From Permianibacter fluminis (GTDB taxonomy: Bacteria; Pseudomonadota; Gammaproteobacteria; Enterobacterales; Permianibacteraceae), in the NCBI RefSeq assembly GCF_013179735.1, contig NZ_JABMEG010000001.1, positions 620,001 through 684,000 on the forward strand: a DNA stretch of 64,000 nt, given 5' to 3'. The first letter of the stretch is position 1. Each line of letters begins with the position of its first letter. This document shows, piece by piece, positions 1-64,000 of the stretch. The translations under genes and the position numbers were made by a program. Under the pieces are notes generated by a model, which saw nothing but the letters and a program-made list of their open reading frames with translations, did no database searches and was not told the origin of the DNA.

Positions 1-1
1 T

Positions 2-1351
2 CACCGCTTGCCATCGCCGGAAGAAATTGCCGAAGTGGAATTCGCTGCGCGGATGCCGGTGCATTTTGTCCTGACCGCTGCCGGGCCGCTGCGCGATGCG
101 CTGTTCCGTCATTACGAGGCGGTACTGGAACAGGACAACAACGGCTTCAGCACCGAGAACGGCGCTCCGGTGACGCTGTCGCTGGAAGAAGAACGGCAAG
201 CCAATCGACCGCCGATTATCCAGCTGGGAAATTCCATCTTGCAGGACGCCATCGACCAACGCGCATCCGACATTCACTTGCGGCCTGAGCGCGACAGCGT
301 GGAGCTTATCTATCGCGTCGATGGCTCGATGGTGCCGGTGCAGCAACTGAAGCGCGCGCTGCTGTCGGCGGTGGTCAGTCGGCTGAAGATTCTGGCCAAG
401 CTCAACATCGCCGAGCACCGGGTGCCACAGGATGGCCATATTCAGGTCATGTACCAGAAACAGTCGATCGATTTTCGCTTGTCGATCATTCCGACGGTCT
501 GGGGCGAGAGCGTGGTGCTGCGCATCCTGAACAAACAGCAGGGTTTGCGCACGCTGGCGCAAATCGGCCTTGATCCGAAGGATCAGGAAACGCTGCAGAA
601 TCTGCTCGTGCGTGGCAGCGGCATCCTGCTGGTGACCGGCCCGACCGGCTCCGGCAAGACCACGACGCTGTACGCCGCGCTGCAGGAAATCGCCAAACGC
701 GCGCTGAACATCATCACCGTTGAAGACCCGGTCGAATACGAACTGCCGGGCATGCGCCAGATTCAGTTGCTTGACGCCATCGGCTTTGGTTTTCCACGCA
801 CCTTGCGCCATATCCTGCGCCATGATCCGGATGTGATCATGATCGGCGAAATGCGCGACGAAGAGACCTGCCGCATCGCGCTGGAAAGCGCCCTGACCGG
901 CCATCTGGTGTTGTCGACGCTGCACACCAACGATGCGCCCGGCGCGATCATCCGCTTGAAAGAGATGGGCATGTCGCCATATTTGATCCGCTCATCCGTG
1001 ATCGGCGTGCTGGCGCAGCGGCTGGTTCGGATCAATTGCCCGCACTGTCGGCAGCCGGAAAACGTCAGCCCGAGTTTGCGTGCACTGTTTGGCTTTGCCG
1101 ACAATGAGGTGTTTTATGCCGGCGCCGGTTGCCGCCATTGTCACCACACCGGTTTTGCTGGGCGCAAGGCGATCTACGAACTGTTTGAATTGACCGAGGC
1201 CGTGCAAACCAGACTCAACAAGATTTTGTCGGCCACCGAGTTGCGCGCGCTGGCGTTGGAAGCTGGCATGCGGCCGATGTTCCAGCACGGCTTGAGTTTT
1301 GCCCGCACCGGCGAATTGTCGCTGCTGGAGTTGTATGGCGCCTGTTACTAG
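2..1351 (+). CDS. GspE/PulE-family secretion or pilus assembly ATPase (5' end missing)
   Basis: Cytoplasmic hexameric ATPase of the GspE/PilB/MshE family, which powers type II secretion or pilus assembly. The frame is open through the window edge, so the N-terminus lies upstream. Counting from the first TTG at 8, a Walker A GPTGSGKT is at residues 211-218 and the Walker B region with DVIMIGEMRD begins at about 275. The zinc-binding Cys tetrad typical of GspE is C344, C347, C375 and C378. About 447 visible residues compare with 500-570 for the family. No other secretion or pilus gene is in the window, so GspE, PilB and MshE roles cannot be told apart. Family assignment is firm, the exact machine is not. 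Confidence 0.93.
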   Translation, partial: HRLPSPEEIAEVEFAARMPVHFVLTAAGPLRDALFRHYEAVLEQDNNGFSTENGAPVTLSLEEERQANRPPIIQLGNSILQDAIDQRASDIHLRPERDSVELIYRVDGSMVPVQQLKRALLSAVVSRLKILAKLNIAEHRVPQDGHIQVMYQKQSIDFRLSIIPTVWGESVVLRILNKQQGLRTLAQIGLDPKDQETLQNLLVRGSGILLVTGPTGSGKTTTLYAALQEIAKRALNIITVEDPVEYELPGMRQIQLLDAIGFGFPRTLRHILRHDPDVIMIGEMRDEETCRIALESALTGHLVLSTLHTNDAPGAIIRLKEMGMSPYLIRSSVIGVLAQRLVRINCPHCRQPENVSPSLRALFGFADNEVFYAGAGCRHCHHTGFAGRKAIYELFELTEAVQTRLNKILSATELRALALEAGMRPMFQHGLSFARTGELSLLELYGACY

Positions 1352-1359
1352 ACCTGATG

Positions 1360-2082
1360 TCAGCCAGCGGACGGCGTTGCCTGCGGCATCGGTTGCAACA
1401 TCCAGTCAACGGCCGCTTGCGCATGCAGCGCCGTTGAATCGAACTGCGGCAGGCGGGTGTCGCCCGGTTGGATCAACATGGTGATTTCGGTGCAGCCGAG
1501 GATCACGCCCTGGCCGCCGGCCTCGCCGTGACGCTGAATGATCTCAAGGTAGCGTTGCTTCGATTCCGGGCGAACCACACCAAGACAGAGTTCCTGATAA
1601 ATGATCCGGTGAATGTCTTCCCGCTCCGCGGCATCCGGAATCAATAACTCAACACCAAATAGCCGCTGCATGCGCTCGCGGTAAAACGCCTGCTCCATGG
1701 TGAAGCGGGTGGCCAGTAGCAGCACGCGGTTCAGACCGGCACGCTGAATGGCCTGCGCGGTGGCATCGACGATGTGCAACAGCGGTATCGTGGTCGCGGA
1801 GCTGATCTGATCGGCGACTTTGTGCATGGTGTTGGTACACAGCAGCAGGGCCTCGGCACCCGCGCGCTGCAGCGATTGTCCGGCCGTCGCCAGAATCTGG
1901 CCAGCACCGTCCCAGTCGCCGGTGCGTTGACGCTGCTCGATGTCGGCAAAGTCAACGCTGTACAACAGACATTGCGCGGAATGCAAACCACCAAGGCGGT
2001 GCCGGACCTGCTCATTGAGCAGGCGATAATAGATCGCGCTCGATTCCCAGCTCATGCCGCCGATAAGGCCGATGGTACGCAT
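1360..2082 (-). CDS. aspartate/glutamate racemase-family protein (YgeA-like)
   Basis: Predicted cofactor-independent amino-acid racemase of 240 residues, the usual family size. It opens with MRTIGLIGGMSWESS, the YgeA-type signature. The two catalytic cysteines expected for two-base racemisation are visible as C82 (LLCTNTMH) and C197 (ILGCTEI). The ATG at 2082 is chosen because AGGAG lies just upstream. A longer in-frame extension has neither homology-like sequence nor a ribosome site. It is convergent with the gspE-like gene and the two stops are only a few bases apart. Substrate (Asp, Glu or a wider range) is inferred from the family only. Confidence 0.9.
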   Translation of the reverse strand: MRTIGLIGGMSWESSAIYYRLLNEQVRHRLGGLHSAQCLLYSVDFADIEQRQRTGDWDGAGQILATAGQSLQRAGAEALLLCTNTMHKVADQISSATTIPLLHIVDATAQAIQRAGLNRVLLLATRFTMEQAFYRERMQRLFGVELLIPDAAEREDIHRIIYQELCLGVVRPESKQRYLEIIQRHGEAGGQGVILGCTEITMLIQPGDTRLPQFDSTALHAQAAVDWMLQPMPQATPSAG

Positions 2083-2169
2083 ACCCGTTCTCCTGACCGA
2101 CTGTTCGTGTTGCCTTGTGTTGTGGCGCCGCTCGCCATTTGTGATCAACCTGCTGAGCTCACGTAACCA

Positions 2170-2235
2170 TTGTAGGAGCGGCCTTGGCCGCGATGTTTGT
2201 GCTGAAAACTATCGCGACCAAGGCCGCTCCTACAA
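2170..2235. repeat. REP-like palindrome, copy 1
   Basis: Long inverted repeat with arms of about 24 bases (TGTAGGAGCGGCCTTGGCCG and onward) around a 16-base loop; the arms match almost perfectly. It sits 2 bases after the gmhB stop. A near-identical element is at 11469-11530. The GTAG-start, GGAGCGG core is the pattern of REP elements mobilised by RAYT transposases in pseudomonads; no RAYT gene is in this window. Confidence 0.85.
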
Positions 2236-2237
2236 CA

Positions 2238-2777
2238 TCAGCTCAATTCGGCAAAGGTCGGCAGGTCTTTGACCTGAGCCACATCGGCTGGCAGTTTGGC
2301 GGCCGTGCGCTGACCTTTGCCGGTCAACACCAGCACGAAATCGCAGCCAAAGCGCTGGGCACAGTCGTAATCGGATTGGCTGTCACCGAGAAACAACATC
2401 TCGCCCGGTTGCAGGCCATGATCGGCGGCGATCTGTTCCAGCATGCCAGTGTTCGGTTTGCGGCAATTGCAGCCATCGTCTGGATGATGCGGACAGAGAT
2501 AAATGCCATCGAGCGCCGCGCCTTGCTCGGCGAGCAGCGTGTTCAACTTGGCATGCATGGCGTGCAACTCGGTCAGCGTGTAATAGCCACGACCAATGCC
2601 GCTTTGATTGGTCGCGACGCAGACCAGATGGCCATGCTGCTTGATGGTGGCGATGGCGGCGATGGCATTCGGCACCGGAATCCATTCAGCAACCGACTTG
2701 ATGTAGTCATCGGAATCTTCGTTGATGACGCCATCGCGATCGAGCACGATGCATTTGTAGGCGGTGTAGGGTTTCAT
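2238..2777 (-). CDS. gmhB: D-glycero-beta-D-manno-heptose-1,7-bisphosphate 7-phosphatase
   Basis: HAD-superfamily phosphatase of 179 residues that removes the C7 phosphate in ADP-heptose synthesis for LPS inner core. The nucleophile motif is DRDGVIN at 13-19, with Asp13 as nucleophile and Asp15 as acid/base. The structural zinc site specific to GmhB is present: C95, H97, C103 and C105 in CPHHPDDGCNC. It lies downstream of glyS on the same strand, an order often seen in gammaproteobacteria, but 180 bp of C-rich repeat separates the two genes. The cytoplasmic role and pathway are well supported by motif and context. Confidence 0.94.
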   Translation of the reverse strand: MKPYTAYKCIVLDRDGVINEDSDDYIKSVAEWIPVPNAIAAIATIKQHGHLVCVATNQSGIGRGYYTLTELHAMHAKLNTLLAEQGAALDGIYLCPHHPDDGCNCRKPNTGMLEQIAADHGLQPGEMLFLGDSQSDYDCAQRFGCDFVLVLTGKGQRTAAKLPADVAQVKDLPTFAELS

Positions 2778-2800
2778 GTTGCGAGTTGGCCTCGGCGCGA

Positions 2801-2901
2801 CAACTACCCCCTCCCGACCTCCCCCTTCACAGGGGGAGGAGAATAGGCACGAATCGGCAACCGCCCCTCCCCCTGTGAAGGGGGAGGCTGGGAGGGGGTA
2901 A
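2801..2901. repeat. C-rich palindrome, inverted pair (family C, copy A)
   Basis: Two copies of a C-rich element in opposite orientation (about 2801-2839 and 2866-2901). Each contains TACCCCCTCCC followed by CCTCCCCCTTCACAGGGGG. Each unit has its own small palindrome, and the pair forms a long hairpin about a 26-base spacer. It lies between glyS and gmhB. Related copies are at 5157, 12811, 13324 and 15631. Confidence 0.9.
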
Positions 2902-2959
2902 TCTACGAGATGCCGCTTACTATCACGTCTGCTGCCAGTTTTTTGTCAACTCGGAATCA

Positions 2960-5080
2960 TCAACCCGGCAACTGCGAAATATCCGCCACCGCACCAAACA
3001 ATTTCTGCAGCTCGCGCAGCAAGGCGTGCCGGTTGCGGCGGATCTGTTCGTGCGGGCTGTTGACCATCACGTCGTCAAAAAAACCATCAACCGCAGTACG
3101 CAGGGCGGCCAGGCGCACCAGGGTGTTGGTGTAGTCACCAGCCAGAATCAGCGGCGCTGCTTCTTTTTTGGCGGCGACAATGGCGCGATGCAAATCGATT
3201 TCGGCCGGTTCGATCAGCGCGCCTTCTTCGACCATCAGGTCGCCGCTGGCGACATCCGACTTGGCCAGAATATTGCGCACACGCTTGTTGGCGGCCGCCA
3301 GTGCTGCAGCTTCCGGCAGCGTGCTGAAGTGCTTGACCGCGCGCACGCGCTGATCAAAGTCGAGCGGGTGGCTGATTTTCAGTTCCATGACCGCATTGAA
3401 GATCTCAACCGCGACACCTTGTTCGGTATAGTCGGCACGCAGCCGGTTGAAAATGAAGTCCAGCACCTCGTCTTCTACCTTGGCATTGCTGACCCGGTTG
3501 CCGAGCAGCGCCTTGGCTTTGCTGATGACCGGCGCCAGATCCAGCTGCAGATTTTTTTCCGTGCACAGCCGCAGCAGGCCAATGGCGGCGCGACGCAGGG
3601 CAAATGGATCTTTCGCGCCGGTCGGTGCCTGACCAATGCCAAAAATCCCGACCAGGGTATCCACGCGATCGGCAATCGCCACGCAGACACCGGTCAAGGT
3701 TTGCGGCAGCGCATCGCCACTGAACCGTGGCAGGTAGTGCTCGCGAATCGCCTGGGCCACTTCGGCATCTTCGCCATCATGTTTGGCGTAGTACTCGCCC
3801 ATGATGCCCTGCAGTTCCGGAAATTCGCCGACCATCGCGGTCAGCAAGTCGGCTTTGCAAAGCTCACCGGCGCGCATGGCTTTGACGCCATCGGCACCGA
3901 GCAGATTGGCGACACTGGCGGCCAGTTCGGCGACCCGCTGCGCTTTGTTTGCAACGGTGCCGAGTTCTTTTTGGAACACCACATTGGCCAGACCGGCGCG
4001 GCGATCGCAAAGCCGGGTTTTCTTGTCCTGATTGAAGAAAAATTCGGCGTCGGAAAAGCGCGGTCGAATAACCTTGGCATTGCCTTCGGCGATCGAGGCC
4101 GGCCGTTTGCTCTCGATGTTGGCGATGACAATGAACTTGTTCTGCAGCTTGCCGTTGCCATCAACGATGTGGAAATAGCGCTGGTTGTCGCGCATGGTCG
4201 AGATGAGACATTCCTGCGGCACCGCCAGGAAACGCGATTCGAATTCACCGAGCACGGCCACCGGCCACTCGACCAGACCGGCCACTTCATCAAGCAGACG
4301 ATCCCAGCTTTCGCCGTCAAAGGTCGGCTTGCCGAATACGCTGACGCCACCATTGGCTGACGTGAGCGTGTTGACCTGCTCGACGATCGCGCGCTGGCGC
4401 TCGGCGATGGATGGCATCACCTTGCCGCGCTCACGCAGCAGAATCTCGTAATGATTGGCCGATTCGATTTCGATGGCTTCCAGGGCATGGAAGCGATGGC
4501 CGTAAGTAACACGGCCCGATTTGACGCCGAACAGCTCAACATCCACCACTTCATGGCCGAACAGCGCCACCAGCCAATGCACCGGACGGATGAACAAATG
4601 TTTTTCCGCGCCCCAGCGCATCGGTTTGGCCAGCGTGATCTTGCTGACCGCGCTGCTGATCATCTCCGGCAGCAATTCGATGGCCGGCCGGCCCTTGACC
4701 ACTTTCTCGCAGAACGCTTTATCGACGTTGCCGTCGGCCTTGAGCACAAAGTCACTGGCGTCGAGACCGTTTTTCTTGGCGAAGCCTTCCAGTGCCTTGG
4801 TCGGTTTGCCGTCGGCATCGAAGGCCACGGCTTTCGGCGGGCCGAACAGTGACACCGTGCGATCCTGCTGGGTCACCGGAATCTTGAACTTCACCGCCAA
4901 GCGGCGCGGCGTCACCAGTTGCAGACTGTCGTCGCACTCGACGGTACCGAGCTCCGCCAGCCGCGCTTTCAGTGCCGTGTGCAGGTCCTGCCACATTTCT
5001 TGCTGAAAACGCGCCGGCAGTTCTTCGAGGCCGAGTTCAAACAGAAAATCCTGATGTTTAGATGAATCTGGTGTTTGCAT
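2960..5080 (-). CDS. glyS: glycyl-tRNA synthetase beta subunit
   Basis: Beta subunit of the alpha2-beta2 bacterial glycyl-tRNA synthetase, which binds tRNA-Gly and helps charge it with glycine. At 706 residues it is close to the E. coli protein (689). The N-terminus (FLFELGLEELPARF) and the internal LRRAAIGLLR segment are characteristic. It needs the GlyQ catalytic subunit, encoded upstream on the same strand. The spacing is unusual: 204 bp of C-rich repeat separates glyQ and glyS, which are normally tightly linked. The ATG at 5080 has only a weak GGA upstream, but the protein begins at the expected place. Confidence 0.97.
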   Translation of the reverse strand: MQTPDSSKHQDFLFELGLEELPARFQQEMWQDLHTALKARLAELGTVECDDSLQLVTPRRLAVKFKIPVTQQDRTVSLFGPPKAVAFDADGKPTKALEGFAKKNGLDASDFVLKADGNVDKAFCEKVVKGRPAIELLPEMISSAVSKITLAKPMRWGAEKHLFIRPVHWLVALFGHEVVDVELFGVKSGRVTYGHRFHALEAIEIESANHYEILLRERGKVMPSIAERQRAIVEQVNTLTSANGGVSVFGKPTFDGESWDRLLDEVAGLVEWPVAVLGEFESRFLAVPQECLISTMRDNQRYFHIVDGNGKLQNKFIVIANIESKRPASIAEGNAKVIRPRFSDAEFFFNQDKKTRLCDRRAGLANVVFQKELGTVANKAQRVAELAASVANLLGADGVKAMRAGELCKADLLTAMVGEFPELQGIMGEYYAKHDGEDAEVAQAIREHYLPRFSGDALPQTLTGVCVAIADRVDTLVGIFGIGQAPTGAKDPFALRRAAIGLLRLCTEKNLQLDLAPVISKAKALLGNRVSNAKVEDEVLDFIFNRLRADYTEQGVAVEIFNAVMELKISHPLDFDQRVRAVKHFSTLPEAAALAAANKRVRNILAKSDVASGDLMVEEGALIEPAEIDLHRAIVAAKKEAAPLILAGDYTNTLVRLAALRTAVDGFFDDVMVNSPHEQIRRNRHALLRELQKLFGAVADISQLPG

Positions 5081-5156
5081 TGTGTTGTTTTCCAGTTCTG
5101 CTTTTCACCCACCGTTTTTTGGTGAGCAATAAATTTCGTATCTTCTTTGGCTTTTA

Positions 5157-5277
5157 CTCCCCTCCTTGTCAAGGAGGGGTTGGGGGTGGTTGGTGAATTA
5201 CGCATTGCGTCATCCGAAGCGCACTTGCGCGACCGGCGCCCCCTCACCCCAACCCTCTCCTACAAGGGGAGAGGGAG
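5157..5277. repeat. C-rich palindromes between glyQ and glyS (copy B)
   Basis: Two diverged C-rich elements. One at 5157-5195 carries CCCCTCCTTGTCAAGGAGGG; one at 5239-5277 carries the CTCACCCCAACCCTCTCC type and CAAGGGGAGAGGG. They fill nearly the whole glyQ-glyS spacer. Either could act as an RNA hairpin in the glyQS transcript. Confidence 0.8.
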
Positions 5278-5284
5278 AAAGCAA

Positions 5285-6214
5285 TCACCCTGCTTTCTTC
5301 ACCGTCGCGCACATCGGGAAGCCGAGTGCTTCACGGGCCTTGAAATACGCTTCGGCCACGGCACGAGCCAGCGTGCGCACGCGCAAGATGTAGCGCTGGC
5401 GCTCGGTCACCGAGATCGCCTTGCGGGCATCGAGCAGGTTGAACGTGTGCGAGGCCTTGATGGTTTGTTCGTAGGCCGGCAGCGGCAGGTTCAGCTCGAT
5501 CAAACGCAGCGCTTCTTTCTCGCAGTTGTCGAACCACTTGAACAGTGACTCGGTGTCGGCGTGCTCGAAGTTGTAGGTCGATTGCTCGACTTCGTTCTGA
5601 TGGAAGACATCGCCATAGGTGATCTTGCCGAGCGGGCCGTCGGTCCAGGTCAGGTCGTAAACGTTGTCGACGCCTTGCAGGTACATCGCCAGCCGCTCCA
5701 GACCGTAAGTGATTTCCGAAGTGACCGGCGCGCATTCGATGCCGCCAACTTGCTGGAAGTAGGTGAACTGGGTCACTTCCATGCCGTTCAACCAGACTTC
5801 CCAGCCGAGACCCCAGGCGCCGAGGGTCGGCGATTCCCAGTTGTCTTCAACGAAGCGAATGTCGTGTTCGAGCGGATCAATGCCCATGACGCGCAGCGAG
5901 CCCAAATACAAATCGAGCACGTTCTTCGGTGACGGTTTGATCACCACCTGATACTGGTAGTAGTGCTGCAGGCGGTTCGGGTTTTCGCCATAGCGGCCAT
6001 CGGCCGGCCGGCGCGACGGCTGCACGTAGGCGGCGCTCCACGGCTCCGGGCCGAGCGAGCGCAGGAAAGTGGCTGGGTGGAAGGTGCCGGCGCCCACTTC
6101 CATGTCCAGCGGCTGCAGGATCACGCAGCCCTGTTCGGCCCAGTATTGCTGCAGGGTCAGGATCAGGCCCTGAAAGGTCCGGGTGTTTTCATTACCAATG
6201 GCCACAACGCTCAT
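5285..6214 (-). CDS. glyQ: glycyl-tRNA synthetase alpha subunit
   Basis: Catalytic alpha subunit of tetrameric glycyl-tRNA synthetase, a class II enzyme that activates glycine with ATP. At 309 residues it is near the E. coli length (303). Strongly conserved stretches are visible, including [18 protein letters not shown] near the N-terminus, the [12 protein letters not shown] segment and [20 protein letters not shown]. It is first in the glyQ-glyS-gmhB block read on the minus strand. The upstream 185 bp before the divergent VOC gene must hold its promoter, but I see no confident -35/-10 pair. Confidence 0.98.
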
Positions 6215-6399
6215 CCGGGAGTCGACAAAGGACCGGCATTATAGCGGCCTGTCCGGCCAGATCAGCCGACCCGGGCTCAGGCTTTTTTGCCAGTCGGCCG
6301 TCGCCGCCGGCCGCGCCCCGCGCATCACTGCTGACAGACTGTTGTCAGGGCACCCCGCCTACACTGGCGCCCGTCCACTCAAGGCCAAGGAGCGCCACC

Positions 6400-6816
6400 A
6401 TGTCCGCCGTTGATACACCTGCCAGCCGCACCGGCTACAAAGCCCTGATGACCGCGATTTACAAAATCGACCCGGCCCAGATGAAGACCGCCCGTGACTG
6501 GTATGTCGAGGCGCTGGGCCAGGAGCCGTACTGGGAATCGATTGAGCATTACGTCGGCTTCAACGTCGCCGGATATGAGCTTGGCCTGCACCCGAAAGAG
6601 CCCGGTGAAGCGGCGCTGCAGCAGACCGGTTGCTGCGCTTACTGGGGCGTCGATGACATTCAGCGCATTTACCAGCACCTGCTGGATCTCGGTGCCACCA
6701 CGCTGACCGCCCCGGAAGATGTCGGCGGTGGCATCTGGATTGCGCAGGTGGTCGACCCGTTCGGCAATCATTTTGGTTTGATCCAGAATCCGCAGTTTCC
6801 GAATACGGCGGCCTAA
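6400..6816 (+). CDS. VOC-superfamily (glyoxalase/bleomycin-resistance-like) protein
   Basis: A 138-residue single-domain vicinal-oxygen-chelate protein. The beta-alpha-beta-beta-beta module is recognisable: MTAIYKIDPAQMKTARDWYVEALG at the start and the closing motif GGIWIAQVVDPFGNHFGLIQNP near residue 125. The metal-binding positions of true glyoxalase I are not clearly conserved, so the reaction is unknown. AAGGAG lies 7 bases before the ATG. A second VOC gene follows 94 bp downstream on the same strand, but the two proteins are not close copies. Family is sure, substrate is not. Confidence 0.85.
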   Translation: MSAVDTPASRTGYKALMTAIYKIDPAQMKTARDWYVEALGQEPYWESIEHYVGFNVAGYELGLHPKEPGEAALQQTGCCAYWGVDDIQRIYQHLLDLGATTLTAPEDVGGGIWIAQVVDPFGNHFGLIQNPQFPNTAA

Positions 6817-6910
6817 GCCAACCAGCAACCGTTTACAGTTGCGCGCCCGTTACCGCGCGGTAAAAATGCGCGTGACCGGATTCATTCTTTTTAACCACAG
6901 GGAGCGTCTC

Positions 6911-7297
6911 ATGATCGATCACACTGGCCTTGTCGTGTCCGACTACGACCACAGCAAACGCTTTTACGATGCCGCGCTTGGCGCCATCGGTTATCAGCGG
7001 CTGATGGAGTTTTCTGCGGCAATCACGGGCCACACCGATGTCGCCGGTTATGGCGAGCCGCCGAAACCGGATTTCTGGCTCAGCCGCGGCACACCGAATC
7101 AGCCGCCGATTCACGTTGCTTTCCGGGTCAAGGATCGCGCCACGGTTGACGCGTTCTACCGCGCCGCCATGGCCGCGGGTGGCCGGAACAACGGCGAGCC
7201 GGGCTTGCGGCCGCATTATCATGCGAATTACTACGGCGCGTTCGTGCTCGACCCCGATGGCCACAACATTGAAGCGGTCTGCCACGAGCCCGCTTGA
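6911..7297 (+). CDS. VOC-superfamily protein
   Basis: A 128-residue VOC protein starting MIDHTGLVVSDYDHSKRFYD, the usual opening strand and helix of this fold. It closes with the typical GAFVLDPDGHNIEAVCH strand. The start at 6911 is preferred over an in-frame start at 6839 because the fold begins here and GGGAG lies 7 bases upstream. His residues at positions 3 and near 121, with the Glu of IEAV, could bind a metal, as in dioxygenase-like VOC members. A strong terminator at 7366 ends the transcript. Function is unassigned. Confidence 0.88.
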   Translation: MIDHTGLVVSDYDHSKRFYDAALGAIGYQRLMEFSAAITGHTDVAGYGEPPKPDFWLSRGTPNQPPIHVAFRVKDRATVDAFYRAAMAAGGRNNGEPGLRPHYHANYYGAFVLDPDGHNIEAVCHEPA

Positions 7298-7365
7298 AGT
7301 CGGATTATTTCAGTTCCGAACTCTCGTGTTAACGTGAGTTGTACTTTGTCTCGCTAGCCAGCTTG

Positions 7366-7401
7366 CCGGAGCGCTTGCATCAAGCAGCCGCTCCGGTTTT
7401 T
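7366..7401 (+). terminator. rho-independent terminator after the second VOC gene
   Basis: Eight-base stem CCGGAGCG/CGCTCCGG around a 15-base loop, followed directly by TTTTT. It lies about 70 bases after the VOC stop and before tag. Confidence 0.85.
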
Positions 7402-7442
7402 GCTGCTGGCGTCGCGGCCCTTTCACCGATGGAAGTGTGTTT

Positions 7443-8165
7443 ATGAAAGCCTTGAAACCTGTGAAAACCGCGACGCCGAAGAAAGCGGCGAAGCCCGCGA
7501 CTGTTTCGAAACGCGTAGCAGTTTCGAAAGCCGCAACAGTTTCAAAATCCACGGCCGTCGCGAAGGCCACCATCACCGCCAAACCCAAGAAAGCCGCGAA
7601 CCCAGACAAGATTCGGTGCAGCTGGTGCACCAGCGAAGCCATTTACATCACCTACCATGATCAGGAATGGGGCGTGCCGCTGCGCGATGACCGCGAGCTG
7701 TTTGAGCTGCTCTGTCTGGAAGGCATGCAGGCCGGGCTGTCGTGGATCACGGTGCTGAAAAAGCGTGAGCACTACCGCAAGGTGTTTGCCGGTTTTGTGC
7801 CGGAGAAGGTTGCCCGCTTCAGCGATGACAAACTGGAAAAGCTGCTGCTTGATCCCGGTATCGTCCGCAACCGGTTGAAGGTTTACGGCATCCGCAAAAA
7901 TGCGCTGGCAATGCTGGCGCTGCAAAAAGAGCTGGGCTCGTTCAGCGAGTTTTTGTGGAGCTTTGTCGGTGGTAAAGCATTACGTGGCCACGACAACGAC
8001 CGCACGCCAGTCACCTCGACCGCCGCCTCCGACGCCATGTCAAAAGCGCTGAAGACACGCGGCTTCACCTTTGTCGGCACGACTATCTGTTACGCCTTCA
8101 TGCAGGCCAGCGGCATGGTCGATGATCATATGCCCGGCTGCTGGAAGCGCGGCAAAAACCGCTGA
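7443..8165 (+). CDS. tag: DNA-3-methyladenine glycosylase I with a Lys/Ala-rich N-terminal tail
   Basis: Base-excision repair enzyme that removes 3-methyladenine from alkylated DNA. The catalytic domain starts at about residue 57 with IRCSWC and continues YHDQEWGVPLRDD. The zinc ligands known from E. coli Tag are recognisable as C59 or C62, H72, and the His and Cys of the C-terminal DDHMPGC. Ahead of it is a roughly 55-residue tail of K, A, V, T and S with repeated VSK and AKP units, similar in style to histone H1-like tails. E. coli Tag has 187 residues against 240 here. The ATG at 7443 follows GGAAG. Ada, the other alkylation-repair protein, is 3.5 kb away. Confidence 0.95.
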   Translation: MKALKPVKTATPKKAAKPATVSKRVAVSKAATVSKSTAVAKATITAKPKKAANPDKIRCSWCTSEAIYITYHDQEWGVPLRDDRELFELLCLEGMQAGLSWITVLKKREHYRKVFAGFVPEKVARFSDDKLEKLLLDPGIVRNRLKVYGIRKNALAMLALQKELGSFSEFLWSFVGGKALRGHDNDRTPVTSTAASDAMSKALKTRGFTFVGTTICYAFMQASGMVDDHMPGCWKRGKNR

Positions 8166-8237
8166 GGTTTCCCGCTTCAGCCCGCGCTGCCGGTGACCGA
8201 TTCAATGCGAATTCATTCCATGCCCTGTATATAAATA

Positions 8238-8273
8238 CTGTTGCCCCGCAACAGTCTTATGACGAGCCGTCAT
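8238..8273. promoter_or_regulatory. two dyads directly upstream of a promoter
   Basis: A perfect 7-bp dyad CTGTTGC-CCC-GCAACAG (8238-8254) and a 6-bp dyad ATGACG-AGC-CGTCAT (8259-8273) lie back to back, ending 5 bases before a TTGACA box. The first could also be an RNA hairpin downstream of tag. The second is placed like an activator or repressor site. Neither matches an operator I know. Confidence 0.45.
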
Positions 8274-8278
8274 CAGCG

Positions 8279-8307
8279 TTGACACTGGCTTTTAACAGGA
8301 CTAGTTT
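8279..8307 (+). promoter_or_regulatory. predicted sigma-70 promoter
   Basis: Consensus -35 TTGACA (8279-8284), a 17-base spacer and TAGTTT (8302-8307) as -10, which matches TATAAT at three of six positions including both Ts at the ends. Expected transcription start is near 8314, ahead of the short reading frame at 8355. Confidence 0.5.
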
Positions 8308-8354
8308 CGGTGCTGACGCGCATCTCTGGCGCGTCTTCACCAGGGTATGGGGTC

Positions 8355-8429
8355 ATGCTGAAGAAAGCGCACAATCTGGGCGCCTATCGCTACACCCCCT
8401 ACTACCTCAGCGAGTGGTTCAATAATTAG
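8355..8429 (+). CDS. possible 24-residue small protein
   Basis: Short frame ATG-TAG encoding MLKKAHNLGAYRYTPYYLSE plus four residues (WFNN). It is rich in Tyr and aromatics, which is not what random GC-rich sequence gives. An in-frame GTG at 8310 would extend it to 39 residues. AGGG lies about 9 bases before the ATG. A promoter is placed 50 bases upstream and a 9-bp hairpin begins 3 bases after the stop, so it has the layout of an independent transcription unit. I do not recognise the peptide. It could equally be an sRNA or the remnant of a lost gene. Confidence 0.35.
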   Translation: MLKKAHNLGAYRYTPYYLSEWFNN

Positions 8430-8432
8430 CCA

Positions 8433-8458
8433 CGGACCTGCGCAGGCGTGCAGGTCCG
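8433..8458 (+). terminator. hairpin after the short unit
   Basis: Perfect 9-bp stem CGGACCTGC/GCAGGTCCG with an 8-base loop, 3 bases after the small frame's stop. There is no T run, so it may stabilise the RNA rather than terminate. From here to 8698 (240 bp) I see nothing but the ribosome site of the next gene. Confidence 0.45.
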
Positions 8459-8698
8459 GGTGACCACAGCGAAACGGTAGCGGGGCACGCCAACAGTGCA
8501 TTGCTTGATGCACTGGTGCTCCCTGCCACTTGCCGATTTTCACCCCGCCTTGTGCCGGTAACGGCAGTCAGGTTCTTGCTTTGTTTTCCGGTTGCTGTCA
8601 GGCCCGAAGTCCGTCTGCGCGTTGGCGCGGCCTATGCCGCGCGAAGGAGCTGTTGTCCGCTGATTTCCATCACGCAACGCAAATACGGAGTCACAACC

Positions 8699-9757
8699 AT
8701 GAAAAACAATCGTGCGAGACGTTTCATTCTGATCCTCGGCAGCCTGTTGTGCGGCCCGGTCGCACTCGCGGCAAACTACACCTACAGTGTCGCCTGCGGC
8801 ACGGCCAACCACACGGTGACCACCAGCACGGCGACGCTGCTGGTCGGTGGCGCCGAGGCCGGTGCCACGGGGGAAGTCGAAGCCACCCAATGGTTACTGA
8901 ACAACGCCAAGGGTGGCGATTATCTGGTCCTGCGCACCGGCGGCACCGGTGGTCAGGCGTCGTGGGTGTGCAGCAACTTCGGCAGCAGCATTGGTTCCGC
9001 AGCGGAATTGTCGATTGACAACCGCACCGGCGCCAACGATGCCACGGTTGCCCAGAAAATCCGCGATGCCGAAATCATTTTCATTGCCGGCGGCGATCAA
9101 AACAAATACGAGGATTACTGGAAAGACACCGCGGTGGAAACGGCCCTGAATGATCATGTCCGGGTCAGCCGCGAACCGATCGGCGGCACCAGCGCTGGCC
9201 TGGCGATACTCGGTCAGTCCTATTACGCCCCGGCCGGCACCGGCGTGCTGTCAAAAGAAATTCTCGACAATCCCTTCCACACCAACACCCGTGACATCAA
9301 TCACGGCGATTTTCTGCTGCACCCGCAGCTGGCTAATGTCATCACCGACACGCACCTGAATCGCATCACCGGCAGTGGCCGCAACGCCGAAACCCGGCAC
9401 GGTCGCGTGCTCGGCTTTCTGGCGCGCAGTGTTGCTGCCCGCAATACCCTGGATGCCCGCGCGATCGGTGTCGATGAAGGCACTTTCATCGCCCTTGATG
9501 GCAGCGGCAACGCCAAGGTCTACGGCATCGGTCGGGCCTATTTCCTGAAGCCCAATGTCTACCCTGAGCGCATTCAGAGTGGTAGCACGCTGATCTGGAA
9601 CAGCGGCAACACGGCCGTCACGGTGTACTGGATTCAGGGCAGCCGAACCGGTAACGGCAGCTTCAGCTTTACCAACTGGTCCGGCACCGGTGGCACGCAA
9701 AAATACTGGTATACCAGTGGCGGCTACAGCGGCTTCAATTGTCAGCGCGGCTGCTGA
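8699..9757 (+). CDS. secreted cyanophycinase-like peptidase (S51 family)
   Basis: Predicted exported serine hydrolase of 352 residues. A signal peptide covers roughly residues 1-24 (basic start, hydrophobic core, ALAAN cleavage region). The S51 nucleophile elbow is GGTSAG with Ser165, preceded by IIFIAGGDQNKY, the conserved strand of cyanophycinases and dipeptidase E relatives. GDFLLHPQL and RHGRVLGFLAR further support the cyanophycinase branch. The last 70-80 residues are Gly/Ser/Thr-rich, end in two cysteines, and are an addition to the catalytic core. ATG at 8699 follows GGAG. Cyanophycinases release beta-Asp-Arg dipeptides; an extracellular form would scavenge polymer from other cells. 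A sharp terminator follows. Confidence 0.85.
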   Translation: MKNNRARRFILILGSLLCGPVALAANYTYSVACGTANHTVTTSTATLLVGGAEAGATGEVEATQWLLNNAKGGDYLVLRTGGTGGQASWVCSNFGSSIGSAAELSIDNRTGANDATVAQKIRDAEIIFIAGGDQNKYEDYWKDTAVETALNDHVRVSREPIGGTSAGLAILGQSYYAPAGTGVLSKEILDNPFHTNTRDINHGDFLLHPQLANVITDTHLNRITGSGRNAETRHGRVLGFLARSVAARNTLDARAIGVDEGTFIALDGSGNAKVYGIGRAYFLKPNVYPERIQSGSTLIWNSGNTAVTVYWIQGSRTGNGSFSFTNWSGTGGTQKYWYTSGGYSGFNCQRGC

Positions 9758-9774
9758 TTTGGCCAAACAAAAAG

Positions 9775-9798
9775 ACCCGCCTCCCGGCGGGTTTTTTT
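9775..9798 (+). terminator. rho-independent terminator of the cyanophycinase gene
   Basis: Seven-base stem ACCCGCC/GGCGGGT with a TCCC loop and a run of seven T, 17 bases after the stop codon. Confidence 0.93.
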
Positions 9799-9979
9799 GT
9801 GATTGTCTTTTCTGGCGCCGGCTTTTCTGCTGTTGCCATCTCGCATTCTGCGGAGACAGCTCACCATTCAGGCTGGTCGTGTGCGGATCGCTTCTGTGCT
9901 AGGGTACGGCGGACTCGGGCGCACGGTTTTCGCCCGGCAGCGGCGGATAATCTCTGTCGCACACTTGCCAAGGATTGCC

Positions 9980-10795
9980 ATGCGCCAGCCCATGAAACCC
10001 CGACTTTGGTGTCACCTGACCGAAGAACCAAAACAGCGTTTGCCAGTACCGGATATCCGCGCCAGCAAAGCGAAGCTGGTGCGCAGCTATCCGGAGTTGG
10101 TGCAGGCAGTCGCCAAGCTGGCATTCCACAACCCGGAATACGCACTGTTTTATCGCGGCCAGTCCACTGAGCATTTCAACTCACAGCAGCAAAGTAGTTG
10201 CTATCCGACGCTGTATCGCAGCAGCAGTAACGGCCGTTTGAAAGATCGCGAGTTGCAACAACGGCTGAGCCAGCTGGAACATTATCGGACTGCCATCGCC
10301 ACCGCGTTCAAACAGGCGAAGTTGCCCGGACACGATAAGCTGGAGAAATTCCCGGAGCTGGCGTGGTCGGTGCTGCAACATTACGAGGTGTGCCCGACGC
10401 CTTTGCTCGATGTCACCCATTCGCTGCGCGTTGCCGCGTCGTTTGCCACCGGCAAGGAGCAGGATGGCATTGTCTATGTGTATGCGCTGCCACACCCGAG
10501 TGGCACGCTGACCTATTCTGCAGAAGAAGAATTGCTGATGGTGCGCCTGCTCGGCATTTGTCCGCCCGATGCCAAGCGGCCGTATTTTCAGGAAGGCTAT
10601 CTGGTCGGCTCGTTTCCAGTGGTGCGCGAACGGCGCGGTCCGCATCTCGACGTTGCGCGGCGCTTGATCGGCAAGTTCCAGTTGCGGGCAAAAGCGTTCT
10701 GGAGCGCCGACTTTCCGCGCATTCCGGTCGCAGCGCTGTATCCAGGCAAGGACAGCATTCAGCAACTGTGTGCCGGATTGTCGGCGCCGACCTGA
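9980..10795 (+). CDS. FRG-domain protein
   Basis: A 271-residue soluble protein with the FRG domain. The signature FYRGQ is at 57-61, YPTLYR at 75-80, and QHYE with PTPLLDVT at 133-146, followed by the ASFA helix. FRG domains are found alone and in toxin-like or phage-defence settings, but their biochemical activity is not established to my knowledge. The ATG at 9980 follows AAGG; an in-frame start at 9803 would overlap the upstream terminator and gives no homology-like sequence. A GNAT gene follows 90 bp downstream. No toxin or defence partner is adjacent. Role unknown. Confidence 0.75.
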   Translation: MRQPMKPRLWCHLTEEPKQRLPVPDIRASKAKLVRSYPELVQAVAKLAFHNPEYALFYRGQSTEHFNSQQQSSCYPTLYRSSSNGRLKDRELQQRLSQLEHYRTAIATAFKQAKLPGHDKLEKFPELAWSVLQHYEVCPTPLLDVTHSLRVAASFATGKEQDGIVYVYALPHPSGTLTYSAEEELLMVRLLGICPPDAKRPYFQEGYLVGSFPVVRERRGPHLDVARRLIGKFQLRAKAFWSADFPRIPVAALYPGKDSIQQLCAGLSAPT

Positions 10796-10885
10796 GTCAG
10801 CCTGATCCGGAAACCACGGTTGTGTTCGGCGATGGCCAGCGCGACAATCGCGAACCACATCGACTGCAATGACGCTGGCCCGATC

Positions 10886-11440
10886 ATGTTTCCCGTCCTG
10901 AACACCGAGCGACTGTCGCTGCGGCCTCCGCGCGCTAACGACATCGATGATCTGTTTGCGCTGTTCTCGGATCCGCGTATCACCGAGGTCTGGAGTCACG
11001 AGGCCTGGACTGAACGTGCTCAGGCAGAATCCCTACTGCAGAATATCGTCGCCAAAGCCCAAAGCGGTGAGTTGTTCCAGTGGGCCATTACCCTTGCTGG
11101 CGTTGATCGGCTGATTGGTACCGCAACACTGAGTGCGGTTGATCACCGCCATCGCCATTGCATGATTGGCTACGCGCTGATGCCGAGTCATCAAGGCAAG
11201 GGCTATGCCCGCGAAGCCGCCGGCGCGCTGATACGGCACGCCTTTACCGGATTGCAGTTGCACCGCATCGGCGCCGATCTGGAGCCGGATAACGCCGGCT
11301 CACGCAAGCTGCTGGAAGCGTTTGGTTTTCAGGTCGAAGGCCGCTTGCGTGACACCTATTGGCTCAATGGTCGCTGGTATGATTCGCTGATTATGAGTTT
11401 GTTGGAATCGGATTGGCGGGCGCGGCAATCGCCGGCGTAG
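10886..11440 (+). CDS. GNAT acetyltransferase, RimJ/RimL type
   Basis: A 184-residue N-acetyltransferase. It starts with the RimL-like ERLSLRPPRANDIDDLFALFSDPR and has the acetyl-CoA loop region PSHQGKGYAREAAGALIRHAF at about residues 104-123, then the LEPDNAGSRKLLEAFGFQVEGRLRD block typical of the RimJ/RimL group. No clear ribosome site precedes the ATG at 10886; other in-frame starts upstream are less likely because the fold begins at MFPVLNTERL. The substrate could be a ribosomal protein N-terminus or a small amine; sequence does not decide. Confidence 0.85.
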   Translation: MFPVLNTERLSLRPPRANDIDDLFALFSDPRITEVWSHEAWTERAQAESLLQNIVAKAQSGELFQWAITLAGVDRLIGTATLSAVDHRHRHCMIGYALMPSHQGKGYAREAAGALIRHAFTGLQLHRIGADLEPDNAGSRKLLEAFGFQVEGRLRDTYWLNGRWYDSLIMSLLESDWRARQSPA

Positions 11441-11468
11441 GCTGTTTCCTGTCGTAATCGGCGTATTG

Positions 11469-11530
11469 TGTAGGAGCGGCCTTGGCCGCGATAACTCGTT
11501 CGGACAATCGCGGCCAAGGCCGCTCCTACA
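11469..11530. repeat. REP-like palindrome, copy 2
   Basis: Arms TGTAGGAGCGGCCTTGGCCG (and onward) and its complement, separated by a 14-base loop. Same sequence as copy 1 at 2170 apart from the loop. It lies between the GNAT gene and ada. Confidence 0.88.
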
Positions 11531-11663
11531 AGTCCTGACTCGAGTCCCCGCCCCACGCCAATATCGTGTTCAGTTTTCGGTGGAGTCTGTTTGCCGTTGG
11601 CCGGACCATGGCGGTCGTGTTCCGTCCAACCCGACTCAGCGGTAACCCGCACGGAGGTCCGCC

Positions 11664-12707
11664 ATGACCACAGCCCAACTGAAGCCACGTGAAATGGCCA
11701 AGGCGTTTTATGATCAAAACGCTGACTACGACGGCCTGTTTTTTGTTGGCGTCAAAACCACCGGCATATTCTGCCGGCCATCCTGTTCCGCGCGCCGGCC
11801 TAAACCGGAAAACGTCAGCTATTTCCACGATGCCGATACTGCAGCGCAAGCTGGCTTTCGCGCCTGCAAGCGCTGCCATCCGCTGAACGCCGACGGCAGG
11901 CCGCCAACCTGGGTGCAAACCCTGCTCAAGGCGCTGGAGCAAAGCGCCGACGGCCGTCTGCCGGATGAACGCATGCGCGAACTGGGCGTCGATCCGGCGC
12001 GGGCCCGGCGCTATTTTCGCCAGCATCACGGCATGACCTTTCAAGCCTGGGCGCGCAGCCGGCGTCTGAACGAAGCACGCGAGACGATCCGCAGCGGCGA
12101 GCAAGCCAGCAAGGCGATTCGGGGTTACAGCTCGGAAAGCGGTTTTCGCTCGGCGTTTGATCGTGCCTTCGGTCACGCCCCCGGCGCCAGCGCGAAACAA
12201 GCCAGCATCATCACCGCGCAAATCGAATCGCCAGTCGGTCCGCTGCTTGCCGGCGTTACCGATGACGGCGTCTGCCTGCTCGAATTCGTCATGCAGAAAC
12301 GCCACACCCGCCAACTCGAAGCGATCTGCAAATGGCTGCAATGCAAAGCCGTGCCAGGTGAGCACAAATGGTTGAAGGCGCTGCGCAAACAACTGGCGGA
12401 ATATTTTGCCGGTTCGCGCCAGCAGTTCGATTTGCCACTGATCTATCCCGGCACCAGTTTCCAGCAGAGCGTCTGGCAACAACTGCAGGGCATTCCTTAT
12501 GGTGAAACTATTTCCTATCAGGAGTTGGCGCGCCGGGTCGGCGATGAAAATGCCAGCCGCGCCGTCGGCACCGCCAACGGTTGCAATCGCCTGGCCATCA
12601 TCATTCCCTGCCACCGCGTCGTGAACAAATCCGGCAATCTCGGCGGCTACGGCGGCGGCCTGCATCGCAAGAGCTGGTTGTTGAAGCTGGAGCGGGGGGA
12701 ATTGTGA
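11664..12707 (+). CDS. ada: bifunctional Ada: methyl-phosphotriester/O6-methylguanine repair and transcription activator
   Basis: Alkylation-damage sensor and repair protein of 347 residues (E. coli Ada 354). The N-terminal zinc site is C37, C41, C68 and C71; in the family the first of these accepts methyl from phosphotriesters. An AraC-type HTH follows at roughly 85-175. The C-terminal methyltransferase domain carries the acceptor cysteine C316 in PCHRVV, with the NRLAIIIPCHR and GGYGGG motifs intact. GGAGG lies 5 bases before the ATG at 11664. Ada normally activates its own promoter when methylated; I could not identify the binding box. All catalytic residues are present, so it should be functional. 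Confidence 0.96.
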   Translation: MTTAQLKPREMAKAFYDQNADYDGLFFVGVKTTGIFCRPSCSARRPKPENVSYFHDADTAAQAGFRACKRCHPLNADGRPPTWVQTLLKALEQSADGRLPDERMRELGVDPARARRYFRQHHGMTFQAWARSRRLNEARETIRSGEQASKAIRGYSSESGFRSAFDRAFGHAPGASAKQASIITAQIESPVGPLLAGVTDDGVCLLEFVMQKRHTRQLEAICKWLQCKAVPGEHKWLKALRKQLAEYFAGSRQQFDLPLIYPGTSFQQSVWQQLQGIPYGETISYQELARRVGDENASRAVGTANGCNRLAIIIPCHRVVNKSGNLGGYGGGLHRKSWLLKLERGEL

Positions 12708-12810
12708 GGGGATTGTTGGGTGTGGTTTGCGTCGTGTGTGATTTTGGCTGCGTTGTTAAGATGGAGCGGCAATAGCCAGACGCTAATGCGCGATTCAATA
12801 TCGAAGCGGC

Positions 12811-12895
12811 AAATACCCCCTCCTGACCTCCCCCTTTACAGGGGGAGGAACGGTTTTGCTCCCTCTCCTGTTAAGGGGAGGGCCGGGGTGGGGTA
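12811..12895. repeat. C-rich palindrome, inverted pair upstream of the DUF559 gene (copy C)
   Basis: Forward unit at 12811-12849 (TACCCCCTCCTGACC, CCCCCTTTACAGGGGGAGG) and an opposite-facing diverged unit at about 12859-12895 (CCCTCTCCTGTTAAGGGGAG, then GGGGTAG). It ends 49 bases before the DUF559 start codon. Confidence 0.87.
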
Positions 12896-12944
12896 GTTGC
12901 CGCTCCGCTACCGGATGCTATTTGCAAGCCATGGAGGCGAAGCA

Positions 12945-13313
12945 ATGGGTTTCACTTTCAACCGCAAATCCAGCGCAGAGTTCCGCCGCGAACTGCGCAA
13001 CAACCCGACAGCACCAGAACATCGACTTTGGCAAGCGCTGCGCGGTGAACAACTCGGCGTGAAGTTTCGCCGGCAGCACAATATGGGTTCCTACATTGTC
13101 GACTTTTACTGCGCAGAAGCCAGACTCGTTATCGAAGTAGACGGTGACAGTCATTACACCGACACCGAAGCTCGCCAGTACGACAGTGACCGCGACGCTT
13201 ATCTGGCAGAACTGGGCTTGCAGGTTGTTCGGGTCACGAATCAGGATGTCATCGATAATCTGCCCGGGGTTTTGCAACACATCGCGATAACGTTGCAATC
13301 CAAGGACTGCTGA
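12945..13313 (+). CDS. DUF559 endonuclease-like protein
   Basis: A 122-residue protein of the DUF559 family, related to the very-short-patch/PD-(D/E)xK nuclease fold. The core motif VDFYCAEARLVIEVDGDSHY occupies residues 52-71 and supplies the putative metal ligands D53, E64 and D66, with H70. The N-terminal EFRRELRNNPTAPEHRLWQAL is also typical. GGAGG precedes the ATG. The gene is bracketed on both sides by inverted pairs of the C-rich palindrome, 49 bp before and 10 bp after. No methyltransferase or restriction partner is nearby. A nuclease activity is inferred from the fold; no member's job is settled as far as I know. Confidence 0.88.
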   Translation: MGFTFNRKSSAEFRRELRNNPTAPEHRLWQALRGEQLGVKFRRQHNMGSYIVDFYCAEARLVIEVDGDSHYTDTEARQYDSDRDAYLAELGLQVVRVTNQDVIDNLPGVLQHIAITLQSKDC

Positions 13314-13323
13314 GTTCCGCGCG

Positions 13324-13398
13324 ACTACTACCTCCTCCTGACCTCCCCCTTCACAGGAGGAGGAACAGTCTTGCCCCCTCCCCCTGACAGGGGAGAGA
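13324..13398. repeat. C-rich palindrome, pair downstream of the DUF559 gene (copy D)
   Basis: Forward unit at 13324-13363 (CTACCTCCTCCTGACC, CCCCTTCACAGGAGGAGG) and a second unit at about 13373-13398 (CCCCTCCCCCTGACAGGGG). It starts 10 bases after the DUF559 stop. Confidence 0.85.
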
Positions 13399-13546
13399 GT
13401 CGTATTGCGCGGAGCCATGTTGGCCATCAAATGCTCCGCCGTTCTGAGCGGTAGCCCATCTCCGCTATCTGCGTTACTGTACCGACCGAATCAGCGGCGC
13501 CAGTGTATTACCGAGGCGCCGCGCAAAAAGATAACGGGGGACGAAC

Positions 13547-15610
13547 GTGAATCTGGCATGGCCGCGCATGGCGCTGTGGGTGGTGTTGGGCTTGGTGGCG
13601 ACGGGTGGTTTGGCCACCATTGCCTTGCATCAGGGCGAGACGATCAACGCGCTGTGGCTGGTGGTGACGGCGCTGTCGGTGTACGCCATCGGTTATCGGT
13701 TTTATGCCCGCTTTATCACCGACCGCGTCTTGCAGTTGAACGATCAACGGCTGACGCCGGCGCACGTGGTCAACGACGGCAAGGATTTTGTGCCGACCCA
13801 CAAGGCGGTGCTGTTCGGTCATCACTTTGCTGCGATTGCCGGGGCCGGTCCGTTGATCGGCCCGGTGCTCGCCGCGCAGATGGGTTATCTGCCCGGCACG
13901 ATCTGGCTGGTGGTCGGCGTGGTGTTTGCCGGCGCAGTGCAGGACATGGTGGTGCTGTTTGCCTCGACGCGGCGCAACGGCAAATCGCTCGGCGACATGA
14001 TCCGTGAAGAGATCGGCACCTTTGCCGGCAAGCTGGCGATGTTCGGCATTCTCGCGATCATGATCATTCTGCTCGCCGTGCTGGCACTCGTTGTCGTGAA
14101 AGCGTTGATCGGCAGCCCCTGGGGTGTCAGCACACTGGTGCTGACCATTCCTATCGCGGTGTTCATGGGCGTGTATCTGCGTTATCTGCGGCCGGGCCGG
14201 GTCGGTGAAGTGTCGCTGATCGGCGTGGTGTTGCTGGTGCTGTCGCTGTATGCCGGGCAGGAAATCGCGCACTCACCGGCGCTGGCGGCGTGGTTTGATC
14301 TGGACGGCAAGACGCTGGCCTGGGGATTGATCGGTTATGGTTTTATCGCCTCGGTGTTGCCCGTCTGGCTGTTGCTGGCACCGCGCGATTATCTCAGCAC
14401 CTTCCTGAAAATCGGCACCATTTTTGGTTTGGCGATTGGCATTGCCATTACGCTGCCGGAATTGCACATGCCGGCGCTGACCTCGTTCACCGATGGCAGC
14501 GGTCCGGTGTTTGCCGGCAGTCTGTTTCCGTTCCTGTTTATCACCATCGCCTGCGGTACTGTGTCCGGCTTTCATGCCTTGGTGGCGTCCGGCACCACAC
14601 CCAAATTGATTGAACGCGAATCGCATATCCGGCCGATTGGTTACGGCGCCATGTTGATGGAGTCGTTCGTTGCGGTGATGGCCATGGTTGCGGCTTGCGT
14701 GCTGACACCGGGCGTTTATTTTGCACTTAACAGTCCGGCGGCGCTGATTGGCACCACGCCGGAACAGGCAGCAGCGGTCATCAACAGCTGGGGCTTTGTC
14801 ATCACACCGGATGTGCTGGTGCAGACCGCCAAGGACATTGGCGAGAGCAGTATCCTGTCGCGCGCCGGTGGCGCGCCGACGCTGGCCGTTGGCATGGCGC
14901 AGATTTTCAGCAGCGTGTTCGGCGGCCCCGCGATGATGGCGTTCTGGTATCACTTCGCCATTCTGTTTGAAGCGCTGTTCATTCTGACCACGCTTGATGC
15001 CGGTACCCGCGTCGGCCGGTTCATGATTCAGGATCTGCTTGGCCAGTACGTGCCCAAACTGGGCCACACCCATTCACTGACCGCCAATCTCGTGGCGACG
15101 TCGTTGTGTGTGTTTGGCTGGGGTTATTTCCTTTACCAAGGCGTAATTGATCCGCTCGGCGGCATCAATACGCTGTGGCCGTTGTTCGGTATCGCCAATC
15201 AGATGCTGGCGGCGATGGCGCTGCTGTTTGCCACCGTGCTGCTGGTCAAGATGCGGCGCGGTTTGCTGGTCTGGGTGACCGCACTGCCGGCGGCGTGGTT
15301 GTTGATTGTGACCCTTACGGCCAGCTGGCAAAAACTGTTTCACGACAACGTTCGCATCGGCTTTCTTTCGCACGCTGAGAAATTCCGTGCCGCGCTGGAA
15401 CGCGGCGAGATTTTGCCACCAGCGAAGTCGCTCGATGACATGAGTCGCATTGTGTTGAACGACCAGATCAACGCCGGTCTGTGCGCGCTGTTTGCGCTGA
15501 TTGTGATCGCGATGGCGGTGGTGGCCTTGCGTGCTTGCCTGCGCATCTGGCGCGGTGAAGCGCCAGCGCTGAAAGAAGCGCCGTTTCAGGCGGCGGTGAC
15601 GCAGTCGTGA
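13547..15610 (+). CDS. cstA: carbon starvation protein CstA, inner-membrane peptide/pyruvate transporter
   Basis: Polytopic inner-membrane protein of 687 residues (E. coli CstA 701). CstA-family members import pyruvate or small peptides when carbon is short. Conserved stretches include DFVPTHKAVLFGHHFAAIAG near residues 86-105, AGPLIGPVLAAQMGYLPG, and FVITPDV and LTTLDAGTR later. Translation starts at GTG 13547 behind a GGGGGA stretch. The family partner YbdD is encoded downstream, but 390 bp of tandem repeat intervenes instead of the usual short gap. The last 57 bases of the reading frame are themselves the source of the repeat. Substrate, peptide versus pyruvate, is not decided by the sequence. 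Confidence 0.96.
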   Translation: MNLAWPRMALWVVLGLVATGGLATIALHQGETINALWLVVTALSVYAIGYRFYARFITDRVLQLNDQRLTPAHVVNDGKDFVPTHKAVLFGHHFAAIAGAGPLIGPVLAAQMGYLPGTIWLVVGVVFAGAVQDMVVLFASTRRNGKSLGDMIREEIGTFAGKLAMFGILAIMIILLAVLALVVVKALIGSPWGVSTLVLTIPIAVFMGVYLRYLRPGRVGEVSLIGVVLLVLSLYAGQEIAHSPALAAWFDLDGKTLAWGLIGYGFIASVLPVWLLLAPRDYLSTFLKIGTIFGLAIGIAITLPELHMPALTSFTDGSGPVFAGSLFPFLFITIACGTVSGFHALVASGTTPKLIERESHIRPIGYGAMLMESFVAVMAMVAACVLTPGVYFALNSPAALIGTTPEQAAAVINSWGFVITPDVLVQTAKDIGESSILSRAGGAPTLAVGMAQIFSSVFGGPAMMAFWYHFAILFEALFILTTLDAGTRVGRFMIQDLLGQYVPKLGHTHSLTANLVATSLCVFGWGYFLYQGVIDPLGGINTLWPLFGIANQMLAAMALLFATVLLVKMRRGLLVWVTALPAAWLLIVTLTASWQKLFHDNVRIGFLSHAEKFRAALERGEILPPAKSLDDMSRIVLNDQINAGLCALFALIVIAMAVVALRACLRIWRGEAPALKEAPFQAAVTQS

Positions 15611-15630
15611 TGCAGTCATGAGGAGGAGCG

Positions 15631-15922
15631 GCAACTACCCCCTCCCGGCCTCCCCCTTCACAGGGGGAGGAGCGAAAGACTTCCGTCGCAAGGAAAGCGC
15701 CGGTGTTGAACGAAGCGTCGTTTCTGGCGGCGGTGACGCAGTCGTGATGCGGGGCGGCAACTACCCCCTCCCGGCCTCCCCCTTCACAGGGGGAGGAGCG
15801 AAAGACTTCCGTCGCAAGGAAAGCGCCGGCGCTGAAAGAAGCACTGCTTCAGGCAGCGGTGACGCAATCGTGATTCGGGGCGGCAACTACCCCCTCCCGG
15901 CCTCCCCCTTCACAGGGGGAGG
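15631..15922. repeat. 126-bp tandem repeat, three C-rich palindromes carrying copies of the cstA 3' end
   Basis: The C-rich element starts at 15631, 15757 and 15883, an exact 126-bp period. Between copies there are diverged duplicates of the last codons and stop of cstA: 15694-15750 and 15820-15876 align with cstA 15557-15613. Because 126 is a multiple of three, one frame stays open from 15618 to 15950; I regard that as a by-product of the repeat. The remaining intergenic sequence to 16000 holds only the ybdD ribosome site. Confidence 0.92.
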
Positions 15923-16000
15923 TGCAAAGAACTCCCGAGACAAGGAATGAGGTGGAGTAAGTGCCGCGCCCCACCACAAACGATAAGCAGGAGCTGATTC

Positions 16001-16204
16001 ATGGCCAGCACCACAATCGGATTAACGCTCGGGCACTGGCGTGAAGCGCTCGACCGCCTGCTCGGCTTGCCCAATTACGAGCGCTATCTGACGCATATGC
16101 GGGCCAGCCATCCTGACCAGCCGGTACTCAATCGGCGGGCGTTCTATGATCAGGCCCAGCGCAGCCGTTATGAAAGCGGCAGCGACCGACCGCGTTGCTG
16201 CTGA
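16001..16204 (+). CDS. YbdD/YjiX-family small protein, CstA partner
   Basis: A 67-residue cytoplasmic protein of the YbdD/YjiX (DUF466) family. It carries the family pattern: a LLGLPNYERYLTHMRASHP segment at residues 20-38, then a cysteine-containing basic tail. E. coli YbdD and YjiX are 65 and 67 residues, so this is full length. In E. coli it is required for the CstA/BtsT type carriers to transport pyruvate. AGGAG lies 7 bases before the ATG. It should belong to the cstA transcript, provided that the repeats between the two genes do not terminate transcription. Confidence 0.92.
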   Translation: MASTTIGLTLGHWREALDRLLGLPNYERYLTHMRASHPDQPVLNRRAFYDQAQRSRYESGSDRPRCC

Positions 16205-16329
16205 TCCGGGCGCGCCATGCCCACGATCGTTTGATCGCGCGCAAACCCAAGCGATTTCGTCACGGTCCGTTAAGCCCAAGCTAATCCGCAGGGTTCATGC
16301 TTGGGCCCAGTACTGATGGAGGCATGATC

Positions 16330-17016
16330 ATGGCGGAACGTATCAAGGTTTGGGATCTGGGCGTGCGGGTGTTTCACTGGTCGCTGGTCGCAGCGTTTGC
16401 GCTGGCCTGGCTCACCTCCGAAGACGAAAGCCCGTTGCATGTCTATGCCGGTTATGCCGTGGCCGGGTTGGTCGCGTTCCGCTTGCTCTGGGGTTTTGTC
16501 GGCGGGCGTTACGCCCGCTTCACGGCGTTTCTGTATTCGCCGCGGGAAACGCTTAACTATGTGCGCGGCAGTTTTCGCGGTCAGCCGGCCCGCTATCTGA
16601 GCCACAATCCACTCGGCGCGCTGATGGTGTTTGCGCTGTTGCTGTCACTGAGCGGTATCGTCGTCACCGGCTTGGCATTGAACGGTGATCTGCCGGGCCA
16701 GACCAAGGCCGCATTCAGCGCCGAATCCGAACGCGAAGAGGAAGCCGGCGAAGCCGGTGAAGAACACGAGACGCGTGGTAGCGAAGTCGCCGTCACAGCG
16801 ACAGGCACATCGACAACTCTGTCGACCAGTGCGGCCGACCATGAAGCTGCCTATGCCCGTCACGAGCAATGGGAAGAGCTGCACGAATTTTTTGCCAACC
16901 TGGCGCTGGCATTGGTCGTGCTGCATGTGCTCGGCGTGATTGTTGCCAGCCGCCAGCACAAAGAGAAATTGGTTGCGGCCATGCTGACCGGCTGGAAAGA
17001 CTCTTCACCGCATTGA
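16330..17016 (+). CDS. cytochrome b561/hydrogenase-type cytochrome b with an acidic insertion
   Basis: Predicted diheme b-type cytochrome of the inner membrane, 228 residues, moving electrons between quinones and a periplasmic or soluble partner. The first helix has the heme-ligand pattern VRVFHWSLVAA with His16. A further His precedes the central helix (LSHNPLGALMVF), and the last helix contains HEFFANLALALVVLHVLGV. Between the third and fourth helices there is a roughly 55-residue hydrophilic insertion rich in Glu, Ala and Thr, longer than in typical members. GGAGG 7 bases before 16330 selects this ATG over one at 16324. No cytochrome c or oxidoreductase partner is adjacent. Confidence 0.87.
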   Translation: MAERIKVWDLGVRVFHWSLVAAFALAWLTSEDESPLHVYAGYAVAGLVAFRLLWGFVGGRYARFTAFLYSPRETLNYVRGSFRGQPARYLSHNPLGALMVFALLLSLSGIVVTGLALNGDLPGQTKAAFSAESEREEEAGEAGEEHETRGSEVAVTATGTSTTLSTSAADHEAAYARHEQWEELHEFFANLALALVVLHVLGVIVASRQHKEKLVAAMLTGWKDSSPH

Positions 17017-17062
17017 GACAATGTTTGGCGAGCGCTGAGCAAGTTCTGGAATCCAAATCAAA

Positions 17063-17098
17063 CTGTCATTCCGGCGAGAGCACCCGCAGAAATGACAG
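17063..17098. repeat. small inverted repeat between convergent genes
   Basis: Eight-base arms CTGTCATT/AATGACAG around a 20-base loop. It resembles the TGTCATTCC type of dispersed repeat seen in many proteobacteria. Confidence 0.5.
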
Positions 17099-17143
17099 CG
17101 TGAAGACGTAATCAAATCGTCGTTAGCAAGCAGGGCAGATTGT

Positions 17144-17947
17144 TCAGGGCTGGCGACTGCGCAGGCGCGCCAGCTCGGCCCAAAAGGCCTCGACCAGATC
17201 CCGGTTACGGGCGTAGTACGTGGGTGTGAACACCAGATAGTGCGGCTCGTTGTTGAGCCAGTTCGGCAAGGCCTCGATTTGACCGCTGTATTCCCGCTTC
17301 ACCAGCTCGGCCAGACTCGGGTCCGCCGCAACCAAATCCAGTTTGCCGGCCAGCAGTCGGCGCGCCAACGAATGCACGCTGTGTGAACGGTCATCGACGA
17401 TGCCGCCGGCGCGACCGACATCAACACTGTTGGCTTGATATGAATTCAGAACGCCAACCGACGTTTTCAGATTGACGAACGTGCCGTTGACAAAATCCAC
17501 GTTTGTCCCCACCCGCCGATACAGCAGCGTCGGAATGTGCCCGAGCGCCTTGCTCGGGTCCGCGCTGTCACCGCGCATCGGAAACACGGCAATCACTTTG
17601 TTGATACCGGCATACGATGCGATATTCGCCGCATCGGTAGTTCCCGCTTTCAAGTGGCGCTGACAGTTTTGCCAGGTGTCGGTGTAATGCTCGATGTTCA
17701 GTTTCAGATTGCTGGCCGCCGTCGCGATCAGCACCTGCGCCGTCCCGGGATGGGCCGGATCCAGATTGGACAGCGGCAGCGACGGCTGGTCTTCCGTGCA
17801 CAAACGAAACCCGGCATCAACCGCCTGCGCTTTGGTGCTCAACTGCAGCAATAGTAACGCGACGATTAGTGACGATGACGCGCGTGCGGCAGGCTGCCAG
17901 CAGATTTGCCGGAAAGAAAAGGATGATGGCGAGCTGAGTGGCTTCAT
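17144..17947 (-). CDS. periplasmic solute-binding-like protein
   Basis: A 267-residue secreted protein with the fold of family-3-type extracellular solute-binding proteins. A hydrophobic segment (SSLIVALLLLQL) near residues 26-37, followed by KAQAVDAG, looks like a long signal peptide. After it comes FRLCTEDQPSLPLSN, a usual first strand, and later domain landmarks such as RLLAGKLDLVAADPSLAEL. No ABC transporter permease or ATPase is nearby, so it may be a sensor or orphan binding protein. The start could also be the ATG at 17962. The methyltransferase gene ends 13 to 28 bp upstream on the same strand, so the two may be co-transcribed. Ligand unknown. Confidence 0.72.
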   Translation of the reverse strand: MKPLSSPSSFSFRQICWQPAARASSSLIVALLLLQLSTKAQAVDAGFRLCTEDQPSLPLSNLDPAHPGTAQVLIATAASNLKLNIEHYTDTWQNCQRHLKAGTTDAANIASYAGINKVIAVFPMRGDSADPSKALGHIPTLLYRRVGTNVDFVNGTFVNLKTSVGVLNSYQANSVDVGRAGGIVDDRSHSVHSLARRLLAGKLDLVAADPSLAELVKREYSGQIEALPNWLNNEPHYLVFTPTYYARNRDLVEAFWAELARLRSRQP

Positions 17948-17975
17948 TCCGCATTCCAACACATGGTCGCGGCGC

Positions 17976-18728
17976 TCAACGGCAGATCCAACGGCGGCCC
18001 AGTGGCCCGAGCTTGCCGGATGTCATCGCCATCAACTCCTGTTCATAGGCATAACGCAGCAGCGGTGTGTAGCGGGTATTGGCCGGCAGCGCGGCAGCGA
18101 GATAGCGGAAAAAATACGGCGCGCCTTCCATCCGGACGTTGCCAAACTGCAGCCGCAACTCGGCGTCAATTTCATCGGCATCATGGCGCGGACGATCGTG
18201 CTGCTCGCGCCAGACTTCGATCGGATTTTTTGCTGTCAGCAAGCGCGCAGCCGTGCTGTCGAGCCGGAACTCGCGGCTAACGCCTTCTTCCGACGACGCA
18301 GCAAACGATTTCAACCAATCCCCGGCATGACGACACCACCACTCGATGTCCTGCGGCCGCGCCTGGGCGTGGGCAAAGTCTTCGATCAGCAGCACGCCAT
18401 CCAGCGCCAGCAATTGCTTGGCACGCAGAATCGCTTTTTTCAGCGGCGAGATTTGATGCAGCGAGCGGGTAAACAAAATCGCCTGCAAGGGCGCGTCGTT
18501 GTACTCCGGCCAGACCGCCGCAACCGCACGCACGCCGCGCGCCCGGGCCGCGGTGACCGCCGTGGTGTCGCTATCCAGCGCCGTGATTTCGTAACCGCGT
18601 TGTTGCAGGCGCTCGGCCAGCGCGCCATCGCCAGCACCGACTTCCAGCACCCGGGCAGGCGCACGCGGCAAATGGGCGACGACAAAGTTGTAGGTATTGC
18701 CGAGGGCAATATCGTCAGGTAACAGCAT
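17976..18728 (-). CDS. class I SAM-dependent methyltransferase
   Basis: A 250-residue cytosolic methyltransferase. The SAM-binding motif I is VLEVGAGDG at residues 27-35, with ITALDSD as the acidic end of strand 2 and LLIEDFAHAQA as a later strand. The substrate domain contains many aromatic residues and ends in LGPLGRRWICR. The start at 18728 sits close behind a weak ribosome site. It is followed by the solute-binding-like gene with little spacing. I can assign the family but not the substrate. Confidence 0.83.
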   Translation of the reverse strand: MLLPDDIALGNTYNFVVAHLPRAPARVLEVGAGDGALAERLQQRGYEITALDSDTTAVTAARARGVRAVAAVWPEYNDAPLQAILFTRSLHQISPLKKAILRAKQLLALDGVLLIEDFAHAQARPQDIEWWCRHAGDWLKSFAASSEEGVSREFRLDSTAARLLTAKNPIEVWREQHDRPRHDADEIDAELRLQFGNVRMEGAPYFFRYLAAALPANTRYTPLLRYAYEQELMAMTSGKLGPLGRRWICR

Positions 18729-19065
18729 AAGAGAACATCATCCATGGTCGCGGCGGGAATCCACGACATGGCTGTAGGCTAGATCATCCCGCTGGCGCCT
18801 GCACGCCTTGCCGCGGTGGTTCGACCCGGCGAGTCGCGAGGCCGGGGCAAATCCGGCCAATACCGCGTACCCGTCGAAGGGCCGCCCCCTTCCCTCAACC
18901 TTCAACCACTCTCGCTAAACGCTCCACCCAATCCCCCCTGCCAGTAACCACCGCGACACCTTGCCGCTCCGCACAATTGCCCCCGGCGCCAACTGCCCGC
19001 AGAATGCCCGCACTTCGTGGCATTTCGTTCCACTCTGCCAAGACCAACAACAAGGCCCGCCGCCA
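18729..19065. other. divergent intergenic region between the methyltransferase gene and putP
   Basis: 337 bp with no convincing gene. It must hold the promoters for both flanking genes. AAGG precedes the putP start. I see no clear operator or terminator. Confidence 0.6.
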
Positions 19066-20544
19066 ATGGACTTCAGCAACCCGACCAGCATCACCTTCAT
19101 CATCTACATCCTCGCCATGATCGGCATCGGTTTCGCCGCCTGGCGCTACACCAACAACCTGTCCGATTACATCCTTGGCGGCCGCAGCCTCGGTTCGTTT
19201 GTCACCGCGATGAGCGCCGGCGCCTCCGACATGAGCGGCTGGTTGCTGATGGGTCTGCCCGGTGCGCTGTTCGCCAGCGGCCTATCGGAAAGCTGGATCG
19301 CCATTGGCCTCATCATTGGCGCCTGGTTCAACTGGTATATGGTCGCCGGCCGCCTGCGCGTGTACACCGAGATCACTCACAACGCGCTGACCCTGCCCGA
19401 CTACTTCAGTCACCGTTTTGAAGACCACAGCAAAATTCTGCGCGTACTCGCCGCGATTGTGATTCTGGTGTTCTTCACCATCTACTGCGCCTCCGGCATG
19501 GTCGCCGGTGCGCGCCTGTTCCAGGAAACCTTTGGTTTCTCGTACGGCGTGTCGCTGTGGGCCGGCGCTGCCGCCACCATCATCTATGTGTTCATTGGTG
19601 GCTTTCTCGCCGTGAGCTGGACCGACACCGTGCAAGCCACGCTGATGATCTTCGCGCTGCTGCTGGCGCCGATCATGGTGCTGGTGAACCTCGGCGGTTT
19701 TGATCACGCCATCAGCACCATTCAAGCGGTCGATGTGAACTACACCGACTGGTTCCGCGGCACCACGTTTATCGGCATCGTCTCGCTGATGGCCTGGGGC
19801 CTCGGTTACATGGGCCAGCCGCACATCCTCGCCCGCTTCATGGCCGCCGAAAGTTACGCCACCATGAAAAACGCCCGCCGCATCGGCATGACCTGGATGA
19901 TTGTTTGTCTCTTCGGCGCCATGGCCGTCGGCTTCTTCGGCATCGCCTACTTTGCCGCGCACCCGGATCAAGCGGCACCGGTCACCGCGAACCGCGAAAC
20001 CGTGTTCATCACGCTCGCACAAGTGCTGTTCAATCCGTGGATCGCCGGCATTCTCTTGAGTGCCATTCTCGCGGCGGTAATGAGCACACTCTCCTGCCAA
20101 TTGCTGGTTTGCTCGTCTGCGCTCACCGAAGATTTCTACAAAGCCTTCCTGCGCCCGAACGCCTCGCAAAAAGAACTGGTCTGGTTCGGCCGCCTGATGG
20201 TGCTCGCCGTCGCCGTGCTGGCGATTGGCATTGCATCAAATCCGGACAGCCGCGTGCTCGGCCTGGTCGGCTACGCCTGGGCCGGCTTCGGTGCTGCGTT
20301 TGGTCCGGTTGTTTTGTTCTCACTGCTCTGGCCGCGCATGACGCGCAACGGCGCCCTCGCTGGCATGTTGGTCGGTGCCGTGACCGTGATCATCTGGCGC
20401 AACGGCGGCTGGTTTGGCTTGTATGAAATGGTGCCGGGCTTTGCCTTTGCCTGTATCGCGATTGTGGTGGGCAGCAAGCTGGACAAAGAGCCGTCAGAGG
20501 AGATGAAGACGGCGTTTGGCAAGATGCAGGCGATGGTGAAGTGA
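19066..20544 (+). CDS. putP: sodium/proline symporter
   Basis: Inner-membrane Na+/proline symporter of the SSS family, 492 residues (E. coli PutP 502), with about 13 transmembrane helices. The N-terminal helix is followed by YILGGRSLGSFVTAMSAGASDMSGWLLMGLPGA, the hallmark of PutP, in which the family's sodium-site Asp and Ser lie. LGYMGQPHILARFMA and the AILAAVMSTLSCQLLVCSSALTEDFYK segment are equally specific. Start ATG 19066 has AAGG about 10 bases ahead; a longer frame from 18961 lacks support. putA is not in the window. Proline import for catabolism or osmoprotection is expected. Confidence 0.96.
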   Translation: MDFSNPTSITFIIYILAMIGIGFAAWRYTNNLSDYILGGRSLGSFVTAMSAGASDMSGWLLMGLPGALFASGLSESWIAIGLIIGAWFNWYMVAGRLRVYTEITHNALTLPDYFSHRFEDHSKILRVLAAIVILVFFTIYCASGMVAGARLFQETFGFSYGVSLWAGAAATIIYVFIGGFLAVSWTDTVQATLMIFALLLAPIMVLVNLGGFDHAISTIQAVDVNYTDWFRGTTFIGIVSLMAWGLGYMGQPHILARFMAAESYATMKNARRIGMTWMIVCLFGAMAVGFFGIAYFAAHPDQAAPVTANRETVFITLAQVLFNPWIAGILLSAILAAVMSTLSCQLLVCSSALTEDFYKAFLRPNASQKELVWFGRLMVLAVAVLAIGIASNPDSRVLGLVGYAWAGFGAAFGPVVLFSLLWPRMTRNGALAGMLVGAVTVIIWRNGGWFGLYEMVPGFAFACIAIVVGSKLDKEPSEEMKTAFGKMQAMVK

Positions 20545-20595
20545 GATTGGAGGTTGAACTGAGCTTGCGAAGTCCAACAGAGATTAGCGAGCGTA

Positions 20596-20621
20596 TACGT
20601 TGGGCTTAGTAGCCCAACGTA
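20596..20621. repeat. perfect hairpin after putP
   Basis: Eleven-base arms TACGTTGGGCT/AGCCCAACGTA around TAGT, 51 bases after the putP stop. No T run follows, so it is a repeat-type palindrome that may also shape the 3' end of the putP message. Confidence 0.8.
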
Positions 20622-20675
20622 CCGAGCCGGCTTCATATAGATTCGCAACAGCAATACCCGCAAGGAGGCTGAAAG

Positions 20676-22028
20676 GTGCTGAAACAGAATCAAATTGCGT
20701 CTGCTCCACTAAACGTGGCCGGAAGCACATGCGATGCACTTATGCCCTTCAATGGTGATTTGCTTGGTAGAAAAGCTACAGCAGAGATTCTCACAGGGTA
20801 TATAGACAGACTGAAAGTCGGTGCTGTCATTGCTATAGACGCGCCGTGGGGAGAAGGTAAAACATGGCTTGGAAGAAACTGGGCTAATTTTCTTAGAAAA
20901 TCAAACCGCAAGACTATCTATATCGACGCGTTCCAGCAGGACTACGTTTCTGATCCATTCTTATTGATAGCTTCGGAAATTGCTCAACTACTTGAGGGTG
21001 ATGAGTCGACGAAACTGGCCTTTATTGATAAGGCGGCAACTGTCGGCAAGGCAATTCTTCCTGCCGCGGCAAAATTACTTGTCGATGGGGTTGGTCGATT
21101 TGCCTTAGGCACTGCCGGCCTATCAGAAACCATATCTTCTGAGATGAAAAGTATAGTTTCTGAATTGGGCGGCATAACAGAGACGATGGTTGCAGAGAAA
21201 ATACAGGATTACGATAAAGAGAAAAACTCAATTGCCTCTTTTAGGAAATTGTTGGCTTCATACGCAGAGAAGCAGCCAAATCCTGTCGTCATATTTATAG
21301 ATGAACTCGACAGGTGTAATCCGAGATTCGCAGTTAGTCTTGTTGAGAGGATAAAGCATTTCTTTGAAGTGCAGAACATCGTGTTTGTACTTCTCATAAA
21401 TAGAACGCAGTTGGAAGGCGCTGTGCGAGGTGTTTATGGCTCCGAAACTGATGCCAGCACATATCTCGGGAAATTTATTCATCTCGGACTGTCCCTACCA
21501 AACCCCAGAACTGGAGGCGAGATCGGTTTCAACAGGATTCAACAATATGTCAATAAAGTTCTGTCAAATTTCACTATAGAACAGTATGACAACAGCATAA
21601 ATGGCTTCGTTGACGCCCTTCCACATTTCGCTATCGACTACAAACTATCTCTCCGAGATATTGAACGGGCCTGCGCACTTTTTGTTCTGTCTGGGTGCCG
21701 ATATGGGGCACTTATGGCACATCTCGTATCACTCAAACTGAAATACCCCGACTTGTTTGGCCGAGTTAGAGCGATGAATAGAAGCGCTTGTGGGGAGGTG
21801 TCGGACTTACTGAAAAATTTTGCGGAGCAATTTCAGCCTGGCAATAGTACTTGGCATAAATCGAATTTGAATGTCCTGTCATCTGCCTATCGCAGTTTAG
21901 ATGGCGAAATCTCTATTGATGTGAAGCCAGATGATCAAAGCAATTATAGGAATTTTTTTGGCCATGGCGACTGGAAATTGGTCATGGAATCGGCAAATCG
22001 AGCACTCGATTTACCTATGGATTTTTAG
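20676..22028 (+). CDS. KAP-family P-loop NTPase (possible defence gene)
   Basis: A 450-residue NTPase of the KAP group. Walker A is APWGEGKTW (K62, T63); Walker B is VVIFIDELDRCNP with D209 and E210, the typical KAP IDELDR form. After that come the HFFEVQNIVFVLLINRTQL sensor-like strand and a helical C-terminal half. Many KAP proteins carry a pair of transmembrane helices inside the NTPase domain; here residues 110-160 are only mildly hydrophobic. The GTG start has AAGGAGG 7 bases upstream. Its base composition is visibly AT-richer than all its neighbours, and it is flanked by palindromic repeats, which suggests transfer. PifA of plasmid F and QatA of the Qat system are KAP relatives that exclude phage; no partner genes are present here. 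Confidence 0.85.
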   Translation: MLKQNQIASAPLNVAGSTCDALMPFNGDLLGRKATAEILTGYIDRLKVGAVIAIDAPWGEGKTWLGRNWANFLRKSNRKTIYIDAFQQDYVSDPFLLIASEIAQLLEGDESTKLAFIDKAATVGKAILPAAAKLLVDGVGRFALGTAGLSETISSEMKSIVSELGGITETMVAEKIQDYDKEKNSIASFRKLLASYAEKQPNPVVIFIDELDRCNPRFAVSLVERIKHFFEVQNIVFVLLINRTQLEGAVRGVYGSETDASTYLGKFIHLGLSLPNPRTGGEIGFNRIQQYVNKVLSNFTIEQYDNSINGFVDALPHFAIDYKLSLRDIERACALFVLSGCRYGALMAHLVSLKLKYPDLFGRVRAMNRSACGEVSDLLKNFAEQFQPGNSTWHKSNLNVLSSAYRSLDGEISIDVKPDDQSNYRNFFGHGDWKLVMESANRALDLPMDF

Positions 22029-22037
22029 CAAGCGTAG

Positions 22038-22099
22038 CCTGGGTCGTGCGCAGCATGACCCAGGATCCTTTCCCCGGAACCCGCTACGCTCGTTCCGGG
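22038..22099. repeat. two palindromes after the KAP gene
   Basis: First hairpin CCTGGGTC/GACCCAGG at 22038-22064 with near-complementary inner bases; second CCCGGAAC/GTTCCGGG at 22073-22099. They start 10 bases after the KAP stop. The rest of the gap up to 22355 shows nothing that I can assign. Confidence 0.75.
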
Positions 22100-22355
22100 C
22101 TACCACGTCGTGACTTTGCGTTATCGTCACCATACAGAAAGATCTGGTTGCGGTGATACTTCAGATCTCGTAGGGCAATGGAACCGCAAAGCGTTTCCGC
22201 CGAGTGCTATCTATCGACTCTCACATGCGGCGGAAGATCCTTCGCAGCAAGATGCGAGAGTCAGGTCTTGCATTACCACATCGGTTTATCTGTGGCATGG
22301 TCCTTTGATGCTTTCTCTGTTTATTCGGCATTGCACTTAGTGGAGCTTGATTGAG

Positions 22356-23066
22356 ATGAAAAATTTTTTGCGGATTTTAAGCACGCTGCTGCTTGGGCTG
22401 CTGCTGGCACCCTGCTATGCAGAACAGGCGACCGGCTCTGACAGCGTAAATAGCGTCGACGCCGCGCTCACCAATATCGCCGGCACAGCCAGCGCTGGAT
22501 TGACCGAGGCAGCGCGTCAGGCCTTGGCAGCCGGCCGGGTCGCCGATGCAAGCTTCTTGATTCAAACCGCGCGGCTACGGCTGGATTGCGATCGCTTGCT
22601 TTACTCGCCGTGGTGGCGGGACAGCGGCAAGGTAGACGAGTTGACCGCGGCGACAGATGAGCTCAACGGCACCATCAGTTCAGCCATTTTCAATGCGCCG
22701 CAGGAGTTCGTGTCCGCAGCCCAGAGATTGGCAAGTCTGGATGAATTGGCCCGCAGCGACGGCTATTCGCCCGGCTGGCGCTATGATCCTGCCGGCAAAC
22801 CGGAAGAAGCCCGCACCACTTGCAGCAACAAGAAGCAGGAAATTGTCGGCGTTTATCAAAAATCGGCGGAGCTGCTGAACAGGCCCGATTACATGGCCGA
22901 CTGGCAAATCATGAAACTGGCAACGCAGCGCCGGAATAGTTTGAGCCCTGAAGAAATCAAGCAGCGGAATGAAGCCATGGACCGCATGCGCGCGATTGAA
23001 AACGAGAAGTACGGCAAAGTGGAGCTGATGCCGGTGTTGCTGATGCGAGCGCTGCGTGGCGAGTGA
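22356..23066 (+). CDS. secreted protein of unknown function
   Basis: A 236-residue protein that I do not recognise. Residues 1-21 form a clear signal peptide (MKNFLRILSTLLLGLLLAPC), so it should be exported; CYAEQ offers a possible Ala cleavage site and the Cys could also be a lipid anchor, although LAPC is not a good lipobox. The mature part is mostly alpha-helical, rich in Ala, Leu and Arg, with helix-like blocks such as AARQALAAGRVADASFLIQTA. GGAG precedes the ATG at 22356 at 10-base spacing. It follows the AT-rich KAP gene but has ordinary GC-rich codons. No domain assigned. Confidence 0.75.
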   Translation: MKNFLRILSTLLLGLLLAPCYAEQATGSDSVNSVDAALTNIAGTASAGLTEAARQALAAGRVADASFLIQTARLRLDCDRLLYSPWWRDSGKVDELTAATDELNGTISSAIFNAPQEFVSAAQRLASLDELARSDGYSPGWRYDPAGKPEEARTTCSNKKQEIVGVYQKSAELLNRPDYMADWQIMKLATQRRNSLSPEEIKQRNEAMDRMRAIENEKYGKVELMPVLLMRALRGE

Positions 23067-23081
23067 CCATCTGTGCAATTT

Positions 23082-23126
23082 AAGGGGTTCTATTTAAGGC
23101 GCCCTGTTTAAGGCGTCAGACCCCTT
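23082..23126. repeat. short inverted repeat with direct repeat inside
   Basis: Arms AAGGGGT and ACCCCTT with TTTAAGGCG occurring twice in the loop. It lies between convergent genes and may act as a weak bidirectional terminator. Confidence 0.45.
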
Positions 23127-23189
23127 CAAATTTCTTCAATTCAGATCAAATCCCAACGATGAATGCTCTGGCCTTCTTGACGGCATTGC

Positions 23190-24206
23190 TCAGCTATCAG
23201 CAACTGTGATCAACACCTTGCCAACATGCTTGTTTGTTGCAAGATAGCGGTAGGCTTCGCGCACTTCGGAAAAGCCAAATACACGGTCGGTCACCGGCTT
23301 GATGCGGTTCAACGCTGCAAACTTGAGCACTGCCTCGGTCATCGCGCGGTTGCCCACCACAATGCCGACCACCCGCTTGTTCATGGCCAGCGCAAACGGG
23401 TCGAGCTCGACACCAAAACCGCCACTGACGCCACCGACCATCATGACGGCGCCGCCAATCTTGGCCGAGGCCACCGACGATTTGAACGTGCCTTTGCCAC
23501 CGATCTCCAACACTTTGTCGACACCGCGGCCATCGGTCAGTCGCAACACTTCTTGCGACCAATCGGGGATGCGCGCGTAGTTGATGCCGATGTCGGCACC
23601 GAGCGCCAGAGCGTGGCGGAGTTTGTCATCGTCCGATGAGGTGATGATCACACGCAGGCCGGCCGCTTTTGCCAGTTGCAGCGCCCACATCGAGACACCA
23701 CCGGTGCCCAGCAGCAATACCGTTTCACCGGCGACGAGCGGCAGTTCTGCAAACAGGGCATGCCAGGCCGTAACCCCGGCACAGGGCACGGTGGCTGCCG
23801 CCTCAAAGCTGATGCCGTCTGGAATTGGCACCAACGCCGATTCCGGCACATTTACCTGCTCGGCCAACATGCCATCGAGCAAACCACCGAACGATACCGC
23901 GGTGGCCTCCGTGCTGACCGGACCATCAATCCAGTTGGGATAGAACGCCGCGACCACCCGATCACCAACCCGAAACCGTGTCACCGCCGAACCAATGGCG
24001 ATCACTTCGCCCGCGCCATCCGAGCCCGGCACGATGGCCCGGTCGGTGGCGCCCATCTGGCCGCGCGCAACCGCCAGATCCCGGTAGTTGAGCGCGACGG
24101 CGCGCATCCTTACCTGCACTTCGTGCGCGGCCGGGGCCGCCAGGGTTTCCTGCACTTGCTCCAGGCCGTCAATCTGCCCGCCTCGATGAATTCGGTATGC
24201 CTTCAT
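23190..24206 (-). CDS. zinc-free MDR oxidoreductase (quinone reductase/alcohol dehydrogenase-like)
   Basis: Cytosolic medium-chain dehydrogenase/reductase, 338 residues. It has the GroES-like N-terminal half (VALNYRDLAVARGQ, IVPGSDGAGEVIAIG) and a Rossmann half with LLLGTGGVSMWALQLAKAAG and the IITSSDDDKL end of strand 2; the basic and Ser residues there leave NADP versus NAD preference open. The catalytic-zinc cysteine ligands of alcohol dehydrogenases are missing, which places it with quinone-reductase-like members. GGGAG 7 bases upstream picks the ATG at 24206. A LysR-type gene is divergently transcribed 136 bp away and probably controls it. Substrate unknown. Confidence 0.88.
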   Translation of the reverse strand: MKAYRIHRGGQIDGLEQVQETLAAPAAHEVQVRMRAVALNYRDLAVARGQMGATDRAIVPGSDGAGEVIAIGSAVTRFRVGDRVVAAFYPNWIDGPVSTEATAVSFGGLLDGMLAEQVNVPESALVPIPDGISFEAAATVPCAGVTAWHALFAELPLVAGETVLLLGTGGVSMWALQLAKAAGLRVIITSSDDDKLRHALALGADIGINYARIPDWSQEVLRLTDGRGVDKVLEIGGKGTFKSSVASAKIGGAVMMVGGVSGGFGVELDPFALAMNKRVVGIVVGNRAMTEAVLKFAALNRIKPVTDRVFGFSEVREAYRYLATNKHVGKVLITVADS

Positions 24207-24342
24207 GGTCATGCTCCCGGTCACGTCGTGCCTGCGGCTACCCGCAGAACGGCTGTCGATACGATGGAAGTCAGTCTATAGGTGACATGCGGGCGCCAGT
24301 GGCGTAGTTTCATCAGCAATTAGTTGCCTATTTGGAACCAAT

Positions 24343-25278
24343 ATGGCCGGAATGGATGAGCGCCTGAAGGGCATTGCCAGCTTTGTTCAGGCCGTGGAGG
24401 CCGGCAGTTTTGCCGTCGCCGCCGAACGTCTGCACCAGACCCGGTCGGCGGTGGGCAAAAGCATTGCCCGGTTGGAGCTCCGGCTGGGGGTGCGGCTGTT
24501 TCATCGGACAACACGCAGCCAGAGCCTGACCGAAAGCGGCCAACTGTTTTATGAACGCTGCAAGCGGTTGTTGGCTGAGCTCGAAGCCGCCGAAGCGGAG
24601 CTCGACGCCGGTGGTCGCGAACCCATGGGCCGCTTGCGGATCACGGCACCGACCCTACTCGGCCGGCTTTGCGTCGCGCCGATTCTGAGTCAACTGGTGC
24701 AGCGCTATCCGCAACTGGAATTGGAAATGGCATTTACCGACCGGGTGATTGATTTGCTGGAGGAAGGATTCGATCTGGCCGTGCGCATTGGCGACTTGCC
24801 CGACAGCGCCAGCCTTGCCGCGCGCCCGCTCGGCACGCAGCAGCTCGCGCTGTACGCCGCTCCGCATTATTTGCACGCGCACGGCGAGCCGAACACCGCT
24901 GATGAATTTGCCGGCCACAGCGCGATTGCTTATGCCGGCGTCGGCCCGGAAACGCCGTGGCAAATTCGCGATGCCGGTGGCCACATTCAGGAACTGAAAG
25001 TCAAACGCCGGCTGCGCTTTAACGATGTGCAAGCCATGGCGGATGCCGCCATGGCCGGCGCCGGCATCACCCGCCTGCCACATTGGTTGGCAACAACACA
25101 CGTACAGCGCGGTGAACTGAAACGTTTGGCGATTGCCGATGTCGGCTCGACCAAAATGGCGATTCATGCACTCTGGCCACAGCAACGGCACCTGCCGGCA
25201 AAAATGCGGGTGGCAATTGACGCACTGGTTGCAGAAATGCCGGCGCGGCTCACGGCAACATTGCCATTGCCCGCCTAA
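24343..25278 (+). CDS. LysR-family transcriptional regulator
   Basis: A 311-residue LysR regulator, full length. The winged HTH is FVQAVEAGSFAVAAERLHQTRSAVGKSIARLELRLGVRLFHRTTRS in the first 60 residues, followed by the linker helix and an effector domain with MGRLRITAPTLLGRL at about 90-105. The spelling of the HTH and LTESGQLFYERC match the group near CrgA/AaeR-like proteins that control aromatic or aldehyde genes. The start is at 24343 or 24352; neither has a strong ribosome site. It is divergent from the MDR gene, so the 136-bp interval is the likely operator for both. Confidence 0.92.
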   Translation: MAGMDERLKGIASFVQAVEAGSFAVAAERLHQTRSAVGKSIARLELRLGVRLFHRTTRSQSLTESGQLFYERCKRLLAELEAAEAELDAGGREPMGRLRITAPTLLGRLCVAPILSQLVQRYPQLELEMAFTDRVIDLLEEGFDLAVRIGDLPDSASLAARPLGTQQLALYAAPHYLHAHGEPNTADEFAGHSAIAYAGVGPETPWQIRDAGGHIQELKVKRRLRFNDVQAMADAAMAGAGITRLPHWLATTHVQRGELKRLAIADVGSTKMAIHALWPQQRHLPAKMRVAIDALVAEMPARLTATLPLPA

Positions 25279-25333
25279 AGTGTGCCAACTCAGAATGCGT
25301 CGTAACGTACTGGTTTGCTGGGTGTTGCGAAAT

Positions 25334-25603
25334 GGCGGATCACGGTCCGCCCTACGTGAGACTGACTGTCCGATTCCGACACCTACTGCACGTGGAGCAG
25401 GTCACGCGCGATGTTGGATTGCATTTTACCAACGGACACCGGCAGCTGGCGGCCGTAAAACAAGATGCAACGCGCGTAAAACGGATCACGGCTCGGCGTA
25501 GGGTTGATTCGCGAAGCAATCCACCACTTCGTGATTTGAAGAGGGTGCGTAAGAGGGGTGCGTAATTCGAAATGGCGGGTTGGCGCTACGCGCTGAACCC
25601 GCC
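25334..25603. repeat. intergenic stretch with two palindromic repeats
   Basis: The 358-bp gap after the LysR gene has no supported gene. It holds two hairpins: GGCGGA/TCCGCC at 25334-25351 and GGCGGGTT/AACCCGCC at 25574-25603. Both are followed by CCTAC or CTAC. They look like degenerate copies of dispersed GGCGG...CCGCCCTAC repeats common in proteobacteria. Confidence 0.65.
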
Positions 25604-25636
25604 CTACTGGCTACTGGCTACTGGCTAATTGACCAT

Positions 25637-26005
25637 TTAATTGGTCGCCAGGCGCACCTGTTTGCACAGCAGCGACTTGTCTTTCGCTTGTTTCCATACG
25701 GTATGCGCCTCCAAGCGCGGCGCTTCCAGGGCATCCTGAATTTCCGTGGCTTTGATCTGGTACGTCAGCAGGCAGCCGGCATAACGTGACAGCGTTTGGT
25801 GCTTGAGCTGCAGCAACACATCTTCATTCATTGCGCAGATGCGGCCCATGGCGAGGCGGCTGCCGAGTGCGTGCAGAGAATCAATCACAGCGCTGCGATC
25901 GTTGATGCTGTTGGGACAGTTCACGGTAGCGGCATTTTCGGCATGGGCTGGCGCCATGGCTACAACTGACAACACGAGAGGGAACAGCAAAGCGGTTCTG
26001 GACAT
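25637..26005 (-). CDS. small secreted protein of unknown function
   Basis: A 122-residue exported protein that I do not recognise. MSRTALLFPLVLSVVAMAPAHAE is a canonical signal peptide with an AHA cleavage site. The mature protein is about 100 residues with four cysteines (VNCPN, GRICAM, AGCLL, LLCKQ), which could make two disulfides in the periplasm. GGAG precedes the ATG at 26005; the longer in-frame start at 26140 would hide the signal peptide. No linked gene on the same strand. Confidence 0.72.
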   Translation of the reverse strand: MSRTALLFPLVLSVVAMAPAHAENAATVNCPNSINDRSAVIDSLHALGSRLAMGRICAMNEDVLLQLKHQTLSRYAGCLLTYQIKATEIQDALEAPRLEAHTVWKQAKDKSLLCKQVRLATN

Positions 26006-26361
26006 GAGGGTGTCTCCGGTTCCGTGCGATAAGCGGGATGGACGACGGGCAGAACAAGACAAATAGGCACTGGCGCTGCCGGCCTTGAAGGAAAGTCGCT
26101 GAACGCCGATCCGTTTGTGATACAGGTCGCAGTGCCACAAAACACTACAGTCGCAAACCGGTAGGCGGGGAAGTCGTCGGGTACGTCATAGCGCGCTTGG
26201 TAGTCAGGTCACTGAGCGCCACAGGTGGGCACGCTACAAGATGGAGCTGCTATAGGCCCTCTAAGGTTTTGCTCAGCTCGGCCACGTTAACGCCGCTCGG
26301 CCCGGCCAGCCTGACTTGCTACACTGTAGATTACCGGTGGGTCGGGGCCGCGAGCAGGGCT
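26006..26361. other. divergent intergenic region
   Basis: 356 bp between the small secreted protein gene and the diguanylate cyclase gene. I find no gene or clear repeat in it. It should contain both promoters; no confident -35/-10 pair is visible. Confidence 0.55.
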
Positions 26362-28389
26362 ATGGTTCAGGTTGGGCAATTGCAACTCGGCAGGTTCAGT
26401 CTGGCCGGACGGCTGCGGGCCTTGCTGTGTCTGCTTTGCCTGCTGGCATTGCCCTGCGCGGCCGAACTGACGCTGGCTGAAGTGAGAGCACTGCCGCCCA
26501 TCCCCGCCGAATATGATGCCTGGCCACTGCAGACCCGCATTGACTGGTTGCAGCAGCAGCTGCGGGCGACACCTGACAGCGCCAACCAGTACCGCTATCA
26601 GCGCATTCTTTTCCACGAATACTATTACGACAACCGAACCAAAGAAGCGACCGCGCTGTGCCAAAGCAACGAGCCGCTTCGCGATGACATTTACTACCGC
26701 GAACGTTGCATTCTGATCAGCAAGCCAAGTGTTGACGAGCAGCTGCCATTGCTGCTGCAACTGGTGCACGAGGCCAAGCAGTTTGGTAATCAATCGGCGG
26801 CGGCGCAGGTGCTCGCCGACATGGCGTGGCGGCAATCGCAGGCCGGCGATATCGCCGGAGCGTTTGAAAGTTATGAACTGGCGCTGTCAGAGGTACCGGT
26901 CGACAATGCCGAGTTGATGCTGTCGATTATGACCGACACGGCCACCAACTACATCGTCAATGGCGATGCCCATTACATCAACAAGGGCATTGAACTGTTG
27001 GCCAAGGTGAAGAGCCAAAGCGAGCAGCGGCTAAGCAGCGGCGATGCCAGCATCGACCGGGCACTGATCGAAGACACCATCGCACTGACCGAATTCAACA
27101 CCGGCATTGCCTATCTGTTGCACTTGCAAGATTACCAACGTGCGCTGCCGTATTTTGACGGGGTTAGCAAACGCAGCGAGAACTACAAAAACAGCAGCCT
27201 GATTTTTGCTGCGGTGGCCGCCGCCGAGCTCGGCCGTGTCGATCAGGCCAAGGCCTATTTGCGTGGCCTGAGCGATGCGAATGAAAGCCGTTATGCCAAT
27301 GATCCGGTGGTGCAACAATATCTGACCTGTTACCGCCAACTCGCCATCCGGCACTGGGATCGCAATCAATCCGTTACTGCCTGTTTGCAACTGAGCCCGG
27401 CCACCACGGTGGAAGTGCAGCTGGACGTCTACAAGCGCTTGTCGAATAGCGCGGATGCCGACATCGCCCTCGCCGGCCTGACTCGGCTGCGCGATTTGTT
27501 TGTCAACACGCTGGAGCCACAACTGCACCGACGCGGCTCCAGCGCGGCCTCCAATACCGAAGTCAAACGGCTGCAGCGTGAATCCGAGCTGAAAACCGTG
27601 GTGCTGGAGCAGCAAAAGGAGTTGCAGCGTGAGCGCGATGCCACCAACGCCCAGCGCCAGAATCTGTTTATTACGCTCAGCTTGTTACTGCTGGTAGTGG
27701 TGTTGCTGATTCTGTCGCAGTGGCGGCAAAAGAAGAAACTGGCCGAGCAGTTTGAGCAGCTGAGCGTCAAGGACAGTCTGACTTCGCTGGGCAATCGGCG
27801 CTTTCTGGAACAGCAGATTGATCGCGAGTTCTCGCAATATCAGCGTCTGCGCCGCACGCATCCAAAGGCTGTGCTCGGCATTTTCCTGATCGACATTGAT
27901 TACTTCAAAAGTATCAATGACCGCTTCGGCCACAGCGTTGGCGATCAGGTGTTGGTGGAATTCAGTCGCCGGATACAGGGCGCCATCCGCGACACGGACC
28001 TGTTCGTTCGCTGGGGCGGCGAAGAGTTTCTGTTTGTCGCCCGGTTGGAAAGTGCCGAGCAAGCCCAGCAGCTTGCCGACCGCCTATTGGCCACGGTCAA
28101 CGGCGACCCGTTTTCGCTGCCGGAGCAGGAACCGTTTGCCGTGACCTGTACCATCGGCGCCATCAAGCACCCGTTTATCGACGGCGACGCGAGCAGCCTC
28201 TGGAACCGACTTGTCAGCCTCGCCGATGCAGCGCTGTATTTCGGCAAGGCCAGCGGCCGCAATCGCTGGGTCATGATCGACAATGTCAGCCTGTCGTCGT
28301 TGGACCAGCTCGATGCGGTGTTGAAGCAACCGCTGGCACATGCCATTGAGCAACACACCGTAGCTGTGACGGTGTCGATGACGCATTGA
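26362..28389 (+). CDS. diguanylate cyclase with periplasmic helical-repeat sensor
   Basis: Inner-membrane diguanylate cyclase of 675 residues that should make cyclic di-GMP. A signal or anchor segment (LRALLCLLCLLALPCAAE) is near residues 16-34. About 400 residues of helical, TPR-like sequence follow, then a coiled-coil stretch (LKTVVLEQQKELQRERDATN) and one transmembrane helix at about 434-453. The GGDEF domain has the active site RWGGEEF (GGEEF at 552-556), an intact product-inhibition site RDTD at 543-546, and DIDYFKSINDRFGHSVGDQ. Catalysis and feedback should therefore both work. The ATG at 26362 fits the signal sequence; an upstream in-frame start at 26197 does not. Confidence 0.93.
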   Translation: MVQVGQLQLGRFSLAGRLRALLCLLCLLALPCAAELTLAEVRALPPIPAEYDAWPLQTRIDWLQQQLRATPDSANQYRYQRILFHEYYYDNRTKEATALCQSNEPLRDDIYYRERCILISKPSVDEQLPLLLQLVHEAKQFGNQSAAAQVLADMAWRQSQAGDIAGAFESYELALSEVPVDNAELMLSIMTDTATNYIVNGDAHYINKGIELLAKVKSQSEQRLSSGDASIDRALIEDTIALTEFNTGIAYLLHLQDYQRALPYFDGVSKRSENYKNSSLIFAAVAAAELGRVDQAKAYLRGLSDANESRYANDPVVQQYLTCYRQLAIRHWDRNQSVTACLQLSPATTVEVQLDVYKRLSNSADADIALAGLTRLRDLFVNTLEPQLHRRGSSAASNTEVKRLQRESELKTVVLEQQKELQRERDATNAQRQNLFITLSLLLLVVVLLILSQWRQKKKLAEQFEQLSVKDSLTSLGNRRFLEQQIDREFSQYQRLRRTHPKAVLGIFLIDIDYFKSINDRFGHSVGDQVLVEFSRRIQGAIRDTDLFVRWGGEEFLFVARLESAEQAQQLADRLLATVNGDPFSLPEQEPFAVTCTIGAIKHPFIDGDASSLWNRLVSLADAALYFGKASGRNRWVMIDNVSLSSLDQLDAVLKQPLAHAIEQHTVAVTVSMTH

Positions 28390-28468
28390 CCGGTTGCCGG
28401 ATGTGCCGATTGTGGCCGCAGCTTGCTCTTCATCGAGCACTTTATGTCGCTGCTTTGGAGAAGCGTTA

Positions 28469-29329
28469 GTGGAAGTGAAGTCGTTTTTTCATCCGGATAC
28501 CGGCACCTGGACCCACGTGGTCAGTGCCGGCAGCGATGCCGTGGTGATTGATCCGGTGCTCGACTTTGATGCCCGCTCGGCGACGGTGAGCACGCGCAGC
28601 GCCGATCAGTTGCTGGCGTGGCTATCCGAGCGCACGCTGCAGGTTCACTGGTTGCTGGAGACCCACGCCCATGCCGATCATATTTCGGCCGGCGCTTACC
28701 TTAAGGCGCAACTTGGTGCACCACTGGCGATTGGTGCCGGCATTGTTGAGGTGTTGGACAATTTTGCTGACACGCTGGGTATAACCCAAAACCAGACCGC
28801 GAATGTGCACGGCTTTGATCGCCTGCTGCGTGATGGCGACGTGCTGCAAGCAGGCAGTTTTGCTGTCGCCGTGATGGCCACGCCCGGCCACACTGCCGAT
28901 TCCTTGTGCTACCGCATTGGCCAGCATGCCTTTGTTGGTGACACGCTGTTTGCACCGGATGTTGGCAGCGCTCGCTGCGATTTTCCCGGTGGCAGCGCCG
29001 AGCAATTGTTCAGCAGTATTCAGGCGCTGCTGAATCTACCCGATGACACCACGCTGCATCTGTGCCACGACTATCCGGTACAGGGCCGCGCTGCCCGCTC
29101 GCAGACCAGTGTGGCCGAACAGCGCGCCGACAATATTCATGTTGGCAACGGCAAAACACAAAATGCGTTTGTTGAGCTGCGCCAGGGCCGCGATGCCAAC
29201 CTGCCGGTACCTGCACTGTTCTGGCCATCGATTATTTGCAATCTGCGTGGCGGCGAGCTGCCAGCCGCTGCTGAGAATGGTGTGCGGTATCTGAGCATTC
29301 CCCTCAATCAGTTTGGCAAGCAGAACTGA
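28469..29329 (+). CDS. MBL-fold persulfide dioxygenase-like enzyme
   Basis: A 286-residue metallo-beta-lactamase-fold protein. The metal motif THAHADH at 65-71 is followed by the MATPGHTADSLCYRI block and HAFVGDTLFAPDVG, in which the third His and bridging Asp lie. This arrangement, together with the LCHDYP motif, matches ETHE1/persulfide dioxygenase relatives (often called beta-lactamase hydrolase-like), which oxidise glutathione persulfide using one iron. The GTG start at 28469 has GGAG 8 bases upstream. No rhodanese or sulfide:quinone reductase gene is near. The hydrolase family is sure, the sulfur role is likely. Confidence 0.85.
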   Translation: MEVKSFFHPDTGTWTHVVSAGSDAVVIDPVLDFDARSATVSTRSADQLLAWLSERTLQVHWLLETHAHADHISAGAYLKAQLGAPLAIGAGIVEVLDNFADTLGITQNQTANVHGFDRLLRDGDVLQAGSFAVAVMATPGHTADSLCYRIGQHAFVGDTLFAPDVGSARCDFPGGSAEQLFSSIQALLNLPDDTTLHLCHDYPVQGRAARSQTSVAEQRADNIHVGNGKTQNAFVELRQGRDANLPVPALFWPSIICNLRGGELPAAAENGVRYLSIPLNQFGKQN

Positions 29330-29411
29330 GCGGCCCGCTGTGCGCGCTCGTCGCACAGATGCCATCACCCGCAGTAAACGCCGCTGACTCCCGTTCGTTA
29401 TTTGCCGGCAG

Positions 29412-29435
29412 AAAAAACCCCGGCCTGGGCCGGGG
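29412..29435 (-). terminator. rho-independent terminator for the minus-strand membrane protein gene
   Basis: On the minus strand, an eight-base stem CCCCGGCC/GGCCGGGG with a two-base loop is followed by six T. It lies 40 bases after the stop of the membrane protein gene at 29476. Confidence 0.9.
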
Positions 29436-29475
29436 TGATTACTTTGCGTCGCGTTCCGCTGGGGTCGGAATCTTT

Positions 29476-30285
29476 CTAGCGCAGATAAATGTCCTTGTAC
29501 GCGGTGTACATCGACGCATACATCATTGGCACAACGACCAACAGGCCGAGCAGCAGCGGGATCATGCCGATGATCATCAAGATCAGCAGCAAAATGCCGT
29601 ACAGCAGAAACGGCAGGAAATTGCGCAGACAGCCTTTGAAGCTTTGCTTCATCGCGGCTAGCGGCTCGATGCCGTGCAGCACGATCAGCGCCGGTGCAAA
29701 CCAGTAGGCCATCGACACCGGGATGATCAACGCCATGTAGAGCAGCAACATGATCAACAGGAACTTGAGACCATATTGGCCGATAAAGTTGAGAATGGCC
29801 GACTCACCACCTGAGAACGAGCTGAAAAAGCCGGCGCCCAGAAACAACATGGCAAGAATGGTCAGCACAATGATCACCGCAACAATGGCGACCAACACCA
29901 AGAGACCTAGCAGCATCAGCGGGCCGGCGTGCGTTTTGAAGCCGGCAAATAGATGCTCGATTTTCAGTTGACCACCGCCATCCAGTTCACGGCAGCCCAG
30001 CATCAGGCCGCCGATGATCACCGGGGTCAGCACGCTTGATGCCAGACCACCGAGTATCGGGACAAAATTCACCATCATCGCCAGCACAAACAGGATCAGC
30101 ATGTTGGCGATCCAGATGCCCGGCGATTTGGCGAACAGTCGCCAGGCCTCGCCGAGCCAGTTGGCGGCATTACCTGCCGGCACGGTGCGGCCACCATCAA
30201 TAAAGTCGCCGCCCACCGGCGTCATCGGCGGCTCCACATTGGCCACCGGCGGTTGATACGGATTATTGCTGTTCTGATTGGTCAT
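29476..30285 (-). CDS. multi-pass membrane protein (BPSS1780-like)
   Basis: Inner-membrane protein of 269 residues with about six hydrophobic helices. It has the characteristic soluble N-terminus NPYQPPVANVEPP seen in a conserved proteobacterial membrane family. The central Gly/Leu-rich helices include GLLVLVAIVAVIIVLTILAML and the C-terminal LLLILMIIGMIPLLLGLLVV. A strong GGGAGG lies 6 bases before the ATG at 30285. No biochemical role is known to me. It ends in a clean terminator and has no co-directional close neighbour. Confidence 0.8.
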   Translation of the reverse strand: MTNQNSNNPYQPPVANVEPPMTPVGGDFIDGGRTVPAGNAANWLGEAWRLFAKSPGIWIANMLILFVLAMMVNFVPILGGLASSVLTPVIIGGLMLGCRELDGGGQLKIEHLFAGFKTHAGPLMLLGLLVLVAIVAVIIVLTILAMLFLGAGFFSSFSGGESAILNFIGQYGLKFLLIMLLLYMALIIPVSMAYWFAPALIVLHGIEPLAAMKQSFKGCLRNFLPFLLYGILLLILMIIGMIPLLLGLLVVVPMMYASMYTAYKDIYLR

Positions 30286-30457
30286 GAAGCCCTCCCTACG
30301 CCTTTTTCCCCACAAAGCGACGGGCAGGAAAGCCCGGCGCCGGTCATCACAAACGGTTCGAGTATGCCGTTGCCGTTTGGCGACCACAACTGTATTGGCG
30401 GCGCCTAGAAGGCATCTGCAGCTGCTTCGCGTTTACGCGATAGCTTCTACCCAATTT

Positions 30458-31555
30458 CTACGGCAGCGGCGCAATCGCCGGCAAGCTGCCGGGCTCGGTA
30501 AAGATCTGCCACTGGCCGGCTGGCAAGCCGGCAAACGTGTCGCGGTAGCGCGCGGCCGTTGCCGGTTCGCCGGTGACATCACGGATGTAAATGGCCAACA
30601 CTTGCTGCGGAAAACGGCGCGCCGTTTCGGCGTAGATCTCCGGATCGGCTTCGCCGGAATCGCCTATCAACAGAAATCGGCGCTGCGGGAATTGCTGCAG
30701 CAACTGCTGCAGCGTATTGAGCTTTTGCCGCCGAGAGCTGTCGCCGTTGCCGAACAGCTCGTCCGAAACATCGAGATAGCGCAAATGGAGGCTGCCGACG
30801 GGAAAGCCATTGCCTTGCAGAAACTCGTCAATCGCGGGATAGAGTTGGTGCGGGCTGCTGGACAGGTAGTGAAAGCGCACCGTGGTATTTTCGGCAGCAA
30901 AACGGCCGTAGCGCTCGGCCATGCCAGCCACCGCCCGGAAGTCACGAACAAAGGTATTGTTCAGCAACTCGGTGCGATTGCGGACGTTGCTGTCCTTGAT
31001 GGTGTCGTCGATATCGGACACCACCGATACGCCGGTCTCGGGCACCAGCAAGAGTTGGCCGTTGAATTCCCGGTTGTCGTTTGCCGGCAACACGGCGTGA
31101 TAGTCAATGACCGGTGCTGCGCCGGGTGTTTGGATTACGCTTAGCTCGCTCAGTGGCGCCAGCGTCAGCTGCGCGCGGGTGATGCCGTCGGAATCGGTGG
31201 CTGGCAGTGTCAGTGTTTTGTTCGGCGACAGGTGCAGCGTGATTTGCTTGCCATGCTCCGAATCAAATCGGAACAGTTGGGTCCGGTTATCAAAGTTGCT
31301 TCGTTCCCGCTCGGACATGGCCTCAACATCAAACCCGGCAAAGGTCGCGAACAATTGCTTGGCGCCCGGCCGACTTTCTTTCTCATACACCCAGGCGGTG
31401 ATTTGGCCTTCAACCAGACCGTCTTTGTTCAGCGTGGCGATGCCGCGGGCAAACTGAATGTATTCATCGTGCTTGATGTCATTTGCCGAGACGAATGCAG
31501 CCCAGGTGATGAGGCTTGCACCGAGCAACACAGCGAACGGCGACGTCGTTTTCAT
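30458..31555 (-). CDS. DUF2183/App1-like phosphatase domain protein, exported
   Basis: A 365-residue protein with a signal peptide (residues 1-24). The C-terminal half carries the HAD-type motif VVSDIDDTIKDS, the nucleophile sequence of the DUF2183 family related to yeast phosphatidate phosphatase App1. The later FLLIGDSGEADPEIY is the fourth HAD motif with its acidic pair. A phosphatidic acid phosphatase role in the periplasm or outer membrane is possible by analogy. AAGGAAAG precedes the ATG at 31555. The N-terminal part, with a DxxxVxGxVxAWVYE start, is a beta-rich domain. It is expressed alone. Confidence 0.82.
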   Translation of the reverse strand: MKTTSPFAVLLGASLITWAAFVSANDIKHDEYIQFARGIATLNKDGLVEGQITAWVYEKESRPGAKQLFATFAGFDVEAMSERERSNFDNRTQLFRFDSEHGKQITLHLSPNKTLTLPATDSDGITRAQLTLAPLSELSVIQTPGAAPVIDYHAVLPANDNREFNGQLLLVPETGVSVVSDIDDTIKDSNVRNRTELLNNTFVRDFRAVAGMAERYGRFAAENTTVRFHYLSSSPHQLYPAIDEFLQGNGFPVGSLHLRYLDVSDELFGNGDSSRRQKLNTLQQLLQQFPQRRFLLIGDSGEADPEIYAETARRFPQQVLAIYIRDVTGEPATAARYRDTFAGLPAGQWQIFTEPGSLPAIAPLP

Positions 31556-31707
31556 GTAGCGAACTTTCCTTTTCTCTTGGCCGTCATCGCGGCTCTGATA
31601 TTTTCCACCAAACACAGGAACCCGACGGAGCGGCCACGATAGCAGACTCCAGTACAGCCGATCACCGTAGCACCTGCGCCATCGCCGCCGCGTTGCTCAA
31701 GCACTGA

Positions 31708-32664
31708 CTAGGCACGGCGCAATTCCTTGATACCCAAACCCAGGCGCCGGCGCATCAGCGTCCGCAGCGTGACGCCATCAGCGTAACCGACCTGCTCGGC
31801 GATCTGGTCGACGCTGTATTGACTAGTCTTCAGCAAATGCACCGCACGTTCGATGCGCAGGTCCTGCAGATAAGCCACCGGCGATTTGCCCAGCACCGCG
31901 TTGAGTCGACGGGCGAGCGTGCGTTTGCTGGTGGCGAGCGCCGCTGCGGCGGCATCGAGATTGAACGGCTGCGCGAGATGCGCGCGCGCCCAGCGATCAA
32001 ATTGCTCCACCAGCGGATTGGCCCGGGCCAGATGATCGGAAATTACATAGGCCGATTGCGCGGGCCGCGAATCGACCACCAGATATTTGGCGACCAGACT
32101 GGCAAGCGCCGGGCTGTGTTGCCGCAACAGCCAGAACGCCAGATCGACATGGCTCAGCGCGGCGCCGGCCGTTACGCAATTGCGATCCGCGACAATCATT
32201 TGCTCGGCGTTCAATTGCACTTCCGGATAGCGCTGGCGGAACAGCGGCGCCAGCCACCAGGTGGTGGTGGCCTGATGCTGGTTCAGCAGACCGCTTTCGG
32301 CGAGAACAAAGGTGCCGATGCAGGCAGCGGCAATGCTGGCCCCTTGCCCGGCCCACTGGCGCAACTGGGCGCCAGCGTCGATGACATCGGCACGGGCCAG
32401 CGCCGGCACCAGAGCCTCGGGCAGCTTGTAGCCGATGGCCGGCACCACGACCCAATCCGGCGTGGCCGCCGGAACCGGCTGCACCGGGATCTGCCAGCCC
32501 AGTGCGCTCTGCACCGTGGGCCGCAAGCCGACCACCTGCACGGTCAGCGCCGGCGCCTGCAGCTGGGTCAGCTGGTTGAGTTCGTTGGCACTGTGGAAGA
32601 CATCGAGCACGGTGCTGATACCGGTATCGAACACCCCCTCCAGGGCCAGCACGGCGATATTCAT
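31708..32664 (-). CDS. GlxA-family transcriptional regulator (DJ-1/PfpI domain + AraC HTH)
   Basis: A 318-residue regulator. Residues 1-190 form a class-I-glutaminase-like/DJ-1 domain, with the cysteine of the IAAACIGTFVLAESGLL nucleophile elbow near 112-114. Residues 215-318 form an AraC-type double HTH; the first helix-turn-helix is FNLDAAAAALATSKRTLARR and the second is YSVDQIAEQVGYADGVTLRTLMRR. Family members commonly control amino-acid or amine catabolism. The start at 32664 is supported by MNIAVLALEGVFDTG. The target may be the MAPEG/GNAT genes divergently placed 180 bp upstream, but no binding site is visible. Confidence 0.9.
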   Translation of the reverse strand: MNIAVLALEGVFDTGISTVLDVFHSANELNQLTQLQAPALTVQVVGLRPTVQSALGWQIPVQPVPAATPDWVVVPAIGYKLPEALVPALARADVIDAGAQLRQWAGQGASIAAACIGTFVLAESGLLNQHQATTTWWLAPLFRQRYPEVQLNAEQMIVADRNCVTAGAALSHVDLAFWLLRQHSPALASLVAKYLVVDSRPAQSAYVISDHLARANPLVEQFDRWARAHLAQPFNLDAAAAALATSKRTLARRLNAVLGKSPVAYLQDLRIERAVHLLKTSQYSVDQIAEQVGYADGVTLRTLMRRRLGLGIKELRRA

Positions 32665-32844
32665 GGCCTGTCCTTCATGGCAATAGCGCTATCAAAGTTG
32701 TCAATTTGGACAGTATTGCGCCAGCGGCGGGGTTCGTAAAGTTGCCCACGGCGGGAAGGCCTTGGTGTGCCGGTTGGCGTGCGCGCTGATCTGTGCAGAC
32801 CAACTCCACCCCGCCCTAACCGATCGAAGCTCGCTGGAGTAAGC

Positions 32845-33246
32845 ATGAAAACGGAACTGTTTTATCTGCTGTTGGTGCTGGCACTGACTGCGCTGTTGTG
32901 GCTGCCCTATGTGCTGAACCGCATCGTCGTCTGGGGCCTGCGGGATACCGTCAGCTATCCGGCCCACCCGAAACCCTTGGCGCCGTGGGCGCAGCGGCTG
33001 CGCGCGGCCCACGCCAACGCGGTGGAAAATCTGGTGGTGTTTGCACCGCTCGTCCTGCTCACGCAGCAGCTTGGAGTCAGCAGCGCGATGACGGCGCTGG
33101 CGTGCATGCTGTATTTCTGGTCGCGACTGCTGCACGTGGTCGCCTATACCTTGGCGCTGCCGTGGCTGCGCACGCTCGGCTTTTTTGGCAGTTTTGTCGG
33201 CCAGTTGCTGCTGCTCTGGCACTGCGTGTCGCAACTGCTGGCGTGA
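32845..33246 (+). CDS. MAPEG-family membrane protein
   Basis: A 133-residue four-helix membrane protein of the MAPEG superfamily. It begins with LFYLLLVLALTALLWLPYVLNR and contains RAAHANAVENLVVFAPLVLL, the central MAPEG motif with the Glu-Asn pair that forms the glutathione site in eukaryotic relatives. Bacterial members are often of unknown function. GGAG precedes the ATG. A GNAT gene follows 14 bp after the stop, so they are probably co-transcribed. A second MAPEG protein is encoded at 50480 but is of a different subtype. Confidence 0.87.
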   Translation: MKTELFYLLLVLALTALLWLPYVLNRIVVWGLRDTVSYPAHPKPLAPWAQRLRAAHANAVENLVVFAPLVLLTQQLGVSSAMTALACMLYFWSRLLHVVAYTLALPWLRTLGFFGSFVGQLLLLWHCVSQLLA

Positions 33247-33260
33247 CGCCGCGTTATCGG

Positions 33261-33794
33261 ATGCCCGTCACGATGAACACCAACCTGACCCTACGCGAAA
33301 TTCGCCGCGACGAATTTGCCCGGCTCGGCGCTTTGCTGGTCGAGGTCTATTCGCAGCTCAGCGGTTTTCCGACACCGGCCGAACAACCCGGCTATTACGA
33401 CATGCTGGCCAATATCGGCCGCTTTACCGAGAAGCCGGACACCAAGGTGCTGGTCGCACCTTCTGCCGACGGTGAACTCTTCGGCGGCGTGGTCTATTTC
33501 GGCGACATGGCGCAATACGGTTCCGGCGGTACCGCCACCGCCGAGCGCAACGCCTCGGGCATCCGCCTGCTGGCGGTCAGCCCCCGCGCTCGCGGTCTCG
33601 GTGTTGGCAAAGCCCTGACGCAGGCCTGCATTGCCCTGGCGCGTGCGCGCCACCATGAGCAGGTGCTGCTGCACACAACGCGCGCCATGCAAATTGCCTG
33701 GGCGATGTATGAACGGATCGGCTTTGTCCGCGCCGCGGAGCTGGATTTCCAGCAGGGCGAACTGTCGGTGTTTGGTTTTCGTTTGCGGTTATGA
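33261..33794 (+). CDS. GNAT-family acetyltransferase
   Basis: A 177-residue N-acetyltransferase. The acetyl-CoA binding region is IRLLAVSPRARGLGVGKALTQACIALAR near residues 96-123, with the canonical RxxGxG/A. The C-terminal HTTRAMQIAWAMYERIGFVRAAELD block is standard. The ATG at 33261 is used; one at 33273 is equally possible, and no clean ribosome site is seen before either. Translation may be coupled to the MAPEG gene, whose stop is 14 bp upstream. Acceptor substrate unknown. Confidence 0.85.
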   Translation: MPVTMNTNLTLREIRRDEFARLGALLVEVYSQLSGFPTPAEQPGYYDMLANIGRFTEKPDTKVLVAPSADGELFGGVVYFGDMAQYGSGGTATAERNASGIRLLAVSPRARGLGVGKALTQACIALARARHHEQVLLHTTRAMQIAWAMYERIGFVRAAELDFQQGELSVFGFRLRL

Positions 33795-33834
33795 CGTCGT
33801 TGGCTGCGTCAAAGATTCATTTGGGAATCGCGCA

Positions 33835-33870
33835 TTCGGGAATCGCGCAATGAACGCCGCGATTCCCGAA
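33835..33870. terminator. hairpin between convergent genes
   Basis: Thirteen-base perfect arms TTCGGGAATCGCG/CGCGATTCCCGAA with a 10-base loop. Part of the left arm is repeated just upstream at 33821. No T run on either side, so termination would be inefficient. Confidence 0.55.
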
Positions 33871-33881
33871 CCGGAAGGCGC

Positions 33882-34814
33882 TTACATCCCGCCGTCAAAA
33901 TTGCCGGTGCTGGTCATGCCGGCGGTGATGGTGATGTTCTGGGTGCCGACAAAGGTCAGCGCCTCATCGCTGTCGGCAATGTCGGTCGCGGCATCGCAGG
34001 TATAGGCAATGGTGTAACTGCCGGCGGCCAAAAAGCCGATTTGGTATTGGTAGCTGCCGGGCGCCACCAGACTGACCAATCCGGTGCTGAGCGGATCACC
34101 GGCGTCGCCATCGACATCATCCGGCGTGACATCGGCGCCACGCCACAGATACACCGCGCCGGTGCCGTCACCACTGCATTCGGCGGCGATAATCGACGGG
34201 TCAACCGTTCCGGCCAGCGTGCCGACCTCCAGATTGTTCACCAAGCGCAACACCGGTTTCAAAATATAGGCTGGCGCCTGACCGGGCGGCGCGGTCACTG
34301 ATTTGCGCAGGTCAAAATCGATGGTGTAGTTGGCGTCGCCGCCCTGGGCGACGGTAAAACCGCTGATGAGCTTCAGACCGGTTTGGCTGCCACTCGGCAC
34401 GTCCAGCTCATGCATGGTGCCGTTGATTTGAATGTATGAGTCAAACACATTGTCTTGCACCGCCGAGACTTTCAAGCGCAGCCATTCGTAATTGCCGGCT
34501 GGCACTTGCTGAGCCGTGATCAGCGGCGCCGCATTGCCACCTTGCAAGCTCAGCAGATCCAGATCTTTCGGTGTGGTGAAATCAAAATTCAGCGCCGGGC
34601 CGTCAGCCGGCTTGACCTCAACGCCGGTGAATCGAATGACGACGTTTTCGGCATCATCGACCGGTCCGTCGGTCAGACCAAGCGACAACATGCCGAAACC
34701 ATCACTGCCGCCACCATCACCACCGCAGCTGGCCAGCATGGTTGCCAAGGCAATTGTTGCCAGAGAAACTGTTACCGAAGGAAAAACGCCGTGTCGTTGC
34801 GAGAGCTGTTTCAT
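33882..34814 (-). CDS. DUF4382 lipoprotein
   Basis: A 310-residue predicted lipoprotein. The signal peptide ends in LASC (residues 27-30), a good lipobox, followed by a short Gly/Ser linker. The DUF4382 domain then starts with GMLSLGLTDGPVDDAENVVIRFTGVEVKP, and contains the expected LDLLSLQGG and VPAGNYEWLRLKVSA segments. The C-terminal 100 residues form a separate beta-rich part, with YQYQIGFLAAGSYTIAYTC resembling a carboxypeptidase regulatory-like fold. Secreted to the outer membrane by inference. Function unknown. AGG lies close upstream of the ATG. Confidence 0.85.
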   Translation of the reverse strand: MKQLSQRHGVFPSVTVSLATIALATMLASCGGDGGGSDGFGMLSLGLTDGPVDDAENVVIRFTGVEVKPADGPALNFDFTTPKDLDLLSLQGGNAAPLITAQQVPAGNYEWLRLKVSAVQDNVFDSYIQINGTMHELDVPSGSQTGLKLISGFTVAQGGDANYTIDFDLRKSVTAPPGQAPAYILKPVLRLVNNLEVGTLAGTVDPSIIAAECSGDGTGAVYLWRGADVTPDDVDGDAGDPLSTGLVSLVAPGSYQYQIGFLAAGSYTIAYTCDAATDIADSDEALTFVGTQNITITAGMTSTGNFDGGM

Positions 34815-35004
34815 GGGAAGACCTCACTGGCATGGGTGCTTAACGATACACAGTCAAACGACCGTCCCGCGCATTGCCATCTGCGCCAGTAAAGTGTAAT
34901 CGCCTCTTCGCAGCATGCTGTGACGCAATAGCCAAACCGGTCTCAGCGGACTGACCTTAAGTGCCCGTGGCAGTGAAAACTGGCGCCATAGTCAAAAAAC
35001 AGCG

Positions 35005-35436
35005 TTAGCGTGAGCGCACCTGAAACTCGCCACTGGCGCGCGCAACCACCGAGCCCTGCACATCTTTCAATTCGCCTTGCAGCAGGAATTTGGCTTTGCC
35101 GTTGGCCGTGGCGGACTGCTGCAGCTCACCGAGCTCAGTCTCACTGAGCTGATATACCAAGCTCAGATCGCTAGTGGCCGGTTTCAGAAATTCCAGTTTC
35201 AGATCTTTCAAGGTCGGGTAAAACCGCTGCATGTCGAAGCTGACCAGCGCCAGTACGCCGCCAGTGATGTCGGCAAGGGTGAATTGCGCGCCGGCATACA
35301 TGCTGCCCATATGGTTTTCATTGCCAGCCAGCGGGATCAGACAATGGGCATAACCCGGTTTGCAGTCGAGCACTTTCAAGCCGGCACGGCGAACGAAGGC
35401 AATCGATTGTTCGGCGATGTGTTGAACGCTGGTCAT
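35005..35436 (-). CDS. hotdog-fold putative thioesterase (DUF4442/YiiD C-terminal type)
   Basis: A 143-residue hotdog-fold protein. The characteristic central helix and loop read IPLAGNENHMGSMYAGAQFTLADITGGVLAL at residues 38-67, in which HMGSMYAGA resembles the PaaI/YiiD-type acyl-CoA binding edge. Family members hydrolyse acyl-CoA thioesters or bind fatty acyl chains. CGGAG lies 7 bases before the ATG at 35436; the frame can be extended upstream to 35676 but that sequence is the antisense of the next gene's end. A DedA gene lies 110 bp upstream on the same strand. Substrate unknown. Confidence 0.85.
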   Translation of the reverse strand: MTSVQHIAEQSIAFVRRAGLKVLDCKPGYAHCLIPLAGNENHMGSMYAGAQFTLADITGGVLALVSFDMQRFYPTLKDLKLEFLKPATSDLSLVYQLSETELGELQQSATANGKAKFLLQGELKDVQGSVVARASGEFQVRSR

Positions 35437-35545
35437 GTCTACTCCGCTTTTCTTGCGAGGTGCTGTCTGTCTTTCATGCGGCTTGGTATTTTTGTTTCGT
35501 GAGTTTCCGGCAGATTCATTCTGCGCATTCGCTGTGCGGACGTCT

Positions 35546-36181
35546 TCAGCGCCTGCGCCAGACTTTCCACACGCTGACGACAACCAAGCTGCCGACACCG
35601 AGCACAATGCCCGCCAGCACCATTGTCGCCATGTGCTGGCGGACCAAGGGCACATTGCCAAGATAGTAGCCAGCAACCGGCAGGGAAATGGTCCACACCG
35701 CAGCGCCGGCCGTGACCGAGATCAGGTATTTGCGGAAGGTCATCTGCGCGACACCGGCAGCAAACGGTGCAAAGGTGCGGATTACCGCAATGAATGGTGT
35801 CAGCAGAAAGGTGTAAGCGCCTCTGCTCTCATAGAACGCGTGGGCACGACGAAGCGCATCTTGATTCAGCCAGCGGTAATGCTGGTGATAGGCGCGATCA
35901 CCAAGCGCATAGCCGGCACCATAACTCAGCACGCTACCCAGCACTGTCGCCAGCAGCAACAACGGCACGACCAGCGCCAGCTGCAGGCTGCCGGCCGCGC
36001 ACAGCGCACCGACGATAAACAGCATTGGATTGCCCGGCAGGAAAAACAGCGGCAGGACACCGATTTCCAGCACGACCACCGTGAACAGCACGAGATAGAT
36101 GCTGTTGCCATAGGCGCTCAAAGCGGGGCCTATGGCTTGGTCAAAATGGAAGATCAGCTCTATCAGGGAGAAGTCATGCAT
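35546..36181 (-). CDS. DedA-family membrane protein
   Basis: A 211-residue inner-membrane protein of the DedA/VTT superfamily, thought to be lipid scramblases or flippases; members of this group support undecaprenyl-phosphate or phosphatidylethanolamine recycling. Signature stretches are the re-entrant segment FFLPGNPMLFIVGALCAAG at about 48-66 and FLLTPFIAVIRTFAPFAAGVAQM, which carries the conserved Arg and Pro. The ATG at 36181 gives MHDFSLIEL; an upstream in-frame ATG at 36196 is also possible. The functional lipid is not evident. Confidence 0.9.
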   Translation of the reverse strand: MHDFSLIELIFHFDQAIGPALSAYGNSIYLVLFTVVVLEIGVLPLFFLPGNPMLFIVGALCAAGSLQLALVVPLLLLATVLGSVLSYGAGYALGDRAYHQHYRWLNQDALRRAHAFYESRGAYTFLLTPFIAVIRTFAPFAAGVAQMTFRKYLISVTAGAAVWTISLPVAGYYLGNVPLVRQHMATMVLAGIVLGVGSLVVVSVWKVWRRR

Positions 36182-36406
36182 TCGTAGAGTCCGCATTCCG
36201 TTTTACGGCGGTGGCGTTGCGCCATGTAGCTGAGCTGGTCATGGGCAAGGCCTTGCCAGCATATGCCATTGCCCAGGTTTGTTGGCTTCTTGTTGGAAAA
36301 TTCATCGATTGCCGCTAATGAAAACGCGCCTCTAGAATGACGCCTTGTGCTTTTCACTTGGTCTTGAATATAGTCCCGGCTCCTCGCCCGAAGAGATGCC
36401 CGCTCG

Positions 36407-37240
36407 ATGAAGCCTTTACGATTGCCAGTTCAACTATTGGCGCTACTCTTGCTCAGCGTTGCCGGTGCAGGTTCGGCGGCTGACAAGCCGCAGCCTATCG
36501 CATTGGGCCAGTCTTACACGGTTCAATCAAAGTTACTCGGTCAGAATCGCCCACTTAATGTGTACCTGCCACCGGGCTATGACGACAGTAAGGCGACGTA
36601 TCCGGTGCTGTATCTGCTCGATGGCGGCGTTGATGAGGACTTTATTCATATTGCCGGTATCGCCTCACTGGCGGCAGATTGGCGCAACATTCGCGAGTTC
36701 ATTGTCATCGGCGTCGCGTCACTGGATCGCTACCATGAGCTGGATCATCCAAGCGCTGTGCCGGCAGAGCAACAGCGTTGGCCGACGGCGGGCGGCTCGG
36801 CGCAGTTTCGCGAATTTCTGGCCAAAGAACTGATTCCTTACGTGCAGCAACATTTTCGGGTCAGTGACGAGTCGGTACTGATGGGTGAATCTGCGGCCGG
36901 TCTGTTTGTCACCGAAACGTTTTTGCGCCAGCCAGCGTTGTTCAACGGTTACATCGCGATCAGTCCGTCGCTGTGGTGGGACGGGCAATCACTCGCGAAG
37001 GCCGCACCCGGTTTGCTGGCGACTGCCAATCTACACAACAAGCGGCTTTATCTGGCACTCGGTGACGAAGGCGGCGAAATGGAAGATGGCGTCAACAAAC
37101 TGGTTGCTGCGGTGAAGGCCGCAGCGCCGGCGGACTTCCACTGGTCTTACACGCCGATGCCGCAGGAAAGTCACAGCACGATTTATCACCCGGCCGCGCT
37201 GGCAGCGCTTCGGCAGTTTTTTGTCTACCCACCGCGCTGA
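36407..37240 (+). CDS. secreted alpha/beta-hydrolase esterase
   Basis: A 277-residue exported esterase of the Esterase/Fes-like family. Signal peptide at residues 1-24 (LLALLLLSVAGAGSAA). The nucleophile elbow is GESAAG with Ser162. The oxyanion region YPVLYLLDGGVDEDF precedes it, and the catalytic His is likely the HS of QESHSTIYH near residue 257. Such proteins act on siderophore esters, feruloyl or other acyl esters. GGSAQFREFLAKELIPYVQQHF is the usual helix before the elbow. Next to another secreted hydrolase 167 bp downstream. Substrate unresolved. Confidence 0.88.
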   Translation: MKPLRLPVQLLALLLLSVAGAGSAADKPQPIALGQSYTVQSKLLGQNRPLNVYLPPGYDDSKATYPVLYLLDGGVDEDFIHIAGIASLAADWRNIREFIVIGVASLDRYHELDHPSAVPAEQQRWPTAGGSAQFREFLAKELIPYVQQHFRVSDESVLMGESAAGLFVTETFLRQPALFNGYIAISPSLWWDGQSLAKAAPGLLATANLHNKRLYLALGDEGGEMEDGVNKLVAAVKAAAPADFHWSYTPMPQESHSTIYHPAALAALRQFFVYPPR

Positions 37241-37407
37241 GCTCCGCCGTTTTTATTCCGATCACTCGCCAGACAGTCGTCAATTGCCGGCATTGCCGCT
37301 TACAATGCCGGCATCGCGCCGGACGGTCTGGCATTGATTGGTGTGTTGCTTGGTAGCGCAGCCCTTGTCGACCGGTCCTGAACAGCAGAATCGTTTGTGA
37401 TGAATCC

Positions 37408-38769
37408 ATGTTGAGATTTTTTTTCAGCGCCATGCTGCTGACGTTGACCGCGTCGGCATTCGGGCAGGAGTTGCCCACGCAACAGCCGGTGGGCGCGGAA
37501 CCGCTCGCTGAAGCGCCGATGATTGCGCCGCTTGTCGAGCAGCCGCTCACAGAACAGTCGCTCATGGAACTGCCATCTGCTCGGCAGCCGTTTGTGCTGC
37601 CGCCGGTCGCCCCGTCGGCTTTTTCGCCATCATCTCTTGGGCAGGCTCCACTGGCGCAGACTTCACTGACACAAACGGTCTTGGCGCCGTTGCCCTTTGA
37701 AGCATTTGATCATGCGTTTCGTCAGCAGCTCGATGCCGCGGCGATTCCGGGTGGTGCCTACGCCATCGTTCGCGATGGCAAGATCATTCAGGCAGCAGGC
37801 CACGGCACCCGCACGCTGGGTTACAACGAGCCGATCAGCCCGACCACCGTGTTTCGACTGGCATCGGTGTCAAAGACGTTTGCCGCAGAATTGACGGCGC
37901 TGCTGGTGCGGGAAGGCAAGCTGAAATGGGACGACCCGGTCAACCGCTTCGTGCCAGATTTTCAGTTCAAGACGCCGCGCTATTCGCAGGCATTGCAGGT
38001 GCAGCATCTGCTTGGCCAAAGCACCGGTTTGATTGCCAATGCCTTTGACAACCTGCTCAATGCCAATCAGCCGCTGAATAGAATTCTGCCGCGTTTTCGC
38101 GAGCTCGACCCGATTTGCCAACCCGGCCAGTGTTACAGCTACCAGAACATCATGTTCGGTTTGATTGCACCGGTGGTCGAGCAGGCCGCGCATGCTTCTT
38201 ACAGCAACTTGATCCAGCAACGGCTGTTTCAACCGCTGCAAATGCAGCAGGCGTCGGTCGGCATGCAGGCATTTTTGCGGGCCAACAACCGCGCGTTGCC
38301 ACATATCAAACGGCGCGGCAACTGGGTCGCCACCGAAGTGCAACCCGGTTACTACGAAGTGCTTCCAGCCGCCGGCATCAACGCCAGCGTGACCGATCTC
38401 GGCAAGTGGTTGATCGCCCAGATGGGCAACAATCCCGAGGTGGTGCCGACTCAGGTGATTGATCAACTGACCGAAAAGCGTGTGCGCACCCTGCGCGACA
38501 TGCGCCGGAAAAAATGGCGTGAGCTGATCACCGACGCCCATTACGGACTCGGCTGGCGCATCTATCAGCTGGAGAAAAAAGAAGAGTTGTTCATGCACAG
38601 CGGCTGGGTCGAGGGCTATGTCACCGAGATCGCCTACTCCAAAGTCCGGCGCACCGGCCTCGTGGTACTGCTCAATGCCGAAAGCGCCGTCATCAACGAC
38701 ATCACGACCGGATTCTGGGCGGCGCTGCTGAACGAACCGCCGGCAATGCGTACGGTGGTCTCTGAGTAA
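37408..38769 (+). CDS. secreted serine hydrolase, class C beta-lactamase fold
   Basis: A 453-residue protein with signal peptide and a beta-lactamase/penicillin-binding domain. Catalytic motifs are all present: SVSK (Ser153, Lys156), YQN (Tyr245, Asn247) and HSG (His397-Gly399) in place of KTG, as in the EstB/AmpC-like carboxylesterase and D-aminopeptidase branch. Between residues 20 and 90 there is a low-complexity segment of Gln, Pro, Leu and Thr with repeating LTEQ/LAQT units, probably a flexible linker. No ampR is near and the fold alone does not imply drug resistance. Peptidoglycan or ester hydrolysis is the likely role. Confidence 0.88.
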   Translation: MLRFFFSAMLLTLTASAFGQELPTQQPVGAEPLAEAPMIAPLVEQPLTEQSLMELPSARQPFVLPPVAPSAFSPSSLGQAPLAQTSLTQTVLAPLPFEAFDHAFRQQLDAAAIPGGAYAIVRDGKIIQAAGHGTRTLGYNEPISPTTVFRLASVSKTFAAELTALLVREGKLKWDDPVNRFVPDFQFKTPRYSQALQVQHLLGQSTGLIANAFDNLLNANQPLNRILPRFRELDPICQPGQCYSYQNIMFGLIAPVVEQAAHASYSNLIQQRLFQPLQMQQASVGMQAFLRANNRALPHIKRRGNWVATEVQPGYYEVLPAAGINASVTDLGKWLIAQMGNNPEVVPTQVIDQLTEKRVRTLRDMRRKKWRELITDAHYGLGWRIYQLEKKEELFMHSGWVEGYVTEIAYSKVRRTGLVVLLNAESAVINDITTGFWAALLNEPPAMRTVVSE

Positions 38770-39180
38770 GTTCGTGCCCAGCTGTGTATAGATACGTCGA
38801 CCTGATGGCTTGATTGCAACGTGGTCGCGTTCAGATGCCGGTTCCTTGCGCTGGCGCGGCCAATCAAAGTGGCTCCAGTGCCGGCGCCGGGAAATTCGCT
38901 GGTATTTGGCGGCGGCGGTGCCCGTTCTTTGCTAGTGGCTCCATCGCACGCTGACTCCTTTTATCCCCGCCGAAATCCGATCTGCGCCCCGCCCTTTCCG
39001 GATGTTGGCGCGGCGCCCGGCCGCAACCGCTTGTTACAGGCGCAGCCATTCCCGCCGTGATCGATTACACACCTGATCGCCATGCTCCCGCCGGCAGATT
39101 GTTCTGCAACGATTGAGCCGCCAGCGCGTTACCGAGTGGTGGCTTTGATTGCCCGATCAGTAACGCGTTGGGAGTAGAGA
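38770..39180. other. 411-bp intergenic region before mipA-like gene
   Basis: I see no credible gene. A 79-codon open frame at 38821-39060 is Pro/Arg/Gly-rich and has no ribosome site. An imperfect inverted repeat CGCGTTAC/GTAACGCG lies at about 39125-39168, just before the next gene, and could be an operator. Confidence 0.5.
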
Positions 39181-39927
39181 GTGCGTGTCGTATCAATGTC
39201 ATTGCTGGGCGTGTTCGCCTGTGCCGGGGTAGCGAATGCGGGTGAGGCCACCGTTGGCCTCGGTGCCGCGATCAGCGAATCGGAGTATTACCAGCAACCC
39301 GAGCAACTCAATGGTTTCCCATTGGTGGTTTATCACGGCGATCGTTTTTTCTTTGAAGGTACCAGCTTTGGTTATCAGCTGACGCAGTCAGAACAGCTCA
39401 CGGTGTCATTGGCCGGCGATCTGGATTTTCGTCAGTACGATCCGGAGGAAGCGCGGCGGGCCGATTTGGCCGCACTGGATGAACGCAAAGCCGGCGTGCT
39501 GGCTGGCGTCCGCCTGGAGTATCGAATCGGTGCTGCCGATACCGTGACGGCAGGTCTGCTCGGCGAGCTCACCAATCGCCATCATGGCCGGGTGGCCGAG
39601 CTCGGCTGGAAACACATGTTCGATTTCGGATTCGAGAATAGTCAGGTATTCAGTCAGATCGGTCTGCGAATGGTCGATGCCGATTACAACGATTACTACT
39701 TTGGCGTCAGTGCCGCCGAATCCACGCGATCTGGTCTCGCCGCTTACACGCCGGGGGCTGGCAATGATCTGTCCGTGGGTGGTGGCGTGATGCACAATTT
39801 CGCCAACGACTGGCAGGCCATGCTGATGCTGTATGTCCGTCGCTATGATCAGCAGGTGAGCGACAGTCCGATGGTGGAGAACGCCAGTATTACCGGCGGC
39901 TTTGTCGGCATCGGCTACCGTTTTTGA
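39181..39927 (+). CDS. MipA/OmpV-family outer-membrane protein
   Basis: A 248-residue predicted outer-membrane beta-barrel. GTG start at 39181 with GGGAG 6 bases ahead, then a signal peptide ending in ANAGE. The barrel pattern of alternating residues runs to the terminal Phe (GFVGIGYRF), as required for BAM insertion. VGLGAAISESEYYQQ, FPLVVYHGDRFFFEGTSFGY and LGWKHMF are typical MipA/OmpV segments. MipA of E. coli scaffolds peptidoglycan enzymes, OmpV relatives are osmoregulated, and this gene's role is open. No linked two-component system. Confidence 0.85.
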   Translation: MRVVSMSLLGVFACAGVANAGEATVGLGAAISESEYYQQPEQLNGFPLVVYHGDRFFFEGTSFGYQLTQSEQLTVSLAGDLDFRQYDPEEARRADLAALDERKAGVLAGVRLEYRIGAADTVTAGLLGELTNRHHGRVAELGWKHMFDFGFENSQVFSQIGLRMVDADYNDYYFGVSAAESTRSGLAAYTPGAGNDLSVGGGVMHNFANDWQAMLMLYVRRYDQQVSDSPMVENASITGGFVGIGYRF

Positions 39928-39974
39928 GTCATAGCGGACACGGCCACAGTGTGTCCTTACGTTCGTTCATGTCA

Positions 39975-40017
39975 GCGTGCTCAGGCTGTCGGTAGAAACC
40001 GCTCGGCCTGAGCACGC
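39975..40017. terminator. long inverted repeat after the mipA-like gene
   Basis: Twelve-base arms GCGTGCTCAGGC/GCCTGAGCACGC with a 19-base loop, then TTT. Likely transcription terminator for the barrel gene, 48 bases after its stop. Confidence 0.6.
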
Positions 40018-40055
40018 TTTCACGCTAGCATGACCACTCCCACTGCGGCCCGGTC

Positions 40056-40961
40056 GTGCTCGTGAAAGTCGAACTGCAATCCCGCAATGTCGAAGCTTTT
40101 TTGCTGGCGGCGAAAACCCTGCATTTCGGCAAGGCTGCCGAGTTGCTGTGCATTACACCGTCGGCCTTTTCCCAGCGCATTACCTCGCTGGAGAGCCAAC
40201 TCCAAAGCCGGTTGTTTCACCGTCAGGCCAACACCATTACGCTGACCGAAGTCGGTGATCGCTTGTTGCGCTACTGCGAGGCGGTCGCGGGGCTGGAAGA
40301 AGAACTGCTGCGCGATATCGGTGGCAACAAAAGCCTGGGCGGCACCGTCAATATCGCCGGCTTCTCGTCGGCGTCGCGTTCGGTGCTGATGCCCGCACTG
40401 CAAGCGCTGCAGCTGGCGCATCCGGAATTGACGGTGCATTTCCGGGTGGCTCATATGTATGAGCTACGGGAAATCCTGTTGCGCGGTCAGGTCGATTTTA
40501 TCGTCTCGCAGGATGAGATCGAACGCGCTGGTTTTCAGAGCCTGTTGGTGGGTCACGAACACAATGTGCTGGTGGAACGCGCCGATGGTCAGGGCCAAAG
40601 CGAGGTCTATCTCGATCACAATCAGTCGGACGATTTCACCGAACGCTTTTTGCACCGCCACGATGGCGGCAGCGACAAACTGATACGGCGCCGTTTCTGC
40701 GACGATATTTACGGCATTCTCGACGCCGCCCGGCTGGGTTTTGGTCGTGGCGTGGTGCCGGTGCATTTGCTCAGCCCGGACATGGGACTGCGTTTGGTGC
40801 CCGGTTACGAACGCGCCTGGGCAACACCCGTGCTGCTGCAGTTTCCACACCGGGACTACTATCCGGCACCGCTGCGTGCGGTCCGCGATGCCCTGATCAA
40901 CCATTGCCGCGACGCCCTTGCGGTGAACCGCTGTCAGCTGCGCTATACGGTGTTTGAATAG
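40056..40961 (+). CDS. LysR-family regulator, ArgP-like
   Basis: A 301-residue LysR regulator. The HTH contains FLLAAKTLHFGKAAELLCITPSAFSQRITSLESQL; the LCITPSAFSQRI wording is close to ArgP (IciA), which controls lysine and arginine export and synthesis genes. The effector domain includes SASRSVLMPALQAL. The start is GTG 40056 or 40062; no ATG is available in the right place. Nothing nearby is an obvious target: the mipA-like gene lies upstream and the BTRD1 hydrolase downstream. LysR membership is firm, ArgP-like function is a guess. Confidence 0.87.
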   Translation: MLVKVELQSRNVEAFLLAAKTLHFGKAAELLCITPSAFSQRITSLESQLQSRLFHRQANTITLTEVGDRLLRYCEAVAGLEEELLRDIGGNKSLGGTVNIAGFSSASRSVLMPALQALQLAHPELTVHFRVAHMYELREILLRGQVDFIVSQDEIERAGFQSLLVGHEHNVLVERADGQGQSEVYLDHNQSDDFTERFLHRHDGGSDKLIRRRFCDDIYGILDAARLGFGRGVVPVHLLSPDMGLRLVPGYERAWATPVLLQFPHRDYYPAPLRAVRDALINHCRDALAVNRCQLRYTVFE

Positions 40962-41246
40962 CGACCGCTCTGGTTCGCGGGTGACCACAACCGCGCCAGG
41001 TTGCTGGGGCGTTGGTGATTGGTTGCTGCTGATCGGTGCCCAAGCAGCTTTGCTGCGTAAAGACGCTTCATGAGCCCCGCTGGCACAGCGCTCTGGCCGC
41101 GCTTCAGTTTTTCTTAACGCCTCTTCAACTCTTCGAACTGTCCAGTCTTGGCGACGTTCCGTAGCCTGTCATGGTCCGCCATGACGGTGGCCATGGTATC
41201 CGCTGGGCGCTGCGCCCGGCGCCAGTTTGCAAGACAGGAGATCAGC

Positions 41247-43295
41247 ATGTTCAAGGACGAACGCCCACGGCAACGTGTCGTGGCGAGTGCCCCGGTGTTG
41301 CCGGAAATTGGCACACTGCAACCGATTCGCCGTTTCGCCATGGCAGCGCTGCTGTTCGGCAGTGCCGGCGCTGCGCAGGCCGCTCTGGTGGAAGATGAGG
41401 TCGGCCAGAGCTGGGTTTTCAAACGCGATCTGACCAGCGCGCAATTCGCGACCGCCTTTGCCGATTACAGCGACAAGGGCTATCTGATGACCGATATCGA
41501 CGCCTACCCGAGCGGCTCAAGCACCCGTTATTCCATGCTCTGGCGAAAGAACACCGATCATCGTGGCTGGGCCGAGAAACGTGATTTGAGCAGCGCCGAT
41601 TTTGCCACGGCCTGGAATACCTACGTCGGTCAGGGCATGCGCCTGGTCGATGTCGAAGCGTATCCGCTCAACGGTCAAATCCGCTGGGCCGGCATTTGGG
41701 TGCAAAACAAGGAAAACCTCAACTGGTCATCTCATCGCGGCTTGACCAGCGCCGATTTCAGCACGCTGTTCCAGAGCAAGAGCAACGCCGGCTGGCGCAT
41801 CGTTGATATCGATATCTACAACACCAGCAACGGCCTGCGTTACAACAGCATCTGGCAGGCCAATCCTGAGCAAACACCGTGGGCCGAGCGCCGCGACATG
41901 AGCCGCGAGCAATATGACGCCGAGCTGGCAGCGCGCAGTGCCGCCGGGTTTCAGTTGGTCGATTTTGAATCCTATTCGTCACCGTCGGGCCAGTCGTATG
42001 CTGGCATCTGGGAAAAGGGCAGCGGCCACGCCGCGCAGGTGCGTACCGACCGGACGGCACAGGAATTCTCCAATCTGTGGTACCAGTATCTGGACGAAGG
42101 CTATCGGCTGGTCGATTTCGAGCGCTACGAAACACCGGACGGAACGCGCTACGGCGGTATCTGGCGCGAGAATGACGAGCGCTTTCGCTATAGCAAGAAA
42201 GCGAACCTGGACAGCGCCATCACCAGTTACCGCAACCTGAATAATTTGCCCGGCATTTCGGTGGTGGTGATTCAGAATGGCAAGACCTTGTATCGGCGTG
42301 GCTTCGGTTTTGCCGATGTCGCCGGCAACAAAACCGCAAATGCCAGCACCGTCTATGCGGCAGCGTCGATTTCCAAGATCTACGGTGGCGTGCTGGCCGC
42401 CAAGCTGGAACAAGATCAGGAATTGCACGATGGCACCGCGCTGTCGAGCTCGCTGGATCTGGACAACTTGAGCTCCAGCTATTTGCCGGGCCTGCCTTCC
42501 CAACACAAGCACCGCGTGCGTGAGTTGCTGTCACACTTAAGCTGCGTACCGCATTACAACACCAACCCCGGCATTGCCGACCAGACCAGCCATTACAGTT
42601 CGGCAACTGCCGCGCTGCAAAGCATCAAGAACAGCGCCAACATTGTTGGCTGCACGCCTAACACCAGCTGGAACTACTCGACTCATGCGTTTACCTATGT
42701 CGGCGCGGTGCTCGAACAGGTGTCCGGCCGCGGCATCAACCAATTGCTGGAAGACGAGTTGTTCACACCGTATGGACTCAGCAGCACCCGCGTGATGTAT
42801 GAAAGCGCGGCGTTGCCCAGCAACAGTCTGCGTGCGGTGCCGTATACGGTTCGCGATCCGATCGGCACAGCCGGGCAAGTTGGCTTTGATCCACCCAATG
42901 CAGTCAACAATCCCAATGTCGCCAGCAGTTATACCGACAGCAGCTGGAAAGTGCTCGGTGGCGGTCTGGAAACCAATACGCTGGATTTGGCAAGCTTCGG
43001 CTGGAAGGTGTTGCATGGCGATATCGTCAGCGCTGATACCCGCGACAATCGGCTCTGGACCCGGGTCAATCCGAGCTTCAGTCACGGTTTGGCCTGGGCG
43101 GTCGGCACCACTGGCAGCGGTCAACGGGTCGCCGACTGGAATGGCAGCTGGACCGGCTCCCGCACTTGGCTGCGCGCCTATCGCGATGACGGGACGGTGA
43201 TCGCAATCATGTCCAATCGAACCAATCACACGCTGCAGGACATTGGCAATCTGTCCAACAGCATCGCGGCCATCGTCATCCCGGCGTCGCCGTAA
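41247..43295 (+). CDS. secreted serine hydrolase with five BTRD1 tandem repeats
   Basis: A 682-residue secreted protein. The signal region includes RFAMAALLFGSAGAAQA at about 32-48. Residues 54-315 hold five tandem repeats of about 52 residues of the bacterial tandem repeat domain 1 type, each with a W...RDLTSADF start and a YRLVDxExY...RYxGIW end. The catalytic domain is beta-lactamase-like with SISK (Ser374, Lys377). The same architecture, BTRD1 repeats ahead of a serine hydrolase, is known from fungal polyglycine hydrolases that cut host chitinase linkers. AGGAG lies 7 bases before the ATG at 41247. It should be exported and act on an extracellular polymer or peptide; a perfect terminator follows. 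Confidence 0.88.
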   Translation: MFKDERPRQRVVASAPVLPEIGTLQPIRRFAMAALLFGSAGAAQAALVEDEVGQSWVFKRDLTSAQFATAFADYSDKGYLMTDIDAYPSGSSTRYSMLWRKNTDHRGWAEKRDLSSADFATAWNTYVGQGMRLVDVEAYPLNGQIRWAGIWVQNKENLNWSSHRGLTSADFSTLFQSKSNAGWRIVDIDIYNTSNGLRYNSIWQANPEQTPWAERRDMSREQYDAELAARSAAGFQLVDFESYSSPSGQSYAGIWEKGSGHAAQVRTDRTAQEFSNLWYQYLDEGYRLVDFERYETPDGTRYGGIWRENDERFRYSKKANLDSAITSYRNLNNLPGISVVVIQNGKTLYRRGFGFADVAGNKTANASTVYAAASISKIYGGVLAAKLEQDQELHDGTALSSSLDLDNLSSSYLPGLPSQHKHRVRELLSHLSCVPHYNTNPGIADQTSHYSSATAALQSIKNSANIVGCTPNTSWNYSTHAFTYVGAVLEQVSGRGINQLLEDELFTPYGLSSTRVMYESAALPSNSLRAVPYTVRDPIGTAGQVGFDPPNAVNNPNVASSYTDSSWKVLGGGLETNTLDLASFGWKVLHGDIVSADTRDNRLWTRVNPSFSHGLAWAVGTTGSGQRVADWNGSWTGSRTWLRAYRDDGTVIAIMSNRTNHTLQDIGNLSNSIAAIVIPASP

Positions 43296-43328
43296 TCACA
43301 AATGCGGTTTGGCGTTCACTGGCACAAA

Positions 43329-43358
43329 ACAAAAGCCCCTCGATCGAGGGGCTTTTGT
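43329..43358. terminator. bidirectional terminator, perfect 30-bp palindrome
   Basis: ACAAAAGCCCCTCGA followed by its exact complement. A and T runs on either side let it terminate both convergent genes (43295 and 43419). Confidence 0.93.
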
Positions 43359-43418
43359 CGTGGCCGGCCAAAAATATTAATGACCGGAACGTTTCTGGTT
43401 GTACTGATCCAGTAGAAC

Positions 43419-45602
43419 TTACCAGCTCAGTTTCAGCGTATAGGTGCCGTTGCTGGCGCCAGTGCCACCGCTGTAGTACTTCACCCGCACATAGTAAGTC
43501 TTGCTGCTTGTCGCAGTGTTTTTGCTGCTGGCGGTATCCACCTGGCCGGTACCGTTGGTCGACGAGGCCACCTGCTTCTGCGAGCTGTTGTACACGTACA
43601 GATCGTAGTCGGAGCTGGCATTCGGCGTCAGCGTCGCGGTCAGCGTCTTGCCGGCCGGCAGCGTCACTTTGAAGTAATCACCGTCGCTGCTGCTGGCCAT
43701 GTTGCCGGCGACCACGGTGCCGGAGGTGGCAACGCTGTTGGCGGTGCTGAACGAATTGTTGCTTTCGGTTTCGTTCATGTTGCCGCTCGGCGGCGGCGTG
43801 GTGGTGTCAGACAGAATCTTCTGCGCGACAAACTTCGCCTTGAACACATTGGCGTAAGTCGGGTCGCTCGGGAACAGCGCCGTCGCCGCGGCAACCGTTG
43901 CGTTCGCCATGTCCGGCATCTTCAGGTTGGCACCGAGACCGAAATGCGCTTCCAGAATGATCTTGTCGACGTTGGCGCGCGGTTTGCCTTGCGCCATCAG
44001 TTCCACCAGCGCCTGAAACAGCGGCGTTGACCACAGCTCATCCGATTGGAACGTCACGCCGCCTTCGGTCACCGATTGGTGCGCGCCGTAGGTTTTGCTG
44101 CTGTTGTACAGCGCGGTGGTCTTGTTCATCACCCGGCCGCCCCAGCAATTGTTGTGACCATCCCAGCTGAACGCCCATTCCGGGTGATAGCTGGCGCCGT
44201 TCGGCGTGCTGTAGCTGTAGCTGCCAGCCCAGTAATCACCAAAGCCTTCGCCCATCGCGCCGGTGTCGCCGCCGCTCCAGTTGCTGTTGATGTTGTGCTG
44301 AATGGCGTGACCGTATTCGTGCAGGATGACGTCGGCATCTTCGTTGTCATCAACGCAACCGTGACCGAAGGCCAGATAATCGGTCGAACCGCTGAAGCTG
44401 TAATGCGAGTTGTCATCGCCATTCAGGCCATCGGTGTCGACATCGAGCGGCCGGGCAATGATGCCCTTGCTGCCAGTGAAACCGAGCGACTGCATATAGC
44501 GCTGGTTTTGATCGAGATGGAAGTAGGTGTTGCTGTCGTTGAAGGCGTTGTTGCCGCGCTTGGCAGTCCAGATACCGGTGGTCGTGGTCGACGGTGCGGT
44601 ATTCGGCGCTTCGATGTTTTTGATGTTGACCCACGGACCGGACAGCGAATAGACGCCGTTGCTGACGGTCAGATCGAGCAGCGCCTTGTTCTGGTAGGCG
44701 GCATCAAAACTGGCGGCAGCGGTGGTGTCGCTCAGCGAGTCGTTGTTCAGCGTGGTGCGCGGGTCCGGATCAAACACATTGCCGCTGCCGTTGATACCGC
44801 TGGCCAGCGCACTGGCGCGGGCGATCGCGCTGGTTTTGCTGAAATCGTTCTTGGCCGAGATGGCCTGCTTGCGGGTGAATTCCTGCATCGCCGCTTTGCG
44901 ATCCAGCAGTGGCTCACTGGTGGCAGCGCGGTCGTCGCCACCGAGTACCAGCGCGCGCTCGCCTTTGCGCACCAGCGTGGTCGCTTCGCTCTTCAGCAGG
45001 TTGCCGCTGTCGGCATCGAGATATTGCAGCCAGGCACCGGTCGGCATTTGTGCCGCCACATGCACTTTCCAGCTCAGCTTCAATTGACCATCAACCGGCA
45101 CCCAGACCAGCGAAGCGGTCGGTTGGTCGGTCAAACCGTGACGCACTTTCTGATTGGCCCAGGCGCGATCCAGCGCGGCTTCGCGCGACAGCTTGGCGAC
45201 TGGCGCGGTTTTGGCAGCAGCAAGCGTTGCCGGAACCGGGAAGCTGTTGTTATAGACCTGATACACCGCGCCATTGTTGCCGACGCTGACGACCACTTCG
45301 GCCTTGTCGACCGGATAGCCGGCCTGCATTTGCTGGTAGTGATAGTGCTTGCCGGTCAGGCTTTCCTGCACCTTGACCAGTTGCAGATTGTTCAGCTGTT
45401 TCGGCAATTGATAGCGCGCGGCATTGGCGCGCAGATAATCCAGCGGTGCCGATTTGGCGTTGACCAAATCCAGTTTTACGGCCGAGCGGCCATCGTCATG
45501 AAAGGTTGCCGGTGCGGCGAGCGCGGTACCGGCGAAGGCGGCTACCGCGAGTGCGAGTGGTTTGAAGTGGGGCAGAGTTCGGGCGCGAAAAGCGTGATGC
45601 AT
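43419..45602 (-). CDS. secreted fungalysin-like metallopeptidase (M36/M4 type) with C-terminal PPC domain
   Basis: A 727-residue secreted protease. Signal peptide at 1-28, then an FTP-type inhibitory propeptide (LQLVKVQESLTGKHYHYQQ...AEVVVSVGNNG), a PepSY-like segment, and the catalytic domain with zinc motif HEYGH (His428, Glu429, His432) and third ligand Glu452 in GEGFGDYW. A Pro-rich linker leads to a PPC domain (NETESNNSFSTANSV...DYFKVTLPAGKTLTATL) for secretion or binding. The enzyme should digest proteins outside the cell. GGAGA precedes the ATG at 45602. Type II export is likely because PPC domains are common on such substrates. Confidence 0.92.
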   Translation of the reverse strand: MHHAFRARTLPHFKPLALAVAAFAGTALAAPATFHDDGRSAVKLDLVNAKSAPLDYLRANAARYQLPKQLNNLQLVKVQESLTGKHYHYQQMQAGYPVDKAEVVVSVGNNGAVYQVYNNSFPVPATLAAAKTAPVAKLSREAALDRAWANQKVRHGLTDQPTASLVWVPVDGQLKLSWKVHVAAQMPTGAWLQYLDADSGNLLKSEATTLVRKGERALVLGGDDRAATSEPLLDRKAAMQEFTRKQAISAKNDFSKTSAIARASALASGINGSGNVFDPDPRTTLNNDSLSDTTAAASFDAAYQNKALLDLTVSNGVYSLSGPWVNIKNIEAPNTAPSTTTTGIWTAKRGNNAFNDSNTYFHLDQNQRYMQSLGFTGSKGIIARPLDVDTDGLNGDDNSHYSFSGSTDYLAFGHGCVDDNEDADVILHEYGHAIQHNINSNWSGGDTGAMGEGFGDYWAGSYSYSTPNGASYHPEWAFSWDGHNNCWGGRVMNKTTALYNSSKTYGAHQSVTEGGVTFQSDELWSTPLFQALVELMAQGKPRANVDKIILEAHFGLGANLKMPDMANATVAAATALFPSDPTYANVFKAKFVAQKILSDTTTPPPSGNMNETESNNSFSTANSVATSGTVVAGNMASSSDGDYFKVTLPAGKTLTATLTPNASSDYDLYVYNSSQKQVASSTNGTGQVDTASSKNTATSSKTYYVRVKYYSGGTGASNGTYTLKLSW

Positions 45603-45941
45603 GGTGTGTCTCCGTAGCGTTGCGTAGCGTGATCGCTCATAGGCGGCCACTGCTTGTTTTATTTCGGGCTCTTCGGCCCGAGCGACCGAATCTAGTGAAA
45701 TGTGCCGACCGCGAGTACTGCGTTTTGGTAGCGGTTTGTATCGCTTTGTAGGCATCAGAGACGTGAGTTCAACTAGCGCAAATGCAACTGAAACGCACGT
45801 TCTGATAACGCCGTCGTTGCGGCATTAGTGCACTGACAGCGACGACTCGCGCTTGCTACAAACGCGCAGGCTGCAAAAATTCGCAGGCCGCGATACCGCG
45901 CCCATCGCTAGCGCACGTAGACACTTGGGAGGAACCCATCC
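45603..45941. other. divergent intergenic region
   Basis: 339 bp between the metallopeptidase and the lipoprotein gene. No supported gene, repeat or clear operator seen; it should hold two promoters. Confidence 0.5.
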
Positions 45942-46418
45942 ATGAACCACTTTCTCGCTGGCAAATTCAGCGCCGGCATCGTGTTCGTCGCCGCATTGCT
46001 GAGTGGCTGCGCGCACCGGCCGCCCGCGGCAACCGAGCTGGCGCGATTGCAAGCGGAAGTCGCCGAAACCGAACGCGCCTTCGCCCGGACCATGGCGGAG
46101 CGCAATCACGCCGCGTTCACCGGCTTTCTGGCCGACGACACCATTTTCATTTCCGGCGCTTCGCACCTGCGCGGCAAGCAGGCCGTTGCCGACGCCTGGA
46201 AGCCGTTGTATGAGGCACCGACGGCGCCATTTTCCTGGGAGCCGGAATTTGTCGAAATTCAAAACTCCGGTCAGCTGGCACTGAGCAGTGGCCCGGTTCG
46301 CGACGGCAGCGGTAAAGTAATCGCCCAGTTCAGTTCAATCTGGCGACACGAAGCGCCCGGCGTCTGGCGCATCATTTTTGATCGCGGCAATCCGGTCTGC
46401 CCGGCCGCAACGCCCTAG
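45942..46418 (+). CDS. DUF4440/SnoaL-like lipoprotein
   Basis: A 158-residue predicted lipoprotein with an NTF2-like (SnoaL/DUF4440) domain. Signal peptide ends in LLSGC at residue 24, a good lipobox. The fold opens with LQAEVAETERAFARTMAERNHAAFTGFLADDTIFIS and includes GKQAVADAWKPLY and WRHEAPGVWRIIFDRG. The usual catalytic or binding cavity of this family is not specific, so no reaction can be named. GGGAGG precedes the ATG. Likely anchored in a membrane facing the periplasm. A DUF2461 gene follows 64 bp downstream. Confidence 0.85.
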   Translation: MNHFLAGKFSAGIVFVAALLSGCAHRPPAATELARLQAEVAETERAFARTMAERNHAAFTGFLADDTIFISGASHLRGKQAVADAWKPLYEAPTAPFSWEPEFVEIQNSGQLALSSGPVRDGSGKVIAQFSSIWRHEAPGVWRIIFDRGNPVCPAATP

Positions 46419-46481
46419 CTGACGACCGCGTTGCCGCGGTCGCGCCGCAGCAAACCCCGGGTGATCGCCGAAAGGAGTTCC

Positions 46482-47162
46482 ATGAGTTTTACCGAAGGCA
46501 CTTTCAAGTTTCTGGCTGCTTTGGCCAAACACAATAACCGCGACTGGTTTGAGCAAAACAAGCCGCGCTATGAAGAGCTGGTGCGTGAACCGGCGCTGGC
46601 GTTCATCGCCAGCCTGCAGGCGCCGATGCAAACGCTGGCGCCGCAATTTGACGTCAGCGCCAAGAAAATGGGCGGCTCGCTGATGCGGGTGTTCCGCGAC
46701 ACCCGGTTCAGCAACGACAAGACTCCGTACAAAACCAATATCGGCATCCAGTTTCGCCATGTCACCGGCAAAAACGTCCACGCCCCCGGCTTTTACATTC
46801 ACCTGAGCCCGCAGGAATGTTTTCTCGGCGCCGGCATGTGGCATCCGGAAGCCGATGCGTTGAAGAAGATCCGCAACTACATTCACGACAATCCCTACAC
46901 CTGGGGCATGTCGGTGCGCGACAAGACCTTTCGCAAGTATTTCAGCCTGGAGGGTGACAGCCTGCAGCGGATGCCGCGTGGCTATTCGGATAGCCATGAG
47001 CATGCGGTTGACCTGAAGCGCAAGGATTTCATTGCGATCCATCCGTTTGCCACCGAGGAAGCGCTGAAGAAATCGTTCGGCAAATTCTGCTTGACCCGGT
47101 TTGCTGCCACCGAAGAATTCATGCACACGCTGTGCGAGGCGGTTGATGTCGTTTGGAAATAG
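46482..47162 (+). CDS. DUF2461-family protein
   Basis: A 226-residue soluble protein of the DUF2461 (TIGR02453) family. The conserved motifs are complete: FLAALAKHNNRDWFEQNKPRYEELVREP near residues 10-37, RVFRDTRFSNDKTPYKTNIG at about 67-86, and GFYIHLSPQECFLGAGMWHP. The family is widespread, and its reaction is unknown to me. AAAGGAG lies 5 bases before the ATG at 46482. It follows the DUF4440 lipoprotein gene on the same strand and is closed by a strong bidirectional terminator. Confidence 0.93.
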   Translation: MSFTEGTFKFLAALAKHNNRDWFEQNKPRYEELVREPALAFIASLQAPMQTLAPQFDVSAKKMGGSLMRVFRDTRFSNDKTPYKTNIGIQFRHVTGKNVHAPGFYIHLSPQECFLGAGMWHPEADALKKIRNYIHDNPYTWGMSVRDKTFRKYFSLEGDSLQRMPRGYSDSHEHAVDLKRKDFIAIHPFATEEALKKSFGKFCLTRFAATEEFMHTLCEAVDVVWK

Positions 47163-47246
47163 TTGACGGAGTTCGTCGGTGGGAAATAGTCGAAGGAAAT
47201 AGCCGCTATTGACCACAAGCGACACCTACTTCAGCGCGCAACCCGC

Positions 47247-47282
47247 AAAAAAAAACCGCCGGCAATTGCCGGCGGTTTTTTT
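47247..47282. terminator. bidirectional terminator
   Basis: Perfect palindrome CCGCCGGCAATTGCCGGCGG with nine A before it and seven T after it. It separates the convergent DUF2461 and metallopeptidase genes. Confidence 0.95.
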
Positions 47283-47303
47283 CTGCCTGAACGAGCCTGA
47301 AGC

Positions 47304-48704
47304 TTACCAACCGAGGTCGGTCAGCAAGGCCTTGCTCAGATCTTCCGGCGCGTTGACCGAGTGGGTCAGATCGCCGTTGATGGACGGCTCCATCAGCAGG
47401 TTGCGGGTTGCGCTGGTGTCCCAGTGCGAAACCGACGAACCGCTTTGATACGGGCTTGGCGTGAACATCATCACCCGACCTGCAGTATCGGCACCGGCCA
47501 GCTGGTTCGGATTGACGCCGAGATTGACCTTCAGCGCCGAGCTGGTCCGCGACCGGGTTTTCAGGGCGGTGCGCAGCAGCGTGGCATCGGCCAGCGTGAT
47601 CCGAGCCGACGGAATGGTGATGCTCGGATCGGCACCGCCGAGACCGGCCGGCGGCGTACCGGCAACGTTGTCGGCAATGATCACGCCGATGGCGCCGGCG
47701 TCCTGGGCGTTTTTCACCTTGATGGTGAAGCCGCAGACACCACGGTCAATCAGCGCGATGTTGTTTTTCACCGCCAGAGCATTGGCTGCACTCAGCGGCG
47801 CACAACCATCGGTCGAGATCGGCATCACGGTACCGGACACGCCCGGTGCCGCAATGGCCGGACCGTAACTGGCAGCGCCAACCAGATAGTCACCGAGCAG
47901 ATTGGCCGGAGCCGTCACTGCCAGACGCGGCGTGCCGAGCGTCAATACGCTGGGTGTCAGCGCAGTGACGTTGTTACCGGTCCAAACCACCTTGCGACCG
48001 TTGATGCCGGAGCTTTGCCGTTCGGCCTGGGTCATCTGCTCCCAGTTCTTGTTCAAGCTCAGGTCGTACAGGAAGGGGTCCCACATCGACGGGAAGCCGG
48101 CCAGCTGGGCACCGGTGGAACCGTTGGTGACGTTGCTGAAACCGAGACCATGACCAAACTCATGCAGCAGCACGGTGACCAGATCAATCGCGGTGCCGTG
48201 ATTGGTGTCGAGACCGAGATAAAACGGCGAACCGGCCAAGCAGTTCGGCTGACCGAGGTTGGAGTTGAAGCGGGCGCGGATATCCGGCTGACCCGGATCC
48301 AAATCGGCACCGAACAGCTTGTCGGCGATCGCGCCGTGATACCAGTGTGCCGGCATCGGCACGCCAGCAAAATCGCGCCAGACGGACAACGGACCAGCGC
48401 TGCCCAGCACCGCACTGCTGGAGGTGCAAGTCAGCGGTTCCATGGTTGCCAGCACGCTGATCGTCACGTTGCTGTTCAGCGTTGCGCCCCAGATGTTGGC
48501 CGCTTCCTGAAACGCGATCAGCCGTTGCTGGCCGAGTGTGGTGCCGACGTTGCCACCGACCGGTGCGACCGGGGTCGCGTCATTGAAACCAACGCCGGGA
48601 GCATTACCGTTGACGATGACAATGGTCGCCGCGGCGTTTGCCGCGATCGGCAGCGCCATTGCGCCAGTGAGCGCCGCGCCAAGGAGCAGTTTATTGAGTT
48701 TCAT
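47304..48704 (-). CDS. secreted HExxH metallopeptidase with PA domain
   Basis: A 466-residue exported protein. Signal peptide at 1-25 (ALPIAANAA). The zinc motif is HEFGHGLGF (His181, Glu182, His185, Gly188); a third ligand is not obvious at the usual metzincin position, since residue 191 is Asn. A protease-associated (PA) domain of about 120 residues, with DGCAPLSAANALAVKNNIALIDRGVCGFTIKVKNAQDAGAIGVIIAD, is inserted between the zinc motif and the C-terminal part. The close MKLNKLLLG start at 48704 has AGGAG nearby and overlaps the stop of the upstream small gene by 14 bases. It is last in a three-gene operon. Confidence 0.88.
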   Translation of the reverse strand: MKLNKLLLGAALTGAMALPIAANAAATIVIVNGNAPGVGFNDATPVAPVGGNVGTTLGQQRLIAFQEAANIWGATLNSNVTISVLATMEPLTCTSSSAVLGSAGPLSVWRDFAGVPMPAHWYHGAIADKLFGADLDPGQPDIRARFNSNLGQPNCLAGSPFYLGLDTNHGTAIDLVTVLLHEFGHGLGFSNVTNGSTGAQLAGFPSMWDPFLYDLSLNKNWEQMTQAERQSSGINGRKVVWTGNNVTALTPSVLTLGTPRLAVTAPANLLGDYLVGAASYGPAIAAPGVSGTVMPISTDGCAPLSAANALAVKNNIALIDRGVCGFTIKVKNAQDAGAIGVIIADNVAGTPPAGLGGADPSITIPSARITLADATLLRTALKTRSRTSSALKVNLGVNPNQLAGADTAGRVMMFTPSPYQSGSSVSHWDTSATRNLLMEPSINGDLTHSVNAPEDLSKALLTDLGW

Positions 48705-49158
48705 AGACAGTCTCCTGGGCAACGGTGGGCGATTGCAGTTGCAGATGGGCAGCATGCGTGGCGGCATCTTCACCTTGCGCGCAGGCCTGGTGCAGTTTGC
48801 CGTCAGTGCCGCGCGTCACAACCACATAGCTGTATTCGCTTTCCGGCACTTCCATGCCGACCGCGCCACCGCTGCTCGTCATCATCGTGCGCTGCGGTTT
48901 GGCCGGTAGCGCCTTGTTCACCATCGTGGCAGCGCTCTTGCTGCGCGTTTGCTTGTTGGCGCTCGCGGCGCGCTCCAGCGTTTTGACTTCCGCTGCGGTC
49001 GGCTCGCGGAATTGTCCGGTCACCGGATCTTTGAACACCCGCATGCCAGCACTGGCAGCGGCCGCTTCATCGCCGGTTTGGTCGGCAGCCACGGCACCGG
49101 CGCAGGCCAGCACCAACACGGACGCCAGCAGGCGCCCGGTAAATTGAGTTCGAGTCAT
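48691..49158 (-). CDS. small exported protein coupled to the metallopeptidase
   Basis: A 155-residue protein with a signal peptide ending in AVAAD. I do not recognise it. The mature part starts with QTGDEAAAASAGMRVFKDPVTGQFREPTAAEV; the FKDPVTGQFREP piece recurs in small exported proteins of other gammaproteobacteria, as far as I recall. Its last 14 bases overlap the start of the metallopeptidase (ATGAAACTCAATAA), so translation is probably coupled. It could be a chaperone, inhibitor or structural partner of that enzyme. GGAG precedes its ATG. Confidence 0.78.
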   Translation of the reverse strand: MTRTQFTGRLLASVLVLACAGAVAADQTGDEAAAASAGMRVFKDPVTGQFREPTAAEVKTLERAASANKQTRSKSAATMVNKALPAKPQRTMMTSSGGAVGMEVPESEYSYVVVTRGTDGKLHQACAQGEDAATHAAHLQLQSPTVAQETVYETQ

Positions 49159-49178
49159 GGGAGATCTCCGTCAATCAT

Positions 49179-49853
49179 TCAGACGCGGGCGCGACGACGC
49201 GCCGCCAGCAAACCGAACACACCAAGGCCGAGCACGGCCAGACTGGTCGGCTCCGGCACGCCAACGGTCAGCGAATCGATACCGATGTAATCGCCATTGA
49301 GGTCGGTGTTGTCGACAACATAACGCAGCGCGATACGGCCATTGCCGAAACCGATGTCACCAAAGGTCACCCGCACCTGCACCCAGTCGAGCGGATAGTC
49401 GGCGCCGGCCAGCAGCACTTCGACCATACCCATGCTGGTGAAATCGCCGACATCGTTGGCGCTGCTGCCGACATTGATCGAATCACTGGTGGTGAAGCGC
49501 ACTTCCAGCGAATCAAAAAACTCGGAGTCATTGCGGCGGGTGTAGAACGTCAGATAGCTGGCTTCATTCAGCGTCAGCAGCGGTGTGATTAGCCAGTTGC
49601 TGATTTGACCACCGGCGCCGGCATTGAGGAAGTTGGCGGCGATATAGCTGTTATCGCTACCTTCATAGGCGGAAAACACGCCGTCATTGCCCTGGAACCA
49701 GCTGGTTTGGCCGCCAGCGGTGCTGTTGTTGATCAGCGCCCAGCCGTCACCGGCCAGCGTCGTGATGTCATCAAAGTCCTCGGTAAAGATAGGATCTGCC
49801 TGCGCCACTCCGGACGCCAGCAGCAGAGCCGCAGCTATTGATAAGGCTTTCAT
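49179..49853 (-). CDS. PEP-CTERM-anchored choice-of-anchor protein
   Basis: A 224-residue secreted protein. Signal peptide at 1-19, then a beta-rich domain that opens EDFDDITTLAGDGWALINNST, typical of choice-of-anchor J domains, and a C-terminal sorting tail VPEPTSLAVLGLGVFGLLAARRRARV. This tail contains the PEP motif, a hydrophobic helix and the basic end recognised by exosortase EpsH/XrtA. An exosortase gene is not in the window. The gene is first in a three-gene set: it ends 20 bases before the small exported protein gene, which overlaps the metallopeptidase gene. A cell-surface role is likely. Confidence 0.9.
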   Translation of the reverse strand: MKALSIAAALLLASGVAQADPIFTEDFDDITTLAGDGWALINNSTAGGQTSWFQGNDGVFSAYEGSDNSYIAANFLNAGAGGQISNWLITPLLTLNEASYLTFYTRRNDSEFFDSLEVRFTTSDSINVGSSANDVGDFTSMGMVEVLLAGADYPLDWVQVRVTFGDIGFGNGRIALRYVVDNTDLNGDYIGIDSLTVGVPEPTSLAVLGLGVFGLLAARRRARV

Positions 49854-50479
49854 CCTGATTTCTCCAAGCGTTGCGAACCAATGATTGTTTTTACAAACGG
49901 TTTTGACCGACTTTTTTTACGACAGGTGGGGTAAAGAAGATGTGACACCAGCCCATCCGGCTGGCGGCCGACGCGGATCGCCCGCAGGAACCGTGCCGTC
50001 GCGGCAACTCGCTGATGTAGTTGGGATTTAATCACCGTGTAATTTCGTGTTGTCAAAAATGCTGACGCAAATGCGCTTATCGAACGGCGTTTGCGTTACA
50101 AATGCAGCCCGCGCAAGCGCGGTCGGCATGACTGTGCTGCATCGCAGCAGTGATGACGGCGGTGAGGACTGTTCCGTTACGCCTCGGCGCACACTTTTGG
50201 CCGCAGCAAATCCGATCGCGGCAAATGGTGAACGATCACGCTTCCGCGCTCGGCAGAAGCCACGCGTCTTCGCTCCTAACGACTGACGCCTAATTCCTGG
50301 CGTCTCGTCTCAGGCACCTGACACCCGAACGACGAACACTGATAGAGTTTGCGCCGTCACGTTTTTTCCGGTCGCTGCATTTTATGCAGCGGTGGATGCG
50401 GACTGACCGGACAGGTCAGCAACAACAAAAGCAAAACACGATGCTGGCGAGTGAACGCGGCATCACGAGGAGAATGAAA
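49854..50479. other. 626-bp divergent intergenic region
   Basis: Between the PEP-CTERM gene and the MAPEG gene. It should carry the operon promoter for the minus strand. I see no hairpin, tRNA or supported reading frame. Local sequence at 50085-50300 is less repetitive than the coding DNA but has no recognisable element. Confidence 0.5.
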
Positions 50480-50860
50480 ATGGTGGATGTGATCATTGCA
50501 CTGGTGCTGCTGCAGTACCTGCTGTTTGGCGCACTGGTCTCGAAGGCGCGCGGCAAGTATGGCGTCAAGGCACCGGCCACTACCGGTCATGACGTGTTCG
50601 AACGCTACTACCGCGTGCAGATGAATACGCTGGAGCAACTGATCCTGTTGCTGCCGCTGATGTTGCTGGCGCGCAGCTATGTCGCCGAATACTGGGTTGC
50701 GCTGGCGGGCGTGCTCTATCTGATTGGCCGGTTTCTGTATTTCCGTGCGTATGTGGCCGATCCGCGCAGCCGCAGTCTCGGTTTCACGCTCGGCTTGATT
50801 CCAGTGCTGCTGCTGTTGTTGGTTGTGCTCGTTGGCGGGCTCTGGCAATTGCTGAGCTGA
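50480..50860 (+). CDS. MAPEG-family membrane protein
   Basis: A 126-residue membrane protein with four hydrophobic helices. The signature GHDVFERYYRVQMNTLEQLILLLPLMLLA at about residues 36-64 places it in the MAPEG superfamily (the Glu-Arg-Asn pattern of the glutathione-binding face). The ATG at 50480 is favoured over one at 50474 because GAGGAG then stands 7 bases upstream. A MATE pump gene starts 37 bp downstream, so the pair may be co-transcribed. Glutathione or lipid-peroxide function is possible, not shown. Confidence 0.87.
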   Translation: MVDVIIALVLLQYLLFGALVSKARGKYGVKAPATTGHDVFERYYRVQMNTLEQLILLLPLMLLARSYVAEYWVALAGVLYLIGRFLYFRAYVADPRSRSLGFTLGLIPVLLLLLVVLVGGLWQLLS

Positions 50861-50897
50861 TCACGAACACGGCGCTGCGTCTCGACAAGGACACGCG

Positions 50898-52253
50898 ATG
50901 AAAGATTTGACCCAAGGCCCCATACACACACATCTGCTGCGGATGGCCGCACCGATTGCCATCGGAATGCTGGTGCAAACGCTTTACTACATGGTCGATT
51001 TGTATTTTGTCGCGCAGCTTGGCGATCACGCGCTGGCCGGCGTCAGTGCCGGCGGCAATGTGATGTTCCTGATCATGGCGCTGACCCAGATGCTCAGCGT
51101 CGGCGCGGTGACGCTGATCTCGCACGCGGTCGGCCGCAAGGATCAGGCCGACGCCAATCTGGCATTCAATCAGACCTTGCTGCTGTCGGTGCTGTGCGGC
51201 CTGCTGACGCTGTTCGGCTGCTACGGTCTGGCCGATTATTACTTCAGCGCCGTCGGCGCCGATGCGGAGACCCACGCTGCCGGCATCAGCTATCTATTTT
51301 GGTTTGCGCCCGGTTTGGCGTTGCAGTTTGCCTTGGTCGGCATGAGCGGCGCCTTGCGCGGTACCGGCATCGTCAAGCCGACCATGCTGGTGCAGATGCT
51401 GACCGTGCTGGTCAACATTGTGTTGGCGCCGGTGTTGATCGCCGGTTGGGGTACCGGCAAGGCGCTGGGCGTCGCCGGTGCCGGTCTCGCCAGTTCGCTG
51501 GCGGTGATCGTCGGGGTGATGGTGCTGGCCTGGTATTTTCTGCGGCTGGAACATTACGTCAGCATTGATCGCCAACTCTGGCGACCGGATTTTGCCATCT
51601 GGAAGCGTCTGCTCAATGTCGGCCTGCCGGCTGGTGGCGAATTTGCCTGCATGTTCGTGTTCATGGCGGTGATCTACTCGGTGATCAGCCACTTTGGTGC
51701 GGCGGCCCAAGCCGGCTTCGGCGTTGGCTCGCGGGTCATGCAAGCGATCTTCTTGCCGGCCATGGCAATCGCTTTCGCCGTCGCGCCCATTGCCGGCCAG
51801 AATTTCGGCGCCAGAAATGCGGCGCGCGTGCGCGAAACCATCCGCAAGGCGCTGTATCTGGAAGCGGCGCTGATGTTTGCCTTGACCTTGCTCTGCCAAA
51901 TCAAACCGGCCGCCTTGGTCGGGGTGTTTTCAAGCGAAGCTGCCGTGATCACCGTCGGCGCGCAATTCCTGCAGATCATTTCCTGGAATTTCGTCGGCTC
52001 CGGTGTGATCTTCGCTTGCTCCGGCATGTTTCAGGCACTCGGCAATACCTGGCCGGCCCTGATCAGCATGGCCACGCGCTTGCTGACGTTCGCGCTGCCG
52101 GCACTGTGGTTGTCGCGCCAACCGGGCTTTGAGATTGTCCACATCTGGTATCTGTCGGTGGCAACGGTCGGTTTGCAGATGCTGACCAGCTTGTTGTTGT
52201 TGCGCAGCGAACTCGGCAAGCGGCTGGCGCCGCTCGATGCGCAGCGCGCGTGA
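50898..52253 (+). CDS. MATE-family multidrug efflux transporter
   Basis: A 451-residue inner-membrane exporter with 12 predicted helices, the normal MATE size. The pattern of two homologous halves is visible: IAIGMLVQTLYYMVDLYFVAQLG in the first and LPAGGEFACMFVFMAVIYSVISHFG in the second. It would expel cationic compounds in exchange for Na+ or H+. The ATG at 50898 has AAGG. It lies between a MAPEG gene and a CPXCG gene on the same strand, with gaps of 37 and 23 bp, which suggests one transcript. Specificity unknown. Confidence 0.9.
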   Translation: MKDLTQGPIHTHLLRMAAPIAIGMLVQTLYYMVDLYFVAQLGDHALAGVSAGGNVMFLIMALTQMLSVGAVTLISHAVGRKDQADANLAFNQTLLLSVLCGLLTLFGCYGLADYYFSAVGADAETHAAGISYLFWFAPGLALQFALVGMSGALRGTGIVKPTMLVQMLTVLVNIVLAPVLIAGWGTGKALGVAGAGLASSLAVIVGVMVLAWYFLRLEHYVSIDRQLWRPDFAIWKRLLNVGLPAGGEFACMFVFMAVIYSVISHFGAAAQAGFGVGSRVMQAIFLPAMAIAFAVAPIAGQNFGARNAARVRETIRKALYLEAALMFALTLLCQIKPAALVGVFSSEAAVITVGAQFLQIISWNFVGSGVIFACSGMFQALGNTWPALISMATRLLTFALPALWLSRQPGFEIVHIWYLSVATVGLQMLTSLLLLRSELGKRLAPLDAQRA

Positions 52254-52276
52254 CCACCGACGGAGAGTGAATCAGC

Positions 52277-52483
52277 ATGAACGGTCTGCACAGCAGCGAA
52301 CAGAGTTGTCCGTATTGCGGTGAGTCCATCGAGCTGCTGATTGATGGCTCGATTGCCGAGCAGAGCTATATCGAAGATTGTCCGGTTTGTTGCCGACCGA
52401 TGATCGTTGAGGTGCGCGTGCCGGACGGAGAATTTGGCGACGAGGAACCGCCCGAGGTGACCCTTCGCAGCGAGGATGAATAG
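52277..52483 (+). CDS. CPXCG-motif cysteine-rich protein
   Basis: A 68-residue protein with two zinc-knuckle-like pairs, CPYC (Cys11, Cys14) and CPVC (Cys35, Cys38). That makes it a standard member of the CPXCG family, whose tail is acidic (GDEEPPEVTLRSEDE). It probably binds one zinc or iron atom. GGAGAG is upstream of the ATG, and the MATE gene ends 23 bp earlier. Its partner is unknown. Confidence 0.9.
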   Translation: MNGLHSSEQSCPYCGESIELLIDGSIAEQSYIEDCPVCCRPMIVEVRVPDGEFGDEEPPEVTLRSEDE

Positions 52484-52484
52484 A

Positions 52485-52515
52485 AGCGAGGCCGCAGACG
52501 GCCTCGCTTTTTTTT
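52485..52515 (+). terminator. rho-independent terminator of the MAPEG-MATE-CPXCG set
   Basis: Ten-base stem AGCGAGGCCG/CGGCCTCGCT around CAGA, then eight T, beginning 2 bases after the CPXCG stop. Confidence 0.94.
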
Positions 52516-52532
52516 CCGATTTGGTAGCAGTG

Positions 52533-53513
52533 TCAGCGCTGTAAATACCGTAGCAACCGGCGAATGTCGGCGATCATTTCGATGACATACACCAGCATCA
52601 ACACCACCAGCACGCCGTGCACCAGTTTGTTCAACAGCACCGCCACGTTGCCATAGCGACCGATTTCCAGCGTATCGACACCGGCCTGGACGCCAGCGGC
52701 GGCCACCGTGACCAGCACATCGTGCTGAAACAGCGCATACGAAAGTCCGATGCCAATGACGTTCAGCAAGATGTGCAGCAGCAGGCGGTCACGGCTCCAG
52801 TAAGGGCGCAGCAAATTAATGCCGGCCAGCACCACGTCGGCAATGCCGAGCGCCAAGATGGGCCACCAGTACGGCGTCCACGCCGATGCCAACTGGAACG
52901 GCACCACTGCGTCGTCGTGAATGAACAACGCCGGGAATTTCAGCCAGCCGCACCACCAGAACAGAAACAGCACGCCGACCACCAGTTCGAACAGCGCTTC
53001 GCTGCGTTTGATGTGCAGCCGGTCCTTCACTGGCGCCAGCTTGGCGGGCTGCCAGTTGTCGAGAAAACCGAGCCGGACCTGGTAGCGCTCGAACAGCCAG
53101 AACAACAGCGTGATGATCGCCATGTACACCAGCGCAGTACCGGCATAACCGAACGCTGCCTGCATCAATGACTGCACCGGGTTGTGGCTGCTGACCATGT
53201 CGATGCCGGCGAGCACGCCGTAGACGATGCCGATGATCGTCAGCATCAAACGCTGGCTGTACCACCAAAGCGGAAACACACTTGGCCCGATCAGATGTTG
53301 CTGCGGCAGGTAACGACCGGCGACCAACAACGGATGGCCGCTTTGTTTCAGCAGCGCCTGCTGTTCGGCCTCGGTCAGTGCCCGGCCGAGCGCGCTTTCG
53401 CGCTCCTCGATTTGCGACAACAGGCTGTCTTTCAGCTCGGCGATGATGTCGGCTGCCTGCGGTTTGGGCAGGTAGCCGTTGACGGCCTGCAGATAACGTT
53501 CAACCAGTTCCAT
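52533..53513 (-). CDS. membrane protein cotranscribed with padR
   Basis: A 326-residue protein. The first 70 residues (LVERYLQAVNGYLP...ADIIAELKDSLLSQIEE) resemble the HAAS/DUF1700 helical domain that pairs with PadR regulators. About six hydrophobic helices follow. The start ATG overlaps the end of padR (stop TGA 2 bases away, with AAGGAGTCC as ribosome site), so translation is coupled. The role is not known; in HAAS-containing families the domain is suggested to help a membrane protein respond to, or signal to, its PadR partner. Confidence 0.86.
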   Translation of the reverse strand: MELVERYLQAVNGYLPKPQAADIIAELKDSLLSQIEERESALGRALTEAEQQALLKQSGHPLLVAGRYLPQQHLIGPSVFPLWWYSQRLMLTIIGIVYGVLAGIDMVSSHNPVQSLMQAAFGYAGTALVYMAIITLLFWLFERYQVRLGFLDNWQPAKLAPVKDRLHIKRSEALFELVVGVLFLFWWCGWLKFPALFIHDDAVVPFQLASAWTPYWWPILALGIADVVLAGINLLRPYWSRDRLLLHILLNVIGIGLSYALFQHDVLVTVAAAGVQAGVDTLEIGRYGNVAVLLNKLVHGVLVVLMLVYVIEMIADIRRLLRYLQR

Positions 53514-53515
53514 GA

Positions 53516-53926
53516 TCAGGACTCCTTTGCGGTCGCCGCTTTGGCGACGGTGTTCGGTTCAGATTCGGGGTGGGCCTGACGCGGCGGCTGGCCGGCAGCC
53601 TCGCCATGAATGCGCGCCAGCGCGGCATCGAGCGCGCGCCATTCGGCCAACAGCTGCTCCAGCACCGGCTGGCCCTCGGCCGAGAGTCGGTAAAAGCGCT
53701 TGTTGCGCTTGTCCTCCTCCCGCCATTCGCTGGTCAGCAGGCCTTGCGCTTCCAGCCGGCGCAGCAGCGGGTACAAGGTGCCTTCGTCGATATCGAGCCC
53801 CAGTTCGGCCAGTGCCTTGCGCAGCGTATAGCCGTAGTGCTCGCTCCTGAGCTGGACCAATACGGCCAGCGTCAGACTGCCGCGGCGCAATTCCAGCCTG
53901 AGTTTTTCAAACAGATCCGGTTCCAT
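53516..53926 (-). CDS. PadR-family transcriptional repressor
   Basis: A 136-residue winged-HTH regulator. The N-terminus reads LFEKLRLELRRGSLTLAVLVQLRSEHYGYTLRKALAEL, and the wing DEGTLYPLLRRLEAQGLLTSEWREE is the classical PadR sequence. A Lys/Arg-rich beta-hairpin (KRNKRFYRLSAEG) closes the domain; the last 30 residues are a low-complexity acidic/Ala tail. AGGAG precedes the ATG. Two near-identical palindromes 30-78 bases upstream are the likely operators, so it should autorepress and control the co-transcribed membrane protein. Confidence 0.93.
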   Translation of the reverse strand: MEPDLFEKLRLELRRGSLTLAVLVQLRSEHYGYTLRKALAELGLDIDEGTLYPLLRRLEAQGLLTSEWREEDKRNKRFYRLSAEGQPVLEQLLAEWRALDAALARIHGEAAGQPPRQAHPESEPNTVAKAATAKES

Positions 53927-53955
53927 CGGCCGCTCCTGTGCGGGTTTGTCTCGTT

Positions 53956-54004
53956 ATACTGTGTTTTGCACAGTATGTGGTAGACACTGTATTTCACACA
54001 GTAT
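53956..54004. promoter_or_regulatory. tandem PadR operator candidates
   Basis: Two 21-base palindromes, ATACTGTG-N5-CACAGTAT at 53956-53976 and a diverged copy (ACACTGTA...ACACAGTAT) at 53984-54004. Their centres are 28 bases apart, about 2.7 helical turns. They lie immediately upstream of padR. The rest of the region to 54240 shows no other element. Confidence 0.75.
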
Positions 54005-54240
54005 AGGTTGGCAAGCGATTTTGCTGTGAATGTCGCCAAGCTGGGCAAAATTCAGCCGCTTTGCCGCTTGGGTGGCCAAATAATGGTCAGTCCACGACTT
54101 TTTTACAGTGGTGTACTTTTTGTTTACAGCAGGGGCAACGCAGTTGCCGGACGACGGCAAGGAATCGTCGTTCAGGTATGGAAGCCTGGCTGGAGCGCCA
54201 CCACACGGCGACTACATAACCAGAGACAGAGGGAGTCCAC

Positions 54241-55617
54241 ATGCAGCAAATCAACAAGGTAACGCTGGCCGTTGCGCTGGCACTGGCAGGGACCGCCGCT
54301 TCCGCCGGGGAGCATCTCGACAAGGTGATGGCCGGGCTGAAAGCCGGTCGTGCCCACGTCGCCGATGAAATCATCGTGCAATACCGACAAAGCACCAGTG
54401 ACAACCAGAAGGGCGCCGTGCTGCGCAAACTGGGTGCGCTGGGCGATGAAAACCTGATGCGCGGCCATCTGCGCGCCGACAACAAGGGCGACATCGACGT
54501 GTTGTTCCTGCCGCAAGGCAAGGCGCTCGAAAAAGTGCTGCAACAACTAGAAAACGATCCGAACGTCGAGTTCGCCGAACCGAACTGGGTCTATCAGCAC
54601 AGCGCCACCAGCAACGACACCTACTACACCAACGGCTCGCTGTGGGGCATGTATGGCGACGCCAGCAGCCCGGCCAATCAATGGGGCTCGCAGGCCGCTG
54701 AAGCCTGGGCCGCCGGCAATACCAATTGCAGCAATGTCTACGTCGGCATCATCGACGAGGGTTTCATGTACGACCATGAAGACCTGTCGGGCAACGCCTG
54801 GACCAATCCCTTTGATCCGGTCGACGGCGTCGACAACGACGGCAACGGCTACGTCGATGACACCCACGGCTGGGATTTCGACGGCGGCAACAACAGCACC
54901 TTCGATGGCACCTCCGATGATCATGGCACCCACGTCGCCGGCACGATTGCCGGCATGGGCGGCAATGGCAAAGGCGTGGCCGGCGTCTGCTGGAGCGCCA
55001 AGCTCATCAGCGCGAAATTTCTCGGTCGTCGCGGCGGCACCACCGCGAACGCCGTGCTCGCGGTTGACTACATCACCGATCTGAAAACCCGGCACGGCCT
55101 GAACATCGTCGCGACCAACAACAGCTGGGGCGGTGGTGGTTTCTCGCAGGCTCTGCAAGACGCCATCGAACGCGCCAACACCGCCGGCATTCTGTTCGTT
55201 GCCGCCGCCGGTAACGACGCCTTCAATTGCGATTCGAGCTCGACCTGCTATCCGGCCGAATACCCGAACAGCAACGTGATCAGCGTCGCCTCCATCACCA
55301 ATACCGGCGCGCTCAGTTCATTCAGCTCTTATGGCGCCACAACGGTCGATGTCGCCGCGCCGGGCTCGGCCATTTATTCCAGCGTGCCGACCTCGTCGAA
55401 AGGCAAGATTGTCTCCAGCTACGCCAGCTACAGCGGCACCTCGATGGCAACGCCGCATGTCACCGGCGCTGCCGCGCTGTACAAGGCGGTCAAACCGGCG
55501 GCATCCGCTGCCGCCATCAAGAACGCCATCATGACCGGCGCCGCACCGACCGCTTCGGTCAATGGCAAGGTCGTCAGCAACGGCCGGCTCGATATCCCGA
55601 CCATGCTGACCAAATAG
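54241..55617 (+). CDS. secreted subtilisin-like serine peptidase (S8)
   Basis: A 458-residue secreted protease. Signal peptide at 1-22, then an inhibitor I9-like propeptide (ADEIIVQYRQ...NVEFAEPNWVYQ) to about residue 115. The catalytic triad is D172 (in VGIIDEG), H228 (in HGTHVAG) and S401 (in GTSMATPH). The usual DTG/DSG motif is DEG here. The oxyanion Asn is in TNNSWGGGG. A Ca-binding-like loop DGVDNDGNGYVDD is present. GGGAG precedes the ATG, and a strong terminator follows. It should degrade proteins outside the cell, in line with the other peptidases of this region. Confidence 0.95.
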   Translation: MQQINKVTLAVALALAGTAASAGEHLDKVMAGLKAGRAHVADEIIVQYRQSTSDNQKGAVLRKLGALGDENLMRGHLRADNKGDIDVLFLPQGKALEKVLQQLENDPNVEFAEPNWVYQHSATSNDTYYTNGSLWGMYGDASSPANQWGSQAAEAWAAGNTNCSNVYVGIIDEGFMYDHEDLSGNAWTNPFDPVDGVDNDGNGYVDDTHGWDFDGGNNSTFDGTSDDHGTHVAGTIAGMGGNGKGVAGVCWSAKLISAKFLGRRGGTTANAVLAVDYITDLKTRHGLNIVATNNSWGGGGFSQALQDAIERANTAGILFVAAAGNDAFNCDSSSTCYPAEYPNSNVISVASITNTGALSSFSSYGATTVDVAAPGSAIYSSVPTSSKGKIVSSYASYSGTSMATPHVTGAAALYKAVKPAASAAAIKNAIMTGAAPTASVNGKVVSNGRLDIPTMLTK

Positions 55618-55645
55618 TCATTGCAGGGAGGTATTGCGGAGTAGC

Positions 55646-55671
55646 AAAAAGGGGCCGAATGGCCCCTTTTT
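55646..55671. terminator. bidirectional terminator
   Basis: Eleven-base perfect stem AAAAAGGGGCC/GGCCCCTTTTT with GAAT loop, serving the S8 peptidase (+) and the lysine-rich protein gene (-). Confidence 0.95.
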
Positions 55672-55709
55672 GTTGTGCACTGAATGTGCGCCGTTGGACG
55701 GCGCCGCCG

Positions 55710-56042
55710 TCAGTGCGACGTCTTGCCAGTGACTTCGATCAAGTCGGTTTTGTTCATGCCGGCTTTGCGGCGGGCTTTCTTTCTGCGCTTCGGCTTGTCG
55801 ACTTCCTTCATCGCCTTGGCTTCGAATTTTTCCAGCGCCTTGGCCAGCTTGGCCTTGAATGCGGCGAGCTGCTTGGCCTGTTTGGCTTTCATGGCGGTGA
55901 TTTTCTTCTTCGCGGCGGCGACCCGTTTGGCGCGGGCTTTTTCTGCGCGCTGCTCGGCGGTCAGTTTCGGGCCTTTACGTTTTGCCTTGAGCAATTTGCC
56001 AGGACGTAATTTTGTACTGCGGGTTTTGGCTTTGAGCGCCAT
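55710..56042 (-). CDS. small lysine/alanine-rich basic protein (histone-like)
   Basis: A 110-residue protein with very high Lys, Ala and Arg content, for example KRKGPKLTAEQRAEKARAKR and KKKITAMKAKQAKQLAAFKA. The middle third would form one long amphipathic helix. The C-terminus is KRRKKARRKAGMNKTDLIEV. This is the pattern of H1/AlgP-type nucleoid-associated or nucleic-acid-binding proteins, but I cannot assign it to a known gene. GGAGG 8 bases upstream picks the ATG at 56042. A rhomboid gene is divergent, with 142 bp between start codons. Confidence 0.78.
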   Translation of the reverse strand: MALKAKTRSTKLRPGKLLKAKRKGPKLTAEQRAEKARAKRVAAAKKKITAMKAKQAKQLAAFKAKLAKALEKFEAKAMKEVDKPKRRKKARRKAGMNKTDLIEVTGKTSH

Positions 56043-56184
56043 CTGCATTACCTCCGTGTCAGGTGCCATCAACCGGGGTGTTGGCGGCAGTTGCAACCAT
56101 AAACCGCGCCGCGTTCGCTGTAAATTCCCCCACCGCTCGCGCTATTCTGCTCGCCTCATTGATTCACTGGCCACGGCTGCCGCA

Positions 56185-57156
56185 GTGTTCATTCTCCCGC
56201 TCGAATTCGGCTACAAAACCACCCAGCGCGCCTGGCTGACTTTTTTCCTGGTCGGCCTGATGCTGTTCATCCATTGGCGGGTCGAGATCAACGCCGAAAA
56301 AGTCGGTGAAGCGGTCGCCCGCTATTGCGCCAGCGATGACGGTGAAGCGTTCAGCAAACTGCTGCGCCGGCAATCGCAACTGCCGGACGATGAAGACGCC
56401 GAGTACTGGCGCTGCGACTCGGTCGTGGGCCTCATCGCCGGGGTCGGCGACAAACCCGGCGCCTATGACTATGTGCTCGACGACGACAGCTTCGCACATC
56501 TGGATGAACGCGGTCAGGACCGGCTGCGCGCCGATCTGGAACAACAGGTTGGCAAAGCCGAACTCTACGTCCCGCGACTGCTGCAGGAAAAACTGGCGCA
56601 GCCGGCGCAATCGCTCAACCCGGTCCGGATGCTGACCGCCACGCTGGCACACGGCGACTGGTGGCATGTGATTTTCAACATGGTTTTCCTGATCGCCTTT
56701 GGCTGCATTCTGGAAGTCGTGATCGGGCCGATTGCCTATCTCGGCTTCATGTTCGCCTCAGTACTGACCGTCGGCCTTTCCTACGCTATTGCCACCCAAC
56801 TCAATGGCGACACGCTCGGGTTGTCACTCGGCTTTTCCGGCGTCGATTTCACCCTGCTCGGCGCCCTGCTCTTCCTGATGCCGTTGGCGCCGATCAAATC
56901 GATCGTTTTCATCGGCATCATTCCGATACCGATGCGACTCGGCGTCTGGGTGTTCGGTCTGGTCTTTCTCGGCGGCCAGTTATGGTTTTTGTTTGAGCAA
57001 GGCCCGTTTGATGAAAGCACTGGCGTCAACACGCTGGCCCATGCGGTCGGCGGCGTCACCGGATTTGTGCTGGCCGCGTGGTTGCTGCGGCCGCTGAAAA
57101 AACAATTGTCCGACCTGCTCGACCGCGCCGCCGTGCAGGAATGGTCGCAGCGTTGA
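56185..57156 (+). CDS. rhomboid-family intramembrane serine protease
   Basis: A 323-residue inner-membrane protease. Six to seven hydrophobic helices; the catalytic serine is in GFSG (Ser218) and the catalytic His in LAHAVGG (His286). LAHGDWWHVIFNMVFLIAFG is the conserved rhomboid helix with its two His and Asn. Between helix 1 and the rhomboid core is a 100-residue cytoplasmic-looking domain. No ATG lies in frame before 56260, so GTG at 56185 (MFILPLEFGYKTTQRAW) is the best start, although its ribosome site is weak. Substrate unknown. Confidence 0.87.
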   Translation: MFILPLEFGYKTTQRAWLTFFLVGLMLFIHWRVEINAEKVGEAVARYCASDDGEAFSKLLRRQSQLPDDEDAEYWRCDSVVGLIAGVGDKPGAYDYVLDDDSFAHLDERGQDRLRADLEQQVGKAELYVPRLLQEKLAQPAQSLNPVRMLTATLAHGDWWHVIFNMVFLIAFGCILEVVIGPIAYLGFMFASVLTVGLSYAIATQLNGDTLGLSLGFSGVDFTLLGALLFLMPLAPIKSIVFIGIIPIPMRLGVWVFGLVFLGGQLWFLFEQGPFDESTGVNTLAHAVGGVTGFVLAAWLLRPLKKQLSDLLDRAAVQEWSQR

Positions 57157-57211
57157 AGCTGCCCCGCGTTTGCCATCTGACACGTTCGGTCACGCTGCGC
57201 TAATGACTGAC

Positions 57212-58465
57212 CTAGCCTGATTGCGCCAACCACTGCTGGACACCGTCGGCGGCAACGCAACCGCTGGCAAAGCAGGCGGTCAGCAGATAGCCGCCGGTTG
57301 GCGCTTCCCAGTCGATCATTTCACCGGCGCAGAATACGCCGGGCCGCCGCTTGAGCATCAAGGTATCGGTCAGCGCAGCAAAGCGCACGCCACCGGCGGA
57401 GCTGATCACTTCGGCGAGCGGTCGTGCGGCGTTCAGGGTGAGCGGCAGTGCCTTCAGCGTCTTCGCGATTTGCGCCATGTCGTTCATCCGGTCTTTGCTG
57501 AGCACTTCGCGCAGCAAGCCGACACGCACGCCGCCAATACCAGCGCGCTGTAAATGCGCCGCCAGCGATTTGCTGCCGCGCGGCTTGTTCAATTCGGTTA
57601 GCAGGCGCGCGTAGTCGCGACCCGGCACCAGATCCAGTCGCAGCGTTGCGTGGCCGGTCGCATCAATGGCATCGCGCAACGCCGCTGACACGGCGTAAAT
57701 CAGGCCGCCTTCGATGCCGGTGGCGGTGATCATCGCTTCACCTTGGCGCTGCCAATGGCGACCGCGGCTATCGACAAAGTCGAGCACGACCGGCTTTAGC
57801 GCTTCGCCGGCAAATTTTTCCGCAAACAGCGGACTCCAACCGATATCAAAGCCACAATTCGCCGGCTTCAATGGCGCAACGTCGACGCCCTGTTGCTGCA
57901 GCAGTGGCAGCCAGCCGCCGTCACTGCCGAGTTTCGGCCAGCTGCCGCCACCGAGCGCGAGCACCAGCGCGGCGCAATCCACGTGTTGTTCGCCATCGGG
58001 CGTCTGGATGCGCAGCCGCTGCCCGCCGCCCGCCGGCGACTCCGCCCAGCCCAGCCAACGCGAACGCGGCTGAAACTGCACGCCCAATTCGCGCAAACGC
58101 TGCAGCCAGGCTCGCAATAGCGGCGCTGCTTTCATGTCTTTTGGAAACACCCGACCGGAACTGCCGACAAACGTCTCGATGCCGAGGCCATGAATCCAGT
58201 CCCGCAACTGCTGCGGTGAAAAGCGCTGCAACCACTTGCCGATCGGCACCGCCGCATCGTCATAGCGCGCGATGAACGCCAGCAGATCTTCGGAATGGGT
58301 GATGTTCATGCCGCCAATGCCAGCGAGCAGAAACTTGCGACCCGCCGATGGCATCGCATCGAATACCCGCACCGGCCAACCCTGCCTGGCAAGGCATTCG
58401 GCCGCCATCAGTCCGGCCGGACCGGCGCCGATGATCACAACAGGAAGGGAAACGCCTGAATTCAT
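57212..58465 (-). CDS. HI0933/YhiN-type flavoprotein (TIGR03862 group)
   Basis: A 417-residue FAD-dependent protein of the HI0933/YhiN superfamily. The dinucleotide site is VVIIGAGPAGLMAAECLARQG near the N-terminus; further motifs are AGIGGMNITHSEDL and LVLALGGGSWPKLGSDG, and a C-terminal GVFCAGEMIDWEAPTGGYLL in which FAD contacts lie. In the family, reactions are largely unknown; some members are annotated aminoacetone oxidases. The start is ATG 58465, with TTG 58471 less likely. It is convergent with the rhomboid gene, and glpK lies 160 bp upstream on the same strand. Confidence 0.9.
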   Translation of the reverse strand: MNSGVSLPVVIIGAGPAGLMAAECLARQGWPVRVFDAMPSAGRKFLLAGIGGMNITHSEDLLAFIARYDDAAVPIGKWLQRFSPQQLRDWIHGLGIETFVGSSGRVFPKDMKAAPLLRAWLQRLRELGVQFQPRSRWLGWAESPAGGGQRLRIQTPDGEQHVDCAALVLALGGGSWPKLGSDGGWLPLLQQQGVDVAPLKPANCGFDIGWSPLFAEKFAGEALKPVVLDFVDSRGRHWQRQGEAMITATGIEGGLIYAVSAALRDAIDATGHATLRLDLVPGRDYARLLTELNKPRGSKSLAAHLQRAGIGGVRVGLLREVLSKDRMNDMAQIAKTLKALPLTLNAARPLAEVISSAGGVRFAALTDTLMLKRRPGVFCAGEMIDWEAPTGGYLLTACFASGCVAADGVQQWLAQSG

Positions 58466-58624
58466 TGGCAACCGTTGTATCGGGGTGATGGGTCATTTTC
58501 GCACAGCGCCGACGCGAATACTTCCGCACTCATGGCATTGGCTGAGCGTCAATACCGCGCCTGGCCCGGCTCAGCGGCAACACCTTTTGAGTCAGAGCGG
58601 CTCGAGAACGAGACAGGAGAACGA

Positions 58625-60133
58625 TCATGTGCCGGCGCTAACGTCGCTTTTACACGGCAACGCACGGCGAACGGCACTGGCCCAGCCTGCCAGACGGGGC
58701 GCCATGGCAGCGGCCGTTTGCTGCGGTTCAAACGAACGCTCGGCCTGCCATAGCGCGGCGAGTTGATCGGTGGTTTGCCAAAGACCAGCGCCTAATCCAG
58801 CGAGCATTGCGGCACCGCGTGCGGTGCTTTCGGTAACTTGCGGTCGGGTGACTTTGCGCTGCAAAACATCGGCCTGAATCTGGCAAAGCAGATCATCAAC
58901 CGCCATGCCACCATCGATGCGCAGTTCCGGCAGCGGCATACCGACATCCGCTTCCATCGCGCCCAACAAATCGGCACTTTGATAAGCCACGGCTTCGAGC
59001 GCCGCGCGCGCGATGTGCGCTTTGCTGGTGCCGCGGGTTAGGCCGCAGATAAGACCGCGGGCGTCAGCATCCCAGTACGGCGCGCCAAGTCCGGTGAAGG
59101 CCGGCACGATGTACACGCCGCCGTTGTCCGGCACTTGCCGCGCCAGCGCTTCGACGTCGCTGGCATGTTCAAACAAACCCAAATTGTCGCGCAGCCATTG
59201 GATCAAGGCGCCGGCGACAAACACCGAGCCTTCGAGCGCGTAAGTGCGTTTGCCGTGCAGCTGCCAGGCAACGGTGCTGAGCAGACCGTGCTTGGACGTG
59301 ACAATCTGATCACCGGTGTTCATCAACATGAAGCAGCCGGTGCCATAGGTGTTTTTGCTCATACCCGGCGTGAAACAGGCTTGGCCGAACAACGCCGCTT
59401 GTTGGTCGCCGGCCATGCCGGTAATCGGGATGGCCGCTCCAAAGATCGAAGCATCGGTCATCGCGAGTGGGCCGCTGCAATCGACGATGCTCGGCAGGGT
59501 TTCGCGCGGAATACCGAATAATTTGAGCAACACCGGATCCCAGTCACCGCTGTGAATATTATAGAGCTGGGTGCGTGCCGCATTGCTGGCATCGGTGAGA
59601 TGGGCGCGGCCTTTGCTCAGTTGCCAGACCAACCAGCTGTCTACAGTGCCGAAGCAAAGCTTGCCGGTTGCGGCAGCCGCTTTCACCGCCGGGACCTCAT
59701 TGAGTAGCCAACGCATCTTGCTGGCGGAGAAATACGGGTCGATCACCAGACCGGTGCGAGCACGCACATCGGGTTCGTGTCCTTGCGCTTTCAGTTGCTC
59801 ACAGAACGCACTGGTGCGCCGGCATTGCCAGACGATGGCATTGTGCAGCGGCATGCCGCTGTCGCGATGCCAGGCCATCACCGTTTCGCGTTGATTGGTG
59901 ATGCCAATGGCGAGAATGTCGCGTGCGGACAGTTTGGCTTTGTCCAGAACGCCGAGCACCGCATCGCGCTGGGTTTGCCACAACAGATTGGCATCTTGCT
60001 CGACCCAACCGGGTTGCGGAAACTGACAGGCGAACGGCACAGCATGCAGCGCTACGGGTTCGGCGTTTTCGTTGAACAGCAAGGCGCGCGAACTGGATGT
60101 GCCTTGATCGAGTGCGAGTAGATAACGGGACAT
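58625..60133 (-). CDS. glpK: glycerol kinase
   Basis: Cytosolic glycerol kinase of 502 residues, the same as E. coli GlpK. It phosphorylates glycerol to sn-glycerol 3-phosphate. The N-terminal ATP-binding signature LALDQGTSSSRALLF and the second FGGY signature GAPYWDADARGLICGLTRGT are complete. Other conserved parts are GITNQRETVMAW and GMAGDQQAALFGQ. AAAGGAG stands 5 bases before the ATG at 60133. There is no glpF, glpD or glpR next to it, so glycerol uptake genes must be elsewhere. Confidence 0.97.
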   Translation of the reverse strand: MSRYLLALDQGTSSSRALLFNENAEPVALHAVPFACQFPQPGWVEQDANLLWQTQRDAVLGVLDKAKLSARDILAIGITNQRETVMAWHRDSGMPLHNAIVWQCRRTSAFCEQLKAQGHEPDVRARTGLVIDPYFSASKMRWLLNEVPAVKAAAATGKLCFGTVDSWLVWQLSKGRAHLTDASNAARTQLYNIHSGDWDPVLLKLFGIPRETLPSIVDCSGPLAMTDASIFGAAIPITGMAGDQQAALFGQACFTPGMSKNTYGTGCFMLMNTGDQIVTSKHGLLSTVAWQLHGKRTYALEGSVFVAGALIQWLRDNLGLFEHASDVEALARQVPDNGGVYIVPAFTGLGAPYWDADARGLICGLTRGTSKAHIARAALEAVAYQSADLLGAMEADVGMPLPELRIDGGMAVDDLLCQIQADVLQRKVTRPQVTESTARGAAMLAGLGAGLWQTTDQLAALWQAERSFEPQQTAAAMAPRLAGWASAVRRALPCKSDVSAGT

Positions 60134-60165
60134 CGGCACTCCTTTCCGTCGTCGAATGGTTCGGC

Positions 60166-60403
60166 GTGGGAGCGGCGCTCGCCGCGATGTTTTACTGTTG
60201 TCACAGCATAGCGCGTGTGGGTCTTATCGCGGGTAAGGTCGCTCTCACACAGGTAATGCCGCGCAGTTGGGAAATTATCTGTCACCGCCGCCTATGCGGG
60301 AAAAGCAGTTTTGCTTAGCGGATCGGCATTGCTCCCACGCGGGCTGCTTTTTCTGTCGCCATTTGCGGATTGCTATCGCGGGCAAGCTCGCTCCTACCAA
60401 CAA
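60166..60403. repeat. degenerate REP-like repeats in the glpK upstream region
   Basis: GTGGGAGCGGCGCTCGCCGC at 60166-60189 and a matching ATCGCGGGTAAGGTCGCTC at 60226-60250 form an imperfect hairpin. A half-element ATCGCGGGCAAGCTCGCTCC ends near 60402. These look like older relatives of the REP copies at 2170 and 11469. The glpK promoter must lie inside or around them. The 320-bp gap to the crotonase gene has no other feature that I can support. Confidence 0.75.
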
Positions 60404-60453
60404 AGGCAGGCATTCTCGCGTTGCGCGCTTTGGCGATTTGCCGAGTGGGATCC

Positions 60454-61269
60454 TTACCACCGTCCGCGCGGGCGATACGGTTTTTCCGGCTGGTTGTCCG
60501 CTTGGGCTTTCGCTCGCTGTACTGCGATTTTCTGGTTAGCACCAAGCAATAGGCGCCATTGCAAAGCCGTTTCACGCGCTAGCACCGCACGCGCATTCGC
60601 TGACCATGCGTAATGGTAGAGCCGTTTCGCCGCGGCAACACTGTCGGGCGAACGGGCAACAAAGGTCTGTGCGAGCGCTTGCGCTGCGGCATACGGGTCA
60701 TTCACCACGGCCGTCAGCAAACCCAAGGCCTGCGCCTCATTGCCACTTAACAATTCCGCCGTGCTGGCCAGTCGCATCGCCACATCCACCGGCAGCAATT
60801 CGCGCAGCGCCAGCGTGCCGCCCATGTCCGGGATGATGCCCCACTTGGCTTCCATGATCGAAAGTGATGCCTCTGGCGTCGCGATCCGGTAATCGGCGCC
60901 GAGCGCAATCTGCAGACCGCCACCCCAGCAGCGGCCATGAATCGCCGCGATCACCGGCACCGGCAGGCGGCGCCAGCCGACGCTGACGCGCTGGGCCAGG
61001 TTGGCGTTGCCGGGCAGCCATTTCCACAGCAGCTGCAGACCGGTCAGCGGATTGCCGAACACCGATTTGATATCGAGCCCGGAACAAAAGTCTTCGCCGG
61101 CGCCAGCCAGAATGATTGCGCGAACCGAGCGATCTCGTTTGAGCTGACCAATCACCCGGTCGATGGCCTGAAACATCGCCAGATCCAGCGCATTGCGCTT
61201 GTCAGGCCGGTTCAAGGTAACGTGGGCGATACCTTGCTGAATTTGCACGAGCAGCCGAGGCGAAGTCAT
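60454..61269 (-). CDS. crotonase-family enoyl-CoA hydratase/isomerase
   Basis: A 271-residue protein of the crotonase superfamily. The oxyanion hole pieces are FCSGLDIKSVFGN near residues 60-73 and AIHGRCWGGGLQIALGADYRI near 110-130. IMEAKWGIIPDMGGTLALREL is the usual region for the acid-base residue; its Asp suggests a dienoyl-CoA isomerase or a related reaction rather than classical hydratase (two Glu). The N-terminal QQGIAHVTLNRPDKRNALDLAM is standard. It is the only acyl-CoA enzyme in the window, so its pathway is not indicated. Confidence 0.88.
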   Translation of the reverse strand: MTSPRLLVQIQQGIAHVTLNRPDKRNALDLAMFQAIDRVIGQLKRDRSVRAIILAGAGEDFCSGLDIKSVFGNPLTGLQLLWKWLPGNANLAQRVSVGWRRLPVPVIAAIHGRCWGGGLQIALGADYRIATPEASLSIMEAKWGIIPDMGGTLALRELLPVDVAMRLASTAELLSGNEAQALGLLTAVVNDPYAAAQALAQTFVARSPDSVAAAKRLYHYAWSANARAVLARETALQWRLLLGANQKIAVQRAKAQADNQPEKPYRPRGRW

Positions 61270-61464
61270 GGTCGTTTTGGATGTGGTTGTGGTCGGAATG
61301 CGGGTTGCCCGACTATCGCCGGAAATCGTCGTTAGCGCCAGCCATCACCGCAGGTCAAAGCAAACGATGGTCTGCACTGATCCGGAGCGTCGACCGTGTG
61401 ACTCTTGGTCGTGACCGGATGAGCGGGTTGGCCCTGGGGCAAAAGCGGTGTCGGTGGCCGATGG

Positions 61465-62724
61465 CTAAAACTCAAAGCGGTAGTCGAGATAAATTCGCCA
61501 CTCATCCGTGAAGCTGGAATCTGATGCGGCCTGAAACCGGCCACTGGTCAGCATGAAGCTGTGGACGCGGTCGCGGCGCCAGCGCAGCGTCAGATCCGTT
61601 TCGTCGCCGTAGTCGACGCCGGTGGCGGCCGCACTGAACCGCTGCTGGCGTAGCTCGACCAACCATGGCGCTTGCCGCCAGCTGATCCGAGCGGATTTCT
61701 CCAGCAATCCTTGTTCAGGTGTGCTGGAAAATTTATTGACCACGCCGTGGAAGTCATGTGACGAGCCCAGCGGCGTGATAAATGACCGGCCCTGCTGTGA
61801 GTCCAGCACTTCGTAACGTGCGCCAAATTCAACCGCATCATAACCCAGCGCGGCATCCAGCAAGCGATAGACAACGGATACCGCTGATTTTGGCAGCGCT
61901 CCGCTGACGCTGTCGCGGTGTTGATGCGCGTATTCCAGCTGCGTGCGCAAACGCCAGGCGTCAAATTTGTAGTCGAATTGATGCCGCAAGCCAAACTGCT
62001 GGTGTGACAACTCGGGAAAATCGAGATAGTCATTGAAATAGGCGTAGCCAACAAAGTGCTGGTAATCCCATTCGCTCCATTCCGCCCGCAGCCAATTGGC
62101 ATTGATGCGATGGTCACCCAGCCGCGCCGCCGGGCGCACACCGTTCAGATCATCATAGCGCTGGTCGCTTTCTGACAGGCTACGTCCGGCATCGTCGCCA
62201 AAAATGCGGTTGACGTTGTAGACATGAGCGTATTGAAGCAGCGATGACGCGGCTAACCGTGTCTGTACCGTCAGACCATCAAAGGTTTGTTCATTTTGCC
62301 AAAAGGCATTGCCACCCACGAAGCGCTGGTTATCAAACTCGATGCGTTGCCGGCCTAACTTCCACGGCGCCATATCATTGTTGCTTTCAAGGTAGAACTG
62401 GTTCAGATCAAATCCGTCGGTATCGGGCACCACCGGCTGACCATTGTCGGTTACGCCATCACTGTGTTGGTCTCGCAAAGCACGGCCGACATAGTCCAGC
62501 TCAAGCAGAGTGGTCCAGTTGTCTTGCCAATGGCTCCGCAGATTGAGGCGCAGCAATGCCGAAAAGGCGGCACCGGCATTGCCATCCTGATCAATTGCGC
62601 TGTAGCGGGTGCGAACCGAGCCGGTCAAATCGGACTCCGCAAACACCAGCGCGGCCTGTGCGAAGACCGCGCACAAACCGACTGCCACCATGCGCGCAGC
62701 ACGCCGGCGATAGCGATGCGACAT
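61465..62724 (-). CDS. outer-membrane beta-barrel protein (alginate-export/porin-like)
   Basis: A 419-residue protein with a signal peptide (cleaved near FAESDLTG) and strong alternation typical of a beta-barrel, ending in YRFEF. Repeated aromatic girdle residues and the WKLGRQRIEFDNQRFVGG segment are typical of the alginate-export/Occ-like family. The start codon overlaps the stop of the upstream leucine-rich-repeat gene by one base (TAATG), so translation is coupled. With the anti-sigma gene further upstream this makes an operon. It might transport a polysaccharide or short oligomer, or serve as a structural OMP; not resolved. Confidence 0.86.
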   Translation of the reverse strand: MSHRYRRRAARMVAVGLCAVFAQAALVFAESDLTGSVRTRYSAIDQDGNAGAAFSALLRLNLRSHWQDNWTTLLELDYVGRALRDQHSDGVTDNGQPVVPDTDGFDLNQFYLESNNDMAPWKLGRQRIEFDNQRFVGGNAFWQNEQTFDGLTVQTRLAASSLLQYAHVYNVNRIFGDDAGRSLSESDQRYDDLNGVRPAARLGDHRINANWLRAEWSEWDYQHFVGYAYFNDYLDFPELSHQQFGLRHQFDYKFDAWRLRTQLEYAHQHRDSVSGALPKSAVSVVYRLLDAALGYDAVEFGARYEVLDSQQGRSFITPLGSSHDFHGVVNKFSSTPEQGLLEKSARISWRQAPWLVELRQQRFSAAATGVDYGDETDLTLRWRRDRVHSFMLTSGRFQAASDSSFTDEWRIYLDYRFEF

Positions 62725-63401
62725 TATTGTTTCCAGTCAGGGGCGTTGCCGTCGTGCAGAAACGTCACGCTTCTCATGCTGTCCATGCGTTGGTAGAGCT
62801 CATCGGGCATCGGGTTTTGTCGTACATCCATATAACGTAGCGCCGGGAGATGATCAATATCTATGTCAGGCAGCTTGTTGTTGAACAGATAGATCTTTGC
62901 CAAAGCCGGAAGCTGGCGGTAATGAAACGCCGTCAGCTGGTTGGCGTTGCCTTTCAGCAGCGCAAGCTTTGGCATATCAGCCAACTCCAGCAGTGTTAAG
63001 GCATTGTCAAAGATGTACAGCTCCGAGAGTTGCGGAACGTTCTGGAGATGCAGCGCGCTGAGCCGATTTCGGCTCAACGCCAGCCGCTGGAGCTGCGGCA
63101 GGTTCTGAATCGAAACCTCGGTCAACTGATTGTTGTGCAGACTCAGGCTTTCCAGCTGGCTCAGTTGTTCAATACCAGCCAGGGAACGAATGGACTGTGA
63201 GTGGCAACTCAAGGATTTGACATCTGTTGGCTGATGCCAGCCGTTTTCAGCGGCAAGCGTTTTTACGCATTCGGCCAGCGCCGGATCCGGCAGAGTCGAC
63301 CACCATTCGGCTGTTTTATTGGTTGTGCTCTCGCTTGGCCAAGCAGCGCCAGCGGCCGCCCAGAACAACGCCAACGTAGCGAAATGCCGTAGCGCGATCA
63401 C
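62724..63401 (-). CDS. exported leucine-rich-repeat protein
   Basis: A 225-residue protein with a signal peptide (residues 1-21) and about six leucine-rich repeats of 20-21 residues: for example LSQLESLSLHNNQLTEVSIQ, NLPQLQRLALSRNRLSALHL and NVPQLSELYIFDNALTLLEL. Two cysteines (ECVKTL and LSCHSQ) cap the N-terminal side. Secreted LRR proteins usually bind other proteins. It starts with GTG at 63401, 3 bases after the anti-sigma stop, and runs into the barrel gene with a 1-base overlap. It is therefore probably co-produced with both. Function unknown. Confidence 0.85.
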   Translation of the reverse strand: MIALRHFATLALFWAAAGAAWPSESTTNKTAEWWSTLPDPALAECVKTLAAENGWHQPTDVKSLSCHSQSIRSLAGIEQLSQLESLSLHNNQLTEVSIQNLPQLQRLALSRNRLSALHLQNVPQLSELYIFDNALTLLELADMPKLALLKGNANQLTAFHYRQLPALAKIYLFNNKLPDIDIDHLPALRYMDVRQNPMPDELYQRMDSMRSVTFLHDGNAPDWKQ

Positions 63402-63404
63402 CGT

Positions 63405-64000
63405 TTACACTCGCTTCAGCTGCACGCAAACCCCGCGCGCGATCAGTTGCTCACTGGGTTGATCCAGTGCGGAGCCGCCGGTTTCTTCTTCGGTCAACAG
63501 TAGCTCGGCCGCATCGTGAATCAGTCTGGCGGTGGCTTCGTCCAGCGCGACACCGGTTTGCACTGTGCCGGAAAAAATTGCGACGGATCGCGCTTCGCCG
63601 TCTCGTTTTGATACCGCCCACAGCTGTAGCGAGCGGTTCGGTTTGACCGTTACGGTTTCCCATTGCAACCAGAGCTGCTTGCTGTCGGCTGAGGTCAGTG
63701 CCGTCAGCGATGCGGAGCCTTTCTGGTTGAGCAGGACCGCAGCATAGCTGGCGTTCGGCGCGGTCGGCGGTGCCCGCCAGAACAGCGAGTAACTGGACAG
63801 CCCTACAGCAAACAACAGACTCAAGGCCAGCGCCCAGCGCAACAGCAACAGTTCGCGCAAGGTCTGCCGCGGAACCTCGACGGTCTGATCAATTTTTGCC
63901 GCAATGCGGGCCCAGGTGCTGGCCGCGGTCGGCAACGCTGCCGGTTTTTGCATCGCCATCATGTGCTGCTCCCAGAACGCGACCGCGTTGGCAAACTCAG
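63405..64000 (-). CDS. anti-sigma factor, RskA-type (start outside window)
   Basis: Partial gene; the reading frame continues past the window end. The last visible residues upstream of the first ATG (EFANAVAFWEQH) match the N-terminal AVAxWE motif of RskA-type anti-sigma factors that act on ECF sigma factors. One transmembrane helix (LLRWALALSLLFAVGLSSYSLF) follows, and the periplasmic C-terminal domain begins YAAVLLNQKGSASLTAL and includes LWAVSKRDGEARSVAIFSGT. The cognate sigma factor is expected just upstream, outside the window. The gene is followed after 3 bases by the LRR gene and then the barrel gene, so all three probably respond to the same signal. Confidence 0.85.
   Translation of the reverse strand, partial: EFANAVAFWEQHMMAMQKPAALPTAASTWARIAAKIDQTVEVPRQTLRELLLLRWALALSLLFAVGLSSYSLFWRAPPTAPNASYAAVLLNQKGSASLTALTSADSKQLWLQWETVTVKPNRSLQLWAVSKRDGEARSVAIFSGTVQTGVALDEATARLIHDAAELLLTEEETGGSALDQPSEQLIARGVCVQLKRV

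Follow-up and report, generated by a model that had tools for sequence, protein, structure and literature searches.

The repeats known as PIT or TM elements have, as far as we are aware, lacked both a known mobiliser and a known source, and the PIT elements are reportedly the subject of papers of their own by Hoyne and Maher. The TM elements of E. coli follow the consensus CCCTCNCCC N3-6 GGGNGAGGG N3 GGGNGAGGG, and five inverted pairs occur among the 23 elements (Holder et al., 2015; PMC4666352). As far as the accessible part of that paper goes, in the text of which the name PIT is also used, a TM oligonucleotide forms a triplex in vitro, a stable triplex in vivo is unsupported, and the elements are linked neither to transposons, phages or plasmids nor to any function shared by their flanking genes (PMC4666352). 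In a second group of systems, REP/RAYT (the REPtron) and the REPINs, a gene is located between a palindrome and an inverted palindrome, and many short gene-less pairs are present, according to the available portions of the sources (PMC3733652, PMC8266576).

The window, i.e. the whole stretch of 64,000 nucleotides analysed here, contains a gene for a PD-(D/E)xK nuclease of the DUF559 family, which is located between C-rich palindromes (Table 1). The gene was originally predicted to encode a 122-residue DUF559 protein with the core residues D53, E64, and D66 and to be bracketed by two inverted palindrome pairs at gaps of 49 and 10 bp. The Pfam match and the translation confirmed the gene, the three core residues are invariant in an alignment of 63 proteins, and both gaps match the sequence. 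The bracketing held for the upstream pair; the downstream pair is half decayed, consisting of a one-mismatch unit and a degenerate hairpin. Further copies of the C-rich element were correctly anticipated in the window and comprise two dispersed inverted pairs and a tandem trio. The order observed at the gene is hairpin-tail-DUF559-tail-hairpin, in which the tails of both inner units point to the gene. In matches of the covariance model R1 (described below), the tails of the 2806/2866 and 12815/12861 pairs point outward and those of the 5159/5241 pair inward; the coexistence of the two orders is unexplained. The results below suggest that DUF559 is probably the missing engine that spreads triplex palindromes; cutting and spreading are inferred, without biochemistry and without exact junctions.

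Table 1 Coordinates of the DUF559 gene, the surrounding palindromes, and loci sharing one insertion site.
Feature	Position or locus	Strand	Evidence
DUF559 (PF04480) PD-(D/E)xK nuclease gene, 122 aa	12945..13313	+	Pfam E 6.4e-32, translation
Triplex-type palindrome unit 1, tail on outer (left) side, perfect hairpin 12827-12848	12815..12848	-	R1 31.1 bits
Triplex-type palindrome unit 2, imperfect hairpin, gene-facing tail	12861..12894	+	R1 29.7 bits
Triplex-type palindrome unit 3, gene-facing tail, outer hairpin with one mismatch	13330..13363	-	R1 23.7 bits; one-mismatch pattern match
Degenerate fourth hairpin, no clear tail	~13374..13398	.	3-mismatch pattern match G000:C1:633377-633398
Dispersed inverted pair, same palindrome, tails outward	2806-2839 and 2866-2899	- and +	R1; repeat family D1
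Dispersed inverted pair, related palindrome, tails inward	5159-5191 and 5241-5275	+ and -	R1
Three more palindrome units in 126-bp tandem repeat	15637..15922 (at 15637, 15763, 15889)	-	R1; repeat families D1, D3
Same flanking gene pair around DUF559 (Polaromonas, Comamonas, Ramlibacter, a Comamonadaceae MAG)	L074, L083, L090, L093		

Each palindrome unit is composed of a C-rich hairpin with a short loop, a short linker, and a G-rich tail. The linker is 3 nt in 61 of 76 units, 2 nt in 10, and 4 nt in 5; YYR is present at the hairpin foot in 59 of the 76 and GTAG near the foot in two. The alignment included 62 of these units; for R1, the training set comprised 20 of the 23 units that are 33 nt long. 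A search of Rfam returned five matches, none of which was close to the gathering score. The tail was found to be a mirror of the purine arm, with a score of 0.870 compared with 0.725 ± 0.011 after shuffling and none of 1000 shuffles equal to it (92 asymmetric units, drawn from 113 distinct ones that had been chosen for a G-rich tail). A direct-copy relationship was rejected as far weaker (0.742 against 0.720 shuffled, equalled by 16 of 1000). In the mirror pairing, a stem A is opposite A in 85 cases, T in 79, G in 14, and C in 11 (T at 79 of 189 A positions), and G is opposite G in 519 of 587. By established triplex rules, a T opposite A suits an antiparallel purine-motif third strand more than a pyrimidine-motif one, and the frequent T facing A thus fits the former better. 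Judged by its sequence, the C-rich hairpin with a G-rich mirror tail is the “intrastrand triplex” design of the PIT/TM elements, of which the E. coli TM consensus is one subtype; triplex formation itself has been demonstrated for the E. coli oligonucleotide and not for the subtype of the window. A second class of units, with a small extra hairpin between the arm and the tail, was observed in 10 of 69 loci, from Sphingomonadaceae, Caulobacteraceae, and Clostridia.

The window-type palindrome exceeds chance in the host genome (4.36 Mb, 5 contigs), because it is present at 47 places when up to 3 mismatches are allowed and the reversed control pattern at none. The same genome contains four DUF559 genes, all of which have C-rich hairpins on both sides; the hairpin sequences differ among the four genes, and those of L002 and L003 are similar. 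In the window, directly past cstA, a 126-bp unit is repeated three times in tandem (15607-15984) with one triplex-type palindrome per copy, and a repetitive open frame of 110 aa in the array (15618-15950) has no Pfam match. Comparison of the ada-cstA region with a genome of the same genus (G001) matched pieces of ada and one palindrome, but not cstA, and could therefore not be used. An FRG-domain protein is encoded at 9803-10795, and its neighbours are a GNAT acetyltransferase and Ada. Inverted pairs of another palindrome (TTGTAGGAGCGGCCTTGGCCGCGAT and relatives) are located at 2170-2235, 11469-11531, and 60165-60399. These pairs look like the GTAG-tagged, RAYT-type REP class, and two palindrome systems thus seem to coexist in this genome. 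The DUF559 open frames of L001, L003, L178, and L180 continue into the adjoining palindrome, which results in ends rich in proline and glycine, e.g. LTPTPLPVGEGS.

An AlphaFold2 model of the window protein (63 sequences) had a mean pLDDT of 83.9 and a pTM of 0.77. Its best matches in the PDB were 3hrl, a putative endonuclease-like protein, and the catalytic domain of I-Bth0305I (Foldseek E 7.9e-5), with Vsr matching more weakly. A profile search also indicated 3hrl (E 4.3e-35) and I-Bth0305I (E 3.8e-5); rows for the cholera and heat-labile toxin B subunits in this search (E 0.11 and above) were discarded as noise. In addition to the core residues, E25, W29, Q44, G67, H70, and R96 are invariant in the 63-protein alignment. 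The Vsr family profile TIGR00632 was not reached, at 16.6 bits compared with a cut-off of 97.85. Within the accessible parts of the respective papers, the E. coli DUF559 protein YcjD was tied to Vsr by profile in 2005 (PMC1189080), and the DUF559 protein VsrA of Caulobacter is described as an endonuclease that resembles Vsr, is induced by DNA damage, and is needed for the DNA damage response in cells without a cytosine methyltransferase (PMC12907096).

The association of DUF559 genes with C-rich palindromes in other genomes, which was part of the original prediction, was supported by counts at DUF559 loci and at 655 mechanically called ORFs from the same loci as a control. The DUF559 loci were the best 80 of 506 relatives, fetched from named genomes by protein similarity alone, to which the four of the host genome and loci of its relatives were added. 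They are not a random sample and contain near-duplicates (e.g. L072/L098 and L049/L076); the enrichment counts omit 8 of 87 loci for which 300 bp were not available on both sides, and the short locus L101 was left out of all counts. With the looser criterion, a hairpin was observed within 300 bp in 66 of 79 DUF559 loci and on both sides in 45, compared with 46 and 2 of the 655 control ORFs. The strict pyrimidine-arm criterion gave 58 of 79 loci on any side and 38 on both sides (control ORFs, 38/655 and 3/655), and hairpins of the opposite sense, with the G-rich arm first, were present at none of the 79 loci and at 4 of the 655 control ORFs under the same criterion. Matching arms on both sides, for hairpins of any composition, were found in 40/79 DUF559 loci and 1/655 control ORFs. 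For six of the 13 loci missed by the looser criterion (L034, L041, L047, L064, L086, and L097), the covariance model matches within approximately 150 bp of the gene. A search of 114 genomes of the class detected 11 Vsr genes in 10 genomes. None of these genes had a C-rich hairpin, with the reservation that two of the loci are truncated at contig ends and could not be placed properly.

Palindrome subtype and DUF559 subtype follow each other in the comparison that the original prediction had proposed. Among hairpins more than 1 kb away from DUF559, 25 of 81 (31 loci) share the arm linked to the local DUF559 gene, identical over eight bases, compared with a mean of 3.4 over 300 shuffles, in which the highest count was 10. 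Across 69 loci of 17 phyla, arm similarity increases with DUF559 identity (rho 0.276, 2346 pairs, 0/999 permutations), and likewise among cross-phylum pairs only (rho 0.234, 1818 pairs, 0/999 permutations). The phyla were taken from record titles, except for seven loci that were assigned to Pseudomonadota by hand. On the DUF559 tree, the two tail classes require 4 changes, compared with a mean of 9.4 and a minimum of 7 in 300 shuffles. The resolution of this tree is weak (12 starred among 82 inner branches); the class count leaves out 8 of the 69 loci, in which the tail class was unclear, and L028 and L051, which contain stop codons, were excluded from the protein tree and the alignment.

Empty and alternative alleles were observed at an insertion site in Variovorax that adjoins a stop codon (CGCAACTGA in the query), and these support the predicted insertable, mobile unit. 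Among the 31 genomes of Variovorax and its genus group examined, 13 have a full-length match to the 2.3-kb site query, and in others the match is split into two close flanks. Empty alleles (12 sequences from 11 genomes) lack a palindrome and have a short gap between the genes. In place of the common cassette (b), three genomes (G104, G122, and G097) hold an alternative one (c) with a different DUF559 and a different palindrome (CCCTCTCCCGC type); DUF559-b and DUF559-c are identical at 49 of 101 aligned positions. Regular expressions detected both palindromes at 12 of 13 b-type loci (L155 had only one) and at 3/3 c-type loci, and at 0/13 fetched loci without DUF559. Genomes with allele b, with allele c, and with neither are intermixed on the flank tree, which requires 8 changes. 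The b cassette occupies this site in five Comamonadaceae loci, and the flanking gene pair is shared by the four loci listed in Table 1, which suggests that the cassette is old and has a long vertical descent. By eye, L176 and L177 (G109 and G105) carry another short hairpin-bearing insert at this site, and the site may thus be a hot spot for palindromic inserts. Three residues are missing from the DUF559-c of L179 (G122), among them the Asp conserved in all 63 homologues; this genome has 23 copies of palindrome b and 12 of palindrome c, and its cassette is perhaps recently dead.

Two different cassettes at one site, the empty alleles of relatives, and the interleaving on the flank tree would also be expected from a homing-type nuclease, which is the main rival to the reading as a mobile cassette. 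Such an enzyme would cut the empty allele or a palindrome site elsewhere, the cassette would be copied by double-strand-break repair, and the palindromes would mainly be ends or landing sites that spread as a by-product. The fold also speaks for this, as the nearest characterised structure, I-Bth0305I, is a homing endonuclease. We nevertheless consider homing rather unlikely, because simple homing does not explain the many gene-less two-ended units described next; in addition, no intron or intein was noticed at the DUF559 loci, for which no dedicated search was made.

One Variovorax-group genome, G102, contains 32 exact copies of the palindrome-b hairpin, and 20 regions spanning 21 of them were sampled; G109, which is sister to this genome on the flank tree, has none. 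All 20 look two-ended in a loose match with four errors allowed, and a stricter pattern detected both ends in 14 of 19. The gene-less unit is approximately 90-110 bp long and consists of a TTGCT-like pentamer, the CCTTCCCCC hairpin, an inward tail, a spacer, a second inward tail, and a CCCTCCCCC-type hairpin. Conservation of the units ends about five bases beyond the left hairpin. The right arm of the gene-less units is CCCTCCCCC, and the b cassette has CCTTCCCCC at both ends. No target-site duplication was detected in the 14 of 19 units that could be scored, where shared flanking words were not in excess (110 of 500 shuffles reached the observed mean).

The presence of the palindrome among genomes also covaries with the presence of DUF559, in agreement with the original prediction. 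In 59 genomes of the order, comprising the host genome, its genus and family, and others, all five with a full-length DUF559 have R1 matches (11-93 each), compared with four (1-11 matches) of the other 54, fifty of which have none (Fisher p 2.5e-5). The five carriers belong to three families and include the genome of the window, one of the 20 training units of R1 derives from G010, and four weak PF04480 hits within open frames of 987-1949 aa were not scored as DUF559 genes. Of the genomes that supplied the 80 DUF559 loci, 35 were scanned, and 30 of these have R1 matches and five have none. The R1 counts are lower bounds, with at most 120 or 150 candidates scored per genome, and R1 was trained on units of some of these genomes. 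Among the 31 genomes of the Variovorax group, 16/16 with a full-length DUF559 (E 4e-22 or better) carry 4-40 exact CCTTCCCCCNNNGGGGGAAGG copies; in most b carriers, two of these copies lie within the cassette. Among the 15 genomes that lack DUF559, 12 have no palindrome b and three have 1, 3, and 5 copies (Fisher p 3.2e-6); the reversed control of palindrome b gave zero in all 31 genomes. Partial, weaker PF04480 matches in G099, G101, G106, G108, and G115 were counted as DUF559-less. Within the 16 genes, the match of G096 is short and that of G122 is the incomplete gene mentioned above, and not all 16 need be active. DUF559 presence changes five times on the flank-gene tree of 29 genomes, from which G111 and G115 were left out as the site was not found. 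This tree provides only four supported independent contrasts, of which three agree, none opposes, and one is neutral (p 0.25), too few for significance. The direction of causation behind the covariation is inferred.

The pairing is not exclusive. DUF559-free genomes with equally many copies and no sign of co-variation would have refuted the original prediction, and this condition was fulfilled in part, as G026, G034, G047, G039, G106, G111, and G115 carry copies without a full-length DUF559. Three genomes of the order (G026, G034, and G047) have 6-11 triplex-type palindromes and no DUF559 match; either the gene was lost or another mobiliser acts there. A strict pairing of palindrome c with DUF559-c was rejected, since palindrome c is frequent without this gene (42 copies in G110, 10 in G111, and 7 in G101; c versus b carriers, p 0.28). 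The three DUF559-c carriers hold 10-23 copies of palindrome b without DUF559-b.

Palindromes without DUF559, or with a damaged one, are what would be seen if the protein were a passenger or host repair enzyme that tolerates, trims or resolves triplexes and hairpins in Vsr-like housekeeping, something else spreading the palindromes. The Vsr-like, DNA-damage-induced activity described for Caulobacter VsrA in the available part of its report (PMC12907096) points in the same direction. This explanation appears improbable to us: the matched arms on both sides of the gene and the cross-phylum matching of subtypes are expected of an element and its enzyme. Nor does a RAYT qualify as the hidden mobiliser, a candidate that was rejected: one Y1_Tnp gene (the Pfam family of RAYTs) is present in 29 of the 31 Variovorax-group genomes whatever their palindrome count. 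That the palindromes are terminators or regulators of DUF559 and other genes rather than mobile DNA is disfavoured and very hard to sustain, since their strong hairpins near gene ends are outweighed by the dispersed two-ended units with a fixed left edge, by the empty alleles, and by the lack of promoter or terminator activity of PIT motifs in earlier work, as far as the accessible text reports it (PMC4666352).

In E. coli K-12, TM element no. 9 in the table of Holder et al. (1351205-1351239) is located 167 bp from the 3' end of ycjD (1351407), which is annotated as a DUF559 protein gene. One clear TM is present, on one side only, and the cassette looks decayed. The ycjD query was found, over at least 80% of its length, in 3333 of 5426 E. 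coli genomes. Three strains lacking ycjD offered no clean empty site; the position is taken by efflux genes and a TetR regulator, a description also given in the part of PMC12817139 that is accessible. The TM loci are polymorphic among the 5,426 genomes. At hrpB-mrcB, K-12 has a hairpin-tail-spacer-tail-hairpin, three strains have a short empty-looking site, and one strain has a single collapsed hairpin; collapsed alleles were also observed at alx-sstT. At fepB-entC, 186 bp reaching past the element into the flanks are absent in 3/3 strains compared, and because this gap extends beyond the element, deletion is as good a reading as insertion. Exact element junctions were sought at these three loci, and no clean edge was found.

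With moderate confidence, we favour the explanation that the gene and its palindromes are one mobile cassette, in which DUF559 recognises the ends and nicks or cuts them, the host copies the unit, and the short units are derivatives. The proposed cassette would have the order hairpin-tail, DUF559, tail-hairpin, and its ends would be the intrastrand-triplex palindromes of the PIT/TM type, in which the purine arm is followed, after a linker of 2-4 nt, by a G-rich tail able to fold back antiparallel as the third strand. The nuclease, with its Vsr/I-Bth0305I-like PD-(D/E)xK fold, would most likely recognise the ends in an extruded or single-stranded state during replication or repair. It would then nick or cut there, after which the strand-exchange and repair machinery of the host may insert copies of the unit elsewhere. 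The short hairpin-tail-spacer-tail-hairpin units of the same genomes would be non-autonomous, REPIN-like derivatives. The data directly show the anatomy, the association with the gene, the covariation of presence and of subtype, the empty and alternative alleles, and the fold; binding or recognition of a triplex or hairpin, the cutting, any role of a triplex, and the copying route are all inferred. We know of no strand-transfer activity for a lone nuclease domain, and this, together with the absence of cleavage and binding data, counts against the cassette model. Also counted against it are the outward tails at 2806/2866 and 12815/12861, the palindromes without a full-length DUF559, and the differing right arm of the gene-less units. 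The same holds for the frequent palindrome c without DUF559-c, the five DUF559 genomes without R1 matches, the doubtful genes of G122 and G096, the small number of supported contrasts, the undetected target-site duplication, the gap at fepB-entC that does not end at the element edge, and the long vertical descent suggested for the b cassette. A wider claim, which we put forward only tentatively and rate at somewhat below an even chance, is that these cassettes constitute a new class of mobile elements in many phyla, with single-strand-triplex ends and DUF559 as the sole enzyme, which reads its own stem-and-tail subtype, and that the PIT/TM repeats, including those of E. coli, are non-autonomous offspring.

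The link between DUF559 and palindromes reaches far beyond the window, to bacteria of many phyla. As a gene that co-occurs with PIT/TM repeats, matches their subtype, and is located between their ends, DUF559 opens the question of their spread to tests in soil bacteria and E. coli K-12. If the proposal is true, it would point to a function for DUF559 and YcjD, and to a natural setting where an intrastrand DNA triplex could be a recognised substrate. In a literature search, mostly without subscription papers and preprints, none of the titles listed joins DUF559 to triplex palindromes, and an unseen report is possible. Two papers that mention both DUF559 and palindromes look unrelated, judged by their titles and the opening of their abstracts; in a term search of RepRanger 2025 (PMC12306157), “triplex” and “DUF” were both absent.

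Compared with known systems, the palindromes share their hairpin-plus-mirror-tail design with the PIT/TM elements, which form inverted pairs in E. coli as well. The PIT/TM elements are without a link to mobile elements or a shared flanking function in the accessible part of their description (PMC4666352), whereas here DUF559 is linked to the palindromes in many phyla, and a unit with two ends is described for Variovorax. The gene of E. coli YcjD is likewise a DUF559 gene adjoining a TM element, and differs in having one clear TM on a single side. The catalytic fold is shared with the homing endonuclease I-Bth0305I, but DUF559 is here free-standing between palindromes. The fold is also shared with Vsr and Caulobacter VsrA, the latter having a DUF559 domain itself according to the available part of its report (PMC12907096); Vsr genes differ in lacking adjoining C-rich hairpins (0/11, two of them on cut loci), and the score of the Vsr profile is far below its cut-off. 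The likeness to REP/RAYT and the REPINs suggested by the original prediction stands for the arrangement, which is the same, and not for descent. The REP/RAYT enzyme is a Y1 HUH transposase, in contrast to the PD-(D/E)xK protein found here, whose model matches Vsr-type nucleases; REP palindromes have GTAG at the foot, which is present in only 2/76 units here, the ends being triplex-type; and the Y1_Tnp gene does not covary with the triplex palindromes in Variovorax. If the proposal is true, DUF559 would do for its palindromes what RAYTs are presumed to do for REPs, as a second and unrelated solution.
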